A program made the translations under genes and the position numbers. The notes under the pieces are model-generated. The model was not told the DNA's origin, ran no database searches, and was given only the letters and a program-made list of their open reading frames with translations. Shown piece after piece: positions 1 through 46,481 of a stretch of DNA of 46,481 nt; position 1 is the stretch's first letter; every line of letters begins with the position of its first letter. The DNA lies in IMG/VR virus record IMGVR_UViG_3300005663_000636, positions 1-46,481 of that record; one strand, 5' to 3'. Source of the stretch: a virus.

Positions 1-1
1 G

Positions 2-994
2 GCCACAAGACTTCTCTACCGTTATTCTCGACCATATCCACGACCCTACAACATTGTTACTGCTCGGTCTTGTCCGTTCAACTGTACTTTTTGTCAGCAC
101 TCAGGGGGAGCACCTTACCGAGCACGTTCAATAGAGAACGTCATCGAGGAAATAAAGTTAGCTTACGAGAAGTATAATTTCAATATCCTGATAATCCTCG
201 ATGAGCTCTTTGTTGCTAACAAGAAGAGGATGAAGGACTTCTGTAATGCCTTGATTGAAGCGAAGAGAGTTTATGGCTGGGACTTCGACTGGATGTTCCA
301 GACTCATCCTAATGCCGGGCTTGACAAGGAAAGCCTTGCCCTGGCTAAAAAGGCAGGCTGTTACTTTTTTGCTTATGGGATGGAGAGTGGTAGCCAAAGA
401 ATCCTGGATAGTATGAACAAGAAGTCAACGGTAGGACAAGCTATCGAGGCGATAAAGTTGGCTGAAGAGGCTGAGGTGGGGTTTGGTGGCAACTTCATCT
501 TCGGTGATCCTGCCGAAACCGAGGAGACAATATCGGAGACACTGGCAATTTACTTTGAGCATTGCAGGACATCCAGTGTGTTCCTTGGCTTTATAAAGCC
601 TTACCCCGGCAGTAGAGTTTTTGATGTCTGTATGGAGAAGGGGATATTCAAAGACAAGCGAGATTTCTATGAGCACATAGATGAAAGCATTGTCAACATG
701 ACCTCACTGCCTGACATTGAGTTTCAGCGATGGGTGGCATTGCTCACGGCGATAGAGGTGACTTGGGCACACATCAAGGCCACGAGTGGAATCTACGAGG
801 AGGATACGGAAGCACCAGAGGTAGCTTATTTGGCACACAATGGCAGCAAGATATATAAGATAACGGCGGTATGTCCGTATTGCGGTCAAAATATACTCTA
901 TAGGCTGCCCCTCCCTCATAAAGTAGATGCTGCAAATTCATGGATCGGAAGTTCTTGTACGAAATGTAATCGCCGGATTAAGGTGCTGATATGA
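2..994 (+). CDS. B12-binding radical SAM protein, C-terminal part (gene continues from the window end)
   Basis: Partial gene with no start in the window; the open frame begins at base 2. The radical SAM cluster motif CPFNCTFC is encoded by Cys codons at 71, 83 and 92 and would hold the 4Fe-4S cluster that cleaves S-adenosylmethionine. A SAM-barrel region follows, with a 'YGMESGSQRILDSMNKK' segment typical of the family, and the C-terminus carries a zinc-ribbon-like CPYC...CTKC pair. The first residues (a YSRPYPRPYNIVTARS stretch) are what normally links a B12-binding domain to the radical SAM core, and that B12-binding domain is encoded at 45947-46481. Known members methylate or rearrange unactivated carbons; the substrate here is unknown. 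The stop overlaps the methyltransferase start (ATGA), suggesting a coupled modification pathway. Confidence 0.9.
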   Translation, partial: ATRLLYRYSRPYPRPYNIVTARSCPFNCTFCQHSGGAPYRARSIENVIEEIKLAYEKYNFNILIILDELFVANKKRMKDFCNALIEAKRVYGWDFDWMFQTHPNAGLDKESLALAKKAGCYFFAYGMESGSQRILDSMNKKSTVGQAIEAIKLAEEAEVGFGGNFIFGDPAETEETISETLAIYFEHCRTSSVFLGFIKPYPGSRVFDVCMEKGIFKDKRDFYEHIDESIVNMTSLPDIEFQRWVALLTAIEVTWAHIKATSGIYEEDTEAPEVAYLAHNGSKIYKITAVCPYCGQNILYRLPLPHKVDAANSWIGSSCTKCNRRIKVLI

Positions 995-1647
995 CAACGG
1001 ACATAAAAGAGAAGATGTCTCCAGGGGATGCCAACGCATTGAGGGAACTAGCCCTGAGAGTTGGTGGAAGGGGTGCGCTTTTTGTTGAGGTTGGTTGTTG
1101 GAAAGGATACTCCACTGCGATACTGGCCGAGAGCATCCCATACGGTACTGTCTATGCCGTGGACCATTGGGAAGGTAACCCCGGTACTTGGAATTATGAG
1201 GTTGCGAGAGACAACGATATTTACGCCATCTTCAAAGCTAATATATTCTCACTTGGCTTACGGGACATAGTGCATCCTGTAGTAATGGATTCACAGGCAG
1301 CTTCCAAGTTGTTCGAGGATGGTGTAATGGACCTAATTTTCCTTGATGCCGACCATAGATACGACTATGTTAAAGAGGACATAATGTCTTGGCTACCGAA
1401 ACTAAAAGAGGGCGGGATCCTTTGCGGACATGATTGTGAGGAATATTACTCTCGGTTTAACGAGTTGGCGCAACGTGACATTGAGGCGTGGAAGAATGAG
1501 GATTGCATAGGTGGGGTTTATTTCGAGGGTTCGATTCATCCAGGTGTTATTAAGGCACTCCATGAAACTTTGTCGGGGAAGTATATAAAAATGCCCAAGA
1601 GCACAATTTGGTATTACGTTAAGGAGAACGATGCTGTACGAATTTAG
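991..1647 (+). CDS. Class I SAM-dependent methyltransferase (Methyltransf_24-like)
   Basis: A 218-residue protein with Rossmann-fold motif I 'FVEVGCWKGYST' (residues 31-42), an acidic strand-2 end 'VYAVDHW' and a motif IV-like 'LIFLDADHRYDYVKED' segment. This pattern fits the Methyltransf_24/cephalosporin hydroxylase-like group, which often methylates sugars or small molecules. It starts inside the stop of the radical SAM gene (ATGA at 991) and its end overlaps the FmdB-like gene by 17 bases, so the three are translated together. With the GT2 glycosyltransferase upstream of the radical SAM gene it suggests modification of a glycan or virion surface, but the acceptor cannot be read from sequence. 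Confidence 0.85.
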   Translation: MTTDIKEKMSPGDANALRELALRVGGRGALFVEVGCWKGYSTAILAESIPYGTVYAVDHWEGNPGTWNYEVARDNDIYAIFKANIFSLGLRDIVHPVVMDSQAASKLFEDGVMDLIFLDADHRYDYVKEDIMSWLPKLKEGGILCGHDCEEYYSRFNELAQRDIEAWKNEDCIGGVYFEGSIHPGVIKALHETLSGKYIKMPKSTIWYYVKENDAVRI

Positions 1648-1834
1648 GTGTCCGGGGCATGGAACGTTCACACTCAAACAGGGGATTTTATCTGACCACG
1701 TAGCTCGGTGCCCTGAGTGTGATTGTCCTGCACAACGCATCTACTCGCCCTTTCGGTGGGGGCAGGGCAACCCCGTCTTTCGGCCAGACGGAAGTTACAG
1801 AGAGGATAAGGATTACGCAGTGTTAAAGGGGTGA
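1631..1834 (+). CDS. FmdB-like small zinc-ribbon protein
   Basis: A 67-residue protein opening with 'MLYEFRCPGHGTF' and carrying a second Cys pair 'CPECDCPAQRIYS'. This is the layout of the FmdB/CxxC_CXXC_SSSS regulatory zinc-ribbon family (usual start M-P-x-Y-E-Y-x-C). Such proteins are common just upstream of phage structural genes, where their role is unknown; one inference is nucleic-acid or protein binding. It overlaps the methyltransferase end by 17 bases and is followed by a truncated homing endonuclease. Confidence 0.75.
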   Translation: MLYEFRCPGHGTFTLKQGILSDHVARCPECDCPAQRIYSPFRWGQGNPVFRPDGSYREDKDYAVLKG

Positions 1835-1838
1835 AAAG

Positions 1839-1976
1839 ATGCCAGAGATAGGGGAAATTAAGAGGGGTAAGGAGATTGGGAAAACGGGAAAATGGCATGT
1901 TTGGCATGCCTGCGTAGATTGTGGTAAGGAACGATGGGTGGGATTAGAAAAGGGAGAACTTCCTTATGGAAGCTAA
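1839..1976 (+). pseudogene. Truncated HNH homing endonuclease, N-terminal zinc-finger part only
   Basis: Forty-five codons beginning 'MPEIGEIKRGKEIG' and containing 'HACVDCGKERWV'. These match the N-terminal module of the intact HNH proteins at 21565 and 22479 (MPQIGEIRKGREIG..., HACEACGVERWV). The frame stops after 'LEKGELPYGS'; the second Cys pair, the HNH motif and the C-terminal coiled region are absent, and the next gene starts inside it at 1966. I read this as a decayed homing-endonuclease insertion between late genes. It could still make a short zinc peptide. Confidence 0.75.
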
Positions 1977-2079
1977 AAAGAAAAAGAGCGGTGAGGAAAA
2001 GAAACTCACCGCTATTCTCAAGGAACTCAAGAAGCAGACGGAACTACTTAATAATATATGGACTGAAAGGAGGACATAA
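1966..2079 (+). CDS. Small lysine-rich protein (37 aa)
   Basis: Start ATG at 1966 has a good ribosome site (GGGAGAA, about nine bases upstream, inside the HNH remnant). The product begins with a run of lysines and continues as a likely amphipathic helix. The stop overlaps the next start as TAATG at 2077-2081, implying coupling to the virion protein gene downstream. Function unknown. Confidence 0.55.
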   Translation: MEAKKKKSGEEKKLTAILKELKKQTELLNNIWTERRT

Positions 2080-2639
2080 TGGGAAGAGACATGGACATAG
2101 GGACATCATATGATATTCGGGAACTTGACCTTGCGCAGGGTGAACAAATCGAGGAAGCGGTAGAGGATATAGGGACTACCACTGTTGTCGATTGTCCTCT
2201 TGTGCCCGTAGAGATACCGGGAAGTAACTCATCGGGGGCCTATACAGCCAACGATGCCATGGGGACAATATTTGAAGTAGTGGTTCCCAGGAGAGGTGAG
2301 ATTCGCAGCGCCATCTTCTTCGACCTTGACGATGAGGGTTTACAGACTGATCTGGAGATATTCAAGCATAAGCCCACTCAGATAGCTAGTGAAGCCGCAT
2401 GGGCACTCTCTCTGGCAGATGTCGTCAAGTTTATAACCGAGCTGTCCTTTGTGACTCCTGATGACCATAATGGCACCCAGACATTTCAGCTAACCAACAT
2501 AGGCATGGCATACACAGCTCCAGAGGGGAAGTTGTATATCCAGGCAGTAACTAGGGGTACACCGACTATAGCTGTTGGGGCTAAACCGAGGATTCAACTA
2601 CAGATACAATCTTTTGATCCTGACTTCAGGGAGGTCTAA
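2079..2639 (+). CDS. Probable virion structural protein (186 aa)
   Basis: An acidic, beta-rich protein of 186 residues without a family I recognise. It is coupled to neighbours on both sides: TAATG at its start and TAATG at its stop (2637-2641). Position in the late transcription unit, just before a LamG-type adsorption protein and the tail genes, argues for a structural or adsorption role. The assignment rests on context only. Confidence 0.5.
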   Translation: MGRDMDIGTSYDIRELDLAQGEQIEEAVEDIGTTTVVDCPLVPVEIPGSNSSGAYTANDAMGTIFEVVVPRRGEIRSAIFFDLDDEGLQTDLEIFKHKPTQIASEAAWALSLADVVKFITELSFVTPDDHNGTQTFQLTNIGMAYTAPEGKLYIQAVTRGTPTIAVGAKPRIQLQIQSFDPDFREV

Positions 2640-3391
2640 TGCGTGCTCTTTATATTCCTAGGGATAGTGGCTGGCGCAACTACCTGCGCAGAGTTCCCAA
2701 TAATTCTGTGCTTTACTACCCTGGCCTTGATGGTGGTGGTGCTACAATCCCCGACTATTCGGGGAACGTAAACAACGGCACGATTGTGGGGGCTACTTGG
2801 GTACGGCTACCTTCGGGGCTGTGGTATCTGGACTATGATGGCAATGACTATGTTTCTGTAGATGATGCAACTTCCCTTGATATAACCGATAAGGTTACGC
2901 TGCTGTGCTGGGCATATATCACCATCAACAGTGGCAGGCTGGAAGGCCTGGTAACCAAAACGGGTAATCGTGCAGGGGTAGGTGGGGGATACTGGATTGA
3001 GTTTGAGGACAGGGGTGGAGCAGGGACAAATGAAAATCTGGTCAAGCTCTTTATTTCTGATGGGGCGGCAGCAAGTGCTACAGGTCTAGCATCCAACAAC
3101 ATTACTGCTACGGGTTGGCATTTCTGCGTAGGAACCTACGATAAGGATTTGGGCGGGGCAGAGGAGATGAAAGTCTATATTGATGGTGTAAGTAGCAGGA
3201 CAGGTGATTACAGCAATGCGATGGCAGCCAACAACAACAAGGTAGTCATAGGTGCTAACGATAATGATGCGGGAGGATTCGCAAACCATATCTTGGGACG
3301 TATAGCCCTGCCGAGAATCCTTAATATCGCTTTAACCGCAGCGCAAATAGCTGACATCTACGGGGAAGAAAGACTTTTGATTGGAGTGTAG
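2639..3391 (+). CDS. LamG / concanavalin A-like domain protein, probable adsorption or fibre component
   Basis: A 250-residue protein containing one Laminin_G_3/concanavalin A-like lectin domain. The diagnostic order is visible: 'LYYPGLDGGGATIPDYSGNV' opening, 'YDGNDYVSV', 'VTLLCWAYI', 'WHFCVGTYD', 'KVYIDGV' and a final 'GRIALPRILNIALTAAQIADIY'. Such domains in phages bind glycans or decorate tails. It has no signal peptide. Coupled to the upstream gene by TAATG; a degenerate HNH start follows directly. Confidence 0.8.
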   Translation: MRALYIPRDSGWRNYLRRVPNNSVLYYPGLDGGGATIPDYSGNVNNGTIVGATWVRLPSGLWYLDYDGNDYVSVDDATSLDITDKVTLLCWAYITINSGRLEGLVTKTGNRAGVGGGYWIEFEDRGGAGTNENLVKLFISDGAAASATGLASNNITATGWHFCVGTYDKDLGGAEEMKVYIDGVSSRTGDYSNAMAANNNKVVIGANDNDAGGFANHILGRIALPRILNIALTAAQIADIYGEERLLIGV

Positions 3392-3393
3392 AT

Positions 3394-3462
3394 ATGGCAG
3401 GAACTAGAGTTGGCGAAATAAAGAAAGGCAGGGGAGGTGTATCATCAGTGGAACACGTGTAG
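3394..3462 (+). pseudogene. HNH homing endonuclease remnant (first ~13 residues)
   Basis: A 22-codon frame reading 'MAGTRVGEIKKGRGG' and then stopping. The 'xVGEIKKGR' start matches the beginning of the intact HNH proteins at 21565 and 22479 and the remnant at 1839. Everything beyond the first motif is gone, so this looks like a footprint of a lost homing endonuclease at a gene junction. Confidence 0.5.
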
Positions 3463-3464
3463 AG

Positions 3465-3674
3465 ATGGATTTCTTCTTTCCCAATATGACACCACAGCAG
3501 GTCAACAAGGCCTATCCCCAGCTATTGCCCGCCATCAAGGCTGCTAAGGCCAAGGCTCGTAAGATAAACGAGGGTAAGGACAACGAGGAGATGACTGTGA
3601 AGGCTGTCTATTATGAATGTCGCCATGATGAGGTAGGTAGTAACAAACCTGATGGGCCTAGAACGGAGATATAG
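3465..3674 (+). CDS. Hypothetical protein (69 aa)
   Basis: Unrecognised 69-residue product beginning 'MDFFFPNMTPQQVNKAYPQL', followed by a Lys/Ala-rich helix. The ribosome site just upstream is weak; a strong GGGGAGGTG lies 26 bases before the ATG, inside the HNH remnant, so the 5' end of the original gene may have been altered when the homing element came or went. Confidence 0.5.
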   Translation: MDFFFPNMTPQQVNKAYPQLLPAIKAAKAKARKINEGKDNEEMTVKAVYYECRHDEVGSNKPDGPRTEI

Positions 3675-3675
3675 A

Positions 3676-3807
3676 ATGAAGGATGACAAGAAGATATGTT
3701 ACTTCTGTGAACAGGACATCGAAGAGAACGCTGTTCCTGTTTACCACATGCAGCACGGAGAGCCAAAGATTTTCAGGCACGAGGATTGTCCAGCATGTCC
3801 AACATAA
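3676..3807 (+). CDS. Small Cys-cluster (zinc) protein (43 aa)
   Basis: A 43-residue product starting ATG at 3676, one base after the preceding stop. It carries CYFC near the N-terminus and 'HEDCPAC' at the C-terminus, with further His residues between, enough for one zinc site. Function unknown; one of many Cys-pair microproteins of this phage. Confidence 0.6.
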   Translation: MKDDKKICYFCEQDIEENAVPVYHMQHGEPKIFRHEDCPACPT

Positions 3808-3815
3808 GGAGGATT

Positions 3816-3902
3816 ATGAAAAGACTGTGGAATTTACTATGTCTTATCTGGTGGGGTAAGTACGGTAGATATGGGGGGCCCGACCACTTTTGTCACATGT
3901 AG
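3816..3902 (+). CDS. Short Trp-rich hydrophobic peptide (28 aa)
   Basis: A 28-residue frame 'MKRLWNLLCLIWWGKYGRYG...' preceded by an excellent ribosome site (AAGGAGGATT). The N-terminal half is hydrophobic and Trp-rich, possibly membrane-associated. Too short to classify. Confidence 0.4.
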   Translation: MKRLWNLLCLIWWGKYGRYGGPDHFCHM

Positions 3903-3911
3903 GAGAGACCA

Positions 3912-4040
3912 ATGCCTCCAAAGTCAGAAAAACAACGGAAATTTATGGGTGCCGATCTTCAAAGGAAGCGGGAGGGCAAGAAGACCAAGACTGATATGAC
4001 CGAGAAACAACTACGGGATTTTGCTAAGAAGAGGAAATAA
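3912..4040 (+). CDS. DUF3008-like small basic protein (42 aa)
   Basis: Begins 'MPPKSEKQRKFMGADLQRKR', resembling the phage/bacterial DUF3008 pattern M-P-x-K-S-x-x-Q-x-x-F-M-G. Strongly basic and probably helical. A ribosome site AGGAGAG precedes it, and its stop overlaps the next start (TAATG at 4038-4042). DUF3008 proteins have no established function. Confidence 0.6.
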   Translation: MPPKSEKQRKFMGADLQRKREGKKTKTDMTEKQLRDFAKKRK

Positions 4041-5245
4041 TGGCTAGGACTCATGCAGTTTTACTAACAGAGATTTACCAGGAGTGCCTTGATACTGGCG
4101 CTGCTAAAATTCTCGCTGCTCATGCAACTCAACAGTTGGCACACGCTATTAGAAGGGCTTCCGATGACATCCCCAGAAAGAAAGTATTCTCTTACTTCAT
4201 CGAGTCACGGACGGGGAAGGCTTCGGCTACCTCTTCAGGGTACATCGTGGACACAACGGAAACCCAATTCATCGTTGCAAATGATATTGATAAGGTGGTT
4301 CACAATACCACCGATAACACGTGGGCAGTCGTAAATACCGATGGGAGTAACAGCACAAGCAAACTAAAGCTGAGCAAGGACATCATGGTATCGGGCGAGT
4401 CCTATGAAGTGTACAACAAGGGCTGCAAGACGCCATTCCAGATAAACCTTGAGGACATTGTGAACTACGTGGGCGAAAATAGGGGTGTCATCGCTGTAGA
4501 GTATCCCATTGGAACACGTAGAAACTTCGATGTTGAAGGTGACATTTTAACTATAGCTATTGACAGTGTGGATGATAGCAAGGTGACCGATCCCGCCACG
4601 GATACTGAGGTATTGGTTACTGTCAACGTGAGGCACTACGTCTCTGCGATGGTACTCTTGACGGGGGCGATTGACAATGCTTCGGACGAGGCTGCGGGTG
4701 AAACCGTAATTCATGTAGACACACTAGATTCGTCCAGTGTTTTTGCAGCGGACACGGAGTTCACCATCGCTGGTGTCCGAGGTATTTACACGACTGTTAA
4801 GGATACCACGTTAGCCTCCAATGAGGGAGACATCACGATATACCCTCCTCTTGAGAGCATCGCTGAAGACGATGATGTCATTACAATTACTGGATCAACC
4901 CTCACACGTCTTTTAGAGCCTGTTGTTGTCCTCCTAGCTGCGGGATACTGTCTCCGGGCTTATGCTGCTTTCCCCGCACTTACCGACCACGACATCGCTT
5001 CGGAGTTAGCCATTGCGGATTTAGTGAGCGGGGCTACTTTAATCAACGCAGTCAACCTGGGTGGGCCAGGGGCTCCAGGTGACTATGCCACCCAAGCAAA
5101 TATCGACATGCAGATTGCGAGTGGTTACGGGGTAAAGGCACGACTTTTACGACAGTTGGGGAACGAGAAGATTGCGGACGCATTAGATCAACTGAGAAGA
5201 CTACGACCTGCGCCAGCCTCAAAGGGAACGTACACAAGGGCATGA
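4040..5245 (+). CDS. Probable virion protein, head-tail or tail component (401 aa)
   Basis: A 401-residue protein with a helical N-terminus, an acidic beta-rich middle (a likely beta-sandwich insert around residues 190-290 including 'VLVTVNVRHYVSAMVLLTGA' and repeated 'ITI' strands) and a helical C-terminus ending in an Arg-rich tail. It starts on the stop of the DUF3008-like gene and overlaps the next tail gene by four bases. I do not recognise a named family; position just before a large tail protein suggests a connector or tail-assembly role. Confidence 0.5.
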   Translation: MARTHAVLLTEIYQECLDTGAAKILAAHATQQLAHAIRRASDDIPRKKVFSYFIESRTGKASATSSGYIVDTTETQFIVANDIDKVVHNTTDNTWAVVNTDGSNSTSKLKLSKDIMVSGESYEVYNKGCKTPFQINLEDIVNYVGENRGVIAVEYPIGTRRNFDVEGDILTIAIDSVDDSKVTDPATDTEVLVTVNVRHYVSAMVLLTGAIDNASDEAAGETVIHVDTLDSSSVFAADTEFTIAGVRGIYTTVKDTTLASNEGDITIYPPLESIAEDDDVITITGSTLTRLLEPVVVLLAAGYCLRAYAAFPALTDHDIASELAIADLVSGATLINAVNLGGPGAPGDYATQANIDMQIASGYGVKARLLRQLGNEKIADALDQLRRLRPAPASKGTYTRA

Positions 5246-7428
5246 AGGTACTCGGAGCGGCACTTACAACGAAGCAGAAGGAAAATTCCGTCTTCCCTCT
5301 TTTCAAGATGACTCTGGATGCTACAACTTGGCGGTTAAGGCAAAACAAGTTTCGTGACGTTGAACATACCGAACAGGAATGGAGTCAGGTTGCACGCATA
5401 GTCGTAGACAACACCGCTAAAGACCTCGTAAATTACAGGGGTAAAAAGAGTACCTTCTCCTGGGGGCTTCACACCGATAGTGCATGGTTGGCCTCAACCC
5501 GATACGATGTTGGGGATTTTATTCGTCCTACAAACCTTAACTTAAACGACTTCGTTTACGAGTGCACCACTTCTACCAGTGGGTCTTCTGGAGCCACTGA
5601 ACCCACATGGGATACCGATGTCAACGCTCCGGGCACTACAAATGACGGTTCTGTTATCTGGACGACTCGTGAGGGGCGGGTTATCTCTGCCTGTGCCCCC
5701 CTGTGGGTACTCTCTCAGCAGAATGTTTCGTGGCAGGGTGGTGTAGGTATCGAACTGAGCCTAGCAGGAACCCTGAACCTCATGGGGCTTGACGAGGCGA
5801 GCAGAGAATACTTCGGAGACAGCCAAGACCTCAAGACTATCGAGACCTTAATTCGAGAGATATGCGCTGGCGGGTTCTCGGATTGGGTAGCGTCTACAGC
5901 TTATTCCTTGGACGACTATGTTCACCCCACCTCTGCTACATGGGCAGCCGCTACAGGCTACAGCATAGGGGATATAGTAACCCCGACTGACGATGCAAAC
6001 GGGCGGTTGTACACCTGTACCGATGCGTTGACATCTTCGGGCACAGAACCCTCATGGCCTCTAGGGGAAAATGATACCGTTGCTGACGGTGCGGGTGGGA
6101 CAGCGGGGGTATGGACACTCAAGAAAGTGGGTGTCTTTAGATGCACCGTATCAGGCGACTCAGGTGGTAGTGAGCCAACATGGGGAACTACAATGGGGGG
6201 TGATACAGCAGACAACGAAGTCACATGGATTTTCGATGGGTGGGCTTTAGATGTTTTCTCCCACTGTACGGCTCGCACGGTAACGTTTGATTCCGTTGAC
6301 TCTGCTATGAACAAAGCTCATTACGAGTGGGCGGCCTCGACAACCTATGCTTTGGGAGATTACGTTAGACCCACAGAAGGTGAGAAGACGGGATATGCGT
6401 ATAAGTGCACCACGGCGGGAATATCGGGATCGAGCGAACCTTCTCCGTGGGACACCGATGTTGTCGACCCCCCCGGAACGACCTCGGACGGTACTGTAAC
6501 GTGGACTACTGAGGTGATAGGGCTAAGACCCCAGGATGCTTTCTATATCGAGTTCAAGGGTACGAGACTTGCCGCCTTGCAAGAACTAATGAGTAGAACT
6601 GGGTGCTCCCTACGGGTGGAGAACGATGAGGAAATACACATCTTTGTCCCCAACACGAAAGACAGGGCAACAATATGGGCTGCGAATACCGAATATACCG
6701 TGGGCATGAATGTTATCCCGTTGACAGGGGAAACCCTGTTTAGGCAGTATAAATGCACCACGGCGGGGAAGTCAGGGGGAACCGAGCCCGACCCGTGGGG
6801 CACGTCCATTGGGGGCACCACGTCAGATGGTACTATAACGTGGACACTCGCCCTTGATTACTTCTATTCCTCAACTTCCTCCTCTCAAGTTGAACAGCAT
6901 CCCTATTACAACAAGAGCTACCGAGAGCATGTGGTGATACCCAATAAAATAGTAGTGGAGTCAGACCCGTCTCATTCTACTCATTACCGAGGATCGGCGG
7001 AGGATTCCGACAGCGTTGCCTTAATAGAAGTGAGGGAGTTCTACCGATACCGCCTTGGAAGTGATGCGAATGCCGATTTAATAGCTGATAATATATTAAA
7101 GCAACGGCAGCGAACTATGGAATCCGGCTCATCGAAGATTCCGATAATAAACATAGGGGCAGAAGTACACGATTTTAACTACTTTTCTGATTTAAGAGAG
7201 GGTGGCGGGGGGCACCGCATAGGCAACGTGGGAGAGGTATTTCGGTACTTCCATGCAGAGACAGCCGAGTTCGGTATGGCTTTAGTATTTGGTAGACCAC
7301 TTTCGGGAATACGCAGTCTTGTTGGCACGATGCCCGCTACCCGTGAGGATGTGGTTGACGAGTTAAGTATAGAAGAGGACTTCGAGAAGCTAAAGAAGTG
7401 GGCGAAGACGAAGGGGTACAAGGGATGA
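5242..7428 (+). CDS. Large tail protein with inserted carbohydrate-binding-like repeats (728 aa)
   Basis: A scaffold protein interrupted by repeats of the pattern W-x-A-x-T-x-Y-x-x-G-D-x-V-x-P-T...Y-x-C-T-T-x-G-x-S-G-x-x-E-P-x-W...D-G-x-V-x-W-T, which resembles carbohydrate-binding module 5/12 folds. Units lie near residues 79-145, 214-331, 363-422 and 477-536. The second unit is itself split by a further complete unit at about 233-296. The host segments between them (for instance residues 150-213 and 537-728) look like a tail hub or baseplate protein, but I cannot name the family. Overlaps its upstream neighbour by four bases and its downstream neighbour by ATGA. Probable role: cell-envelope contact. 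Confidence 0.65.
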   Translation: MKVLGAALTTKQKENSVFPLFKMTLDATTWRLRQNKFRDVEHTEQEWSQVARIVVDNTAKDLVNYRGKKSTFSWGLHTDSAWLASTRYDVGDFIRPTNLNLNDFVYECTTSTSGSSGATEPTWDTDVNAPGTTNDGSVIWTTREGRVISACAPLWVLSQQNVSWQGGVGIELSLAGTLNLMGLDEASREYFGDSQDLKTIETLIREICAGGFSDWVASTAYSLDDYVHPTSATWAAATGYSIGDIVTPTDDANGRLYTCTDALTSSGTEPSWPLGENDTVADGAGGTAGVWTLKKVGVFRCTVSGDSGGSEPTWGTTMGGDTADNEVTWIFDGWALDVFSHCTARTVTFDSVDSAMNKAHYEWAASTTYALGDYVRPTEGEKTGYAYKCTTAGISGSSEPSPWDTDVVDPPGTTSDGTVTWTTEVIGLRPQDAFYIEFKGTRLAALQELMSRTGCSLRVENDEEIHIFVPNTKDRATIWAANTEYTVGMNVIPLTGETLFRQYKCTTAGKSGGTEPDPWGTSIGGTTSDGTITWTLALDYFYSSTSSSQVEQHPYYNKSYREHVVIPNKIVVESDPSHSTHYRGSAEDSDSVALIEVREFYRYRLGSDANADLIADNILKQRQRTMESGSSKIPIINIGAEVHDFNYFSDLREGGGGHRIGNVGEVFRYFHAETAEFGMALVFGRPLSGIRSLVGTMPATREDVVDELSIEEDFEKLKKWAKTKGYKG

Positions 7429-8822
7429 GCCTGAAAGACACCATAAGGGAACTCCGAAGGGTTAATGGCGCTCAGTGGGATGCTATTGCGGCGTTGGAGC
7501 GAAAACTAGATGTCAAGACTACGGCAGCACTTAGCACTTTATTGTCCAGTGGATGGAAGATCAGTGGTGACAAACCCACGCTTGATTTTGAGGAGATCGA
7601 CCAGACCGACCCTGCGGGGAGATTCAGGTTCCAAGCTGCGGGGGGGAATTTCGGCTTAGAAATAGCAAAATCAGAAAATTGGGGTAGTCAGACCATTATC
7701 TTCTTTGTGTCTGGCCCCGATGTAACAATCGGTACAGCCTCAGCAATAGCAGGCAATGCAAATGGAACACTTCTTTTAAGTGGTGGCCCACGAGGAACAG
7801 AGGGTGCAGTAGTTCGATTGAAGGGTGAGGATAATAGTAATGGGAACTTTACTGTCCTCACCCGTAACGCAGCGAAGGATGGGAGCATTGTTCGCCTTGA
7901 TATAACTGGCAATGCTTCTCTTGCCTTGGCTACTTGGAACGCTGTCGAACACCTCGGATTCAAGACTCGTGACTTCCAACTCGGTACTGTAGCCGTACTC
8001 ACGATCTCAGGAGGAGTAGCCACCATTGCTCACTCTAGCTTGCGTAGTCTCTATTATATTGATACCCAAAGCAGTGCTTCCACAGATGATTTGGACTCCT
8101 TTACCACATCTAATCCTAGCTTAGGCTCTAGTGATGTTGGCAGGATGCTTCTAATCCGAGCAGGCCACACCGATAGAACGGTAGTAGTCAAGCACGGGAC
8201 GGGGAACATTTTGTTCTCCGATGAGACAGACAGGATTCTTGATTCCACTAGCAAGATGCTTCAGCTTTGGTGGACAGGCGCTAACTGGACAGATGTAGCA
8301 GGAGGCTCGAAGTGGTGGCATGAGCACGACTTGTCCGTATCCTCTCTGTCCAAGGGAGCATCAGGAGCAACCGAGGTAGCAGCAGACGCAAATACATTGG
8401 GGGGTTGGCAGCTTAGTGATGCAGGCTGGCTTGTCAACTTCGGTGCTCACCTAGAAGACATTTGGGACGCCGTTTCAGACATTGAGATAAATGTCTACTT
8501 CGAGGTCAACGTGGACAACACTGCGGGTAATGCTGGAGACACAGTAGACCTGAAGATTGTCGCTCGCTACAAGGGAGATGGGGAGACTGCCATCAAGACT
8601 CAGACCGTGGAGGTGGCTACCGTTGTTGGGCAATCCGCTCAGTACAAGCAGTTCAAGGCCACCTTCGCCATTGCTTATGACGCTGGAGGGAATGTGATAG
8701 ATGCCCTCGATGTTCTCTCCTTTGTGATGAACCTTGAGACAGACACCAGCGAGGTAGACGACATTATTATTAACATAGTTGAGCTACGGTACAGGACTAA
8801 CAAGCCAGCATTAGAGGTGTAA
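7425..8822 (+). CDS. Probable tail fibre / receptor-binding protein (465 aa)
   Basis: Start chosen at ATG 7425, which overlaps the previous stop as ATGA and has AAGGGG-type spacing. The N-terminus 'MSLKDTIRELRRVNGAQWDAI' is a short coiled-coil candidate, followed by a long Gly/Ser/Thr-rich beta region without Cys clusters, and a C-terminal beta-sandwich-like domain from about residue 330. This trimerisation-helix plus beta-shaft plus C-terminal domain plan is typical of tail fibres. No enzymatic motif is visible. Confidence 0.6.
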   Translation: MSLKDTIRELRRVNGAQWDAIAALERKLDVKTTAALSTLLSSGWKISGDKPTLDFEEIDQTDPAGRFRFQAAGGNFGLEIAKSENWGSQTIIFFVSGPDVTIGTASAIAGNANGTLLLSGGPRGTEGAVVRLKGEDNSNGNFTVLTRNAAKDGSIVRLDITGNASLALATWNAVEHLGFKTRDFQLGTVAVLTISGGVATIAHSSLRSLYYIDTQSSASTDDLDSFTTSNPSLGSSDVGRMLLIRAGHTDRTVVVKHGTGNILFSDETDRILDSTSKMLQLWWTGANWTDVAGGSKWWHEHDLSVSSLSKGASGATEVAADANTLGGWQLSDAGWLVNFGAHLEDIWDAVSDIEINVYFEVNVDNTAGNAGDTVDLKIVARYKGDGETAIKTQTVEVATVVGQSAQYKQFKATFAIAYDAGGNVIDALDVLSFVMNLETDTSEVDDIIINIVELRYRTNKPALEV

Positions 8823-8823
8823 G

Positions 8824-8913
8824 ATGAGTGAATTGGAGATTCTTGGTACTACAGGTGGGAGTGACGCACTTACAGTCATTGGGGCAGAAGTAACGGTAAC
8901 GAGGTTGGTATAA
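8824..8913 (+). CDS. Short peptide (29 aa) after the fibre gene
   Basis: ATG at 8824 is one base past the fibre stop; the 29-residue product is beta-prone and uncharged in the middle. Its stop overlaps the next start as TAATG (8911-8915). Conserved coupling is the only support. Confidence 0.4.
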   Translation: MSELEILGTTGGSDALTVIGAEVTVTRLV

Positions 8914-9008
8914 TGGGACACGGTAAAGCGAAGACCAAAAAGAAGGTGGACAAGGGCAAGATAACGGGTATCAAGAAAGGCCGTAAGTCCCGAAGGGAGA
9001 AGAAGTGA
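8913..9008 (+). CDS. Very basic microprotein (31 aa)
   Basis: A 31-residue product with roughly half Lys/Arg, beginning 'MGHGKAKTKKKVDKGKITG'. It is coupled upstream (TAATG) and downstream (GTGA at 9005). Such charge suggests nucleic-acid or envelope binding; no family assigned. Confidence 0.45.
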   Translation: MGHGKAKTKKKVDKGKITGIKKGRKSRREKK

Positions 9009-9241
9009 GCGAAGACCGAATCAATTATGAAGACCTGCCCGACCACGATATTCTAGTCCTGGTGGCTCGTTCTTGCAACCAGACGGAGAAGCACTTGGCA
9101 GAGCTTAACAGCAAGACGGCAGCCCAAGAGACTCGTGTTAAGACGCTAGAGGTTGCTATCAAGACCGCTAAGTGGTTCGGTGGCATTGGAGGCTCTGGTG
9201 GGCTTGTCGCTGGTATACTAAAGATTGCGGGGATATACTGA
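9005..9241 (+). CDS. Holin candidate: coiled coil plus C-terminal membrane segment (78 aa)
   Basis: Starts with GTG at 9005 inside the previous stop. The product has an N-terminal charged region, a heptad-like stretch 'EKHLAELNSKTAAQETRVK' and a C-terminal Gly-rich hydrophobic segment 'WFGGIGGSGGLVAGILKIAG' that can span a membrane. This resembles XhlA/haemolysin-type holin partners. It sits at the end of the late tail module, where lysis genes are common. No endolysin gene is recognisable next to it, so the call is tentative. Confidence 0.45.
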   Translation: MSEDRINYEDLPDHDILVLVARSCNQTEKHLAELNSKTAAQETRVKTLEVAIKTAKWFGGIGGSGGLVAGILKIAGIY

Positions 9242-9286
9242 CGGGGCTTAGAATCGCATTTCAGAGGGTTAGAAAAGGGGGTCAAA

Positions 9287-9439
9287 ATGGATAAGGCAAG
9301 ACTGGCGTTGTCAAAAGTGGCATGGCTGCTGGAGCGGGGCATCTTTGCGTGCGAGGAAGTATTGAGAATCCTACCCGGTATCCTCGTGCAGATGCGGAGA
9401 GGCTTGACCTGGATAGAGACCACCCTGAAGGAACTATAA
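9287..9439 (+). CDS. Hypothetical amphipathic protein (50 aa)
   Basis: ATG at 9287 after AAAAGGGGGTC; the 50-residue product is helical with hydrophobic and basic faces ('LALSKVAWLLERGIF', 'LVQMRRGLTWIETTL'). It could associate with membrane and act with the preceding holin candidate. Its stop overlaps the next start as TAATG. Confidence 0.45.
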   Translation: MDKARLALSKVAWLLERGIFACEEVLRILPGILVQMRRGLTWIETTLKEL

Positions 9440-9535
9440 TGATTTGTCCCCAACTGCTTCGCTGAGATGAAGATTACCCAGATGGGCAACCAGACCTATT
9501 GGTATTGTCCTTCGTGTGGTTACAAAACACGCTGA
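9439..9535 (+). pseudogene. Frameshifted zinc-ribbon microprotein
   Basis: The ATG at 9439 opens a frame that stops after eight codons. If one C of the CCCC run at 9448-9451 is removed, the frame continues as 'MICPNCFAEMKI...' through 'YWYCPSCGYKTR' to TGA at 9533-9535, a textbook CPxC...CPSC zinc ribbon. Either the gene is broken by a one-base insertion, the run slips during expression, or the base is a sequencing error. Confidence 0.65.
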
Positions 9536-9590
9536 CTTTGCTGTTTCCTCTCGAATCTTTAACCAAACTTTAAGGTTATCCCTTAATCCT

Positions 9591-9611
9591 TTTTTCGAAA
9601 TCCCCGAAAAA
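9591..9611. repeat. 7-bp perfect inverted repeat in the late/early boundary
   Basis: TTTTTCG (9591-9597) and CGAAAAA (9605-9611) face each other across a 7-base loop. The stem is AT-rich; it could act as a weak bidirectional terminator separating late transcription from the early promoter at 9628, but GC content is low. The 9536-9662 gap holds this and the promoter, with no gene. Confidence 0.35.
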
Positions 9612-9627
9612 TGCCTCTCCCCAAAGC

Positions 9628-9656
9628 TTGACAAAGTTCGCAAAGCATGATATAGT
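9628..9656 (+). promoter_or_regulatory. Near-consensus sigma70 promoter of the early region
   Basis: TTGACA at 9628-9633 and TATAGT at 9651-9656 are separated by exactly 17 bases. The predicted start site, about seven bases past the -10 box, falls on the ATG at 9663, so the first gene would be translated from a leaderless message. It drives the rightward early/middle operon. Confidence 0.85.
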
Positions 9657-9662
9657 ATCTGC

Positions 9663-9800
9663 ATGGACAAAATAAGGTTACTCAAATATCCATGTCGGGC
9701 TGAGGGGTGTACAGGTTCCTTCCATGCCCCTCCCTCTAGTCGTAGACGTTACTGCAACAAGTGCCTGATTGAAAAGACAGGCCGCCCCACAAAGAAGTAA
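9663..9800 (+). CDS. Small zinc-binding protein, first gene of the early operon (45 aa)
   Basis: A 45-residue basic protein with 'PCRAEGC' and 'RYCNKC', a C-x4-C...C-x2-C zinc knuckle. There is no ribosome site upstream; the ATG coincides with the predicted transcription start, implying leaderless translation. First-expressed phage proteins of this size often target host transcription, but nothing in the sequence proves that. Confidence 0.65.
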   Translation: MDKIRLLKYPCRAEGCTGSFHAPPSSRRRYCNKCLIEKTGRPTKK

Positions 9801-9815
9801 CAGGAGGGGTATAAC

Positions 9816-9878
9816 ATGCTCATCATAGCTATTATAGGAACCGTTTTATCCTCAGCACTATATTGGAGGCAGCGATGA
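9816..9878 (+). CDS. Single-helix membrane peptide (20 aa)
   Basis: ATG at 9816 follows AGGAGGGG. The product is one hydrophobic helix, 'MLIIAIIGTVLSSALYWRQR', with a positive C-terminus. Its stop overlaps the next start as ATGA at 9875-9878, so it may serve mainly as a coupling leader. Confidence 0.4.
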   Translation: MLIIAIIGTVLSSALYWRQR

Positions 9879-10114
9879 GAACTGAAGCAGATATTCGGGC
9901 AAAGATGAAATTTATAGGAAGGAAGCTGAAAAGCCATCGTTCTCACCAAGGCTATGAGTTAGACAAGTGGGCCATCTCTGTGTTGGGTTGGGCATTGGGT
10001 CTCGATCTCAAGGAACGCTACTTTTGCGGAACGTGCAAAAAGTCACACCCACTTTTGCGGTGCCCTTGGTGTGGGGGCGAAAATGACATTTTGGAGAACA
10101 GCGATGGAGCATAG
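9875..10114 (+). CDS. Zinc-ribbon protein (79 aa)
   Basis: Start set at ATG 9875, coupled to the upstream peptide and preceded by GGAGG; a TTG 12 bases upstream is less likely. N-terminal basic helix, then 'YFCGTCKKSHPLLRCPWCGG', a compact four-Cys zinc ribbon at about residues 50-69. Function unknown. Confidence 0.6.
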   Translation: MRTEADIRAKMKFIGRKLKSHRSHQGYELDKWAISVLGWALGLDLKERYFCGTCKKSHPLLRCPWCGGENDILENSDGA

Positions 10115-10115
10115 G

Positions 10116-10406
10116 ATGACCGGGGATGAACTGAGGGATGCTATCTTGGCGATCATTAGCTTTGGTGCCTATTCTGGCTTAGGGCTAGAGGAGTATTATA
10201 TGACCCCTGCGGAAAACTATACTGCTGAGGGTATGGAGGAGGCCTTGGGTGTAACTAATCAAATCCTCGCCCTCTGCTCTGAGCACTACCGGGAGCAGGA
10301 GAGGAAGCGGATAAGTGAATGGGGCATTGAATCCTGCGTACATGAAGTCAACTTTTATCGCAAACGGGAATGTCCTGAGTGTTGGAAAACCCTGAAAGGA
10401 GAATGA
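10116..10406 (+). CDS. Hypothetical protein with C-terminal Cys pair (96 aa)
   Basis: ATG 10116 lies just beyond the preceding stop with GGAG at -10; an in-frame ATG at 10104 is an alternative. Mostly helical, ending 'RECPECWKTLKGE'. A Cys further upstream and one His could complete a zinc site. Not recognised. Confidence 0.5.
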   Translation: MTGDELRDAILAIISFGAYSGLGLEEYYMTPAENYTAEGMEEALGVTNQILALCSEHYREQERKRISEWGIESCVHEVNFYRKRECPECWKTLKGE

Positions 10407-10591
10407 TGTACAACCAGAGAATCAGGGACGAGATTGCACAGGAGTTGAGGGGGGCGCACAGGCTAAGAATTACGTGGCTCAAAGAGGGTCATCCGAGCCT
10501 TGCTAGGAACATGAAACAGTATGCCGATGGAATCCGTTTTGTTGTCAGTATTCTCTACCCCAAAAGGAGGAAGCCGTGGGTTGTCCACTAA
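10406..10591 (+). CDS. Hypothetical basic protein (61 aa)
   Basis: Begins 'MYNQRIRDEIAQELRGAHRL'; helical and basic. AAAGGAG precedes it and it overlaps the previous stop (ATGATG at 10403-10408). No family recognised. Confidence 0.5.
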   Translation: MYNQRIRDEIAQELRGAHRLRITWLKEGHPSLARNMKQYADGIRFVVSILYPKRRKPWVVH

Positions 10592-10761
10592 TCGTAACCA
10601 AGCAAGCAGGCGATGAGAGCCAGGTCTACTGCAAACACACCGAGAGAATCTGCGAGTTGGTCACGGAACCTAGCTGCCCCCTACTCGATTTCGCAGAGGC
10701 ATACCACGAACAGAAGATACGGGAACACTGGGCCTTCGCAAATCAAGCAGGAAAGGAGTGA
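10576..10761 (+). CDS. Cys-rich hypothetical protein, GTG start (61 aa)
   Basis: GTG at 10576 follows AAAAGGAGGAAGCC, a near-perfect ribosome site. Contains Cys at residues 3, 19, 26 and 34 with 'HTERICELVTEPSCPLLDF', a likely metal-binding or disulphide-free Cys cluster. Overlaps the upstream gene by 16 bases. Confidence 0.5.
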   Translation: MGCPLIVTKQAGDESQVYCKHTERICELVTEPSCPLLDFAEAYHEQKIREHWAFANQAGKE

Positions 10762-10762
10762 G

Positions 10763-11056
10763 ATGAGAAGAATACAATCGCAATACGATGCTGAGATACA
10801 GAAACTTGAGGACAGCATTTATGGGCTAAGACAGAAGCTCTCCGAACTGCTGCAGAAGAAAGCGGAAGAACTCTGTGAGTTTCGGGTGGGTGACAAGGTG
10901 ACAGACAGGAGCGGACGAATAGGCGAAGTAGTAAATATCAGTGCTGGTTATGCTGGTTCGCCTCGTTTCAATGTTCGATTGTATAAAAAGGATGGGCGAC
11001 TAGGCCAAAGGAGAACACTGGCTTATTCCTTTGACGGCTGGGAGAAGCCCAACTGA
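10763..11056 (+). CDS. Coiled-coil plus KOW/SH3-like protein (97 aa)
   Basis: Start at ATG 10763 with AAAGGAGTG upstream. Residues 1-40 form a predicted coiled coil ('YDAEIQKLEDSIYGLRQKL'). The C-terminal half, 'FRVGDKVTDRSGRIGEVVNI', is a KOW/SH3-like barrel signature seen in small phage regulators. Function unknown. Confidence 0.55.
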   Translation: MRRIQSQYDAEIQKLEDSIYGLRQKLSELLQKKAEELCEFRVGDKVTDRSGRIGEVVNISAGYAGSPRFNVRLYKKDGRLGQRRTLAYSFDGWEKPN

Positions 11057-11065
11057 AGGAGTGAT

Positions 11066-11440
11066 ATGGTAGAGCTTGTAGTCTCGGGACGGATGAACGA
11101 GCCAGGGGTAGCTTGGCTATATGTCGATGGCCTAATGGCTGGAAGCATTGCACAGGAGGGCTTCAGGGTAACGACAATAAGATGGAAGTATCCTCGCCTG
11201 TTTAAGGTTCACTCCAAGGGCTATCCCCATCCCGTCTTCCTCTATGTAGACCGAATAAGAAAAAGGAGAACCATGATACCCGATAAACTATTCTACGACC
11301 TTCTGAATCCCCTCATAGCCGATCCCGCAACACCTGTAGGGCAGCTAGAGGACAGTATTAGGTGGACTATCGCTTTCTCATACAGAGAGGGATACAGAAA
11401 AGCTTGCGAGCAGAAGAAGAAAACCCTTGAGGAGGCATGA
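11066..11440 (+). CDS. Hypothetical protein (124 aa)
   Basis: Follows AAGGAGTGAT. N-terminal beta-rich part and C-terminal helical part ('YREGYRKACEQKKKTLEEA'). An internal ATG with AAAGGAG in front, near 11274, could produce a shorter second product from the same frame. No family recognised. Confidence 0.5.
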   Translation: MVELVVSGRMNEPGVAWLYVDGLMAGSIAQEGFRVTTIRWKYPRLFKVHSKGYPHPVFLYVDRIRKRRTMIPDKLFYDLLNPLIADPATPVGQLEDSIRWTIAFSYREGYRKACEQKKKTLEEA

Positions 11441-11688
11441 TGCACAGTTCAACAAGGATATTCCATGAGAAGATGTCACCCGATATGACCCGCCCCAGAG
11501 AAGTCAGGGAATACTTCGCATGTTGTCCTTGCGGGGTTGGCCTCGATGTTTACGTGGACTCTCAAGGAGTGTTGGAATCTACGTTAAAGCACTACCAGGA
11601 AGACGGGGAGATATACCATAAATGCGACACAGACATGCCCTGCCGTTTATTCTGGGGTAAGAAGATACAAGAGTGGCCGAAGCTATAA
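11440..11688 (+). CDS. Hypothetical Cys-containing protein (82 aa)
   Basis: ATGATG at 11437-11442 overlaps the preceding stop; the second ATG has better spacing to GGAGG. Contains 'YFACCPCGVGLDVYV' and 'CDTDMPCRLFWG', four to five Cys able to bind zinc. Not recognised. Confidence 0.5.
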   Translation: MHSSTRIFHEKMSPDMTRPREVREYFACCPCGVGLDVYVDSQGVLESTLKHYQEDGEIYHKCDTDMPCRLFWGKKIQEWPKL

Positions 11689-11697
11689 GGAGGGGTT

Positions 11698-12126
11698 ATG
11701 TTACAGATTAGCAAAAGAAGCTGGCACTATAGGTGGATTATGCTTATTGGCTCGGCAGACCCTGATAAATGCCGGTTGTTTCCGGGATGGTGGCGTAAAT
11801 CGGGGATCCACAAAAGTAAGTTTGAACCCCCCAAGAACCTCTGTGCATACTTCTGGGTATTGGTGGGGTTCACTGTGTTCTTGCCTTTTTTGTCACTTAT
11901 GGTTGGGCTATGGGCAGTTCCGCTATGGGCAGGTACTCTAGCAGTAACTCTAGTCAAGTGGATTCTTGTCACCCCGATAGTTTTCATGATTCTCTTGCTA
12001 ATCGACCTAGTAAAGAAGCTAAGACTTGAGAAGAAAGAGAAGCCCGACCACCTATCCCTGACATGGGAGTTAATCAAGGCCAAGAAGCGCAAGGCATGTC
12101 CCTTGATTGAGTATAAGGACGAATAA
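11698..12126 (+). CDS. Membrane protein with two transmembrane helices (142 aa)
   Basis: After a soluble N-terminus of about 50 residues, two hydrophobic segments are visible: 'FWVLVGFTVFLPFLSLMVGL' and 'WILVTPIVFMILLLIDLVKK'. A basic, charged C-terminus follows. AAGGAGGGG precedes the ATG. It might act in superinfection exclusion or membrane modification; no family is recognisable. Confidence 0.6.
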   Translation: MLQISKRSWHYRWIMLIGSADPDKCRLFPGWWRKSGIHKSKFEPPKNLCAYFWVLVGFTVFLPFLSLMVGLWAVPLWAGTLAVTLVKWILVTPIVFMILLLIDLVKKLRLEKKEKPDHLSLTWELIKAKKRKACPLIEYKDE

Positions 12127-12314
12127 TGAACTGTACTAGAAGCGGATGCGCCGGTGTCCTGGAGTTGGCAGGATTCCCGACATGGGAGAAGTTGTGTCCT
12201 GTGTGTAGACTACTCCACAACAGGGACGGCTCAGAGATGATACCCAAACCGGACACAAGGAAGCCTACACCGGAGCAGATAGAGTACGCTAGAGAGGTGG
12301 TGAAGGGATTATGA
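12126..12314 (+). CDS. Small zinc-finger protein (62 aa)
   Basis: Starts on the preceding stop (TAATG). Contains 'CTRSGCAGVLE' and 'KLCPVCRLLH', a C-x4-C...C-x2-C pair plus His. C-terminus is Pro/Lys-rich then helical. Function unknown. Confidence 0.55.
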   Translation: MNCTRSGCAGVLELAGFPTWEKLCPVCRLLHNRDGSEMIPKPDTRKPTPEQIEYAREVVKGL

Positions 12315-12676
12315 GCAGATTAACGTTTCGAGCATGGGATGGGGAGCAGATGGTTAGCCCTGATTACGTTGACCGAGATGGTTATGCCCATTGGAAAGCC
12401 AATAGTATTCCCGAAGGTACAGATAGGGTCATGCAGTGGACGGGGTTGCTCGACAAAAGAGGTGCGGAGGTATTTGAGGGGGATATTCTTGGAGGCATCT
12501 GGGAAGGTGGCTGGATAGCATACTGCGATAAGTGCAAGGGCTTTGAGTATTTCGCAGGACAGGATGGATGCTTTAGCTGTTTGGGTGATGTAAGGTGGCG
12601 TGATATTGTAGAAGACGAGGGTAAGCTGGAGGTCATTGGTAATATTTACGTCAACCCAGAGAGGATGCAATTATGA
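12311..12676 (+). CDS. YopX domain protein (121 aa)
   Basis: Matches the YopX family signature: an opening 'LTFRAWDGEQMVSP', a central 'VMQWTGLLDKRGAEVFEGDI' and a closing 'LEVIGNIYVNPE'. Typical family length is 110-150 residues. YopX proteins are common in phages of Firmicutes and other bacteria and have no established activity. A Cys-rich insert (three Cys near residues 74-92) is unusual for the family. Overlaps its upstream neighbour by four bases. Confidence 0.85.
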   Translation: MSRLTFRAWDGEQMVSPDYVDRDGYAHWKANSIPEGTDRVMQWTGLLDKRGAEVFEGDILGGIWEGGWIAYCDKCKGFEYFAGQDGCFSCLGDVRWRDIVEDEGKLEVIGNIYVNPERMQL

Positions 12677-12704
12677 TTTGCCCACACGGTTATGAGGATG
12701 AGAC

Positions 12705-12872
12705 ATGAAGGACTGTACTCCTAGATACCCCCACAAGGACGGTTGGTTTTGCGCCCTGAAGCTTGGACTCAGGGATGATAAGGGGGAACCAGTGGACGAC
12801 CGATGCCTTAACTTGGACTACCCCGAACATTGTCTAGAAGAGGAAGCATGGAAATTGAAGGAGGAAGTATGA
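12705..12872 (+). CDS. Hypothetical Cys-containing protein (55 aa)
   Basis: A 55-residue acidic product with Cys at residues 4, 16, 34 and 43. It starts inside the stop of an 11-codon frame at 12673-12708 ('MICPHGYEDET') that itself begins on the YopX stop; that peptide is probably a coupling leader or zinc-ribbon remnant. No family recognised. Confidence 0.5.
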   Translation: MKDCTPRYPHKDGWFCALKLGLRDDKGEPVDDRCLNLDYPEHCLEEEAWKLKEEV

Positions 12873-13051
12873 CTGAGGAAATCAAGGGGCCTAGATATAT
12901 CGCACAGGTTGAGAGGTCAGTTAAGGGCGTGCTTACATATAAAGTAAGGGCGGAAACTGAGTCAATGAGGCAATCAATGGACGAATTACATGAGATGGTC
13001 AGGGAGATGGAGACCGTTTATCCAGCGCCACTAGCAGAGGGGGGAAAATGA
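12869..13051 (+). CDS. Hypothetical protein upstream of ERF (60 aa)
   Basis: ATG 12869 overlaps the previous stop and has AAGGAGGAAGT directly upstream. Sixty residues with a beta strand then a long charged helix. Ends overlapping the ERF start by four bases, so it is co-translated with the recombinase and may be a partner. Confidence 0.5.
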   Translation: MTEEIKGPRYIAQVERSVKGVLTYKVRAETESMRQSMDELHEMVREMETVYPAPLAEGGK

Positions 13052-13734
13052 AAAAATCCGATACGATAGGTGAATTGGCCCAAGCGCTTGTCCAAGTTCA
13101 GAAGGTTCTTGAGGGAGCAAAGAAGGATTCAACAAACCCGTTCTTCAAGAGTAAATATGCCGACTTATCCTCAGTGTGGGATGCTTGCCGCAAACCCCTC
13201 GCTGAAAACAATCTTGCAGTGATACAGACTATGGATACCTACGAGGGGGCTGGCTTTATTATCGAGACGACCTTAGCGCATATTAGCGGAGAATGGATAA
13301 GCGGCCGGTTAAGTATAACACCGGTAAAAGACGACCCCCAAGGGATAGGCTCTGCGATTACCTATGGACGACGCTATACCCTGGCTGCTATCGTGGGAGT
13401 GTGTCCTGAGGACGATGATGCAGAGTCGGCGATGGACAGGAAGGGAAAGGCTGTGCAGACCACCTCAGCGCCCTCTCAGGGCAAGGAACCGATACCGGAG
13501 GGTGAACCGCGGACATCGCCAGGGGTACGAGAACCCGTAACGAGGAAGTCTTTAGAGGAACGAATCAAGGGTCTGCTCAGGGCACAGGGCATCAAGGGGG
13601 TTAATCAGTTGGCCGACTATCTCAAGGAGAACCACTTTGCAGAGACGAGCATCGAGAACCTTAGCGATGACGGTCTAACGGGGTTGGTGACACTGTTGGG
13701 GAAGGAAGTTGAACCAAAGGATATTCCATATTAA
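13048..13734 (+). CDS. erf: ERF-family single-strand annealing protein
   Basis: A 228-residue protein with the ERF superfamily hallmarks: 'NPFFKSKYADLSSVWDACRKPL' region at residues 30-51 and 'GIGSAITYGRRYTLAAIVG' at 99-117. A variable linker and a small C-terminal helical domain follow. Family members coat single-stranded DNA and anneal complementary strands in phage recombination. The usual partner exonuclease is not next to it; the VRR-NUC protein at 22136 or host RecJ/RecBCD could supply ends. An HNH-like protein lies 170 bases downstream. Confidence 0.9.
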   Translation: MKKSDTIGELAQALVQVQKVLEGAKKDSTNPFFKSKYADLSSVWDACRKPLAENNLAVIQTMDTYEGAGFIIETTLAHISGEWISGRLSITPVKDDPQGIGSAITYGRRYTLAAIVGVCPEDDDAESAMDRKGKAVQTTSAPSQGKEPIPEGEPRTSPGVREPVTRKSLEERIKGLLRAQGIKGVNQLADYLKENHFAETSIENLSDDGLTGLVTLLGKEVEPKDIPY

Positions 13735-13743
13735 GGAGGTATG

Positions 13744-13965
13744 ATGGTAGCTTGTGGGATATGCGATCACGATACAAAACTATTCTGTAGCGCTTGGAAT
13801 GGCACGGGTGAAGTGGGTGCGTCGGCTCTCTATATGCCCTTTGAATGCAAGCCAAAGACCTGTGGATACAGCAGGGAACAGATAGAAATGAGGCCGTTAG
13901 TTGCGGAAAGCGCCGATACGGAAACTGAGCCAACTACACAAAGGCGAGCTAAGGCTCAGGTCTGA
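13744..13965 (+). CDS. Cys-rich hypothetical protein (73 aa)
   Basis: ATG 13744 sits four bases from AAGGAGGT; ATG 13741 is too close to the ribosome site. Cys pairs 'CGICDHDTKLFC' and 'CKPKTC' suggest one zinc site. Its last 65 bases overlap the next gene in another frame. Confidence 0.5.
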   Translation: MVACGICDHDTKLFCSAWNGTGEVGASALYMPFECKPKTCGYSREQIEMRPLVAESADTETEPTTQRRAKAQV

Positions 13966-14146
13966 ACTTAAAAGAAAACTTTTAGCTGAGCAGATAGAGG
14001 AACGAGGTTATAACTTCTGCATGAGTTGTGGGAAGTCCGAGGCTGTAGACCTTGCCCACGTCGTCAAGGTTCAAGTAGGGGGCACATCACGTGAGAATTG
14101 TAGGCTATGGTGCAGGCTTTGTCACACTACAATCAGCGGGCACTAG
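13901..14146 (+). CDS. HNH-like zinc nuclease (81 aa), probable TTG start
   Basis: The frame opens at TTG 13901 directly after an in-frame stop. A basic N-terminal half precedes 'CMSCGKSEAVDLAHVVKV', 'SRENCRLWCRLCH' and a terminal 'SGH'. Two Cys pairs enclosing a DLAH and an N-containing segment with a final His match the compact HNH/beta-beta-alpha-metal plan. Location beside ERF suggests a role in recombination or junction cleavage, analogous to NinG, though similarity to NinG is not demonstrated. Confidence 0.6.
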   Translation: MRKAPIRKLSQLHKGELRLRSELKRKLLAEQIEERGYNFCMSCGKSEAVDLAHVVKVQVGGTSRENCRLWCRLCHTTISGH

Positions 14147-14158
14147 AAAGGAGGCAAC

Positions 14159-14359
14159 ATGATAACCAGAGTAAATGAACGGCAAATTATGGAGACGGGC
14201 GAGGATATCTGCGGGGGTTATTTCTTCACTGCAACTGTTCGTGATGGCAAGGTTACCAAGATAGATTCCCTATATGGCTACTCCCCAAGTGAAACGCTCA
14301 TTAGGAGTTACGTGCACTTCCTCGGTGAAGTTCTCGAAGCAATGGGACAAACTTACTAA
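14159..14359 (+). CDS. Hypothetical protein (66 aa)
   Basis: Preceded by AAAGGAGGCAAC. A small alpha/beta protein, 'GYFFTATVRDGKVTKIDSLY' then a C-terminal helix. Not recognised. Confidence 0.5.
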   Translation: MITRVNERQIMETGEDICGGYFFTATVRDGKVTKIDSLYGYSPSETLIRSYVHFLGEVLEAMGQTY

Positions 14360-14380
14360 ATACTCGTGGAAAGGAGACCC

Positions 14381-14584
14381 GTGGATATAAAGATTGGGGA
14401 ACTAACGCCGGCACAGAAGAAGGTCTTTAAGAAACTAGGGAAGATGCAGACCGAGGCGTTAATATTACAGGGTCGTCATAGGGTGGGATTAGAAGCCCTC
14501 TGGAATGAATTGGATCGTGAGTATACGTTGCCTAAAGGAGTCTATATCTCGAATGGGGTTATCTACCAATATGAACCTCTATGA
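14381..14584 (+). CDS. Hypothetical protein, GTG start (67 aa)
   Basis: GTG 14381 follows AAGGAGACC; a GTG at 14366 lacks a ribosome site. Charged helical product. The bases before it (AATACTCGTGG) recur at 14584-14594 at the entry to the structured RNA. Confidence 0.45.
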   Translation: MDIKIGELTPAQKKVFKKLGKMQTEALILQGRHRVGLEALWNELDREYTLPKGVYISNGVIYQYEPL

Positions 14585-14590
14585 ATACTC

Positions 14591-14832
14591 GTGGTTGCTT
14601 CGCCCGTTGGGATGATGACCAGAGAGGCAATCACTTGTAGAGCTAGGGCCGAAAAGAAGAGTCGACTTACCAAGTAGGCTCTAGCGAATCTTCCCTACCG
14701 TTGAAGAACTGGTGGGGCTTGAGAAGGGGCTGGTGGGAGATGCGAAGGATAGGTCGTCTTAACTTGCAAGCGCCTGTCTGAAGCGGGTCGAAGGAGCGAT
14801 AGCAGTCGAGCCAATAGTCTCCCACCAGCCCC
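14591..14832 (+). ncRNA. Candidate structured RNA with four consecutive hairpins
   Basis: This gene-free 242-base stretch folds by eye into: H1 GTGGTTGCTT (14591-14600) with AGGCAATCAC (14625-14634), 10 bp with two wobbles; H2 GCTAGGGCC (14642-14650) with GGCTCTAGC (14677-14685), 9 bp; H3 CCCTACC (14693-14699) with GGTGGGG (14711-14717), 7 bp; H4 GGGGCTGGTGGGAGA (14726-14740) with TCTCCCACCAGCCCC (14818-14832), a perfect 15 bp closing a 77-base internal region. No T tract follows; a ribosome site (AGAGGAGAG) and a gene come 20 bases later. It is not a tRNA, tmRNA, RNase P or intron pattern I know. It could be a stand-alone RNA or a cis element. Confidence 0.65.
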
Positions 14833-14851
14833 CACAAAGAGGAGAGCAAAA

Positions 14852-15076
14852 ATGAGATGGAAAAAATTGTACAGCACATCAATAAAAGTTTGTCTGTCTA
14901 CGGACATAAGGGATATAATGAAGAGCCGATTGCCTGCTACACCAGAGTTCCTTGACCAGCTCGAAAACATAGTTCAACTAATAATTGAGGTGGTGCCTGA
15001 ACACATGGAGTATAGCCACGAGGACTATATTAGTATGGTAGTAGGAGGAAAAGATGATGCCACAAGAGTGCCCTAA
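14852..15076 (+). CDS. Hypothetical protein (74 aa)
   Basis: ATG 14852 behind AGAGGAGAG at the foot of the structured RNA. Basic N-terminus followed by an acidic helix ('LDQLENIVQLIIEVVPEHME'). Overlaps the next gene by 23 bases. Expression may depend on the upstream RNA fold. Confidence 0.5.
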   Translation: MRWKKLYSTSIKVCLSTDIRDIMKSRLPATPEFLDQLENIVQLIIEVVPEHMEYSHEDYISMVVGGKDDATRVP

Positions 15077-15248
15077 ATGTGAAGACGAATTAGCTCACTA
15101 TGGTAAACTCCCATCCCTGTGCTCTGAATGTGGTGCAGATAGAACAGGAAAGATGTATCCTGGATATGTAGATGATGAAGGTGACACAACTCGTAGTAAA
15201 TGGTCAGACCAGCAAAGGCTAATTGAGGAGCAAAGGTGGTTTCATTAG
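15054..15248 (+). CDS. Zinc-ribbon protein (64 aa)
   Basis: Start ATG 15054 five bases from AGGAGG. 'CPKCEDELAHYGKLPSLCSE' continues to CG, giving a clear CPxC...CxxC zinc ribbon at residues 6-25; acidic C-terminal half. Function unknown. Confidence 0.6.
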   Translation: MMPQECPKCEDELAHYGKLPSLCSECGADRTGKMYPGYVDDEGDTTRSKWSDQQRLIEEQRWFH

Positions 15249-15270
15249 CCCCCACAAAGAAAGGAGTGAA

Positions 15271-15489
15271 ATGATTTGCCCTTACTGTGGGAAACGAGGA
15301 GCTTACATAGAAAACAAGGTAGAAAAATGTAGATTCTGTCCTTATTTAAGGCGGGAGGGCGAATCCTTCCCAGCTAATATGAGGGAGGCGAATATCCGTG
15401 ATTCATCAGCCCCACTAGAAAGGAAGAAGGATGACACCAGAAGAAAAAGCAGCCTATCTAGTCACTCAGTCCACAGCAGCTTTCATTGA
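15271..15489 (+). CDS. Zinc-ribbon protein (72 aa)
   Basis: ATG 15271 behind AAAGGAGTG. 'MICPYCGKRGAYIENKVEKC' begins a four-Cys ribbon closed by 'RFCPY'. The C-terminal 20 residues overlap the next gene in another frame and are Ser/Arg-rich. The leader carries CCCCCACAAAGA, also found before the gene at 14852. Confidence 0.55.
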   Translation: MICPYCGKRGAYIENKVEKCRFCPYLRREGESFPANMREANIRDSSAPLERKKDDTRRKSSLSSHSVHSSFH

Positions 15490-15631
15490 GTTGATGAGCA
15501 TGTTGGCAGCAAACCACGAGCGGAGGTCACATGGCTACGCTGATGCATTTGGAGAAACGGAAATAAGAGCGTTGATAGGCAAGTATGATTTGAACTATGG
15601 GACGGTAGGAGCTTTCCTTATAAGGCACTAG
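15431..15631 (+). CDS. Hypothetical protein (66 aa)
   Basis: ATG 15431 behind AAAGGAAGAAGG. Helical product 'MTPEEKAAYLVTQSTAAFIE...'. Overlaps the previous gene by 59 bases. Not recognised. Confidence 0.45.
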   Translation: MTPEEKAAYLVTQSTAAFIELMSMLAANHERRSHGYADAFGETEIRALIGKYDLNYGTVGAFLIRH

Positions 15632-15638
15632 CAATCAA

Positions 15639-15707
15639 GGGGCTGCGGGGGTGCTGCCGAATATAAAGAATAAGGCAGTCGGATTGTTCGCTACTACCCC
15701 GCAGCCC
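15639..15707 (+). ncRNA. Second structured RNA element, related to the 14726-14832 stem
   Basis: GGGCTGCGGGG (15640-15650) pairs perfectly with CCCCGCAGCCC (15697-15707), and inside it CTGCC (15654-15658) pairs with GGCAG (15674-15678). The 5' arm begins AAGGGGCTG and the interior contains GCAGTCG, both also found in the 14726-14832 element, while the upper stem differs with compensating changes. It ends four bases before an AGGAG site and the gene at 15719, so it could control that gene's translation. Confidence 0.6.
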
Positions 15708-15718
15708 GAAGGAGTGAG

Positions 15719-15889
15719 ATGGTAGAATTAACAATCGTAATATTTGCAACAGAAGGTATCTTTTATGCCCAAACTGATGCCAGCAATGACCCCGAAGAGA
15801 TTATAAAGGGGCAAGGGGCTGATCCGTATGAGGCTTTAGAGAAGTGGCTTGAGGATTTAAGGGAGAAGGACTTTTTTCGACCCGATTAG
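15719..15889 (+). CDS. Hypothetical protein (56 aa)
   Basis: ATG 15719 follows GAAGGAGTGAG just below the hairpin at 15640-15707. Small alpha/beta product 'MVELTIVIFATEGIFYAQTD' with an acidic C-terminal helix. Not recognised. Confidence 0.5.
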   Translation: MVELTIVIFATEGIFYAQTDASNDPEEIIKGQGADPYEALEKWLEDLREKDFFRPD

Positions 15890-15924
15890 GGAAGGGATGA
15901 ATGATAAGCCCGAAAGGAGCAAGC

Positions 15925-16251
15925 ATGAAAGAGATTCTTGAAATGACTGGCACACCGGACGAGGTAGACTGGCTTGCGAAGGAGGTGATGGGGTGGGTCT
16001 TAATGCCATCCAAGTGGAAGGTAAGTATTTGGAACCCCTTCAAGTCCTGGAACGATGCGGAGATGGTGGTGGAGAGGATGAAAGAAAAGAAGTGGGAGAT
16101 AGATTTGCTCTCCATCAACGGAAGTGATGAATACGTCTGTTACTTCAAGCGGATGTCAGGGAAGAAACCTTGGAGAACGGTTAAAGCAAGCGCAGCCGAC
16201 GTACCCACAGCAATAAGCCGTGCTGCTCTACTCACATTGGAGGGGACATGA
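15925..16251 (+). CDS. Phage ABA-sandwich domain protein (108 aa)
   Basis: Start set at ATG 15925 (AAAGGAG, six bases away); ATG 15901 in frame is an alternative. The pattern 'VDWLAKEVMGWVLMP', a central 'FKSWNDAEMVVERM' and the closing 'AADVPTAISRAALLTLEG' are those of the phage ABA sandwich domain family. Members are found in many phages and have no known activity. Confidence 0.75.
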   Translation: MKEILEMTGTPDEVDWLAKEVMGWVLMPSKWKVSIWNPFKSWNDAEMVVERMKEKKWEIDLLSINGSDEYVCYFKRMSGKKPWRTVKASAADVPTAISRAALLTLEGT

Positions 16252-16580
16252 CAGTAACTACAAACTTTAGGTGTCCGAATTGTGGCCAGGCAGTGGCATC
16301 GAGTCAATATCATCCGATAGAGAGTTGCATCTCCTTCAAGGCAGGCATACGACAGGGACGGCAGGAAGTGGTGGAGTGGATAAACGGACACTATGGCTGG
16401 CTGTCAGGCAAGTGGTTAGGCAAAGATATGAAAATGGTTTTAGCTTTTGAAAAATGGGAAGCCAAGCTCAAAGACATGGGCATCTTCCCCAACATTAAGG
16501 AAGGAACCTTTGAAGAAACGATGCGTGATGTTCCAATAATCGAGCTTGAGGTATCCGATGCAAGGGAAGTGAAGGGATGA
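16248..16580 (+). CDS. Zinc-finger-containing hypothetical protein (110 aa)
   Basis: Overlaps the ABA protein stop by four bases. N-terminal 'FRCPNCGQAVASSQYHPIES' followed by Cys makes a C-x2-C...H...C site; the rest is helical. Its C-terminus is encoded by the 28-base repeat at 16548-16575. Confidence 0.5.
   Translation: MTVTTNFRCPNCGQAVASSQYHPIESCISFKAGIRQGRQEVVEWINGHYGWLSGKWLGKDMKMVLAFEKWEAKLKDMGIFPNIKEGTFEETMRDVPIIELEVSDAREVKG
16548..16575 (+). repeat. Direct repeat copy 1 (28 bp, one mismatch with 17165-17192)
   Basis: Starts GAGGTATCCGATGCAAGG and continues through GAAGTGAAGG. The second copy lies 617 bases downstream, and its first 14 bases recur at 17355-17368. Copy 1 is coding; copy 2 spans a stop and a ribosome site, so the repeat probably records a recombination event that inserted the intervening genes. 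Confidence 0.75.
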
Positions 16581-17098
16581 GTGAGCAGGCAGAGATTATC
16601 AAATGCCCATTGTGCCTGAAAGAGTGCGAGGATAACAGTAGCAACCGTGTTTACTTCACTTATAACTACTTGCGTCAATGGAATGGAGACCGAGACGATG
16701 GTTCTTGGGTAAAGCCGAGATTACTAATATTGTGTGCGAATTGCAAAAAAACTCACACAGATTATCTAGGTGAGTCCCATCTAAGAGACCATCCCCCGCT
16801 ATGGGCATTTAAGACTCGCAAGGCAAAGACCGATACTGATTTGATTCGGTACAAAGAGGGATTAAGCTGTATTATCTCGGAGCAGAGAGCAGTTGACGAA
16901 AGAAACAGGGTAATTCAAATGGCTAAGAGTTTAGTGCGGGAAACAGAAATGTCTATGCCGTATAGTAGCTTGAGGATTCAGTATGTCGATAATGTGGGGG
17001 AAGTCTTAATAGAATATCAATCGTGTGGGGATTATAGATTACCTGAGTACAATGTCACTAGCAGACCATATCATAGGCGGAAGAAGGTGACGAAATGA
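16577..17098 (+). CDS. Hypothetical protein with zinc motifs (173 aa)
   Basis: N-terminal 'IIKCPLCLKECED' and later 'LILCANCKKTH' form a split zinc ribbon around a Tyr/Trp-rich loop; the C-terminal half is alpha/beta. The largest member of this phage's Cys-pair proteins. Overlaps upstream and downstream genes by four bases. Family unknown. Confidence 0.5.
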   Translation: MSEQAEIIKCPLCLKECEDNSSNRVYFTYNYLRQWNGDRDDGSWVKPRLLILCANCKKTHTDYLGESHLRDHPPLWAFKTRKAKTDTDLIRYKEGLSCIISEQRAVDERNRVIQMAKSLVRETEMSMPYSSLRIQYVDNVGEVLIEYQSCGDYRLPEYNVTSRPYHRRKKVTK

Positions 17099-17175
17099 AG
17101 TGTCCCAAATGCGAAGGAGTTGTAAAAAATGTGGTTGTGCTTGGGCTGTGGGTTAACGCTCAAAGAGGTATCTGA
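17095..17175 (+). CDS. Truncated zinc-ribbon peptide (26 aa)
   Basis: Frame 'MKCPKCEGVVKNVVVLGLWV...' ends after 26 residues at the edge of repeat copy 2. It has only the first Cys pair of a ribbon, so it looks like a gene cut short by the recombination marked by the repeat. Confidence 0.45.
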   Translation: MKCPKCEGVVKNVVVLGLWVNAQRGI

Positions 17176-17192
17176 TGCAAGGGAAGTGAAGG
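17165..17192 (+). repeat. Direct repeat copy 2 (28 bp)
   Basis: Differs from 16548-16575 at one base (TCT versus TCC). It covers the end of the truncated zinc peptide and the ribosome site of the following gene. Confidence 0.75.
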
Positions 17193-17372
17193 ATGACGTG
17201 TAGACACTGCCTGAGAAGGCTCCCTGTGAGCTTTGATAGGGCTTGTATGTGGTGCCAGGGTAGAGTAGACAGGTGGATCGCCGAGTCCCTTAGATGGCAG
17301 CCAGACCATAGCAAGGCTTTCCACAGAGGGGGGCTGGAATGGATTCCAGGAAAAGAGGTATCCGATGATTGA
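17193..17372 (+). CDS. Double-CxxC zinc protein (59 aa)
   Basis: 'MTCRHCLRRLPVSFDRACMW' followed by C gives two Cys pairs 15 residues apart, as in small zinc ribbons; the rest is basic with a Trp-rich segment. Its ribosome site is supplied by repeat copy 2. Overlaps the next gene by eight bases. Confidence 0.55.
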   Translation: MTCRHCLRRLPVSFDRACMWCQGRVDRWIAESLRWQPDHSKAFHRGGLEWIPGKEVSDD

Positions 17373-17700
17373 GCCACGGGAGGTGACACCAGAGCTGCGG
17401 GTAGTGAGAGCAGATCGAGATAATGCGACGACATCTGTTTGGCGAGGATTTTTCATAACACGGTCAAAAGTATTCGATACTGTGTGCATAAGGCCCACTG
17501 AGGTTGGCGATTGGGGAAGGGATGGCATACCCGAAGATATTGTGGAGTTCCTTCGGAGGCTAGGGTGGCTTCCTAATTGCCACCATGTCGAGAATCAAGA
17601 AGGGGAGATTATGACAGGATGCCTCTTTAATCAGAGTGCCACCCTAGCCGAAGCCGTCAGAGCCATAGACGCATACTGGCTTGACACTCTAGGAGATTAA
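17365..17700 (+). CDS. Hypothetical protein (111 aa)
   Basis: An alpha/beta protein without recognised family; contains 'SVWRGFFITRSKVFDTVCIR' and a C-terminal helix. Followed directly (no gap) by the next start. Confidence 0.5.
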   Translation: MIEPREVTPELRVVRADRDNATTSVWRGFFITRSKVFDTVCIRPTEVGDWGRDGIPEDIVEFLRRLGWLPNCHHVENQEGEIMTGCLFNQSATLAEAVRAIDAYWLDTLGD

Positions 17701-17892
17701 ATGCAGAACGGTGACTCCTGGATGATAATAGATTATCTCGGTAGTAGGTTGAGTGTAGAGATTGATTGCCCGGTGAAGTGGCCTGGGTTCGACAAGAATA
17801 TGTTTGTCTGTAAATGTGATAAGGTCTTCCCCATCTACCGCTTGAGGGGTAGCGATGACTGGAATTGGGTAAAGGAGGAACACAATGTATAA
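17701..17892 (+). CDS. Hypothetical protein (63 aa)
   Basis: Starts at the base after the preceding stop. Beta-rich, with Cys at residues 22, 37 and 39. Overlaps the DnaB-N protein start by eight bases, so it is co-translated with the replication genes. Confidence 0.45.
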   Translation: MQNGDSWMIIDYLGSRLSVEIDCPVKWPGFDKNMFVCKCDKVFPIYRLRGSDDWNWVKEEHNV

Positions 17893-18298
17893 AGATTTAT
17901 CGCCTCCACACAGCAGCGAGGCTGAACTGAGTGTCCTCGGCTCGTGTTTCATTGACTACGAGGCGTTCAAGAAGGTCAAGGATATGCTTATCCCTCAAGA
18001 TTTCTACATTGATAAGAATCAGTGGGTGTTTGCAGTAATGCTGAACCTCTACTGGGGCGGTCAGCCTACGAATCAGATCATAGTAGCCTATGGACTTCAG
18101 AGGATGGGTAAACTCCAGGAGGTAGGCGGGGCAGTGTTTATTTCCCACTGTATTGCCGAGACTCCAACCTCGGTACACGTAGTCTATTATGCCAAGCTAG
18201 TCAAGGAATGCTCTGACCGGAGAAACCAAATAGTGAAGGGGGAGAAGCAGATACAGGATGCCTTTGAGGGCAAGGTTCAACGGGGTATTTATGATTGA
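17885..18298 (+). CDS. Stand-alone DnaB N-terminal domain protein (137 aa)
   Basis: 'PPHSSEAELSVLGSCFIDYE', 'FYIDKNQWVFAVMLNLY' and 'QEVGGAVFISHCIAETPTSV' followed by 'VYYAKLVKECSDRR' reproduce the N-terminal (primase-contacting, collar) domain of DnaB helicases. The RecA-like motor that normally follows is absent; instead the next gene, overlapping by eight bases, encodes a different RecA-fold ATPase. It may form a two-subunit helicase with it or redirect the host DnaB-primase-loader system. Confidence 0.8.
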   Translation: MYKDLSPPHSSEAELSVLGSCFIDYEAFKKVKDMLIPQDFYIDKNQWVFAVMLNLYWGGQPTNQIIVAYGLQRMGKLQEVGGAVFISHCIAETPTSVHVVYYAKLVKECSDRRNQIVKGEKQIQDAFEGKVQRGIYD

Positions 18299-19532
18299 AT
18301 ATACCTGGGATGAGGAGAGGATATTCTCTGAACTTAGATTGCCCACGGGAAGAATTTTGAAGATACAGGCTAATTCCATTAGACGGGAGCGCACAGGAGT
18401 CCATGCTTTGATAGAGATTTCGATAAAGGGTAGCACCAAAAATGTTATTCTGGCATGGGATAGGTTCAACATTGAACGGGATGCCGATAGGACTCGCTTG
18501 TCCAACTCAGCATACAAACAGTTCCTAGATGAAGACAAGGTGTATACATCTGGTGAATTGAAACAGGCACTTGATACATTTAGCGGTGGACTATGGGAGA
18601 AGTCCCTTGAAGCGTTTCAGCCCTCCCCGTTGGTGGGAGAAGAATCAAAAACACAGTTTCTATTAGACCCCTACATAATCGAGGGTGGGGGAACGATTCT
18701 TTTCGGCCCCCCAGGGAGAGGCAAGAGTTTTACGGCACAGTTAATGATGGTATGTGTGGATGCTGGTGTGGATACTTTCTGGAAAGTAAAATGTGCCGAT
18801 GTTCTCTTTATCAATCTTGAGCGATCCCGACAGTCAGCCGCTAATAGACTTGCCCCGCTTAATAGAATACTAGGATATGGCTCTGAGCGCCCTCTTATGA
18901 CACTTAATGCACGAGGCAAGAGTCTCATGGAGGTGGCTGATGGTATAAGAAAGGCCATTAAGAAATACAACATTAAACTAGTGGTTCTTGACTCCATCAG
19001 CCGGGCAGGGTTTGGAGACCTAACCGAGAACAAGCCTGTCAACGCAATTATGGATTGCCTAAATGACCTTTGCCCCACATGGCTAGCTTTAGCCCACTCG
19101 CCCAGAGCTAACGATGATCATGTTTACGGAGGGATACACTTCGATGCTGCTGCCGACATAGTAATCCAATTACTTTCCGAGGTTAGCCCCGATGGTACTT
19201 TGGGGATAGGATTGAACGTAGTCAAGACAAACGATACGAGTACGCCACCCATGCAGATACTTGCCTATGAGTTCGGAGAGAACGGACTCAAGCATATCCG
19301 AAAGGCGAAACCACTTGAGTTTCCAGAGATAACATCTAAGCCCAAGACCACGATGCTTCAAGAGGTCATGGGTTACCTAGATGAACACGAGCAAGCATCC
19401 GCCACCGAAATATCAGAGGAACTAAACCGGAGCCGTCCCAAGATAAGCGAAATGCTAAAGCATAATTCAAACTTTACGCCCATAAAGAAGGATGGCAAGA
19501 GTGTTATCTATGGTCTCAAGTACCGTTTTTAG
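18291..19532 (+). CDS. RepA/AAA_25-type replicative ATPase with C-terminal winged helix (413 aa)
   Basis: Start taken at ATG 18291 ('MIEYTWDEERIF'), overlapping the DnaB-N stop; an in-frame ATG at 18258 is possible. Residues 139-146 are the Walker A 'GPPGRGKS', a Walker B-like 'IKLVVLDSISRAG' follows near 230, and the fold matches RepA/KaiC-like hexameric helicases. The last ~55 residues ('EVMGYLDEHEQASATEISEE...') form a winged helix, apt for origin binding. The iteron-rich stretch immediately downstream is the likely origin. It probably acts as the phage's replicative helicase or loader. Confidence 0.8.
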   Translation: MIEYTWDEERIFSELRLPTGRILKIQANSIRRERTGVHALIEISIKGSTKNVILAWDRFNIERDADRTRLSNSAYKQFLDEDKVYTSGELKQALDTFSGGLWEKSLEAFQPSPLVGEESKTQFLLDPYIIEGGGTILFGPPGRGKSFTAQLMMVCVDAGVDTFWKVKCADVLFINLERSRQSAANRLAPLNRILGYGSERPLMTLNARGKSLMEVADGIRKAIKKYNIKLVVLDSISRAGFGDLTENKPVNAIMDCLNDLCPTWLALAHSPRANDDHVYGGIHFDAAADIVIQLLSEVSPDGTLGIGLNVVKTNDTSTPPMQILAYEFGENGLKHIRKAKPLEFPEITSKPKTTMLQEVMGYLDEHEQASATEISEELNRSRPKISEMLKHNSNFTPIKKDGKSVIYGLKYRF

Positions 19533-19534
19533 AA

Positions 19535-19711
19535 AACGTGTCCCCCCTATAGTATGTTACTTAGGTAACACATACTTTTATAGTAGGTACTCATCTAAGG
19601 GAACACGTTATTTTGAAGCTAGGCTCGAAGCTGATGTGTTCTTTGGGAACAACGAGGGTACACATGGGGACACGTTATTTTTCGAAGCTGTAGCTTCAGG
19701 GGACACGTATT
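19535..19711. other. Putative replication origin: iterons and dyads
   Basis: The 193-base gap after the helicase gene holds four copies of a GGGGACACGTTATT-type iteron: inverted at 19535-19545 (AACGTGTCCCC), direct at 19599-19620, 19666-19689 and 19699-19711. Two of the direct copies continue into GAAGCT. Also present are a GTATGTTAC/GTAACACATAC hairpin (19552-19575, two-base bulge), an ATGTGT/ACACAT dyad (19634-19639, 19660-19665) and GAAGCTGTAGCTTC (19684-19697). Frames crossing it look spurious. Iterons next to a helicase gene are the usual plan of phage and plasmid origins; a regulatory role is the alternative. Confidence 0.65.
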
Positions 19712-19725
19712 AAAGGAGGGCGATA

Positions 19726-20088
19726 ATGGTTCGACAAGGCTCACCACAAGTGGATGAACTTTTGACGGATGCGGAGATTTGGGAGGCTTGTAAGTTGGGA
19801 TGGGATGAGGAGAAGATGGGCTGTCCTTTCCCTGAGAGTGCATTTAATGACTTTACGCTGACCAGGGCAATAATCCAAGCCCAGATAGCCAAGATGAAAA
19901 GACTTGGCTACGGCCAGCCTGATGAGGGGGCGGAGTTGCCAGAGAATCCGTATTCGGAAAGAGCCTCAATTGATTTTGCAAAGAGGTATCAAACATCGAG
20001 TGCAGCACGTAAGGAATTTGTTTACAACCAAGCCCAACAGGATTTACACGATGCTGGCTACCACATAGATATAAAGGAGGGGCAATGA
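19726..20088 (+). CDS. Hypothetical protein (120 aa)
   Basis: Behind AAAGGAGGGCG just after the putative origin. Helical, 'DAEIWEACKLGWDEEKMGCP' then charged helices. Resembles small phage proteins of unknown role beginning 'LTDAEI'. Overlaps the next gene by four bases. Confidence 0.5.
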   Translation: MVRQGSPQVDELLTDAEIWEACKLGWDEEKMGCPFPESAFNDFTLTRAIIQAQIAKMKRLGYGQPDEGAELPENPYSERASIDFAKRYQTSSAARKEFVYNQAQQDLHDAGYHIDIKEGQ

Positions 20089-20420
20089 TGGACAAGCAAG
20101 AACTCAACAAATTTATAGCACGGTGGATGTGGCCTAACTCCGTTATGATATACGTTCATGTAGACTGTGAGTGGATGTGCCTAGAGGAGAAGGGTAAGCT
20201 GATGAAGTGCTTCACCCATTCCCTTGATGCCTGTGGGGTGTTGATGGATAGGCTGGATGGATACCTCCTTGAGCGAGAGACAAAGCGACACAAGACTTTT
20301 GCATTTGTAGAGCTGGGTTGCAGTTCAGGGGACGCAAAGCACAAAGAACCTGCAATGGCCTTCTGTCTTGCCCTGAAGGAGATGATCGAGGGGGAGAAAT
20401 GGGGAGCGGTATCCCTGTAA
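20085..20420 (+). CDS. Hypothetical protein (111 aa)
   Basis: Starts in the ATGATG at 20085-20090 overlapping the previous stop. Mixed alpha/beta, Cys scattered without a clear zinc pattern. Not recognised. Confidence 0.45.
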   Translation: MMDKQELNKFIARWMWPNSVMIYVHVDCEWMCLEEKGKLMKCFTHSLDACGVLMDRLDGYLLERETKRHKTFAFVELGCSSGDAKHKEPAMAFCLALKEMIEGEKWGAVSL

Positions 20421-20472
20421 GCCAGACATCTTTGAGCAAACCTATGAGCCAGTGAGCTAAGGAGGTGACGAT

Positions 20473-20790
20473 ATGATGGATGATTTACCCGAGGAATTTG
20501 GCAGTGACGAGGAGTTAGATCGCATGGCGGGGATTATTATGGGGAACGAGGAGTCAATAAGAGAGGATGAAAAACTCAAGACTTTTGCCAAGATCAGGGA
20601 AGCTGTGGAGGGTGCCGGACTGGCTTGTAAGCCTGAGCCTGATGAGTGTAGCCCTTCAGGGTGTGGGGATTGTGATTACGGTGTTGCCTATGATTTAGGA
20701 GCACAAGTCCAACTCAATACTATTCTAAAGGCCTTGGAGGAGTGGGCATGGTGTCAGGCAATCGAGAAGCTGAAAAAGGGGGCGAAATGA
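20473..20790 (+). CDS. Acidic hypothetical protein with Cys cluster (105 aa)
   Basis: ATGATG at 20473 behind AAGGAGGTGACG. Very acidic N-terminus; 'CKPEPDECSPSGCGDCDYGV' in the middle carries four Cys within 17 residues. C-terminal helix. Overlaps the next gene by four bases. Confidence 0.5.
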   Translation: MMDDLPEEFGSDEELDRMAGIIMGNEESIREDEKLKTFAKIREAVEGAGLACKPEPDECSPSGCGDCDYGVAYDLGAQVQLNTILKALEEWAWCQAIEKLKKGAK

Positions 20791-21164
20791 ACGACAAGGG
20801 CAAGCCAACAGACGAACAGAGTACGAGGTTTTTTGAGTGGTGCGGGTTTAGGAAATTTGGTTGGATAAATTGGAACTTCTATTGTCCGCCTGACAAGGAG
20901 ATACCAGATAGGATACCAGTGGGTGCGGGAGTAACACGTGAGTTTCAAAGGGAATATGAATTGCCTTCCATAGACGGTATTGAGGCTCTTGGATTTCTGT
21001 TCAAATATGCCGTGCCGAAGGTGTTAGAGAAGATTGGAAGGTACGAGCTAGTAGTCCTAGTCAACAATGCTGTATGTGCTGCTGTAGAAAGCGGGGGAGA
21101 AATTGCCCATGCGTTATTTTGGGCGTGTGATAGGGTAAGGGAAGCTGAGAGGGTGACGATATGA
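20787..21164 (+). CDS. Paralogous small protein A (125 aa)
   Basis: Starts 'MNDKGKPTDEQSTRFFEWCG' and ends with '...HALFWACDRVREAERVTI'. The same frame plan, K-P-T-D-E-x...RF-x-E-W/F...YAVPxxL...ALFWAxDxVRE, occurs in the next gene, so the two arose by tandem duplication. Such 'PTDE..FWEW.G' proteins recur in phages; function unknown. Confidence 0.55.
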   Translation: MNDKGKPTDEQSTRFFEWCGFRKFGWINWNFYCPPDKEIPDRIPVGAGVTREFQREYELPSIDGIEALGFLFKYAVPKVLEKIGRYELVVLVNNAVCAAVESGGEIAHALFWACDRVREAERVTI

Positions 21165-21478
21165 AGCCAACAGATGAAGAACTGAGGCGGTTCTGGGAGT
21201 TTTACGGGTTGCATTATACAGTTCCCTATTGGGTCGATGATAATGACAATCTTGCTTTTTATGGTGAGACCCATTCGGAACTCTTGAAAAGTATTAACCT
21301 TACAATCTTGTTCCAGTATGCAGTGCCCGTATTGGACTTTTGGCTGGCATCTAAGGAAAAGAGCAAAAGAGTGGGTGTCCAAGTGCAGTATCATGGAAAG
21401 TTATTGGGCTTGGTGTTTGATGAGACCTTTGAGGATGCGTTATTCTGGGCGCTAGATAAAGTACGGGAGACGATATGA
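21161..21478 (+). CDS. Paralogous small protein B (105 aa)
   Basis: 'MKPTDEELRRFWEFYGLHYT', 'ILFQYAVPVLDFWLA' and 'DALFWALDKVRETI' align with protein A at 20787. It has lost a 20-residue segment near the middle. Overlap with protein A is four bases. It closes the operon segment before an HNH gene with its own promoter. Confidence 0.55.
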   Translation: MKPTDEELRRFWEFYGLHYTVPYWVDDNDNLAFYGETHSELLKSINLTILFQYAVPVLDFWLASKEKSKRVGVQVQYHGKLLGLVFDETFEDALFWALDKVRETI

Positions 21479-21516
21479 TAGAGGCTCATTTCCGGAGTCA
21501 TAAACATATCAGGTCA

Positions 21517-21544
21517 TTGACTTATGTGAATAGGGTGGTATAAT
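21517..21544 (+). promoter_or_regulatory. Sigma70 promoter of HNH gene at 21565
   Basis: TTGACT (21517-21522) and a perfect TATAAT (21539-21544) with 16-base spacing, followed by GGGAGG seven bases before the ATG at 21565. The homing endonuclease thus carries its own expression signals. Confidence 0.8.
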
Positions 21545-21564
21545 ATAGGTGGGAGGTTTAAATT

Positions 21565-22155
21565 ATGCCACAGATAGGAGAAATAAGAAAGGGCAGGGAA
21601 ATAGGTAGGTGCAAGGGGGTTAGTAAAGCAGGGCTTTCGCAGAATTATATTTACCATGCTTGTGAGGCTTGTGGAGTAGAGAGGTGGGTAGAGTGTGTTG
21701 CCGGTAGGTCTACGGGTAGGCGATGTAGAGACTGTCAATTACGAAGCATTCATACAAAGGAAGTTTGGGGCAAGGTTTCCAAAACAGTGAAAGCCAAAAA
21801 TCTTCGGGGTGAGCGGAGTACTAATTGGAAGGGCGGTTATCACAGAACACCAGATGGGTATATGGTAATGCAATTGCAACCCACGGACTTCTATTACCCA
21901 ATGGCAAATAGCGTGGGGATAGTGCGAGAACATCGCTTGGTAATGGCAAGGCATCTTAACAGATGCTTACTGCCTTGGGAGATTGTTCATCATAAAAATA
22001 GCGTACGGGATGATAATAGGCTTGAAAATTTGGTACTCATCAAGGGGCACGCAAATCATTTACCATTTACCGCTCTTCGGAAAGAGAATAATCAACTCAA
22101 GTGTAGGATTAGGGAATTGGAGGAGCAGTTAGAAAATGAACGAAAGCCACTTTAG
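21565..22155 (+). CDS. HNH homing endonuclease (196 aa)
   Basis: N-terminal 'MPQIGEIRKGREIGR' module with a zinc finger (HACEACG..., then CRDC at residues 54-57). The nuclease core is '[20 protein letters not shown]' then HHKN (142-145), DDNRLEN (149-155) and HANH (162-165), the HNH_3-type homing nuclease motif. A C-terminal coiled helix ends it. Selfish mobile gene; it has a private promoter and overlaps the VRR-NUC gene by 20 bases. Sister copies: 22479 (intact), 1839 and 3394 (remnants). Confidence 0.9.
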   Translation: MPQIGEIRKGREIGRCKGVSKAGLSQNYIYHACEACGVERWVECVAGRSTGRRCRDCQLRSIHTKEVWGKVSKTVKAKNLRGERSTNWKGGYHRTPDGYMVMQLQPTDFYYPMANSVGIVREHRLVMARHLNRCLLPWEIVHHKNSVRDDNRLENLVLIKGHANHLPFTALRKENNQLKCRIRELEEQLENERKPL

Positions 22156-22435
22156 GGCGGCGGTTGCTGATCTTGCAATTAGATTGGGCTGGCTTGTTGA
22201 TTTCCACCTCAAGAGTTACAGGGACAACACGAGAGAGGGTGTCACGCCAGGGATTCCTGACCTGACTTTATGCCGACCGCCCCGGCTGGTATACCTCGAA
22301 CTGAAGATGCCCGGTAAGCAGTTAAGTGGGGAGCAGGTGATGTGGCTAGAGGCGTTGAGGGAAGCGGGGGTAGTAGTCTATGTATTCTGGTACAGCGATG
22401 AAGTGATTAGCGAAATTGTTGACATTCTTAAGTGA
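22136..22435 (+). CDS. VRR-NUC domain nuclease (99 aa)
   Basis: A minimal VRR-NUC (PD-(D/E)XK superfamily) domain: '[20 protein letters not shown]' supplies the catalytic D (residue 42) and E-x-K (55-57), and the terminal '...[17 protein letters not shown]' is the conserved last strand and helix. Phage VRR-NUC proteins are thought to cut branched DNA such as Holliday junctions. It would complement the ERF annealing protein. Flanked on both sides by HNH genes. Confidence 0.85.
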
Positions 22436-22447
22436 TAGTGATATATT
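22419..22447 (+). promoter_or_regulatory. Sigma70 promoter of HNH gene at 22479
   Basis: TTGACA (22419-22424), overlapping the end of the VRR-NUC gene, and TATATT (22442-22447) are 17 bases apart. AGGA lies eight bases before the ATG at 22479. Confidence 0.75.
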
Positions 22448-22478
22448 AGTTATGGAATATATTAACAGGACTATAGGT

Positions 22479-23093
22479 ATGCCGGAGATAAACGAGGTTA
22501 AGTATGGTCGTGAAATTGGGCGTGGGAAATCGTATACTCGATTTCGGTGGATGGGGTGTGTGGGGTGTGGGAAGGAGCGGTGGGTGCCCTTGAGATGGGA
22601 TAAGCCTATATACCAATGTTGTAAAAGCTGTGGCAAGAAGGGCAAGGCATTTAGTGATGAGGCAAAGGCTAATATGAGCATATCTCAAAAGGCGAGGTTC
22701 GTTGACCAAACTAAGCACCCGTGGTGGAGGGGAGGCAGAATACTGTTGACCTATGGGTATGTGGGGCTTTGGGTTTCGAGCGATGATCCTTATGCCTCTA
22801 TGAGAGATAATAAGGGCTACATTAGTGAACACCGTCTTGTTATGGCGAGGCACCTTGGTCGTTGTCTCAGCTCGCTAGAAATTGTTCATCATAAGAACGG
22901 GGTTAGGGATGATAATAGAATAGAGAACCTGGAATTGATGAGTCACGGGAAGCATAGCTCGCAACATATGGAGGGCTATCGTGGAGGTTTCAGGAGGGGG
23001 CTTGTAGACGGTAGGAGCAAGCAGATGCAAGAGTTAAGGGCAAGGATTAAGGAATTAGAGAACGCGATATTGCCAATATTGAAAGGAGAGTGA
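22479..23093 (+). CDS. HNH homing endonuclease (204 aa)
   Basis: Start set at ATG 22479 because '[16 protein letters not shown]' matches the start of the sister protein at 21565. A zinc finger ([16 protein letters not shown]) precedes '[20 protein letters not shown]' and then [10 protein letters not shown] and the closing 'GKHSSQH', the HNH_3 core. C-terminal coiled helix. Selfish element with its own promoter. Confidence 0.9.
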
Positions 23094-23094
23094 T

Positions 23095-23271
23095 ATGGAA
23101 ATAAAAACGAGGTCGGGTTGCGTATCTTGTATTGCGGATTGTCGGACTTGTGGGTGGACTTACGAAAATCAGAATAACGGTTTGGCTCTTGCTAAAAAAC
23201 ACGCCTTAAAATACGGACACGAAGTCTCAATCCAAGTAGTAACAGCCGTTAAATATTATCCAGTGGGGTAA
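23095..23271 (+). CDS. Small Cys-rich protein, last gene of the rightward operon (58 aa)
   Basis: ATG 23095 behind AAAGGAGAG. 'CVSCIADCRTCG' is a dense Cys cluster, followed by a helix with 'AKKHALKYGHEV' supplying His, so a C2H2-like zinc finger is likely. Its neighbour downstream is convergent. Confidence 0.6.
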   Translation: MEIKTRSGCVSCIADCRTCGWTYENQNNGLALAKKHALKYGHEVSIQVVTAVKYYPVG

Positions 23272-23358
23272 CGAAATCTAGGATGAGATACTACCTATAT
23301 TAAGGGGGGATTGATGCAGTTTCTTGAACCTGGGGGCATAGAGCAGTTCTCTCGTTTT

Positions 23359-23378
23359 CTGATTCTGAGGGCAATCAG
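23359..23378. terminator. Possible bidirectional terminator hairpin between convergent operons
   Basis: CTGATT (23359-23364) and AATCAG (23373-23378) with an 8-base loop lie directly past the stop of the leftward operon (23380) and after the rightward operon. No long T tract on either side, so the assignment is weak. Confidence 0.3.
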
Positions 23379-23379
23379 T

Positions 23380-23505
23380 TTAGGCTTCGAACTCCTTTCC
23401 CTCTCCCTTATAGCCGCACTGGTTGCATTTTCTCTTCCCTGAGACATAGGTGTATATTCTGGCGCTCTTTGCCCCACACTGGGGGCATGATAGTTTTATT
23501 TGCAT
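23380..23505 (-). CDS. Zinc-ribbon microprotein (41 aa)
   Basis: Reads 'MQIKLSCPQCGAKSARIYTY...' with a second pair 'CNQCGYKG', an ideal four-Cys zinc ribbon. Start overlaps the upstream stop (TAATG on the minus strand) behind GAGGAGG. Last gene of the leftward operon. Confidence 0.65.
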   Translation of the reverse strand: MQIKLSCPQCGAKSARIYTYVSGKRKCNQCGYKGEGKEFEA

Positions 23506-23621
23506 TATTCCTCCTCTAACGGACAAGATTTTCTCTCGCAGTTGGGATTATAGCAGCAACCACACGTTTGACACACTTCCCAACCACATGAATTACAGGT
23601 AACACCATCGTAATAACTCAT
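23505..23621 (-). CDS. Cys-rich microprotein (38 aa)
   Basis: Eight Cys in 38 residues: 'CNSCGWEVCQTCGCCYNPNC' and one more near the end. Ribosome site GAGAGGAG upstream. Likely binds one or two metal ions. Function unknown. Confidence 0.6.
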   Translation of the reverse strand: MSYYDGVTCNSCGWEVCQTCGCCYNPNCERKSCPLEEE

Positions 23622-23681
23622 TGTCAATCTCCTCTCTGATATCCCTAAATGGAATCCACAGCGTGATAGAGACGCCTTGTT

Positions 23682-23969
23682 CTACGTTTCCGATACTGAG
23701 CCATCAAGAGATGTGCGCAGTTTCTTTGCGAGAATGGTGCAGGTTTGCTTTATGATATGTACGCTTCTGTTTTGTACGAGGGAAGCACGCTCAAGCAAGA
23801 GAGCTACTTCCAGACAAGTCTTCACCAAGGCGTCGCGGGAATTATGGTCCCGGACTATCTGCTCGGCACAAGATGGCCTATAGGTCACGGCGATTTCGGT
23901 GTCCTCTTGAGCTATCCTATGCAAACCTAAATTGGGTATGAAGGTTGTGTGCCACTCTGTCTGTGCCAT
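23682..23969 (-). CDS. Hypothetical helical protein (95 aa)
   Basis: Begins 'MAQTEWHTTFIPNLGLHRIA' and continues as two to three helices. Start overlaps the upstream stop and follows GGAGGAGG. No family recognised. Confidence 0.5.
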   Translation of the reverse strand: MAQTEWHTTFIPNLGLHRIAQEDTEIAVTYRPSCAEQIVRDHNSRDALVKTCLEVALLLERASLVQNRSVHIIKQTCTILAKKLRTSLDGSVSET

Positions 23970-24598
23970 TATTCCTCCTCCATAGCTTTATTTGCCAGGG
24001 CGAGAATGTCTATTGCCGCCCCTGCTACCCCTGCTGCCCCTTCTGCAGCCCATGCAGCCCCTGCTGCCCCTTCTGCAGCCCATGCTACCCCTGCAGTCCC
24101 TTCTGCCGCCCCTGCTGCTGCCCCTGCTGCCCGTGCTGCTGCCCCTGCTGCCCGTGCTGCTGCCCCTGCTGCTACCCATGCTGCCCTTTCTGCAGCCCCT
24201 GCAGTCCTGTCTGATTTATCAAGCCATGCAGATGCCCATGCTGCGAAGGCGTCATCGTTGTATACCTCCAAGGCACAGAGAATACCCCAACGTATCCGCT
24301 GTGCCTTGTTTACCGTGGGGGCTTTAATCCTCCGCAAGGATGTGAGGATTTTGCAGCCCGCTTTAAGGGCATCTTCGGACACGATGTTCCCAGCCTCACA
24401 TTCCCATAGGATATACTCCTCGAATCTGGCATGAATTGGGTTAGCGAGCACAGCTATGAGGGGGTCTCGATAGCAGTGTATAACCTGCTCTGAGCACAAC
24501 TCGTTGCTATTTACTCCAATCTCGTGAGTGATGCCCTCTCCCCACTGTGTGTTATTGTAGGTCTGCCCCTTCTCGTCGGTTAGTTTATAGACCTTCAT
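23969..24598 (-). CDS. DUF7666-like protein with Ala-rich repeat tail (209 aa)
   Basis: Start at the 'MKVYKLTDEKGQTYNNTQWG' Met, behind GAGGAGGAG. Residues 1-100 ('THEIGVNSNELCSEQVIHCY', 'DPLIAVLANPIHARFEEYIL', then WECE) match the phage/bacterial domain I know as DUF7666, a dry beta fold of unknown function. Residues 130-195 are a run of A-A-W-A-A-E-G-A-A repeats, a long amphipathic Ala helix encoded by tandem DNA repeats. Such tails are a habitual feature of this family and vary in length. Confidence 0.65.
   Translation of the reverse strand: MKVYKLTDEKGQTYNNTQWGEGITHEIGVNSNELCSEQVIHCYRDPLIAVLANPIHARFEEYILWECEAGNIVSEDALKAGCKILTSLRRIKAPTVNKAQRIRWGILCALEVYNDDAFAAWASAWLDKSDRTAGAAERAAWVAAGAAARAAGAAARAAGAAAGAAEGTAGVAWAAEGAAGAAWAAEGAAGVAGAAIDILALANKAMEEE
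24010..24215 (-). repeat. Tandem repeats encoding the Ala-rich tail
   Basis: Plus-strand units such as CTGCTGCCCCTTCTGCAGCC and CCTGCTGCCCGTGCTG recur in tandem with 15-27 base periods. On the minus strand they encode the Ala/Glu/Gly/Trp repeats. Slippage between units would change the helix length in multiples of five to nine residues. Confidence 0.75.
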
Positions 24599-24599
24599 G

Positions 24600-24971
24600 T
24601 TACTCCTCCTCCATATTCTGAGCCAAGACATATTCAAGGCCGGAGATCATTCTTCGGATTGACTCAGCAGCGTTGATTATCTCATTCATCGCATCGGTCA
24701 ACTCTGCCAGAACGGACTCATCATCAAGCTCGTTGTCATCCTGGGCAGCAATCATCAGGTTGATACTCTCCAAGTCCCGCCGGATATACTTTCTATACGT
24801 TTCGTCTCGTGGTGGTATGGACGCAGCCAGTTCTATGACCTGCTCCATCAATACTGATTTCTCCGGCAATTCCTCCCATCCGGGTTCCCATGACTCGATG
24901 ATCTCTTTTGCCTCCCTAAGTCCTGCCCCGGTGACTTCTCTTACTGCTTTGATTGCCAAGATTTTATACAT
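24600..24971 (-). CDS. Ribosomal L7/L12 C-terminal-domain-like protein (123 aa)
   Basis: The start 'MYKILAIKAVREVTGAGLRE' followed by AKEIIES matches the helix-turn-helix heart of the L7/L12 C-terminal domain (IKxVRExTGLGLKEAKxLVE), the part that binds translation factors. The first beta strand and the N-terminal dimer domain of L7/L12 are lacking. The remaining 90 residues are acidic helices. Possible role: binding host translation GTPases, or simply a structural reuse of the fold. Confidence 0.6.
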   Translation of the reverse strand: MYKILAIKAVREVTGAGLREAKEIIESWEPGWEELPEKSVLMEQVIELAASIPPRDETYRKYIRRDLESINLMIAAQDDNELDDESVLAELTDAMNEIINAAESIRRMISGLEYVLAQNMEEE

Positions 24972-25003
24972 CTTTCTTCCTCTTACTTTAGCTACTTACT
25001 CCT
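24972..25003 (-). repeat. 32-bp leader repeat, copy 1
   Basis: An exact 32-base match to 25442-25473. On the minus strand it is AGGAGTAAGTAGCTAAAG and onwards, ending as the ribosome site region just before a start codon in both cases. Confidence 0.85.
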
Positions 25004-25244
25004 TCTTATTCTGAGCCATTTTCTGCAGGGCATCTCGGAGTTCGTCTACCTGTTCGGGTATTTGGTCTGGTTTCAATGCAGGGGAAATCTCATCGGGCGA
25101 GTACCAGTCTCGATTCAGGTATCCCCGATTCACCAAGAGTCTTTGACCTGTTGCATTATTATTTACGACTACAACACAGCCGTACACCCAGCACTTCCTT
25201 GATTTCCCCGGGCATTTCACCCAATCACCTACTTTGTATTCCAT
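24996..25244 (-). CDS. SH3/KOW-like small protein (82 aa)
   Basis: 'MEYKVGDWVKCPGKSRKCWV' with a following beta-rich stretch suggests a small SH3/KOW barrel; the C-terminus is a charged helix ('VDELRDALQKMAQNKKE'). Ribosome site AAAGGAGAGAG. Its 3' end lies in the 32-base repeat. Confidence 0.5.
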   Translation of the reverse strand: MEYKVGDWVKCPGKSRKCWVYGCVVVVNNNATGQRLLVNRGYLNRDWYSPDEISPALKPDQIPEQVDELRDALQKMAQNKKE

Positions 25245-25275
25245 TTCTCTCTCCTTTCCTTATGATAGTTTTATT

Positions 25276-25434
25276 CTACTTCAGGGCTTTTGCCATTATA
25301 GATCGGGCTTTCTCAATCCGATGTTGCTCCGTGTATTCGATAGTTGGGGCCCCACAGATAGGGCAAGGCTCGCCCTTATCAGGCTTGAACGCTGAGACTA
25401 TTACTTTGTGCTTTGGGCAATACCTTCGATACAT
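25276..25434 (-). CDS. Zinc-binding microprotein (52 aa)
   Basis: 'MYRRYCPKHKVIVSAFKPDK' and 'CPICGAPTIEY' give a C-x2-H...C-x2-C zinc site; C-terminal basic helix. The ribosome site derives from leader repeat copy 2. Confidence 0.6.
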   Translation of the reverse strand: MYRRYCPKHKVIVSAFKPDKGEPCPICGAPTIEYTEQHRIEKARSIMAKALK

Positions 25435-25441
25435 ATCTCCC

Positions 25442-25473
25442 CTTTCTTCCTCTTACTTTAGCTACTTACTCCT
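25442..25473 (-). repeat. 32-bp leader repeat, copy 2
   Basis: Identical to 24972-25003. It occupies the intercistronic gap between the gene ending at 25488 and the gene starting at 25434. Confidence 0.85.
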
Positions 25474-25487
25474 CCTTTTTCCGAGCC

Positions 25488-25622
25488 TTAACTCACTTCT
25501 CCACTTGTGTAGCCTTCTTGGATTAACTCTGCTATGTGTTCCAAGTCGGCCTCGTCTAAGTCAACCCTATCCCCTTCGGCATCTTCTTTCCAAGCTTCAA
25601 AAGTCCACCAACCCATTATCAT
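25488..25622 (-). CDS. Hypothetical acidic protein (44 aa)
   Basis: 'MIMGWWTFEAWKEDAEGDRV' then 'LEHIAELIQEGYTSGEV'. Met at 25622 overlaps the upstream stop (ATGA); the Met at 25616 is better spaced from GAAAGGGG. I have the impression this is a recurring small phage protein, but it has no known role. Confidence 0.55.
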   Translation of the reverse strand: MIMGWWTFEAWKEDAEGDRVDLDEADLEHIAELIQEGYTSGEVS

Positions 25623-25738
25623 ACCCCTTTCTTCCAGCCCAACCGGACCAGACCATCTTTTACCAGGATATACCAGTCGCCTTTACGGTAGACCTTAGAA
25701 TCGAACCCCCCAATGAATGTCCAGCTTTCAAGGTTCAC
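25619..25738 (-). CDS. Hypothetical protein, GTG start (39 aa)
   Basis: GTG at 25738 behind ATGGAGGAC. Small beta-rich product with 'GDWYILVKDGLVRLGWKKG'. Coupled to genes on both sides by four-base overlaps. Confidence 0.5.
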   Translation of the reverse strand: MNLESWTFIGGFDSKVYRKGDWYILVKDGLVRLGWKKGV

Positions 25739-25935
25739 GATTGTCCTCCATTCAGATAATGGACACGCTCGGCCGCCGCTTCCGGGATTTCATGGTCAGA
25801 TTCTGGATAAAACTGACCATCATTGTAGTATCCCACAGTCCACAGATCACCTGTCAGCCAAATACTATTATCCTGCCTTGGAGATGGGAACCAGCCTTCC
25901 CTTCCTGTTCCTGGAAAATGTTTGTAGATGTACAT
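25735..25935 (-). CDS. Hypothetical aromatic-rich protein (66 aa)
   Basis: 'MYIYKHFPGTGREGWFPSPR' with many Trp/Tyr residues and an acidic C-terminal helix; WWE/SH3-like beta folding is possible. No family recognised. Confidence 0.45.
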   Translation of the reverse strand: MYIYKHFPGTGREGWFPSPRQDNSIWLTGDLWTVGYYNDGQFYPESDHEIPEAAAERVHYLNGGQS

Positions 25936-25944
25936 TTTATCTCC

Positions 25945-26319
25945 TCATCTATGATAGTCAACAGTTACCAGATACCCCTCGGTTAAACCCATGCTATCCA
26001 AGATCGGCTTAACCTTACCATCCCAGAGCTGCCTGTGGTAGCTTTTATCAGGCTCCTCTTCGTTGTACACGAAAACCTCTTGATGTAATACACACTCCCC
26101 GATCATCAAGGTAAAGCAGGTGAGTTCATCCTTGGCGTTTTTTATAGTAGTGGGCAACCCTGAGACGGAGCGCCATCTTCCGTCAAGCACATACCAATCC
26201 CACCAGCGGCGTTTATCGTAACTCCCGTCTTCTCTCTCCTTAAAGGGAGCCATGATACGAGCCACCTGCTCCTGGAGGTTATCCGTGTCTCTAACGTAAA
26301 CTTCAGCGTGGTAGTGCAT
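25945..26319 (-). CDS. Hypothetical protein (124 aa)
   Basis: 'MHYHAEVYVRDTDNLQEQVA' followed by 'WWDWYVLDGRWRSVSG'. The W-x-D-W-Y-x-x-G-G-R-W pattern recalls phage proteins annotated only as hypothetical. Ribosome site AAAGGAGAGG. Confidence 0.5.
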   Translation of the reverse strand: MHYHAEVYVRDTDNLQEQVARIMAPFKEREDGSYDKRRWWDWYVLDGRWRSVSGLPTTIKNAKDELTCFTLMIGECVLHQEVFVYNEEEPDKSYHRQLWDGKVKPILDSMGLTEGYLVTVDYHR

Positions 26320-26342
26320 TTTCCTCTCCTTTCCTTATGCCC

Positions 26343-26522
26343 TTAACTGGGTGGGCACGTAGGATAATGGGCATTTAGCAGGTAATAATCATTTTTCTCT
26401 GGCCTCAGCACCTTTACCCACTCAACCTTGTCTCCCTTCTTAAGTGCTTGTCGACACAGTGTACAAGTGGAGGGGTAAGGCGTGGTGAAAATTTTTCCTG
26501 TTCTAACCTTTGTTCTTGCCAT
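26343..26522 (-). CDS. Zinc-finger protein, PARP-finger-like (59 aa)
   Basis: A basic N-terminus then 'STCTLCRQALKKGDKVEWVK' and a late 'NAHYPTC'. C-x2-C...H-x3-C with the 'LKKGDKV' turn resembles small PARP-type zinc fingers. Ribosome site GGAGGTGAG. Role unknown. Confidence 0.55.
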   Translation of the reverse strand: MARTKVRTGKIFTTPYPSTCTLCRQALKKGDKVEWVKVLRPEKNDYYLLNAHYPTCPPS

Positions 26523-26540
26523 TGTCTCACCTCCTTTTAT

Positions 26541-26705
26541 TTAAAAGCTACACTTACCACAGAGATTGATTGTTTCGATGGTAAACTTCCCCTTGCCCAA
26601 GTCCTTCTTCATAGGGATGATATGTAGTTCACGGCCACATTTACCACATATTATGATTCTAGGTTTCATCAGTTCCTCAAGGGTTGGTCTAGTCACTTTT
26701 GTCAT
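26541..26705 (-). CDS. Zinc-ribbon microprotein (54 aa)
   Basis: 'IIICGKCGRELHIIPMKK' and C-terminal 'NLCGKCSF' make a four-Cys ribbon. Ribosome site GAGGGAAG. Its upstream leader is a hairpin-bearing intercistronic element (26731-26771). Confidence 0.6.
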   Translation of the reverse strand: MTKVTRPTLEELMKPRIIICGKCGRELHIIPMKKDLGKGKFTIETINLCGKCSF

Positions 26706-26730
26706 GCTTCCCTCTCTTTATTTACTCCCG

Positions 26731-26771
26731 GCCGAAGACCAGCGTTGATCTCCGGCATGGGATGAGACTAA
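26731..26771 (-). promoter_or_regulatory. Intercistronic RNA element, copy A
   Basis: On the minus strand, TTAGTCTCATCCC (26771-26759) leads into the stem GCCGGAGA/TCTTCGGC (8 bp, one G-U) with a 10-base loop, then GGGAGTAAATAAA and a ribosome site. The stem is perfect only if read as minus-strand RNA. Copy B has the same flanks and a different stem. Confidence 0.55.
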
Positions 26772-26908
26772 GCCTTGCTTTCTTCGTCTTTTTCTTCGTC
26801 TTTTCTTTTGTACTCATCCCAAGCCAACTCGCATGTTTGGGTACATATTCTTTTGGCTTCTGATATAGTATTCCAGTACGTCAACATCGCCTCTTCGCTA
26901 AAATTCAT
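26768..26908 (-). CDS. Hypothetical charged protein (46 aa)
   Basis: 'MNFSEEAMLTYWNTISEAKR' then a highly charged helix. Ribosome site GAGGAGGCAG. Its stop lies at the edge of element copy A. Confidence 0.5.
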   Translation of the reverse strand: MNFSEEAMLTYWNTISEAKRICTQTCELAWDEYKRKDEEKDEESKA

Positions 26909-26938
26909 TGTCTGCCTCCTCGTTTAATCTACTCCCCA

Positions 26939-26974
26939 CGAGGCTGTTGCCAGCCCCGGGCGGGATGAGACTAA
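26939..26974 (-). promoter_or_regulatory. Intercistronic RNA element, copy B
   Basis: On the minus strand TTAGTCTCATCCC (26974-26962) precedes CGGGGCTG-GCAA-CAGCCTCG, an 8-bp stem (one G-U) capped by a GNRA tetraloop, then GGGGAGTAGATTAAA and the ribosome site. Same flanks as copy A, covarying stem. Confidence 0.6.
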
Positions 26975-27408
26975 ACCCTAGCCATCTCGATTACCGGCCA
27001 GTTCCAGGGCGCATCATCATAGCCGGGCAGTTCGCCTATCTTGTCTTCGATAAGAGCGCTGCAGAAAGCCTTAGCCTCGCTTGCCTCCCATTCCTCATGC
27101 TCGCAGGATTGATACTCATAGCAGTGTGTTAGCTTGATTGCCTCAATAGCACTTGGTACTTCGGTAAAGCGGTGCTTGAACGGGATGAGGTATTCCGCGC
27201 TACCTGGTAAGTCTGTGATAGTGCGATCCTCATAGCGGCTCATCACGCTTTTTATGTTCTCATCGAGCAGCATCTGTCCGACTGCATCAGCATTTATAGG
27301 TGTTAGCTCGTGCCATTCACCATGATACCACCTCGCTCCATATCTCGATTGTATCCGCGAGTTCAGCATAGCGTTGATATGACCTTTGTTTACTATGTAA
27401 GCCGACAT
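26971..27408 (-). CDS. Conserved hypothetical protein (145 aa)
   Basis: 'MSAYIVNKGHINAMLNSRIQ', 'VGQMLLDENIKSVMSRYEDR', 'IEAIKLTHCYEYQSCEHEEW' and 'ELPGYDDAPW' form a pattern I know from phage and bacterial proteins annotated only as hypothetical. Ribosome site GGGAGGG. Function unknown. Confidence 0.6.
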   Translation of the reverse strand: MSAYIVNKGHINAMLNSRIQSRYGARWYHGEWHELTPINADAVGQMLLDENIKSVMSRYEDRTITDLPGSAEYLIPFKHRFTEVPSAIEAIKLTHCYEYQSCEHEEWEASEAKAFCSALIEDKIGELPGYDDAPWNWPVIEMARV

Positions 27409-27451
27409 TTTACCCTCCCTTTATTGAGTCTATTGCTCAGGCCTTATGCTT

Positions 27452-27646
27452 TTACTCTATTGTGAGATGAATGAGTTCGCCATTAACTTCTAGGCGATAG
27501 CCGTCCTCACGCAACCCTAAAACAATATTGTTCCCCTTCCCATCCTTGGCGGTGACATCAATGCCAAGCTGATTCTGTCTACTCCAATACTTGTAGTCAT
27601 CCCCTGGACCTACCTTGCAGTATCCCACGCTTATTGATGGTTTCAT
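27452..27646 (-). CDS. Hypothetical beta-rich protein, first gene of the leftward operon (64 aa)
   Basis: 'MKPSISVGYCKVGPGDDYKY' and a beta-meander to the C-terminus. First gene behind the minus-strand promoter at 27683-27711, so it would be the earliest leftward product. Ribosome site GGGAAGG. Confidence 0.5.
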   Translation of the reverse strand: MKPSISVGYCKVGPGDDYKYWSRQNQLGIDVTAKDGKGNNIVLGLREDGYRLEVNGELIHLTIE

Positions 27647-27682
27647 TTTATCTAACCTTCCCTTTATTCATTCACTACAGCT

Positions 27683-27711
27683 ATAATAAACTAAAACAAA
27701 CAAACAAACAA
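27683..27711 (-). promoter_or_regulatory. Probable promoter of the leftward operon
   Basis: Minus strand TTGTTT (27711-27706) and TATTAT (27688-27683), 17 bases apart. The spacer is an (AAAC)n microsatellite on the plus strand, 27694-27711. The -10 box is good (5/6), the -35 weaker. Confidence 0.5.
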
Positions 27712-27814
27712 GGGAGTTCAGGGGTAAAGAGAGGAGTTTACAGGAAGTTAGTAGACGTGGGGATTAAAGAATCGGGGTAGAATCTTAGTAATTCTTGTAT
27801 CGTGCTGAGCGGGC

Positions 27815-27847
27815 TTGACAACATGATAGTTTTCTGTTTAGTATAGT
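27815..27847 (+). promoter_or_regulatory. Probable promoter of the packaging module
   Basis: TTGACA (27815-27820) and TATAGT (27842-27847) lie 21 bases apart, too long for the standard spacing; TTTAGT at 27837-27842 gives 16 bases. The TATAGT box is five bases from the ATG at 27853, mirroring the leaderless layout at 9651-9663. The divergent 27647-27852 gap holds this, the leftward promoter and no gene. Confidence 0.5.
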
Positions 27848-27852
27848 AACAA

Positions 27853-28317
27853 ATGACTACTGAGAACAAGCTAGTTATTACCAAAGCTCCCGCTAAACGC
27901 ATCGGTAGACCTAAGATTGTTATAGATTACGAACAGGTCTATGCCTTTGCTAAGATATGGTGCACCCAGGAAGAAATAGCCTCAATGCTAAATGTGAGTT
28001 CTAGATCACTGCTCCGGGATGATACCTTCTGTCAGGTCTACAAAAAGGGTTTAGACGAAGGGAAGTCGAGTCTACGCCGTATCCAGTATCAAAAAGCAAT
28101 GGGTAGGGAGACGGTGTACCTTACAGATGATGCCGGTAACCTGATCCTTGACGGCAAAGGTCGTGGGTGCATTCAGATACCTGGCTACGCTCCCGATACA
28201 ACGATGCAGATATGGCTAGGCAAGCAGAACCTGGGGCAGAAGGATATAGTTGAGCACGAAGTGGGCGAGGGAGTGAAGGACTTCTTCAAGAGGCTGATCG
28301 AGAACCGTGATAGATAG
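27853..28317 (+). CDS. Terminase small subunit-like protein (154 aa)
   Basis: N-terminal basic tail, then a helix-turn-helix ('YEQVYAFAKIWCTQEEIASM', 'NVSSRSLLRD') and a C-terminal 'TTMQIWLGKQNLGQKDIVEH' segment, the layout of small terminase subunits that bind DNA and end in a TerL-contacting tail. It opens the module leading to TerL 2.3 kb downstream. There is no ribosome site, so it may be translated leaderless. A four-fold 9-base dyad in the next gene is a candidate binding site. Confidence 0.7.
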   Translation: MTTENKLVITKAPAKRIGRPKIVIDYEQVYAFAKIWCTQEEIASMLNVSSRSLLRDDTFCQVYKKGLDEGKSSLRRIQYQKAMGRETVYLTDDAGNLILDGKGRGCIQIPGYAPDTTMQIWLGKQNLGQKDIVEHEVGEGVKDFFKRLIENRDR

Positions 28318-28325
28318 GAGGGAGA

Positions 28326-28769
28326 ATGCCGTACAGGGACAAGACTAAACAGAAGGAAGCCGTACGAAGGGCAGTGGACAAGCATCGGGGTATTACAGAG
28401 GAGGGGTCTGAGGGTATTACAAGCACCCCAAATGTAATACCCAATGTAATACCCTGCTGTTGCGAAGAGCACCGGTGGATCATCGAAAACGCCAAGGGCA
28501 GAACTTGGGGTAATGTCTATCCCAAGCAACCAGACGGAACGATTGAACCGCCAGACCAGTATGCACCTCACGGATACTACTGGAGGGGTGGGCTGAAGCT
28601 ACGACGTACTTTCACGCCCAACATTGAGGTCTTGGGGATCACCCAAGCTCAGGGTGTACAACACATAGCCAAGAGCCTCAGTAAGCAGGTAAGAGACCTG
28701 GACGGCAACAAAGTAACGTTGGCTTCGATGGTATTCTGCGGCGGTGTCCGGCTCGATGAGTTGGTATGA
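28326..28769 (+). CDS. Hypothetical protein with embedded repeat dyad (147 aa)
   Basis: N-terminus 'MPYRDKTKQKEAVRRAVDKH' is a basic helix motif seen in several phage proteins. A low-complexity linker 'GITEEGSEGITSTPNVIPNV' is encoded by four 9-base repeats. Then 'CCCEEHRWIIENAKGRTWGN' and a Trp/Tyr-rich C-terminal region. Role unknown; its place between TerS and TerL suggests packaging. Confidence 0.5.
   Translation: MPYRDKTKQKEAVRRAVDKHRGITEEGSEGITSTPNVIPNVIPCCCEEHRWIIENAKGRTWGNVYPKQPDGTIEPPDQYAPHGYYWRGGLKLRRTFTPNIEVLGITQAQGVQHIAKSLSKQVRDLDGNKVTLASMVFCGGVRLDELV
28388..28454. repeat. Fourfold GGGTATTAC dyad
   Basis: GGGTATTAC occurs at 28388-28396 and 28412-28420, and its exact complement GTAATACCC at 28434-28442 and 28446-28454. 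Start-to-start distances are 24, 22 and 12 bases. The array lies in the first gene after the terminase small subunit. Confidence 0.9.
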
Positions 28770-28800
28770 TAGTAGTACGATATGAGAAGGGCAAGGTGTT

Positions 28801-28902
28801 ATGCTAGATGTCCTGATTGACGCCGGCAAAACTGGTCTTATCTTTGTTCTACTTATCTTCGCAGCAGCCTTGGTAGTGCACCTGTTGGGGAGGATAGACT
28901 AA
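28801..28902 (+). CDS. Single-pass membrane peptide (33 aa)
   Basis: 'MLDVLIDAGKTGLIFVLLIF...' is one transmembrane helix with short charged ends. Followed directly by a second membrane peptide. The pair could be holin-like or envelope-stress peptides; evidence is only topology. A 13-codon frame at 28766-28807 overlaps its start. Confidence 0.45.
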   Translation: MLDVLIDAGKTGLIFVLLIFAAALVVHLLGRID

Positions 28903-28992
28903 ATGGAGTCTCTTGGCTGGACATTAGTAACCATAGTCTCCGTCTTGGCATTCGTACACCTGGTCGAATGGGTAAGACGGAAGCGTAGGTAG
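28903..28992 (+). CDS. Single-pass membrane peptide (29 aa)
   Basis: Starts one base after the preceding stop: 'MESLGWTLVTIVSVLAFVHL' then a basic tail 'VEWVRRKRR', giving an N-out/C-in helix by the positive-inside rule. See the preceding peptide. Confidence 0.45.
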   Translation: MESLGWTLVTIVSVLAFVHLVEWVRRKRR

Positions 28993-29009
28993 ACATATAG
29001 TGCGACCCA

Positions 29010-29157
29010 ATGCCACATAAGGACAAGAGCGTACCAGGGAGCGCCGAGAGTATGAGGGGGAGGGTATGAGGTCGGAAACGGAAGCGAGGGCGGCGTAGTG
29101 GAGTGTATAGGAGTCCCAGCGGACGAAAATAAACAAAAGGCCAAATTTAAAAAATAA
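29010..29157 (+). pseudogene. Degenerate coding stretch
   Basis: 'MPHKDK' at 29010 resembles the start of the protein at 28326; after a frame change the same DNA reads 'ERTRERREYEGEG', and after another 'YEVGNGSEGGVVECIGVPAD' to a stop at 29157. Three frames each carry sensible pieces, so this looks like one gene with two small indels. The rest of the 28993-29172 gap holds nothing else I can see. Confidence 0.35.
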
Positions 29158-29172
29158 TCAAAAAGGGGTAAT

Positions 29173-29355
29173 ATGGAGTATACGTTACTAGCTGCCGACG
29201 CCCATCCTGAGTTACTGGACACGTTGGAGAAGATGGAGCATCCTGCGTACGAGGACTGGGTGAAGCGTGGTAGTCCCAGGGGAATGAACGGGGTAATTAT
29301 ACGAGGTAAGAAGGATAAGTTTCTAATACAGCCATATAATCAACATTACGCATAG
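29173..29355 (+). CDS. Hypothetical protein (60 aa)
   Basis: ATG 29173 behind AAAAGGGG. Begins 'MEYTLLAADAHPELLDTLEK'; basic C-terminus. Not recognised. Confidence 0.45.
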   Translation: MEYTLLAADAHPELLDTLEKMEHPAYEDWVKRGSPRGMNGVIIRGKKDKFLIQPYNQHYA

Positions 29356-29364
29356 GGGGAATTA

Positions 29365-29904
29365 GTGGATACTTCTGAGCTTTACATCAAGACACCAGAG
29401 CATCGAGAAAAGTTGTCCATTGCCATGCGTGGGAATAGGAACCAAGAGAAGGTGCGTTCTCTAAAAACTAGGGCACGAATAGCTAATTCCATGAAGGGCA
29501 ATGGAAATACGAGGGGCTATCTCCATGATGCAACAATGCGTCTTCGATGTAGCTTAGGAAAACTAGCCGAGAAAAACCCTGCTTGGATAGGGGGAAGGTC
29601 TTATCGCCCATATACCGCTGAGTGGACACGTGAACTCAAGCAACGCATTAAGGATAGGGATAAGCAAACCTGCCAATTATGCATTATCCAGATTGAAGAT
29701 GTTAGAGAATTGTATGTGCATCACATAGACTATGATAAGAGCAATAACAGTGAGGATAATCTGATAACGCTTTGTCACTCCTGCCACAGTAAGACAAATC
29801 ATCATAGGACGGAATGGGGGATACATAATGGATGGTTCAGTAGAAATGAAAACAATGTTAGAGAGCGCTATGAAGGCTCACCCCGAATCCTTTGCGAACT
29901 TTGA
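29365..29904 (+). CDS. HNH homing endonuclease with NUMOD3-like region (179 aa)
   Basis: GTG 29365 behind AGGGGGA. Residues 9-60 contain NUMOD3-like 'TPEHREKLSIAMRGNRN' repeats that bind the target site. The nuclease motif is 'CQLCIIQIEDVRELYVHHID', then 'NSEDNLITLCHSCH' and 'HH', a classical HNH with two Cys pairs. Its last 77 bases overlap the next gene, suggesting insertion at that gene's start. Mobile selfish gene next to the terminase cluster. Confidence 0.85.
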   Translation: MDTSELYIKTPEHREKLSIAMRGNRNQEKVRSLKTRARIANSMKGNGNTRGYLHDATMRLRCSLGKLAEKNPAWIGGRSYRPYTAEWTRELKQRIKDRDKQTCQLCIIQIEDVRELYVHHIDYDKSNNSEDNLITLCHSCHSKTNHHRTEWGIHNGWFSRNENNVRERYEGSPRILCEL

Positions 29905-30121
29905 TACAACTAAAAATGTGCAAGACCAGTTGCAGGAGATGGTAACACATCACAGCCTTTGGGCTAAGACGCTGGCTTTTGAGTTCTTCCTACGAAAAGA
30001 AGGTAAATATGACATAAACTCTTACCCCTTTCAATTTTCTTCAATGGAACAACTCTGGCTTGCCTATGTGATGCAGGAGAAGTACTCTTTGACATGGGAT
30101 GGTGAACGATGGAGCAAATAG
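29828..30121 (+). CDS. Hypothetical protein (97 aa)
   Basis: Begins inside the HNH gene; a later in-frame ATG at 29846 is possible. Helical, 'VQDQLQEMVTHHSLWAKTLA', then Phe/Tyr-rich. Overlaps the next gene by 13 bases. Not recognised. Confidence 0.45.
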   Translation: MDGSVEMKTMLESAMKAHPESFANFDTTKNVQDQLQEMVTHHSLWAKTLAFEFFLRKEGKYDINSYPFQFSSMEQLWLAYVMQEKYSLTWDGERWSK

Positions 30122-30288
30122 TCGAGATACTTAAAGACTGTGTTGACTGCTCCTTTGCCTCAAGATGCCAACGAGGAGACACTAGCAGGTGCTTCAAGGC
30201 AGAGGGCAGGGTATTAGACCTGCGGAGCAAAGAGCAGGCTGTGAGGGACAGGCCGACGCATACGGCGAGGATGAGTGATGGCACATAG
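30109..30288 (+). CDS. Cys-cluster protein (59 aa)
   Basis: 'DCVDCSFASRCQRGDTSRCF' supplies four Cys in 19 residues, a likely zinc knuckle, followed by a basic helix. Overlaps the genes on both sides. Confidence 0.5.
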   Translation: MEQIVEILKDCVDCSFASRCQRGDTSRCFKAEGRVLDLRSKEQAVRDRPTHTARMSDGT

Positions 30289-30502
30289 AGACTACAAGAA
30301 AGAGTATAAAGACTTCCACGGCAAGCCTGAGCAGATCGCTAACCGTGCTGCGAGGAACAAGGCTCGTGCGGATGCAGGGCTGAACAAGGGCGATCAAAGA
30401 GAGGTAGACCACGTTAAGCCCTTGTCGAAGAGTGGGAGTAAGGGCAAGGGGAATACTAGAGTGGTGAGTCAGGCTAAGAATAGGCATAAGGGGGCGAAGT
30501 GA
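30278..30502 (+). CDS. HNH nuclease upstream of TerL (74 aa)
   Basis: A basic helical N-terminus then 'QREVDHVKPLSKSGSKGKGN' and 'TRVVSQAKNRHKG'. DH...N...N-R-H fits the small metal-dependent HNH nucleases that sit beside terminase genes in many tailed phages and assist DNA cleavage during packaging. It lacks Cys pairs. Start ATG 30278; GTG 30275 is an alternative. Confidence 0.7.
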   Translation: MAHRDYKKEYKDFHGKPEQIANRAARNKARADAGLNKGDQREVDHVKPLSKSGSKGKGNTRVVSQAKNRHKGAK

Positions 30503-30624
30503 TGGTATATTGCCCTACAGATTGTAAGAAGAAGGGGATGGAATGTCCGATGGAGGGGCCGCTTACGAGGACGTCTGATGTCGAATGCTGTGAGCATTAC
30601 GAAAGTGGGGGAGATGTGGAATGA
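30502..30624 (+). CDS. Cys-cluster microprotein, paralogue 1 flanking TerL (40 aa)
   Basis: 'MVYCPTDCKKKGMECPMEGP' then 'CCEHYE'. Same plan as the protein at 31991: YCPxDC-x4-GMECP...T-R...C-x2-Y-E. Stop overlaps the TerL start (ATGA). Confidence 0.65.
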   Translation: MVYCPTDCKKKGMECPMEGPLTRTSDVECCEHYESGGDVE

Positions 30625-31988
30625 CCACAGCAACCCTTGAGCACAAGTTAAAACGAGACCGTTTCATGGTCGCCGAGGAGATTGGGCTTGAACCGAGCGC
30701 ATTGCAGTCTCCCATACTAGAGTGCACGGCACGGGAGAGGCTGGTTGCCGGGGGGGAGCGGTCTGGGAAGAGCGAGATTGGAGCAGACGATATGTTCGGC
30801 TCCATCTTTGCGTTAGAAGCTGAATTAGTGTGGCTGTTCGGAGCCGATTACGGCGAGACCTCCCAAGAGTATCAGTACACAATTCGGAACGCACAGAAGC
30901 TAGGTATGCTCAAGAGTGCCAAGAAGCAGTCAAACCCAGGTGAGATTGTTTTACATGATGGGGAGCATCAGGGGACGATTATCAAGACTGTTTCAGGTAA
31001 GGACATCACAAAGATTGGCCGTGAGGCACCTGATTATATTCTTGTCTGCGAGGCGGCGAAGATTGATTATTTGACGTATCTAAGGCTAAGGGCGAGATTG
31101 GCGGAAAAAAAGGGTTATTTACTGCTGACAGGCACCTTTGAATCGAGTTTGGGGTGGTATCCCGAACTTTTTAATCTATGGCAGGTGCCTGGGGCAGACG
31201 GTGTTTCTTTCAGTATGCCATCATGGAGCAACCTAGCCAAGTTTAAGGGTGGTAGGGAGGATGAGGAGATACTGCGACAGGAGAGGAGTATGCCCTCTGA
31301 CCTGTTCAAGGAGCGCTTCGGGGGCATACCGTGTCCTCCGTATGGGTTGGTGTTCAAGGAATTTAGAGTTACTCTACACGTTGGGACATATGACTACGAT
31401 CCCACGTTACCCGTTCACATAGGGGTAGACCCTGGCTATGCGGGTGCCTGTGCCGTAGAGGTGGTGCAAATCAAGAACGATATACCTTACGTGATCGACG
31501 AGATATATGAACGGGGGCTAACTCAGGAGCAGATTATCGTGGTTTGCAAGCATAGGCCGTGGTGGGACAAAGTAGTAGGCGGGGTGATTGATATAGCCGG
31601 TAGAGCTCACCATGAGGATAAGTCTGCCGAGGAAGTGTGGCTCAAAGAAGGGGATTTGCGCTTAAAGTCCCAGAAGGTGGGGGTAATTGATGGGATTAAC
31701 CGATTCCGAACCTTTCTCTTGCCTGACCCGATAACAGGGTGGCCGCATTTTTACATCGACCATAAAGCGAAGGGGTTGATTGCGGAACTGGGCGGAGGAC
31801 CGTCTCCATTAGACGGAGGGGGTATGTGGCGCTACAAGACAGATAGTGCGGGATTGGTGGTTAGCGAGTTGCCCGACGACAAGGACAATCATGCTTGTAA
31901 GGCAATTATCTACCTATTGGTTGACCGTTTCGGTCTGGCAGGTGGGAAACGAAAAGCGCCAAAGAGCAAGGGTTCAATGAAGATGTAG
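30621..31988 (+). CDS. terL: Terminase large subunit
   Basis: A 455-residue protein with the ATPase Walker A 'GGERSGKS' (residues 44-51), a Walker B-like 'DYILVCEAAK' and a coupling motif 'LLTGTFESSLGWYPEL'. The RNase H-like nuclease domain starts near residue 270 with 'IGVDPGYAGACAVEVV' and includes 'GVIDIAGRAHH'. It powers DNA translocation into the capsid and cuts concatemers. It replaces the usual DE of Walker B with CE. Flanked by paralogous Cys-cluster microproteins. Stop/start overlaps couple it upstream. Confidence 0.9.
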   Translation: MTTATLEHKLKRDRFMVAEEIGLEPSALQSPILECTARERLVAGGERSGKSEIGADDMFGSIFALEAELVWLFGADYGETSQEYQYTIRNAQKLGMLKSAKKQSNPGEIVLHDGEHQGTIIKTVSGKDITKIGREAPDYILVCEAAKIDYLTYLRLRARLAEKKGYLLLTGTFESSLGWYPELFNLWQVPGADGVSFSMPSWSNLAKFKGGREDEEILRQERSMPSDLFKERFGGIPCPPYGLVFKEFRVTLHVGTYDYDPTLPVHIGVDPGYAGACAVEVVQIKNDIPYVIDEIYERGLTQEQIIVVCKHRPWWDKVVGGVIDIAGRAHHEDKSAEEVWLKEGDLRLKSQKVGVIDGINRFRTFLLPDPITGWPHFYIDHKAKGLIAELGGGPSPLDGGGMWRYKTDSAGLVVSELPDDKDNHACKAIIYLLVDRFGLAGGKRKAPKSKGSMKM

Positions 31989-31990
31989 GG

Positions 31991-32113
31991 ATGACGTATT
32001 ACTGTCCACGGGATTGTCGCCACAAGGGTATGGAGTGCCCTCAAAAGGAGCCGATCACGAGGGACGAGGAAGACCAGGTATGCTGGTTTTACGAGAAGGG
32101 GAACGATGACTAA
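31991..32113 (+). CDS. Cys-cluster microprotein, paralogue 2 flanking TerL (40 aa)
   Basis: 'MTYYCPRDCRHKGMECPQKE' and 'CWFYEKG' align over their whole length with the protein at 30502. Starts two bases after the TerL stop, overlaps the next gene by eight bases. Confidence 0.65.
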   Translation: MTYYCPRDCRHKGMECPQKEPITRDEEDQVCWFYEKGNDD

Positions 32114-32372
32114 AGACAAGATACGGGAGGGGCTTGCCTGGGAAATGGCTCTCAAGAATGGTGCGGTAGCTGAAGGACAGTTAGAATGGCGTGAGAGCAC
32201 GAGGTTTTTTTGGTTACATCAGGCTGACATTGCCCTTGAACACCTCGACTCGGTAGGTTGTGTCCTCAAGGTGGAGAGGGAGTTGCCCCCTCCGAAAGAC
32301 CCCAAGTATCTGATGTGGCAGGAAGATGAAATACTGGAGGCTATCTATGCAGCTACCGAGAGGTTGGTATAA
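32106..32372 (+). CDS. Hypothetical helical protein (88 aa)
   Basis: 'MTKDKIREGLAWEMALKNGA' then acidic helices; overlaps the preceding gene. Position between TerL and portal; no family recognised. Confidence 0.5.
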   Translation: MTKDKIREGLAWEMALKNGAVAEGQLEWRESTRFFWLHQADIALEHLDSVGCVLKVERELPPPKDPKYLMWQEDEILEAIYAATERLV

Positions 32373-32390
32373 CCTTAGTGGAGGAAAGAC

Positions 32391-34097
32391 ATGCCTGATA
32401 TAGACTATTTGACGAAAATCACAGATGTTAGAACTGGCTGGTCGAACTTGATTCAACGGTGGAAGGATGATGCCGATTTAACCAAACTTCTTGCATATAC
32501 GATGAAGGACTTGGAGGGAAAGAAGATTCCAAACATCGTCCACGTCACGTTGGACAGACCTCGCATGATTTCCGAGAACATCAAGGCGTTCATGGGATCG
32601 GATAAAGAACAGGTTGTGGTTGAGAGCAGCGATAAAGGGTTCGATACTGATTATGTCGAAGACTTCCAGAAAGCAATTTTTTCTATGGCAAACGAGAGAT
32701 TGAGGAATCAGGATATATGGCAGTTGGACCCTTTTGCCGATGAGCAATTTTGTCTCCGAGGACGGGCTGTGCGGAGGATTATGTGCCAGATGGTAAACGG
32801 GAAGTTTGTTCCCGACATCACTTCTTGGGATGCTGCTTATGTCACATACGAGAAGAATGCCAACGGACTGATGTGGGGTGGGTATCAGACGAAGTTGCGA
32901 AAGGATGATATACTAGCTGAATCATGGACAATAATGCCCCCCTTCTCGGTTGAAAAACCCTTTACCATGTTAGCAAAAGAAGCAGAATATACCGAGGTCT
33001 GGGACAAGGACAAAATGTATATCTGGGTGGGTAGTACGCCTGTTTTTGAGATGAAGAACAAGTGGGGTTACCCCCCCCTCGTTATCGAGATCGTTTCTCT
33101 TGGCACGATGCTTGCTGACGAGAACATGATGCAGTTCCAGGGAGAGAGTATTTTCTTCCTCATCAGAAACACCATTAAGGAGTTACAGAGTTTGGCTAGT
33201 ATTTTGCAAACCCATAACCTGAAATCTATTAAAGGCCCTGTTCAGGAGAAAACAAAGGACGGAGAGGTTACGGGGGAGTATGAGGAGCGCACAGGGATGG
33301 GGCAAATATCCCCTGCCGAGATTGGTGGTGGAATCGACCCGATTCAGTTTGAAGTGCCCTTACAGAGCATGAATATCGCTTTCCCGTGGTTTGAGAAGGC
33401 GATACAGGAAGGTGGGGTCACAAGTTTAGATATAGGAAACGAGATGTCGCCTCATAGTGCGGTGGCGATAGAGTCGTTGGCTCAAGCAAGGAATCAGGTA
33501 CTTGACCCTCGCAGGAAATCGAAGGCCGACTTCAATAGCGACACGATGACGATGGTAACCAGGCAAGTGATTCAGATAGACCATGATATTAAGGTTGGGT
33601 CTCTGGGTCACGAGAGGACATTTAATGTAAACAAGCTAAAGGGCGAATACTCGGTAGAATATCGCTACTACGAGAAGAGCCCCATACTCGATGTTGCACG
33701 ACAAACATTGTCTAACGCTGCCGAGAAGTGGTTGGATTACCGCACTATACTGACAGACGTTCAGCAGGCCGAGAACCCCGATGAGATTATGAGGCGCAAG
33801 CTCTACGACAAAGCCGCAGAGATTAGTCCAACCGTCAGATTGTTTAGAACCATAGTTGCTCTAGGCGAGATGGAGGAGGAGGGTTATGAGTGGGCTGGGA
33901 TAGAAGCATTGGCGATGGCAAACGAGGCAAATATGACAATCGACCAGATAAAACAAGGTGTGGTGCCGGAGATGTTTGGACAAAACGGCGGCGGTAAACC
34001 CAGTGATGCAAACCTACTAAAAACATTCCAAGGTGGTAGATCGACCTCTAACAAACGAGCCTCGGAGTTAATGGGAACGCCACAGGGAGGAGTATAA
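32391..34097 (+). CDS. Portal protein (568 aa)
   Basis: Size, position after TerL and content fit a podovirus-type portal: an N-terminal wing, a clip-adjacent 'GYPPLVIEIVSLGTMLADEN' to 'FFLIRNTIKELQSLASIL' stem helix, a 'GGVTSLDIGNEMSPHSAVAI' region and a C-terminal helical tail rich in Gly/Asn. The dodecameric portal forms the vertex through which DNA passes. No motif is diagnostic alone; the call rests mainly on order and fold pattern. Confidence 0.75.
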   Translation: MPDIDYLTKITDVRTGWSNLIQRWKDDADLTKLLAYTMKDLEGKKIPNIVHVTLDRPRMISENIKAFMGSDKEQVVVESSDKGFDTDYVEDFQKAIFSMANERLRNQDIWQLDPFADEQFCLRGRAVRRIMCQMVNGKFVPDITSWDAAYVTYEKNANGLMWGGYQTKLRKDDILAESWTIMPPFSVEKPFTMLAKEAEYTEVWDKDKMYIWVGSTPVFEMKNKWGYPPLVIEIVSLGTMLADENMMQFQGESIFFLIRNTIKELQSLASILQTHNLKSIKGPVQEKTKDGEVTGEYEERTGMGQISPAEIGGGIDPIQFEVPLQSMNIAFPWFEKAIQEGGVTSLDIGNEMSPHSAVAIESLAQARNQVLDPRRKSKADFNSDTMTMVTRQVIQIDHDIKVGSLGHERTFNVNKLKGEYSVEYRYYEKSPILDVARQTLSNAAEKWLDYRTILTDVQQAENPDEIMRRKLYDKAAEISPTVRLFRTIVALGEMEEEGYEWAGIEALAMANEANMTIDQIKQGVVPEMFGQNGGGKPSDANLLKTFQGGRSTSNKRASELMGTPQGGV

Positions 34098-34243
34098 TGG
34101 CTGAGAAGGTATTTGACCTGAAGAAGTTCAAGCAAGATATGATTACCAAGCTGAAGCCTCCCTTGACTCAGCCTGGCGCTAGGCTTGATGAGGTAATAGC
34201 TGAAGCACAGAAGCGTAAGGCTGCAAAACAGGTAAGGAGATAA
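34097..34243 (+). CDS. Small basic protein (48 aa)
   Basis: Starts on the portal stop (TAATG). Lys-rich helix 'MAEKVFDLKKFKQDMITKLK' and a second basic helix. Followed directly by the metalloprotease-like gene. Confidence 0.5.
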   Translation: MAEKVFDLKKFKQDMITKLKPPLTQPGARLDEVIAEAQKRKAAKQVRR

Positions 34244-34630
34244 ATGGCCTTAAAAGACAAGACTGACGTTAAAGATAACACTACACAGGGGCAACGAGAC
34301 TTTCTATTATTCCAGAAAACATTTAAGGAATATCAGAAGCTCTTTGGGCTTACGGGTTATAAGGTCTATTTCAAGTATGAACCAATAGACGGGGCCTTCG
34401 CAAGTATAACATGTGCCCAGAATGATATGGTAGCAACTGTACGGTTGAATAGTAAGTTGCCTGACAAGGACGGGCGGCACAAGGATATAAGGGGAAGTGC
34501 GATACATGAGGTATTGCACCTACTCTTGATGAGACTTGAGATTATAGCAAAGTGTCGGTATGTGGCCTCTGAGGAAATTTATGAGTCAGTTGAGGAAATA
34601 GTGCATAAGTTGGAGGGGCTGATTAAGTAA
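34244..34630 (+). CDS. HExxH metallopeptidase-like protein (128 aa)
   Basis: 'DIRGSAIHEVLHLLLMRLEI' contains the zinc-protease motif HEVLH at residues 88-92, with candidate third-ligand Glu residues near 113-118. The preceding 'YKVYFKYEPIDGAFASITCA' strand pattern resembles minimal gluzincin/SprT-like folds. Located between portal and the giant protein, it could process head proteins, but other roles are possible. Confidence 0.6.
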   Translation: MALKDKTDVKDNTTQGQRDFLLFQKTFKEYQKLFGLTGYKVYFKYEPIDGAFASITCAQNDMVATVRLNSKLPDKDGRHKDIRGSAIHEVLHLLLMRLEIIAKCRYVASEEIYESVEEIVHKLEGLIK

Positions 34631-34822
34631 ATGGTAAACTTTATGCAGATAACGGCTTATACCTGTCCCTGTGGCGGGTGGCATGAGAAGGGTGATGAAT
34701 TGTTCGACAAGCACTACGAGAAGGCTTGGCCGCCTCATATTGAAGGACAGTCCTTTGCCAACAACAAGGTGACTATTAATGGAGAACTTGGTCAAATAAA
34801 GAGGGTAGATGGTAACACCTAG
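34631..34822 (+). CDS. Hypothetical protein (63 aa)
   Basis: ATG overlaps the end of the protease gene region (TAAATG). 'YTCPCGGWHEKGDELFDKHY' supplies Cys and His for one zinc. Overlaps the giant gene by 14 bases. Confidence 0.5.
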   Translation: MVNFMQITAYTCPCGGWHEKGDELFDKHYEKAWPPHIEGQSFANNKVTINGELGQIKRVDGNT

Positions 34823-37800
34823 AACCGTACCACCGTTCTTTGAGGACATCAGTAAAGGCCCGCCGAGGGAATCAGAGCGAGTCAGGGAGAGGCTTCGCAA
34901 GCCGAAGGTTCCTCGTGTCCCGCCTCCTACTGAATTAGAACTAGCTGGCCGGGTAATCGAGGATGTTGAAGCACCTCCGTTCCTTACCCCAGAGCAGGTA
35001 AGGGAGCAGTTCGGGATCGAGGTAGACCCTCAGTTCAAGGGGCGGGTTGTTGATGGCACGCTAAGATTCACCTCTCCGTTGGGCGAAGACCTTGCACTTG
35101 AAGACGTGATAGTTCTCCCTGGTGGTCGGTGGGTGAGTCAGTTTCAGGCACAGAGAGAGATAGGCGGTGCTCAGATTACGGGGCTCGCTAGGGAGGCTCC
35201 GCCGTTTGGAGTTGCTGAACGAGAGGAACCTCAACTCAGCACAACGCAGGGCGCAGTGAGTGACCCCGAAGGGCTTGTGGCACAGTTGCTTGGGTGGGTC
35301 AGTATTGCACCCTTTATACAACAGCAGAGGGAGATTTCCACAGTTTTCATTGAGCAGGTGCCGGAGGTATCTCCAGAGGCATTTATAAATGCCTTGAACC
35401 GAATGTCCAGAGAAGATGCTGTGCGGGTTATAAGAACAAGGTTCCCGGAGGCCACTGCTTCGGATATTCAAGAGATTCTATCTTTTACAACACGGTTGAC
35501 TCAGATACTTGCATCAGGGGATGAGAAGGAAATAGATCGACTGGGGTTTGTGTTCCAAGCTGCGTTTGGATTTCGGATGCGAAACATAGATGCAGTGATA
35601 CAAATGGCCTCAGATAATCCCGACCAAGTAATGCGGTTTATCTTCAACATGGAACCATCAATGGAGCTTCGGGATGTATTGGTGTATCTAGGTGCAACCC
35701 CTAATGAGATAAACAGTTGGCTCTACCCACCCAAGAAGGACTTTGGTACTCTCAGTAATCTATGGCGAGTTCTTGAGGCTGGCACTGGAGACGTAATAAA
35801 GGGATTAGGTGGATTCACACGCATGATGGGTGCAGAGGGAATGGGTAAGGCGATATCACAGTTCGGGGAGACACTACAAGAACGTGCCCCAACGGATGAC
35901 CTCGGCCCGTTTCATTGGAGCATGGTGTTCAACCCCGAATTCTGGATACACCGGGGCACAAGGATGGTGCCCTTTGTTGCGAGTATTATTCTCCCAGGGA
36001 TGATGGGGGGCTATGCGGGGGCTATGCTAGGTACAAGGATAACTGGACTGGGGGAGTTCGGTATTCGGGTAATGAAGTATTCTGGGGCAGGTGGTTCGGC
36101 GGCTTTCTTAGAAGCTGCATCCGAAGCGGGAAATACCTTTGATGCGGCTCTAAATAAGAGGATGGGCCAAGGTGATGCAGCCGAGGCGGGATGGAAGTCG
36201 TTTTTCAACAACCTGGTTCTTCTTGGTGTGACCAATACGGCTCAGTTTGCTATGTTGTTTTCCCGACCTTCACGGCAAGTGTTGGATAATCTAGTGGGTA
36301 GAGGGTGGGTGAGGTTTGTTGGTAAAACTGGGGCCGTTGCCCTTACTGAAGGTGGACAGGAAGTAGTGCAAGATATAATCAATAGACTGGCTCTTGGCGA
36401 AGATGTGAAATTCGATGCCGAGATGCAGCAGGCTTTAGTTCTTGGATTGGCACTGGGTGGTGGGATGAAACTTACGGTAAGTGCTTATCAGGCAATAGTA
36501 GATAACACCATTGCCTCTATGAAAGATGAAGCACTCAAGGAACAGTTCGAGACCGATAAGGCAGATGGCATCAAGCAGGGGTTGGATGAAGCAGGTGCCA
36601 CTCAGAGGGCATTGGATAATTATGCCAAGACACCTGAAGGTCAAAAGGTTATAGAGAACGTGGTCAAGCACACCTCAATAGATATATTTGAGCAGATGGT
36701 TAAGCCCGAAAGTAAAGTAGACGCCCTGGTGATGGAGGAGACCTTCGATGCACAGAGAGCTGAGCTAGAGCCGATAACTGAAGTACCGATTGAACCCGCA
36801 AGGCCACCTGTGGTTGCTGAGGTGCCTGCGTTTGGAGTTGGTACACCCGCTGCCACACTGATTGAACTAGGTAAGTCCCAAGTCAGGCGGAACCCTAATA
36901 ATATCCAGAGGGCTGCGAGAGAAGAGGCGGCACGCACAGGGATAGATAGGGTAGGGCAAAGTAAGATAAAGAAGCGGTTGGAGACAGAGATAGAGGCAGA
37001 GCATGTTAGGATACAGAACGCCTTTTATATGAGCCTTGACCCCATACACAAAATCGGGGATGTGGTGAAGCATGGGGAGCAGGATGTGAGGATTACGGAG
37101 GCATCCTTTGATACGAGCCAGTCAACAGATGTATTTCAGCGAACGGGTTTTCCTACCGACTTTCACTTTAACGGCGTCAGTGGTGTAAACGTGGTCACTG
37201 GGGATAGGATTGGGGTTCTGTCTATTAGCACAGAGATTGCGAATGAATTAAGGGGCAAGGTGCAACAGGCTCTAGGTGAGGTATTGGCTGCTCCCCCTGC
37301 CCCCGAAGCCGTTACCCCACCTAGAGCCCCTGTGGTTGCAGAGGAGGGGGGTGCGGTTTTTGATGCCTTGACTAAACAGGTGGAGACTCCATCTGTGGCC
37401 GTGAAGCGTCTCTCCGACGCTAATTTAAGGGCAGCGAAAGAATTTGCTGATAGTCAAATAATTCTACCTCGAAGGGATAAGACATTCGCACGAGCTATAG
37501 ATAAAGAGTTGGTATCACGGGAAGCCGTTACCCCACCTGTGACTCCTGCCGAGGAAGAGGCCGTTGTCCCACCGCCTGCGAAAGTGCCACCTGTTCCTCC
37601 TAAGAAACCGCCCAAGAAAAAGCCGCCTGTCGAACCAGCCGTACCACCCCCAACTGAAAGTGCATCTGATAAACTGGTACGACTAGTCAAAGAAGCCAAG
37701 CCCGCAAGGGAAGAAACCGAGGTATTAAAGTCCGAGGAACTTGCAAAGAAGGCTGCGAAGGCTGCGGGTATCCTTGAAACAGGAGAGGGTCGAGCAGCAT

Positions 37801-40800
37801 TTGAAAGGTCAAAGTCAGCCCTTGTTGGTGAGTTACCCAAAGCTGACTTTGAAGCACCTGAAGCTCAACTGTCAGAAGAAGAAGTCAAAGACCTTTATAA
37901 TTTCATACGGGATTCCAATTTAAGGTACTTCGATAAACTGAATACCGCCGCTGCGTTGGGGAAGGTATTGACAGGACAAATCCCCACTAGGGGGGAGATC
38001 AAACTTCTTGAGGATATGTTTGGCGCTAACCTGGCAAAGGCCTTATTGGACAAGAGGAGTCTTTCCGCAAAAGCATGGGAGGAGTTTCTTGATTTAATCA
38101 ACTTACCACGGGCAGTGTTGGCATCATGGGACTTGTCTGCACCGTTACGGCAGGGTGCTCTTCTATTTTGGGGGCAACCGTTGCAATCATTCCCCAATCT
38201 TATACCAATGGTAAAAGCGTTTGCCAGTGAGAAGGCTACAATTACCATCGCCGAGAATATCGCTGAGGGTAAACATGCTGCATTAAGAGCAAAGACTCCT
38301 TTGCACCAGTCTCCCTTATTCGGAGTCAGTGCAACATTGGTTCAACGTGAAGAAGCATTTATGTCGAGATATGCGAGACTGATTCCGCTTGTCAGGCGTT
38401 CTGAGAGGGCATATGTGACTTTTCTCAATAAACTGAGGGCGGATGTTTTCGATAGTTATGCCGAGCATTGGGAGGGAACAGGCAAGACTCAAAAAGATTA
38501 CAATAAATTAGCGGAGGCCATCAATGTAATGACGGGTAGGGGGGATTTGGGGAAACTCTCCAATCTAGCTCCTATACTGAGTGCGGTGTTCTTCTCTCCA
38601 CGGTATCAAGCAGCAAAGATACAATTACCCATTACTTTTCTAACTGCTACCAACCCTGTTAGAAAAATGATGGCGAGGAACATCGTAGCTTTTGTTGTCG
38701 CTAACTTTGCAATTCTTAGTTTGATTAAATTGGCGGGTGGGGATGTTGAGGATGATCCCCGTTCTTCTGATTTTGGCAAAGGTAAAATCGGTAATACACG
38801 CTTGGACTTCTGGGCGGGCTACCAGCAGTATGCAAGGGCCGTTACTCAAATAGCGACTGAGATGCGAAAAGTTTCTTCAACGGGCAGATTGGATGAGGTG
38901 GAACGAGCAGATATAATGGTACGGTTTGTACGGGGTAAGCTTTCTCCCGTGGCTGGTTTCGTGACTGACATTCTAGTTGAAGAAACCTTCATGGGGGACG
39001 AATTGTCATTGGAACCAAAGGTTGTACAAGAACAAGCATTTAACCGATTGGTTCCCCTGTTCATACAAGACTTGGTGGAGGCTATTGAGGATGTTGGGTG
39101 GTTGGGAGCATTAGAAGCATCTCCAGGCCTTTTGGGTGTGGGTGTGCAGACATACGGTGGTGGGTATTGGGATGAGTTCCTCGATCAACTGGGTGAGCCG
39201 ATTCCTGTCGATACCTTACCATATAGCGTGAACAAAGAGGAGATTTACACAACCAAGCACTTTTATAGCGATGTACTGCCACGAGTTAGGGGCATGGCCC
39301 TTGAGGATATAGACCCTAAGTTTGGATTTCCCGAACTTGCTAAAGCAGTTGTCGAAGCAAAGGGTGTCAAGAAGGAGTACGAACTTCGACCTAGTGACTC
39401 TCTTATCAGGCTAAATGAAAATGAAGCAGAGGGTGATACATTTGAACAATTCCATCTACAGTGGCTTGCTTTCCAAAAGGCTAAGGACAAAGAGCAGTGG
39501 GTAAAAGACAACTCGGGACTCGACGAGTATTTCAAGGGCAACTTTAGTCAGAGAGCGTTGTCTCTACTCAGGAGATACCATAAGGCCGAAGACAAAAAGG
39601 CTTTTCTTAAAAGTCTGTCCGACGAAGACAGGGAACTGATTACGAGCCGCCCCCGAAACGAATGGCTCAAGGCTAACCCATTATTGAATGCTCAGCTCGC
39701 TGTCTTTAGCCAGGCCAAGCTACTGACGCAAGAAGCCTACGATGAGTTCCAGAGGTTAATCAAGGTCCTGGATATACCGAGCAATGCTATAGAGAAAACA
39801 ACGCTTCCTCCACCGGCTGCGATAGAGTCTTATTTCAAGTACAACGATGCTGTAGCAGAGTTTGCAGCGAGTAGCGCAGAGGCACTGGTTATCCGAGCAG
39901 AGAACGAGGCACTACAGAAGTGGGGTGCCGAGGTATTTGGTTGGGAGGATATTGATACCCCTGTCGAGTCTCTGAAAATCTCCGTGGAGTGGCGTGATCA
40001 GGATGACGCCTTCGATGCCATCAAGGGCGATACCGATGAGGAGACTCAGGAGCTAAAGGACAAGTACCGCACAGAACACATGGAATGGAGCAAGGCGGAC
40101 TGGACACGAGATGCCCATAATAAGGGATTTGAGGACGTGGACGGCTACACAGAGAGAGCCGAGATAGTCTTCAACACGAGTTCGGGGAGTATTGAGACAC
40201 GGGTGTTCATGCTGGAGCACCCTGAGTTAATCCAGGAAGGGTTAGACCTCGATGTGTGGACTGAGGACTTCAAGGATGATAGTTTGGATGCCCTTAAACT
40301 ACGGGTAATGCAGAACGACAAGTTTGAGGCTTACGATGCGATTGATTCAGAAGATAGAGAAGCACGAGACGCCTATCTCGAAGCCCATACTCAATTCAGG
40401 GATGACCGCCGACGAATAGAAATGTTTGAATGGGGGGTAACGGATGAAACGCTTATTGACCAGCACGTTGAGTACAACCTTTTGGACGGCGTTGGGGCTA
40501 ATCTTTATAGGTTTGACAATCCTAATTATAATGCCTTTAGGATGGATACTACGATTCACGGTGAGCAAGCTCTTAAAGAGATTGACGAAAGCAGAGTCCC
40601 CATCTGGCGAATTGATGTAGAGTTCCGAGATCAGGACGAGGAGTACAACGATATTAAGTCTGATGACCCTGTAGAGCAGAGAGAGGCTAGGGATGAGTTT
40701 CTTGAGGACAACGAGGGCTACAGGATGGCTCGCAGGGAGCGTGAGGCGTATGAGATAGGCGTAACGGACACAGGGCTTGTTGAGGCTTACGTTGCATATT

Positions 40801-41543
40801 ATGAGCTTCCAACGAAAGGTTTCAGGCAAGAACGTTTCCTGAAAGACAATTCGAAGTTCTACAATGAGGTCTACAGAAATAAAGACAGGATGAACTTGGC
40901 TAAAGTAGACTTCACCAAGATACCCGATGTACAATTCGACGACCTCTCCGAGGAGTGGGCGGATGAAATCGCTGAGTTCGATGCAGTCCTTGTCAGGCAT
41001 AGGGATGTTGGCAACAGAGAGGAGCATGACCGCCTAGTCGACCAAGACCGAAAGACGATTCTTGACGCAAACCCCGGCCTCTTTGAAGACATGCTCAGGA
41101 TTGAAGCCTATGCCACGTTCTTCCCCCGGAACTCGGTAGAAAACTACGTTGAGTATTATTCCATTCTTGAGAAGGAACGTCCCGAAGGGTGGCGATCATG
41201 GGAGGACGAGAGGTATCTTAAAGAACATCGAGGCTTCTACACAACCGCCAAGAACCTACTTGGGTGGACAAGAGTTATAGACTGGGACAAGATTGCCACG
41301 GAAAGATTCGAGACCCTTTACAACGAGACGTATCTCAATCTACGGCTGCCCAACGGCAAGGCTGATTCCGAGGCACGTCAGGCTATGAGGTGGGAGACCC
41401 GGGACGATGGAGTGAAGTGGTTTGACAAGGAGGGCTTGAAATTGGGCATCTTTACCTCACCAGTTAAGCCCCTACCCACGAGCATCTTTGAGAAGCTAAG
41501 GGAGCAGGGGCTTTTGGAGGAGTTCGGGAAGCGGTTCCGATGA
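34809..41543 (+). CDS. Giant polyvalent / candidate ejected internal virion protein (2,244 aa)
   Basis: Fourteen per cent of the genome. By position: residues 1-380, mixed, Pro-rich start; near 388-410 a hydrophobic segment 'VPFVASIILPGMMGGYAGAM'; a Lys/Pro linker at about 913-955; then from about 1090 to 1470 a large helical domain with 'SWDLSAPLRQGALLFWGQPL', matching the large polyvalent protein-associated domain (LPD38-like), including a membrane helix near 1291-1310. The last ~500 residues are four to five degenerate repeats of about 105 residues. Polyvalent proteins are co-injected with phage DNA; an ejectosome role fits a short-tailed phage. Enzymatic motifs are not evident to me. Confidence 0.75.
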   Translation: MVTPRTVPPFFEDISKGPPRESERVRERLRKPKVPRVPPPTELELAGRVIEDVEAPPFLTPEQVREQFGIEVDPQFKGRVVDGTLRFTSPLGEDLALEDVIVLPGGRWVSQFQAQREIGGAQITGLAREAPPFGVAEREEPQLSTTQGAVSDPEGLVAQLLGWVSIAPFIQQQREISTVFIEQVPEVSPEAFINALNRMSREDAVRVIRTRFPEATASDIQEILSFTTRLTQILASGDEKEIDRLGFVFQAAFGFRMRNIDAVIQMASDNPDQVMRFIFNMEPSMELRDVLVYLGATPNEINSWLYPPKKDFGTLSNLWRVLEAGTGDVIKGLGGFTRMMGAEGMGKAISQFGETLQERAPTDDLGPFHWSMVFNPEFWIHRGTRMVPFVASIILPGMMGGYAGAMLGTRITGLGEFGIRVMKYSGAGGSAAFLEAASEAGNTFDAALNKRMGQGDAAEAGWKSFFNNLVLLGVTNTAQFAMLFSRPSRQVLDNLVGRGWVRFVGKTGAVALTEGGQEVVQDIINRLALGEDVKFDAEMQQALVLGLALGGGMKLTVSAYQAIVDNTIASMKDEALKEQFETDKADGIKQGLDEAGATQRALDNYAKTPEGQKVIENVVKHTSIDIFEQMVKPESKVDALVMEETFDAQRAELEPITEVPIEPARPPVVAEVPAFGVGTPAATLIELGKSQVRRNPNNIQRAAREEAARTGIDRVGQSKIKKRLETEIEAEHVRIQNAFYMSLDPIHKIGDVVKHGEQDVRITEASFDTSQSTDVFQRTGFPTDFHFNGVSGVNVVTGDRIGVLSISTEIANELRGKVQQALGEVLAAPPAPEAVTPPRAPVVAEEGGAVFDALTKQVETPSVAVKRLSDANLRAAKEFADSQIILPRRDKTFARAIDKELVSREAVTPPVTPAEEEAVVPPPAKVPPVPPKKPPKKKPPVEPAVPPPTESASDKLVRLVKEAKPAREETEVLKSEELAKKAAKAAGILETGEGRAAFERSKSALVGELPKADFEAPEAQLSEEEVKDLYNFIRDSNLRYFDKLNTAAALGKVLTGQIPTRGEIKLLEDMFGANLAKALLDKRSLSAKAWEEFLDLINLPRAVLASWDLSAPLRQGALLFWGQPLQSFPNLIPMVKAFASEKATITIAENIAEGKHAALRAKTPLHQSPLFGVSATLVQREEAFMSRYARLIPLVRRSERAYVTFLNKLRADVFDSYAEHWEGTGKTQKDYNKLAEAINVMTGRGDLGKLSNLAPILSAVFFSPRYQAAKIQLPITFLTATNPVRKMMARNIVAFVVANFAILSLIKLAGGDVEDDPRSSDFGKGKIGNTRLDFWAGYQQYARAVTQIATEMRKVSSTGRLDEVERADIMVRFVRGKLSPVAGFVTDILVEETFMGDELSLEPKVVQEQAFNRLVPLFIQDLVEAIEDVGWLGALEASPGLLGVGVQTYGGGYWDEFLDQLGEPIPVDTLPYSVNKEEIYTTKHFYSDVLPRVRGMALEDIDPKFGFPELAKAVVEAKGVKKEYELRPSDSLIRLNENEAEGDTFEQFHLQWLAFQKAKDKEQWVKDNSGLDEYFKGNFSQRALSLLRRYHKAEDKKAFLKSLSDEDRELITSRPRNEWLKANPLLNAQLAVFSQAKLLTQEAYDEFQRLIKVLDIPSNAIEKTTLPPPAAIESYFKYNDAVAEFAASSAEALVIRAENEALQKWGAEVFGWEDIDTPVESLKISVEWRDQDDAFDAIKGDTDEETQELKDKYRTEHMEWSKADWTRDAHNKGFEDVDGYTERAEIVFNTSSGSIETRVFMLEHPELIQEGLDLDVWTEDFKDDSLDALKLRVMQNDKFEAYDAIDSEDREARDAYLEAHTQFRDDRRRIEMFEWGVTDETLIDQHVEYNLLDGVGANLYRFDNPNYNAFRMDTTIHGEQALKEIDESRVPIWRIDVEFRDQDEEYNDIKSDDPVEQREARDEFLEDNEGYRMARREREAYEIGVTDTGLVEAYVAYYELPTKGFRQERFLKDNSKFYNEVYRNKDRMNLAKVDFTKIPDVQFDDLSEEWADEIAEFDAVLVRHRDVGNREEHDRLVDQDRKTILDANPGLFEDMLRIEAYATFFPRNSVENYVEYYSILEKERPEGWRSWEDERYLKEHRGFYTTAKNLLGWTRVIDWDKIATERFETLYNETYLNLRLPNGKADSEARQAMRWETRDDGVKWFDKEGLKLGIFTSPVKPLPTSIFEKLREQGLLEEFGKRFR

Positions 41544-41719
41544 TAGACCAGGAAGGCAGGCTCAGGTGCGACCACTGCAAGTCAGTCATAGGTGAATGGC
41601 TTGAAGGGAAGGTTGCGATAAAATGCTGGAGGTCTAACTGCAAGACTGTTACCATATTCGATAACAGAACAACAGCTTACTTTGAAGCTGTGTTGGAACG
41701 CCAGTTGACAAAAACCTAG
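41540..41719 (+). CDS. Com-like zinc protein (59 aa)
   Basis: 'LRCDHCKSVIGEWLEGKVAI' then 'KCWRSNCKTV' follows the Mu Com-like pattern of a small zinc ribbon. Com of phage Mu activates mom translation; here there is no mom gene adjacent. The stop codon lies inside the promoter at 41705-41733. Coupled to the giant gene by ATGA. Confidence 0.6.
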   Translation: MIDQEGRLRCDHCKSVIGEWLEGKVAIKCWRSNCKTVTIFDNRTTAYFEAVLERQLTKT

Positions 41720-41733
41720 AAGTGTGCTATAAG
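41705..41733 (+). promoter_or_regulatory. Sigma70 promoter of the capsid operon
   Basis: TTGACA (41705-41710) and TATAAG (41728-41733) with exactly 17 bases between. It lets scaffold and capsid be made in excess over the upstream large proteins. Confidence 0.85.
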
Positions 41734-41739
41734 GTAGAT

Positions 41740-41830
41740 TAGGGTACCTTAACATAACTAAATATTAGGCGCTACAGAAAGTTAGCCAATCTTATGAGTT
41801 GCAAGTCAACCGTGAGGTTGGCTTTTTTTA
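41740..41830 (+). promoter_or_regulatory. Structured leader with intrinsic terminator before the scaffold gene
   Basis: AGTCAACC (41804-41811) and GGTTGGCT (41816-41823) form an 8-bp stem with a GTGA loop followed by TTTTTTT, a canonical terminator. AGCCAATC (41784-41791) can pair with the same GGTTGGCT, so two mutually exclusive folds exist, as in attenuators. Alternatively the ~90-base transcript is a stand-alone small RNA. Scaffold gene starts 33 bases later. Confidence 0.7.
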
Positions 41831-41863
41831 TTACCCCGAAAGGGAGAAAACAAAGGAGGCATA

Positions 41864-42457
41864 ATGACCGAACCTGAGAAATCAGAGACGACAGACCCAG
41901 CAATGGTGAATATCTCGAAGAGTGAGCACGAGGCCCTTCTGACTAAGGCAAAGGCACACGACGGTTACGGAGGGGCTAGGCGCACCTTGGAGAAGGGGCA
42001 AAAGGCTCTCAAGGAAAGCGAGGTGGCACTGGCACAGTCTCGGAAGGAAAGGGATACAGCGGAACTAGAGAACGCTGGTGACGATAAAGAAGAACTGAGT
42101 GCTGTGCGAGCAAGGCAGAGAGTAAGAGATGCCGAAAGAGAACGAGATGAGGCAAAGCGGGAGAATGAGCGGCTTACAGAGGCATTAGGGGAAGCCAACC
42201 AAGGCAAGGAGGCATCCGAGCAGAAGGAAACTGCAAGGGAGATCGCCACAAGGCTGAATGTTGATTCCAAACCTCTGATTCAAGCAGCCGCCAAGCTCGA
42301 TGAGGACGACCTTGAGGCACTTGCAAAGACCTTGCAGAAGTTACCAGAAGAGCCTGAAATGCCCGTTGGCGCCAAGAAGGGGCCAGGAGCTACTAAGAAC
42401 TACGCAGATATGACCCCTACGGAGCGCTTAAAGGCGATAGAGGGGAAACTAGAGTAG
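41864..42457 (+). CDS. Scaffolding protein (197 aa)
   Basis: Acidic, highly helical with a continuous coiled coil over roughly residues 40-130 and a C-terminal segment 'MTPTERLKAIEGKLE' like the capsid-binding tail of phage scaffolds. Lies immediately before the capsid gene behind AAAGGAGGC. The pattern of Ala/Glu/Arg heptads is typical. Confidence 0.8.
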   Translation: MTEPEKSETTDPAMVNISKSEHEALLTKAKAHDGYGGARRTLEKGQKALKESEVALAQSRKERDTAELENAGDDKEELSAVRARQRVRDAERERDEAKRENERLTEALGEANQGKEASEQKETAREIATRLNVDSKPLIQAAAKLDEDDLEALAKTLQKLPEEPEMPVGAKKGPGATKNYADMTPTERLKAIEGKLE

Positions 42458-42469
42458 TAAAGGAGACAT

Positions 42470-43447
42470 ATGGCTGTAACAATACTCGATCACGCTATGG
42501 TATCAGCTAACGAAGGTAAGATGGTACTTGCTGCGATTGAAAATTGGTTTGCGAGGGAATCGCATATGGCCCAGAGTCTAGTTTGGGCCACGAACAAGGA
42601 ACTTGCGGTGCAAATCACCTCATGGAAGACCTTGCCCACCGTTGGAACAAGGATTTTGAACGCTGGGTTCTCGGAATCCAGTGGGAAGTTCCAACAGAAG
42701 ATAGAAAGCAAGTACATCTTCGGGCATTACATCGATGTAGACAGTGTTCTTGTGGACGCCAACCCCGCCGAAAGGACTATCCAGAGACAACAGAGTGCCG
42801 AGGGCATGGCGTTCAAATTCAACGACATGTTTATCAACGGCGACCCTCAGAGTAACGAGTTCAAGGGGCTGTCTGGACGTGTCGATGATGTAAACGCTTT
42901 AGGTGGGATTTATACCGACCAGTACATTGATGCGGGTAGTGCCACTACGGGAAAAGGTATCTTATACGATACCACCGAGAGACACTACTTCATCGACCAG
43001 ATGGCGAAGCTCAAGCACGTTATCGTGGGACATAGACCAGATGCGTTTTTAATGAACAGCAAGATGTATCTGGCGTTCGAGTCTGCGATGCGACGTGAGA
43101 GTTTACTCAAGCAAGACGCTGATCAGTTTGGACGGATTATAAACATGTTCTCAAGCGTACCCCTGGTTGACATTGGGATTAAGGCTGACCAGGCTACGGA
43201 GATTATCACCAATGGTGAATCTCTGAGTTTGGGGAGTGACGAGACCTCGATCTATGCTTACAGGCTTGGCGAAGGTAAGTATCTGTGGGGTATCCAGCAA
43301 AAACCAATGGAAGTAATTGACCACGGTAGGCGGGACAGTGCCCCTGTGTTCAGGGATGAGGTTCAGTGGGTGATTGGTCTGGCTGTCAGTGATCCCAGGT
43401 CGATTGCGAGAGCATACGGATTCGTGGCCGACTCTGGCGCAAGCTAA
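42470..43447 (+). CDS. Major capsid protein (325 aa)
   Basis: HK97-fold capsid by pattern: N-terminal arm, 'MAFKFNDMFINGDPQSNEFK' with GLSGR (a hallmark of this capsid group, residues about 113-137), a beta-hinge 'DAFLMNSKMYLAFESAMRRE' and a C-terminal 'VQWVIGLAVSDPRSIARAYG'. Strong ribosome site AAAGGAG. Follows the scaffold by 12 bases and precedes a Bbp16-like protein. Confidence 0.9.
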   Translation: MAVTILDHAMVSANEGKMVLAAIENWFARESHMAQSLVWATNKELAVQITSWKTLPTVGTRILNAGFSESSGKFQQKIESKYIFGHYIDVDSVLVDANPAERTIQRQQSAEGMAFKFNDMFINGDPQSNEFKGLSGRVDDVNALGGIYTDQYIDAGSATTGKGILYDTTERHYFIDQMAKLKHVIVGHRPDAFLMNSKMYLAFESAMRRESLLKQDADQFGRIINMFSSVPLVDIGIKADQATEIITNGESLSLGSDETSIYAYRLGEGKYLWGIQQKPMEVIDHGRRDSAPVFRDEVQWVIGLAVSDPRSIARAYGFVADSGAS

Positions 43448-43474
43448 ATAGAAATAACCAAGGAGGGTTAGATC

Positions 43475-43909
43475 ATGTTCGATGATCTCATGGAACTACT
43501 GGATGGTAGCATAGACCTTGCTCCTGCTACAGATACTCCGGCTACATCCGTCACAAGGGATGCGGCAACTGGGGCTGCGGTAATTGATATGGGAGAAGGT
43601 GGGACACCTGCTGGTGGAATGTCATGTGTCTTGCTGCTACCTGCTGCGAGTGCTGATGGTGACATTCTGACCGCTTTCCTGGAAGTATCCAGTGTGGTAG
43701 CGTTTGGCAGTGATGTCAGTGAAGTGGGCAAGTTTGACATAGCGGCTGCAAGCAAGGGGGTAATTCTTGGCAGTGAGACCCCTGATGAGGCCATTCTACG
43801 GTTCTCAACAGATAAGAGATATGTCAGGCTCAATGCCACAGTGACGGCAAGCGATGACTTCAAGGCCGCAAAGTGCTATCTAGTACCTAGTGCCTTCAAA
43901 GTGCTGTAG
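43475..43909 (+). CDS. Bbp16-like head decoration/cement protein (144 aa)
   Basis: 'AAVIDMGEGGTPAGGMSCVL' opening strand, '...TAFLEVSSVVAFGSDVSE', and 'RYVRLNATVTASDDFKAAKC' final strands resemble Bbp16 of Bordetella phage BPP-1, a capsid-stabilising protein placed directly after the capsid gene. Ribosome site AAGGAGGG. Acidic N-terminus. Confidence 0.7.
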   Translation: MFDDLMELLDGSIDLAPATDTPATSVTRDAATGAAVIDMGEGGTPAGGMSCVLLLPAASADGDILTAFLEVSSVVAFGSDVSEVGKFDIAAASKGVILGSETPDEAILRFSTDKRYVRLNATVTASDDFKAAKCYLVPSAFKVL

Positions 43910-43918
43910 GAGGGAGAG

Positions 43919-44212
43919 ATGGCTAATACGCCTATTACTGGCATAGCCTTTAGTTCTGGGTATATGACACTCACCTACCAGAACGGTACTCAAACCCGTC
44001 AGCCCGTGAGTGATATCCTGAGGGCACTTGACATACCAGACCTTAACATCGACAGCTTGACGCTGTTGACTAACCTGGCTCAGGTAGTGATGGTTCTCCT
44101 TCAGACTTTAATGGAGCAAGGGATTGTTACCGATGAGTTTGCGGGGAAGTTTAGTCTTGAGTATCTGTGGGATAGGTTAATCAACGATATGAATGCTCAA
44201 CCTGTTTCTTAA
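43919..44212 (+). CDS. Hypothetical head-region protein (97 aa)
   Basis: 'MANTPITGIAFSSGYMTLTY' beta hairpin, then a hydrophobic helix 'LTLLTNLAQVVMVLLQTLME'. Behind AGGAGGG. Position suggests a minor virion or assembly role. Confidence 0.5.
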   Translation: MANTPITGIAFSSGYMTLTYQNGTQTRQPVSDILRALDIPDLNIDSLTLLTNLAQVVMVLLQTLMEQGIVTDEFAGKFSLEYLWDRLINDMNAQPVS

Positions 44213-44258
44213 AAGGAGGATGCTTATAGAGAATAAACGTTATTAAGTTGGTAAGTCA

Positions 44259-44279
44259 GGCTATGACTTTAAGATAGCC
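44259..44279 (+). repeat. 6-bp inverted repeat upstream of the 44297 gene
   Basis: GGCTAT (44259-44264) and ATAGCC (44274-44279) with a 9-base loop, in the 84-base gap. It lies just before an AAAAGGAGAAG ribosome site, so it might modulate that gene's translation. Confidence 0.4.
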
Positions 44280-44296
44280 AGAAAAAGGAGAAGCAA

Positions 44297-45007
44297 ATGG
44301 GATTCGATGTTACATTACAGGCGGACGAGGATCAGGCTTCAATTAGCCTGAAAAGTGGAGACGATCAGAAGGTTGCCCTGTCTAAGCTGGGCGAGGTCTT
44401 TTCCGCCGACTGGAAACAGCGGCTTATCAGGTCTGGCCAGGCTTGGGCAGTTCATGTGGGGGGAATTACCACAGGTGCAGATATAGTAGGGGTAGTGGGG
44501 GGGGGCAATGGTACTACCATTGACACCGATCAGCCTGAATTGGTGATCGGTGTTCCTTTGGGGTATGACCTCATCCCGATGGAGACTCATGTAAGTGCCT
44601 ATTTCCACCCCATTACAGACAAGGCGATCAACAACATTCTCCTGTTTGGGGACAGAACACAGTCCCCTGTGTCACAGACAGCAACAGGAGTTGCAGTTAC
44701 GCCGGTGAACCTTCTTGATGGTGCAGGCGCTTTCCCTGGGACAGCTTGGAAGCAAGCTACCGCCGACATTACCACTGACCCTGTGGCTAGTGAGATTCTG
44801 GACTACGTGGCGACCCAGACCCTTGCTGCAACTGGAGGCCCTGGGCAGGGTGGTCTCAAGATGGATTATATGCCTGAAGCGCCCACGATATTCCGTGGGC
44901 CATGTCAGGTTGTCCTCTGTTGGGGAACAACCCAGGCTTCCGGTGCTACCGGAATGGGTGTTATCAAGGTAGGTTGCGTACCGTCTGGCTACTTCCCAGT
45001 TGGCTAA
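44297..45007 (+). CDS. Probable virion protein (236 aa)
   Basis: Beta-rich and Gly/Thr-rich with 'AWAVHVGGITTGADIVGVVG' and strands to the C-terminus; no signal peptide. Fibre, cement or appendage protein by context. Followed by a strong hairpin. Confidence 0.5.
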   Translation: MGFDVTLQADEDQASISLKSGDDQKVALSKLGEVFSADWKQRLIRSGQAWAVHVGGITTGADIVGVVGGGNGTTIDTDQPELVIGVPLGYDLIPMETHVSAYFHPITDKAINNILLFGDRTQSPVSQTATGVAVTPVNLLDGAGAFPGTAWKQATADITTDPVASEILDYVATQTLAATGGPGQGGLKMDYMPEAPTIFRGPCQVVLCWGTTQASGATGMGVIKVGCVPSGYFPVG

Positions 45008-45018
45008 TGTAGCTAAGT

Positions 45019-45052
45019 CCGAGGGGGGGAGGGTAAAACTTCCCCCCTTCGG
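45019..45052 (+). terminator. 12-bp hairpin after the 44297 gene
   Basis: CCGAGGGGGGGA (45019-45030) pairs with TCCCCCCTTCGG (45041-45052), one G-U, 10-base loop. It lacks a T tract, so it could reduce rather than stop transcription, protecting the upstream 3' end. The GT2 gene starts 25 bases later. Confidence 0.6.
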
Positions 45053-45077
45053 CCCAAATTACATTAGGAGGTGGGAA

Positions 45078-45947
45078 ATGGATGCAAAGTTGGATATATT
45101 GGTTCCGACTCATAATCATCTGGATCAGACGATGCGGTGCATAGAGAGTCTTTACAATTATACTCGTGCACCGTTTCATTTAATCGTAACAGATGATTCC
45201 ACGGACGGTCTGACACCACGTTACTTCAAGCAACTGCAAAAAGAGCACGACAATATCACCTATGTTCGTTCCCTTAAACAGTATAAGTGTGGGAACGAAT
45301 TTATCAATGTGGGCCTGAGTCATTGCAAGACTCCTTACATGGTCCTGGTAGTGAACAGCATGATGGTAGAGCCCGACTGGGAGACAGCGGGGTTGCATCT
45401 TATGGAAGCAGACCACGAAGTAGGCGTGGTTGGGTTTAAGTGCCTGAAGCACGAGGGTTGGATTGAAAGTGCAGGGTTAATGATTACGGAAGACCTGAGT
45501 TCTCTCAGAGATATTGGGACAGGACAAGCAGGCCACCGTCTTTCAAGGGTTTATGAGTGTATGGCTGTCCAGTTTGCATTTGTACTATTACGGAAAGAGG
45601 CTGCAACCGGCAATCTGCGAGAGGACATATTCCACGGTTTCAGGGGGATGGAGGACTTAGATAACTGTTTTGTAATCCGAGGCAAGGGGTGGAAGATACT
45701 TTATTGCGGACTCGGTATTGGTTTTCATCAGACTTATGCTACAAGGGAAGCTAGGGATGAAGAATCACTTAGGCAGAATTTAGAGAATCGAGAGGTATTT
45801 GCAAAGAGATGGGGGTTCTGGGCCTCATACCAGAAGATATTCCCCTTCCTTGGAGAAATGCTTCCCGATGTCAAACCTAGAGAAATGAGATTGCCACCGA
45901 ATTTCCAGACTGGCGAGTTGCAGGTAAAGGAGTATGCTACAAAATAA
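45078..45947 (+). CDS. GT2-family glycosyltransferase (289 aa)
   Basis: Start at ATG 45078, seven bases from AGGAGGTGGGA. 'LDILVPTHNHLDQTMRCIES', 'HLIVTDDSTDG' and 'MVLVVNSMMVEPDW' follow the GT-A fold; the usual DxD is replaced by a V-V-N-S-M-M context, so metal binding may differ. A later 'EDLDNCF' (ED-like base region) supports GT2. It would transfer a sugar to a phage or host acceptor. Stop overlaps the radical SAM start (TAATG). Confidence 0.8.
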   Translation: MDAKLDILVPTHNHLDQTMRCIESLYNYTRAPFHLIVTDDSTDGLTPRYFKQLQKEHDNITYVRSLKQYKCGNEFINVGLSHCKTPYMVLVVNSMMVEPDWETAGLHLMEADHEVGVVGFKCLKHEGWIESAGLMITEDLSSLRDIGTGQAGHRLSRVYECMAVQFAFVLLRKEAATGNLREDIFHGFRGMEDLDNCFVIRGKGWKILYCGLGIGFHQTYATREARDEESLRQNLENREVFAKRWGFWASYQKIFPFLGEMLPDVKPREMRLPPNFQTGELQVKEYATK

Positions 45948-46481
45948 TGGCTAAAGTATTACTTATGCCACCCATACACAGCTATAAGCAATATCCGACA
46001 TACCTTTCTCTGTCGGACTTCCCTACGGGGTTTGCGTACATCGCTTCAGCATTGAAAGAAGCAGAACATCAGGTTGTTGGTCTAAACCTTAACAATAAGA
46101 GGGGGTACGGGACTGGCCTGAGCTTAATGAAGGACAAGCTACCGGAAGCGATAAAGGATGTGGATTTAATAGGACTCGGCGGACTCTGTATAGACTATGC
46201 GTTTATACGAGATGCCATAGGAGTCATCAGGGAGGTGTCGGATGTTCCGATTGTTCTTGGAGGGAGGATAGTCAGCAATGATGAGGAGGTATTCGACATA
46301 TTAAAACCTGACTACGCCATCATTGGGGAAGCCGAAGAAGCGATGGTAAGCTTGGCCAGCACATTTGACAATGGTGGCAGCAATCCCCCCTGGATAATAA
46401 GAGCCACGCCACCTGACGTTGACACCCTTCCTCTCCCTGACTATGAGCCATTCGACATAAAGGAGATGATAGATGACTACT
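45947..46481 (+). CDS. B12-binding radical SAM protein, N-terminal part (continues at window start)
   Basis: 178 codons then a leftover base at the window edge. 'KVLLMPPIHSYKQYPTYLSL', 'PTGFAYIASALKEAEHQVVG', 'DVDLIGLGGLCIDYAFIRDA', 'PIVLGGRIVSNDEEVFDILK' and 'YAIIGEAEEAMVSL' form the Rossmann-like B12-binding domain. It ends 'LPLPDYEPFDIKEMIDDY', the usual linker to the radical SAM core, which is at 2-994. Together about 509 residues, normal for the family. Confidence 0.9.
   Translation, partial: MAKVLLMPPIHSYKQYPTYLSLSDFPTGFAYIASALKEAEHQVVGLNLNNKRGYGTGLSLMKDKLPEAIKDVDLIGLGGLCIDYAFIRDAIGVIREVSDVPIVLGGRIVSNDEEVFDILKPDYAIIGEAEEAMVSLASTFDNGGSNPPWIIRATPPDVDTLPLPDYEPFDIKEMIDDY

Follow-up and report, generated by a model that had tools for sequence, protein, structure and literature searches.

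The window analyzed here, a stretch of 46,481 nucleotides, is a tailed-phage record from an uncultured virus. It encodes an Erf-type annealing protein (13048-13734), a primase/helicase-like ATPase (18258-19532), a TerL (30621-31988; a weak Pfam match, backed by annotated phage terminases) and a major capsid protein (42470-43447). Four HNH endonuclease genes lie on the + strand (13901-14146, 21565-22155, 22416-23093 and 29365-29904), the second and third of which have in common a 62-nt stretch at 74% identity. In a minus-strand gene block, positions 23985-24226 form a dense repeat of ~9-12 nt units (GCTGCCCCT-like), with 18 overlapping copies of a 65-nt reference; a 123-aa minus-strand frame at 24603-24971 matches, over its first ~25 residues, the C-terminal domain of ribosomal protein L7/L12 (Pfam PF00542, E 9.8e-7, above the curated cut-off). 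Of ten genome contigs with TerL relatives, eight come from Chloroflexota or Dehalococcoidia assemblies, with TerL identities of 42-45% or a little less (two are at 35-36%), and another is labelled Saccharibacteria; in a sample of 400 genomes from the phylum to which one of these genomes belongs, 19 also carried TerL relatives. Because these relatives are mostly from Chloroflexota or Dehalococcoidia, the virus probably infects a member of the Chloroflexota.

Within the early gene string, in a run of small + strand genes, lies a gene-free spacer of 242 nt (14591-14832, +), which we term E1. The small gene upstream (14366-14584, +; 72 aa as listed, with a start that may instead be the GTG at 14381) and the 74-aa gene downstream (14852-15076, +) belong to no known family. 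E1 starts after the stop at 14584, and its 3' end falls 5 nt short of AGAGGAG (14838-14844, +), the Shine-Dalgarno sequence of the 74-aa gene. The only strong + strand promoter-like site upstream of E1 is TTGACA-17-TATAGT (9628-9656, +), which by consensus match only agrees at 11 of 12 positions, carries a TG before the second hexamer, and is the probable start of the early operon. A consensus scan called no terminator-like site on the + strand from there to 17222, and it called neither a promoter-like site just upstream of E1 nor a terminator within it.

The preliminary description of this locus regarded E1 as gene-free, which holds for the + strand, where the longest open reading frame wholly inside it spans 28 aa and has no Shine-Dalgarno sequence. 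Minus-strand frames of 71 and 91 aa cross E1 and overlap the opposite-strand gene at 14852-15076; neither has a Pfam or PHROG match, and an antisense gene was rejected on that ground. Nor did a hidden conserved frame, against which the same description had set its structural reading, come to light over E1. Its further statement that E1 resembles no known phage RNA family agrees with a search of the whole window against Rfam 15 (GOLLD, ROOL, HEARO, pRNA, riboswitches, introns and others), which gave no match at gathering thresholds; at relaxed thresholds, 14400-15000 yielded a single chance match (PreQ1, E 2.5) outside E1. ARAGORN found no tRNA or tmRNA gene in the window.

Fold of the E1 spacer

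The + strand of E1 is predicted to form the four successive hairpins originally proposed, with stems of the proposed lengths in P2, P3 and P4 and of 11 rather than 10 pairs in P1. P1 (14591-14634, +) joins arms 14591-14601 and 14624-14634 through 11 continuous pairs, two of them G-U, at pair probabilities of 0.97-1.0; folded as 14585-14637, it scores z -2.5 on the + strand and -0.6 on the - strand. P2 (14642-14685, +; arms 14642-14650 and 14677-14685) has nine pairs, including one G-U, around a 26-nt loop, with stem pair probabilities of 1.0 and z -2.7. P3 (14689-14724, +; arms 14693-14699 and 14711-14717) has seven pairs, one of them G-U, to which are added a 3-bp tip beyond a bulge and a 4-bp base; its pair probabilities are 0.78-1.0, and z is -3.2 on the + strand and -1.2 on the - strand. 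The P4 domain (14726-14832, +), 107 nt in length, is closed by an outer stem (14726-14740 and 14818-14832) whose 15 pairs are all Watson-Crick and enclose exactly 77 nt, precisely as first described, with one U-G pair extending the stem. Inside it is a three-way junction with arms P4a (14742-14784, +; pair probabilities 0.92-1.0 in the main stem and 0.67-0.73 at the tip) and P4b (14785-14812, +; 0.92-0.99). The domain scores z -7.5 on the + strand and -5.2 on the - strand. An intrinsic terminator, in the sense of a G+C-rich stem with a T run behind it, was considered for E1 and rejected, since none was called within it and CACAAAGAGG comes after P4.

The folding energy of E1 lies well outside the range of its shuffles. 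Its minimum free energy is -109.7 kcal/mol where the shuffles average -80.9 (sd 5.0), giving z -5.72 with none of 200 shuffles equal; a repeat with 300 shuffles gave z -6.35, again with none as good, in line with the original claim that the stems are beyond chance. In a + strand scan of 580 segments of 160 nt each, the top outlier lies at 14721 (z -7.8) and the next reaches -5.0; this second peak (44961-45120, +) sits where genes 44297-45007 and 45000-45947 meet. When the whole window was shuffled 100 times, one shuffle contained a perfect 15-bp inverted repeat with a gap of 30-130 nt. Another long inverted repeat, at 17558-17649, was set aside: it lies inside an open reading frame and folds at z -2.0 only.

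Comparison of the two strands shows that both fold well only at the perfect P4 stem. For P1-P3 taken jointly, z is -3.1 on the + and -0.5 on the - strand, and for the P4 core -1.7 and +0.2, respectively; the minimum free energy fold of the + strand contains nine G-U pairs, which become A-C mismatches on the opposite strand. The ensemble is also well defined, with a diversity of 12.3 against a shuffle mean of 55. Among 9440 structures within 4 kcal/mol of the optimum, the five main helices checked (P1, P2, P3, the P4 outer stem and P4a) persist in all 9440, and P4b is kept in all but 16. The strand specificity points to an RNA read together with the operon, and the strand bias and well-defined ensemble in these predictions point to an RNA that is read in the gene direction and under selection, as evidence from a single sequence rather than from covariation.

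Sibling spacers, leader words and the search for relatives

Two other gene-free spacers of the window have a comparable arrangement. E2 (15639-15707, +; z -3.8) consists of an 11-bp perfect stem around a 46-nt core, with its 3' end at the Shine-Dalgarno sequence of gene 15719, and E3 (19533-19711, +), with 13-nt arms, runs from the helicase stop to the Shine-Dalgarno sequence of gene 19726 and folds at z -4.3 (19533-19725), or -5.6 in a second test. Perfect stems of at least 10 bp abutting a Shine-Dalgarno sequence occur at three of 65 starts (E1-P4, E2 and E3) against 0.2 expected, where the starts are those called mechanically with a Shine-Dalgarno sequence and the expectation comes from shifted positions. 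The corresponding figure in related phages is 7 of 993 starts against 3.3 expected, and the stem pattern is thus this phage's, not clearly the group's. The three stems are unlike in sequence, except for the GGGGCTG that starts both P4 and E2, and the loops of E2, P4 and E3 measure 46, 77 and 153 nt; within E1, a repeated strand is common to P3 and P4.

Short words recur among the operon leaders, with 14 pairs having a common word of at least 10 nt as compared with 0.97 for random pieces, a count of which part is the Shine-Dalgarno sequence itself. Both edges of E1 carry such words. At the 5' edge, ATACTCGTGG (14585-14594, +) has a second copy at 14360, the two sitting directly behind two successive stop codons; at the 3' edge, GCCCCCACAAAGA (14828-14840, +), which overlaps the P4 3' arm, recurs in another leader at 15248.

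No relative of E1 was found by BLAST against phage records, in 80 Erf loci, in 47 TerL-related viral records, at helicase-relative loci, in nine genomes with TerL relatives, or by a DNA search of 400 Chloroflexota genomes. Six weak DNA matches in the 400 genomes (per-genome E 0.001-0.009) are short, partly G-rich pieces at chance level, and 55 viral-contig loci with an exact 15-mer match are likewise all chance, the partner arm being absent from each. A covariance-model search of 19 TerL-bearing genomes also returned no E1 relative; both E1 models recover E1 in the window as a positive control and, because they are built on one sequence, could miss distant relatives. The downstream 74-aa gene and another early gene, used as bait, brought up no relatives. 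Relatives at the fetched loci turned up for only six of the proteins tested from the window, a set without Erf and TerL, which had already served as bait. At the search depth used, this phage is an orphan.

Strong-fold peaks in the helicase relatives were inspected as possible relatives of E1 and rejected: that of L246 (2721) is an AT-rich palindrome region, and the palindromic hairpins behind the helicase in L250 and L251 resemble E3 in position only, and not E1. Strong-fold spots at or just past the end of the helicase-like gene, the position that E3 occupies, are found in L248 and L249 (9280-9440), L250 (9200-9270) and L251 (4120-4170); the long palindromic hairpins of L250 and L251 look like end-of-operon hairpins. 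Two contigs, L210 (6208-6281) and L185 (4954-5015), have perfect inverted repeats of 15-16 bp that stop exactly where the contig does; these look like fold-back artefacts produced during sequencing or assembly.

A proposed cis-acting leader and its alternatives

We tentatively favor the reading, to which we give somewhat less than an even chance, that E1 is a cis-acting structured intercistronic leader with a role in processing, stability or translation control. What computation shows for the locus is the fold, how far it exceeds shuffles, on which strand it is favored, where it lies relative to the Shine-Dalgarno sequence, and that it has two siblings; we infer transcription from the 9628 promoter, processing and an effect on expression. 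E1 would be present as RNA in an early polycistronic transcript started at that promoter, and the + strand RNA would fold into the three hairpins and the three-way-junction domain, with the base of the latter 5 nt before the Shine-Dalgarno sequence. There, E1 would most likely control the fate of the message at the junction before the 74-aa gene: the long P4 helix may act in processing or stability, for instance through an RNase III-type cut or an exonuclease block, and may also insulate the ribosome site of the 74-aa gene from the gene before the spacer, with E2 and E3 acting likewise at two other junctions. A cis-acting leader is preferred over a discrete RNA because no promoter or terminator of its own was called for E1, because P4 ends 5 nt before a Shine-Dalgarno sequence, and because E1 has two smaller siblings. 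The preliminary description of a large structured RNA is accordingly retained as regards structure, which the comparison with shuffles bears out, and held less likely as regards an independent, discrete noncoding RNA, since the anatomy of a cis leader fits better. Against a cis leader stand the four-domain, 242-nt fold, which exceeds in complexity what a simple processing hairpin requires, as well as the lack of a homologue, the unclear enrichment of stems in related phages and a predicted Shine-Dalgarno occlusion that is ordinary for this operon.

An alternative is that E1 is an orphan trans-acting noncoding RNA, processed out of the operon transcript to act on host or phage RNA or proteins. 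Its four domains form a tight ensemble, its length is near that of the neighboring small genes, and the junction repeats on both edges make it resemble one cassette in the gene row; the absence of a called promoter or terminator, the 3' edge tied to a Shine-Dalgarno sequence as in E2 and E3, and the failure to find relatives make this reading unlikely. Slightly more doubtful is its stronger form, in which phage noncoding RNAs would gain a new class with E1 as its first known member: an RNA gene of four domains, carried as one cassette among the small early protein genes of a phage from a mostly uncultured phylum, released from the message and acting in trans.

Less probable again is a switch, in which a small molecule, a protein or a passing ribosome would refold E1 and alter access to the downstream Shine-Dalgarno sequence, either as a riboswitch-like element or by translational coupling through a candidate closing helix, P0. 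A multi-domain 5' leader with a three-way junction would suit such a role, and the strand repeated in P3 and P4 makes an exchange of partners conceivable. In P0, a weak candidate, CCUCU from the last bases of the upstream gene (14576-14580, +) would pair with the Shine-Dalgarno region (14838-14842), which would add translational coupling to a cis-acting leader as well. However, every structure within 4 kcal/mol of the optimum keeps the main helices, no Rfam riboswitch matches, and the pairing probability of P0 varies from 0.48 to 0.99 with the flanks folded; occlusion of the Shine-Dalgarno sequence by P0 was rejected as the main mechanism, its predicted extent being ordinary among genes of the operon.

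We give little credence to the idea that E1 works as DNA, as a replication origin, cruciform or recombination site: the perfect P4 arms do fold on both strands, and recombination and replication genes and junction repeats occur in the region, but P1-P3 and the P4 core fold far better on the + strand, which DNA hairpins would not need. Equally improbable is a decayed gene or chance fold, for which speak the lack of a homologue to show constraint and a spacer of about small-gene length between junction repeats, and against which E1 outperforms all shuffles and every other + strand segment and, as would not befit a decayed copy of a neighboring gene, has no translated similarity to window proteins.

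For the cis-acting leader, a precedent in position is found in phage T7, where RNase III processing sites between early genes are single hairpins of ~60 nt. The T7 hairpins sit in intercistronic spacers of the early polycistronic message, a short way ahead of ribosome sites, as those predicted here would; E1 differs from the single hairpins of T7 in having four domains, and RNase III cleavage of E1 is hypothetical, a role for the enzyme at P4 being proposed by analogy only. The closest described pattern is that of the start-associated and extended start-associated sequences (SAS/ESAS) of Cluster K mycobacteriophages (PMC3203893) and Cluster EF Microbacterium phages (PMC7302621). As in those phages, short leader words are repeated here at the ribosome sites of several small genes, and some sites have inverted repeats just upstream. 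The repeats of the ESAS are imperfect, 17 bp long and built on one common consensus, with spacers of 4-13 bp in most sites, and those who described them saw little support for mRNA hairpins (PMC3203893, PMC7302621); the three stems here do not take that form, for, unlike ESAS, they differ in sequence, enclose 46-153 nt, fold strongly and occupy only three sites. E1 also recalls GOLLD and ROOL, ornate phage RNAs that are often found near tRNA islands, many GOLLD exceeding 800 nt (PMC12286853), in being an elaborate structured phage RNA without an assigned function; it is much smaller than these, lies in a window without tRNA genes and has no Rfam match to either.

Whichever of these readings applies, the evidence from this one sequence warrants searching larger metagenome collections with a covariance model. 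As a released RNA, E1 would represent a new phage RNA family; should E1, E2 and E3 instead be leaders for processing or translation control, they would provide a testable example of structured spacers organizing the early operon of a phage whose host phylum is poorly studied and mostly uncultured.
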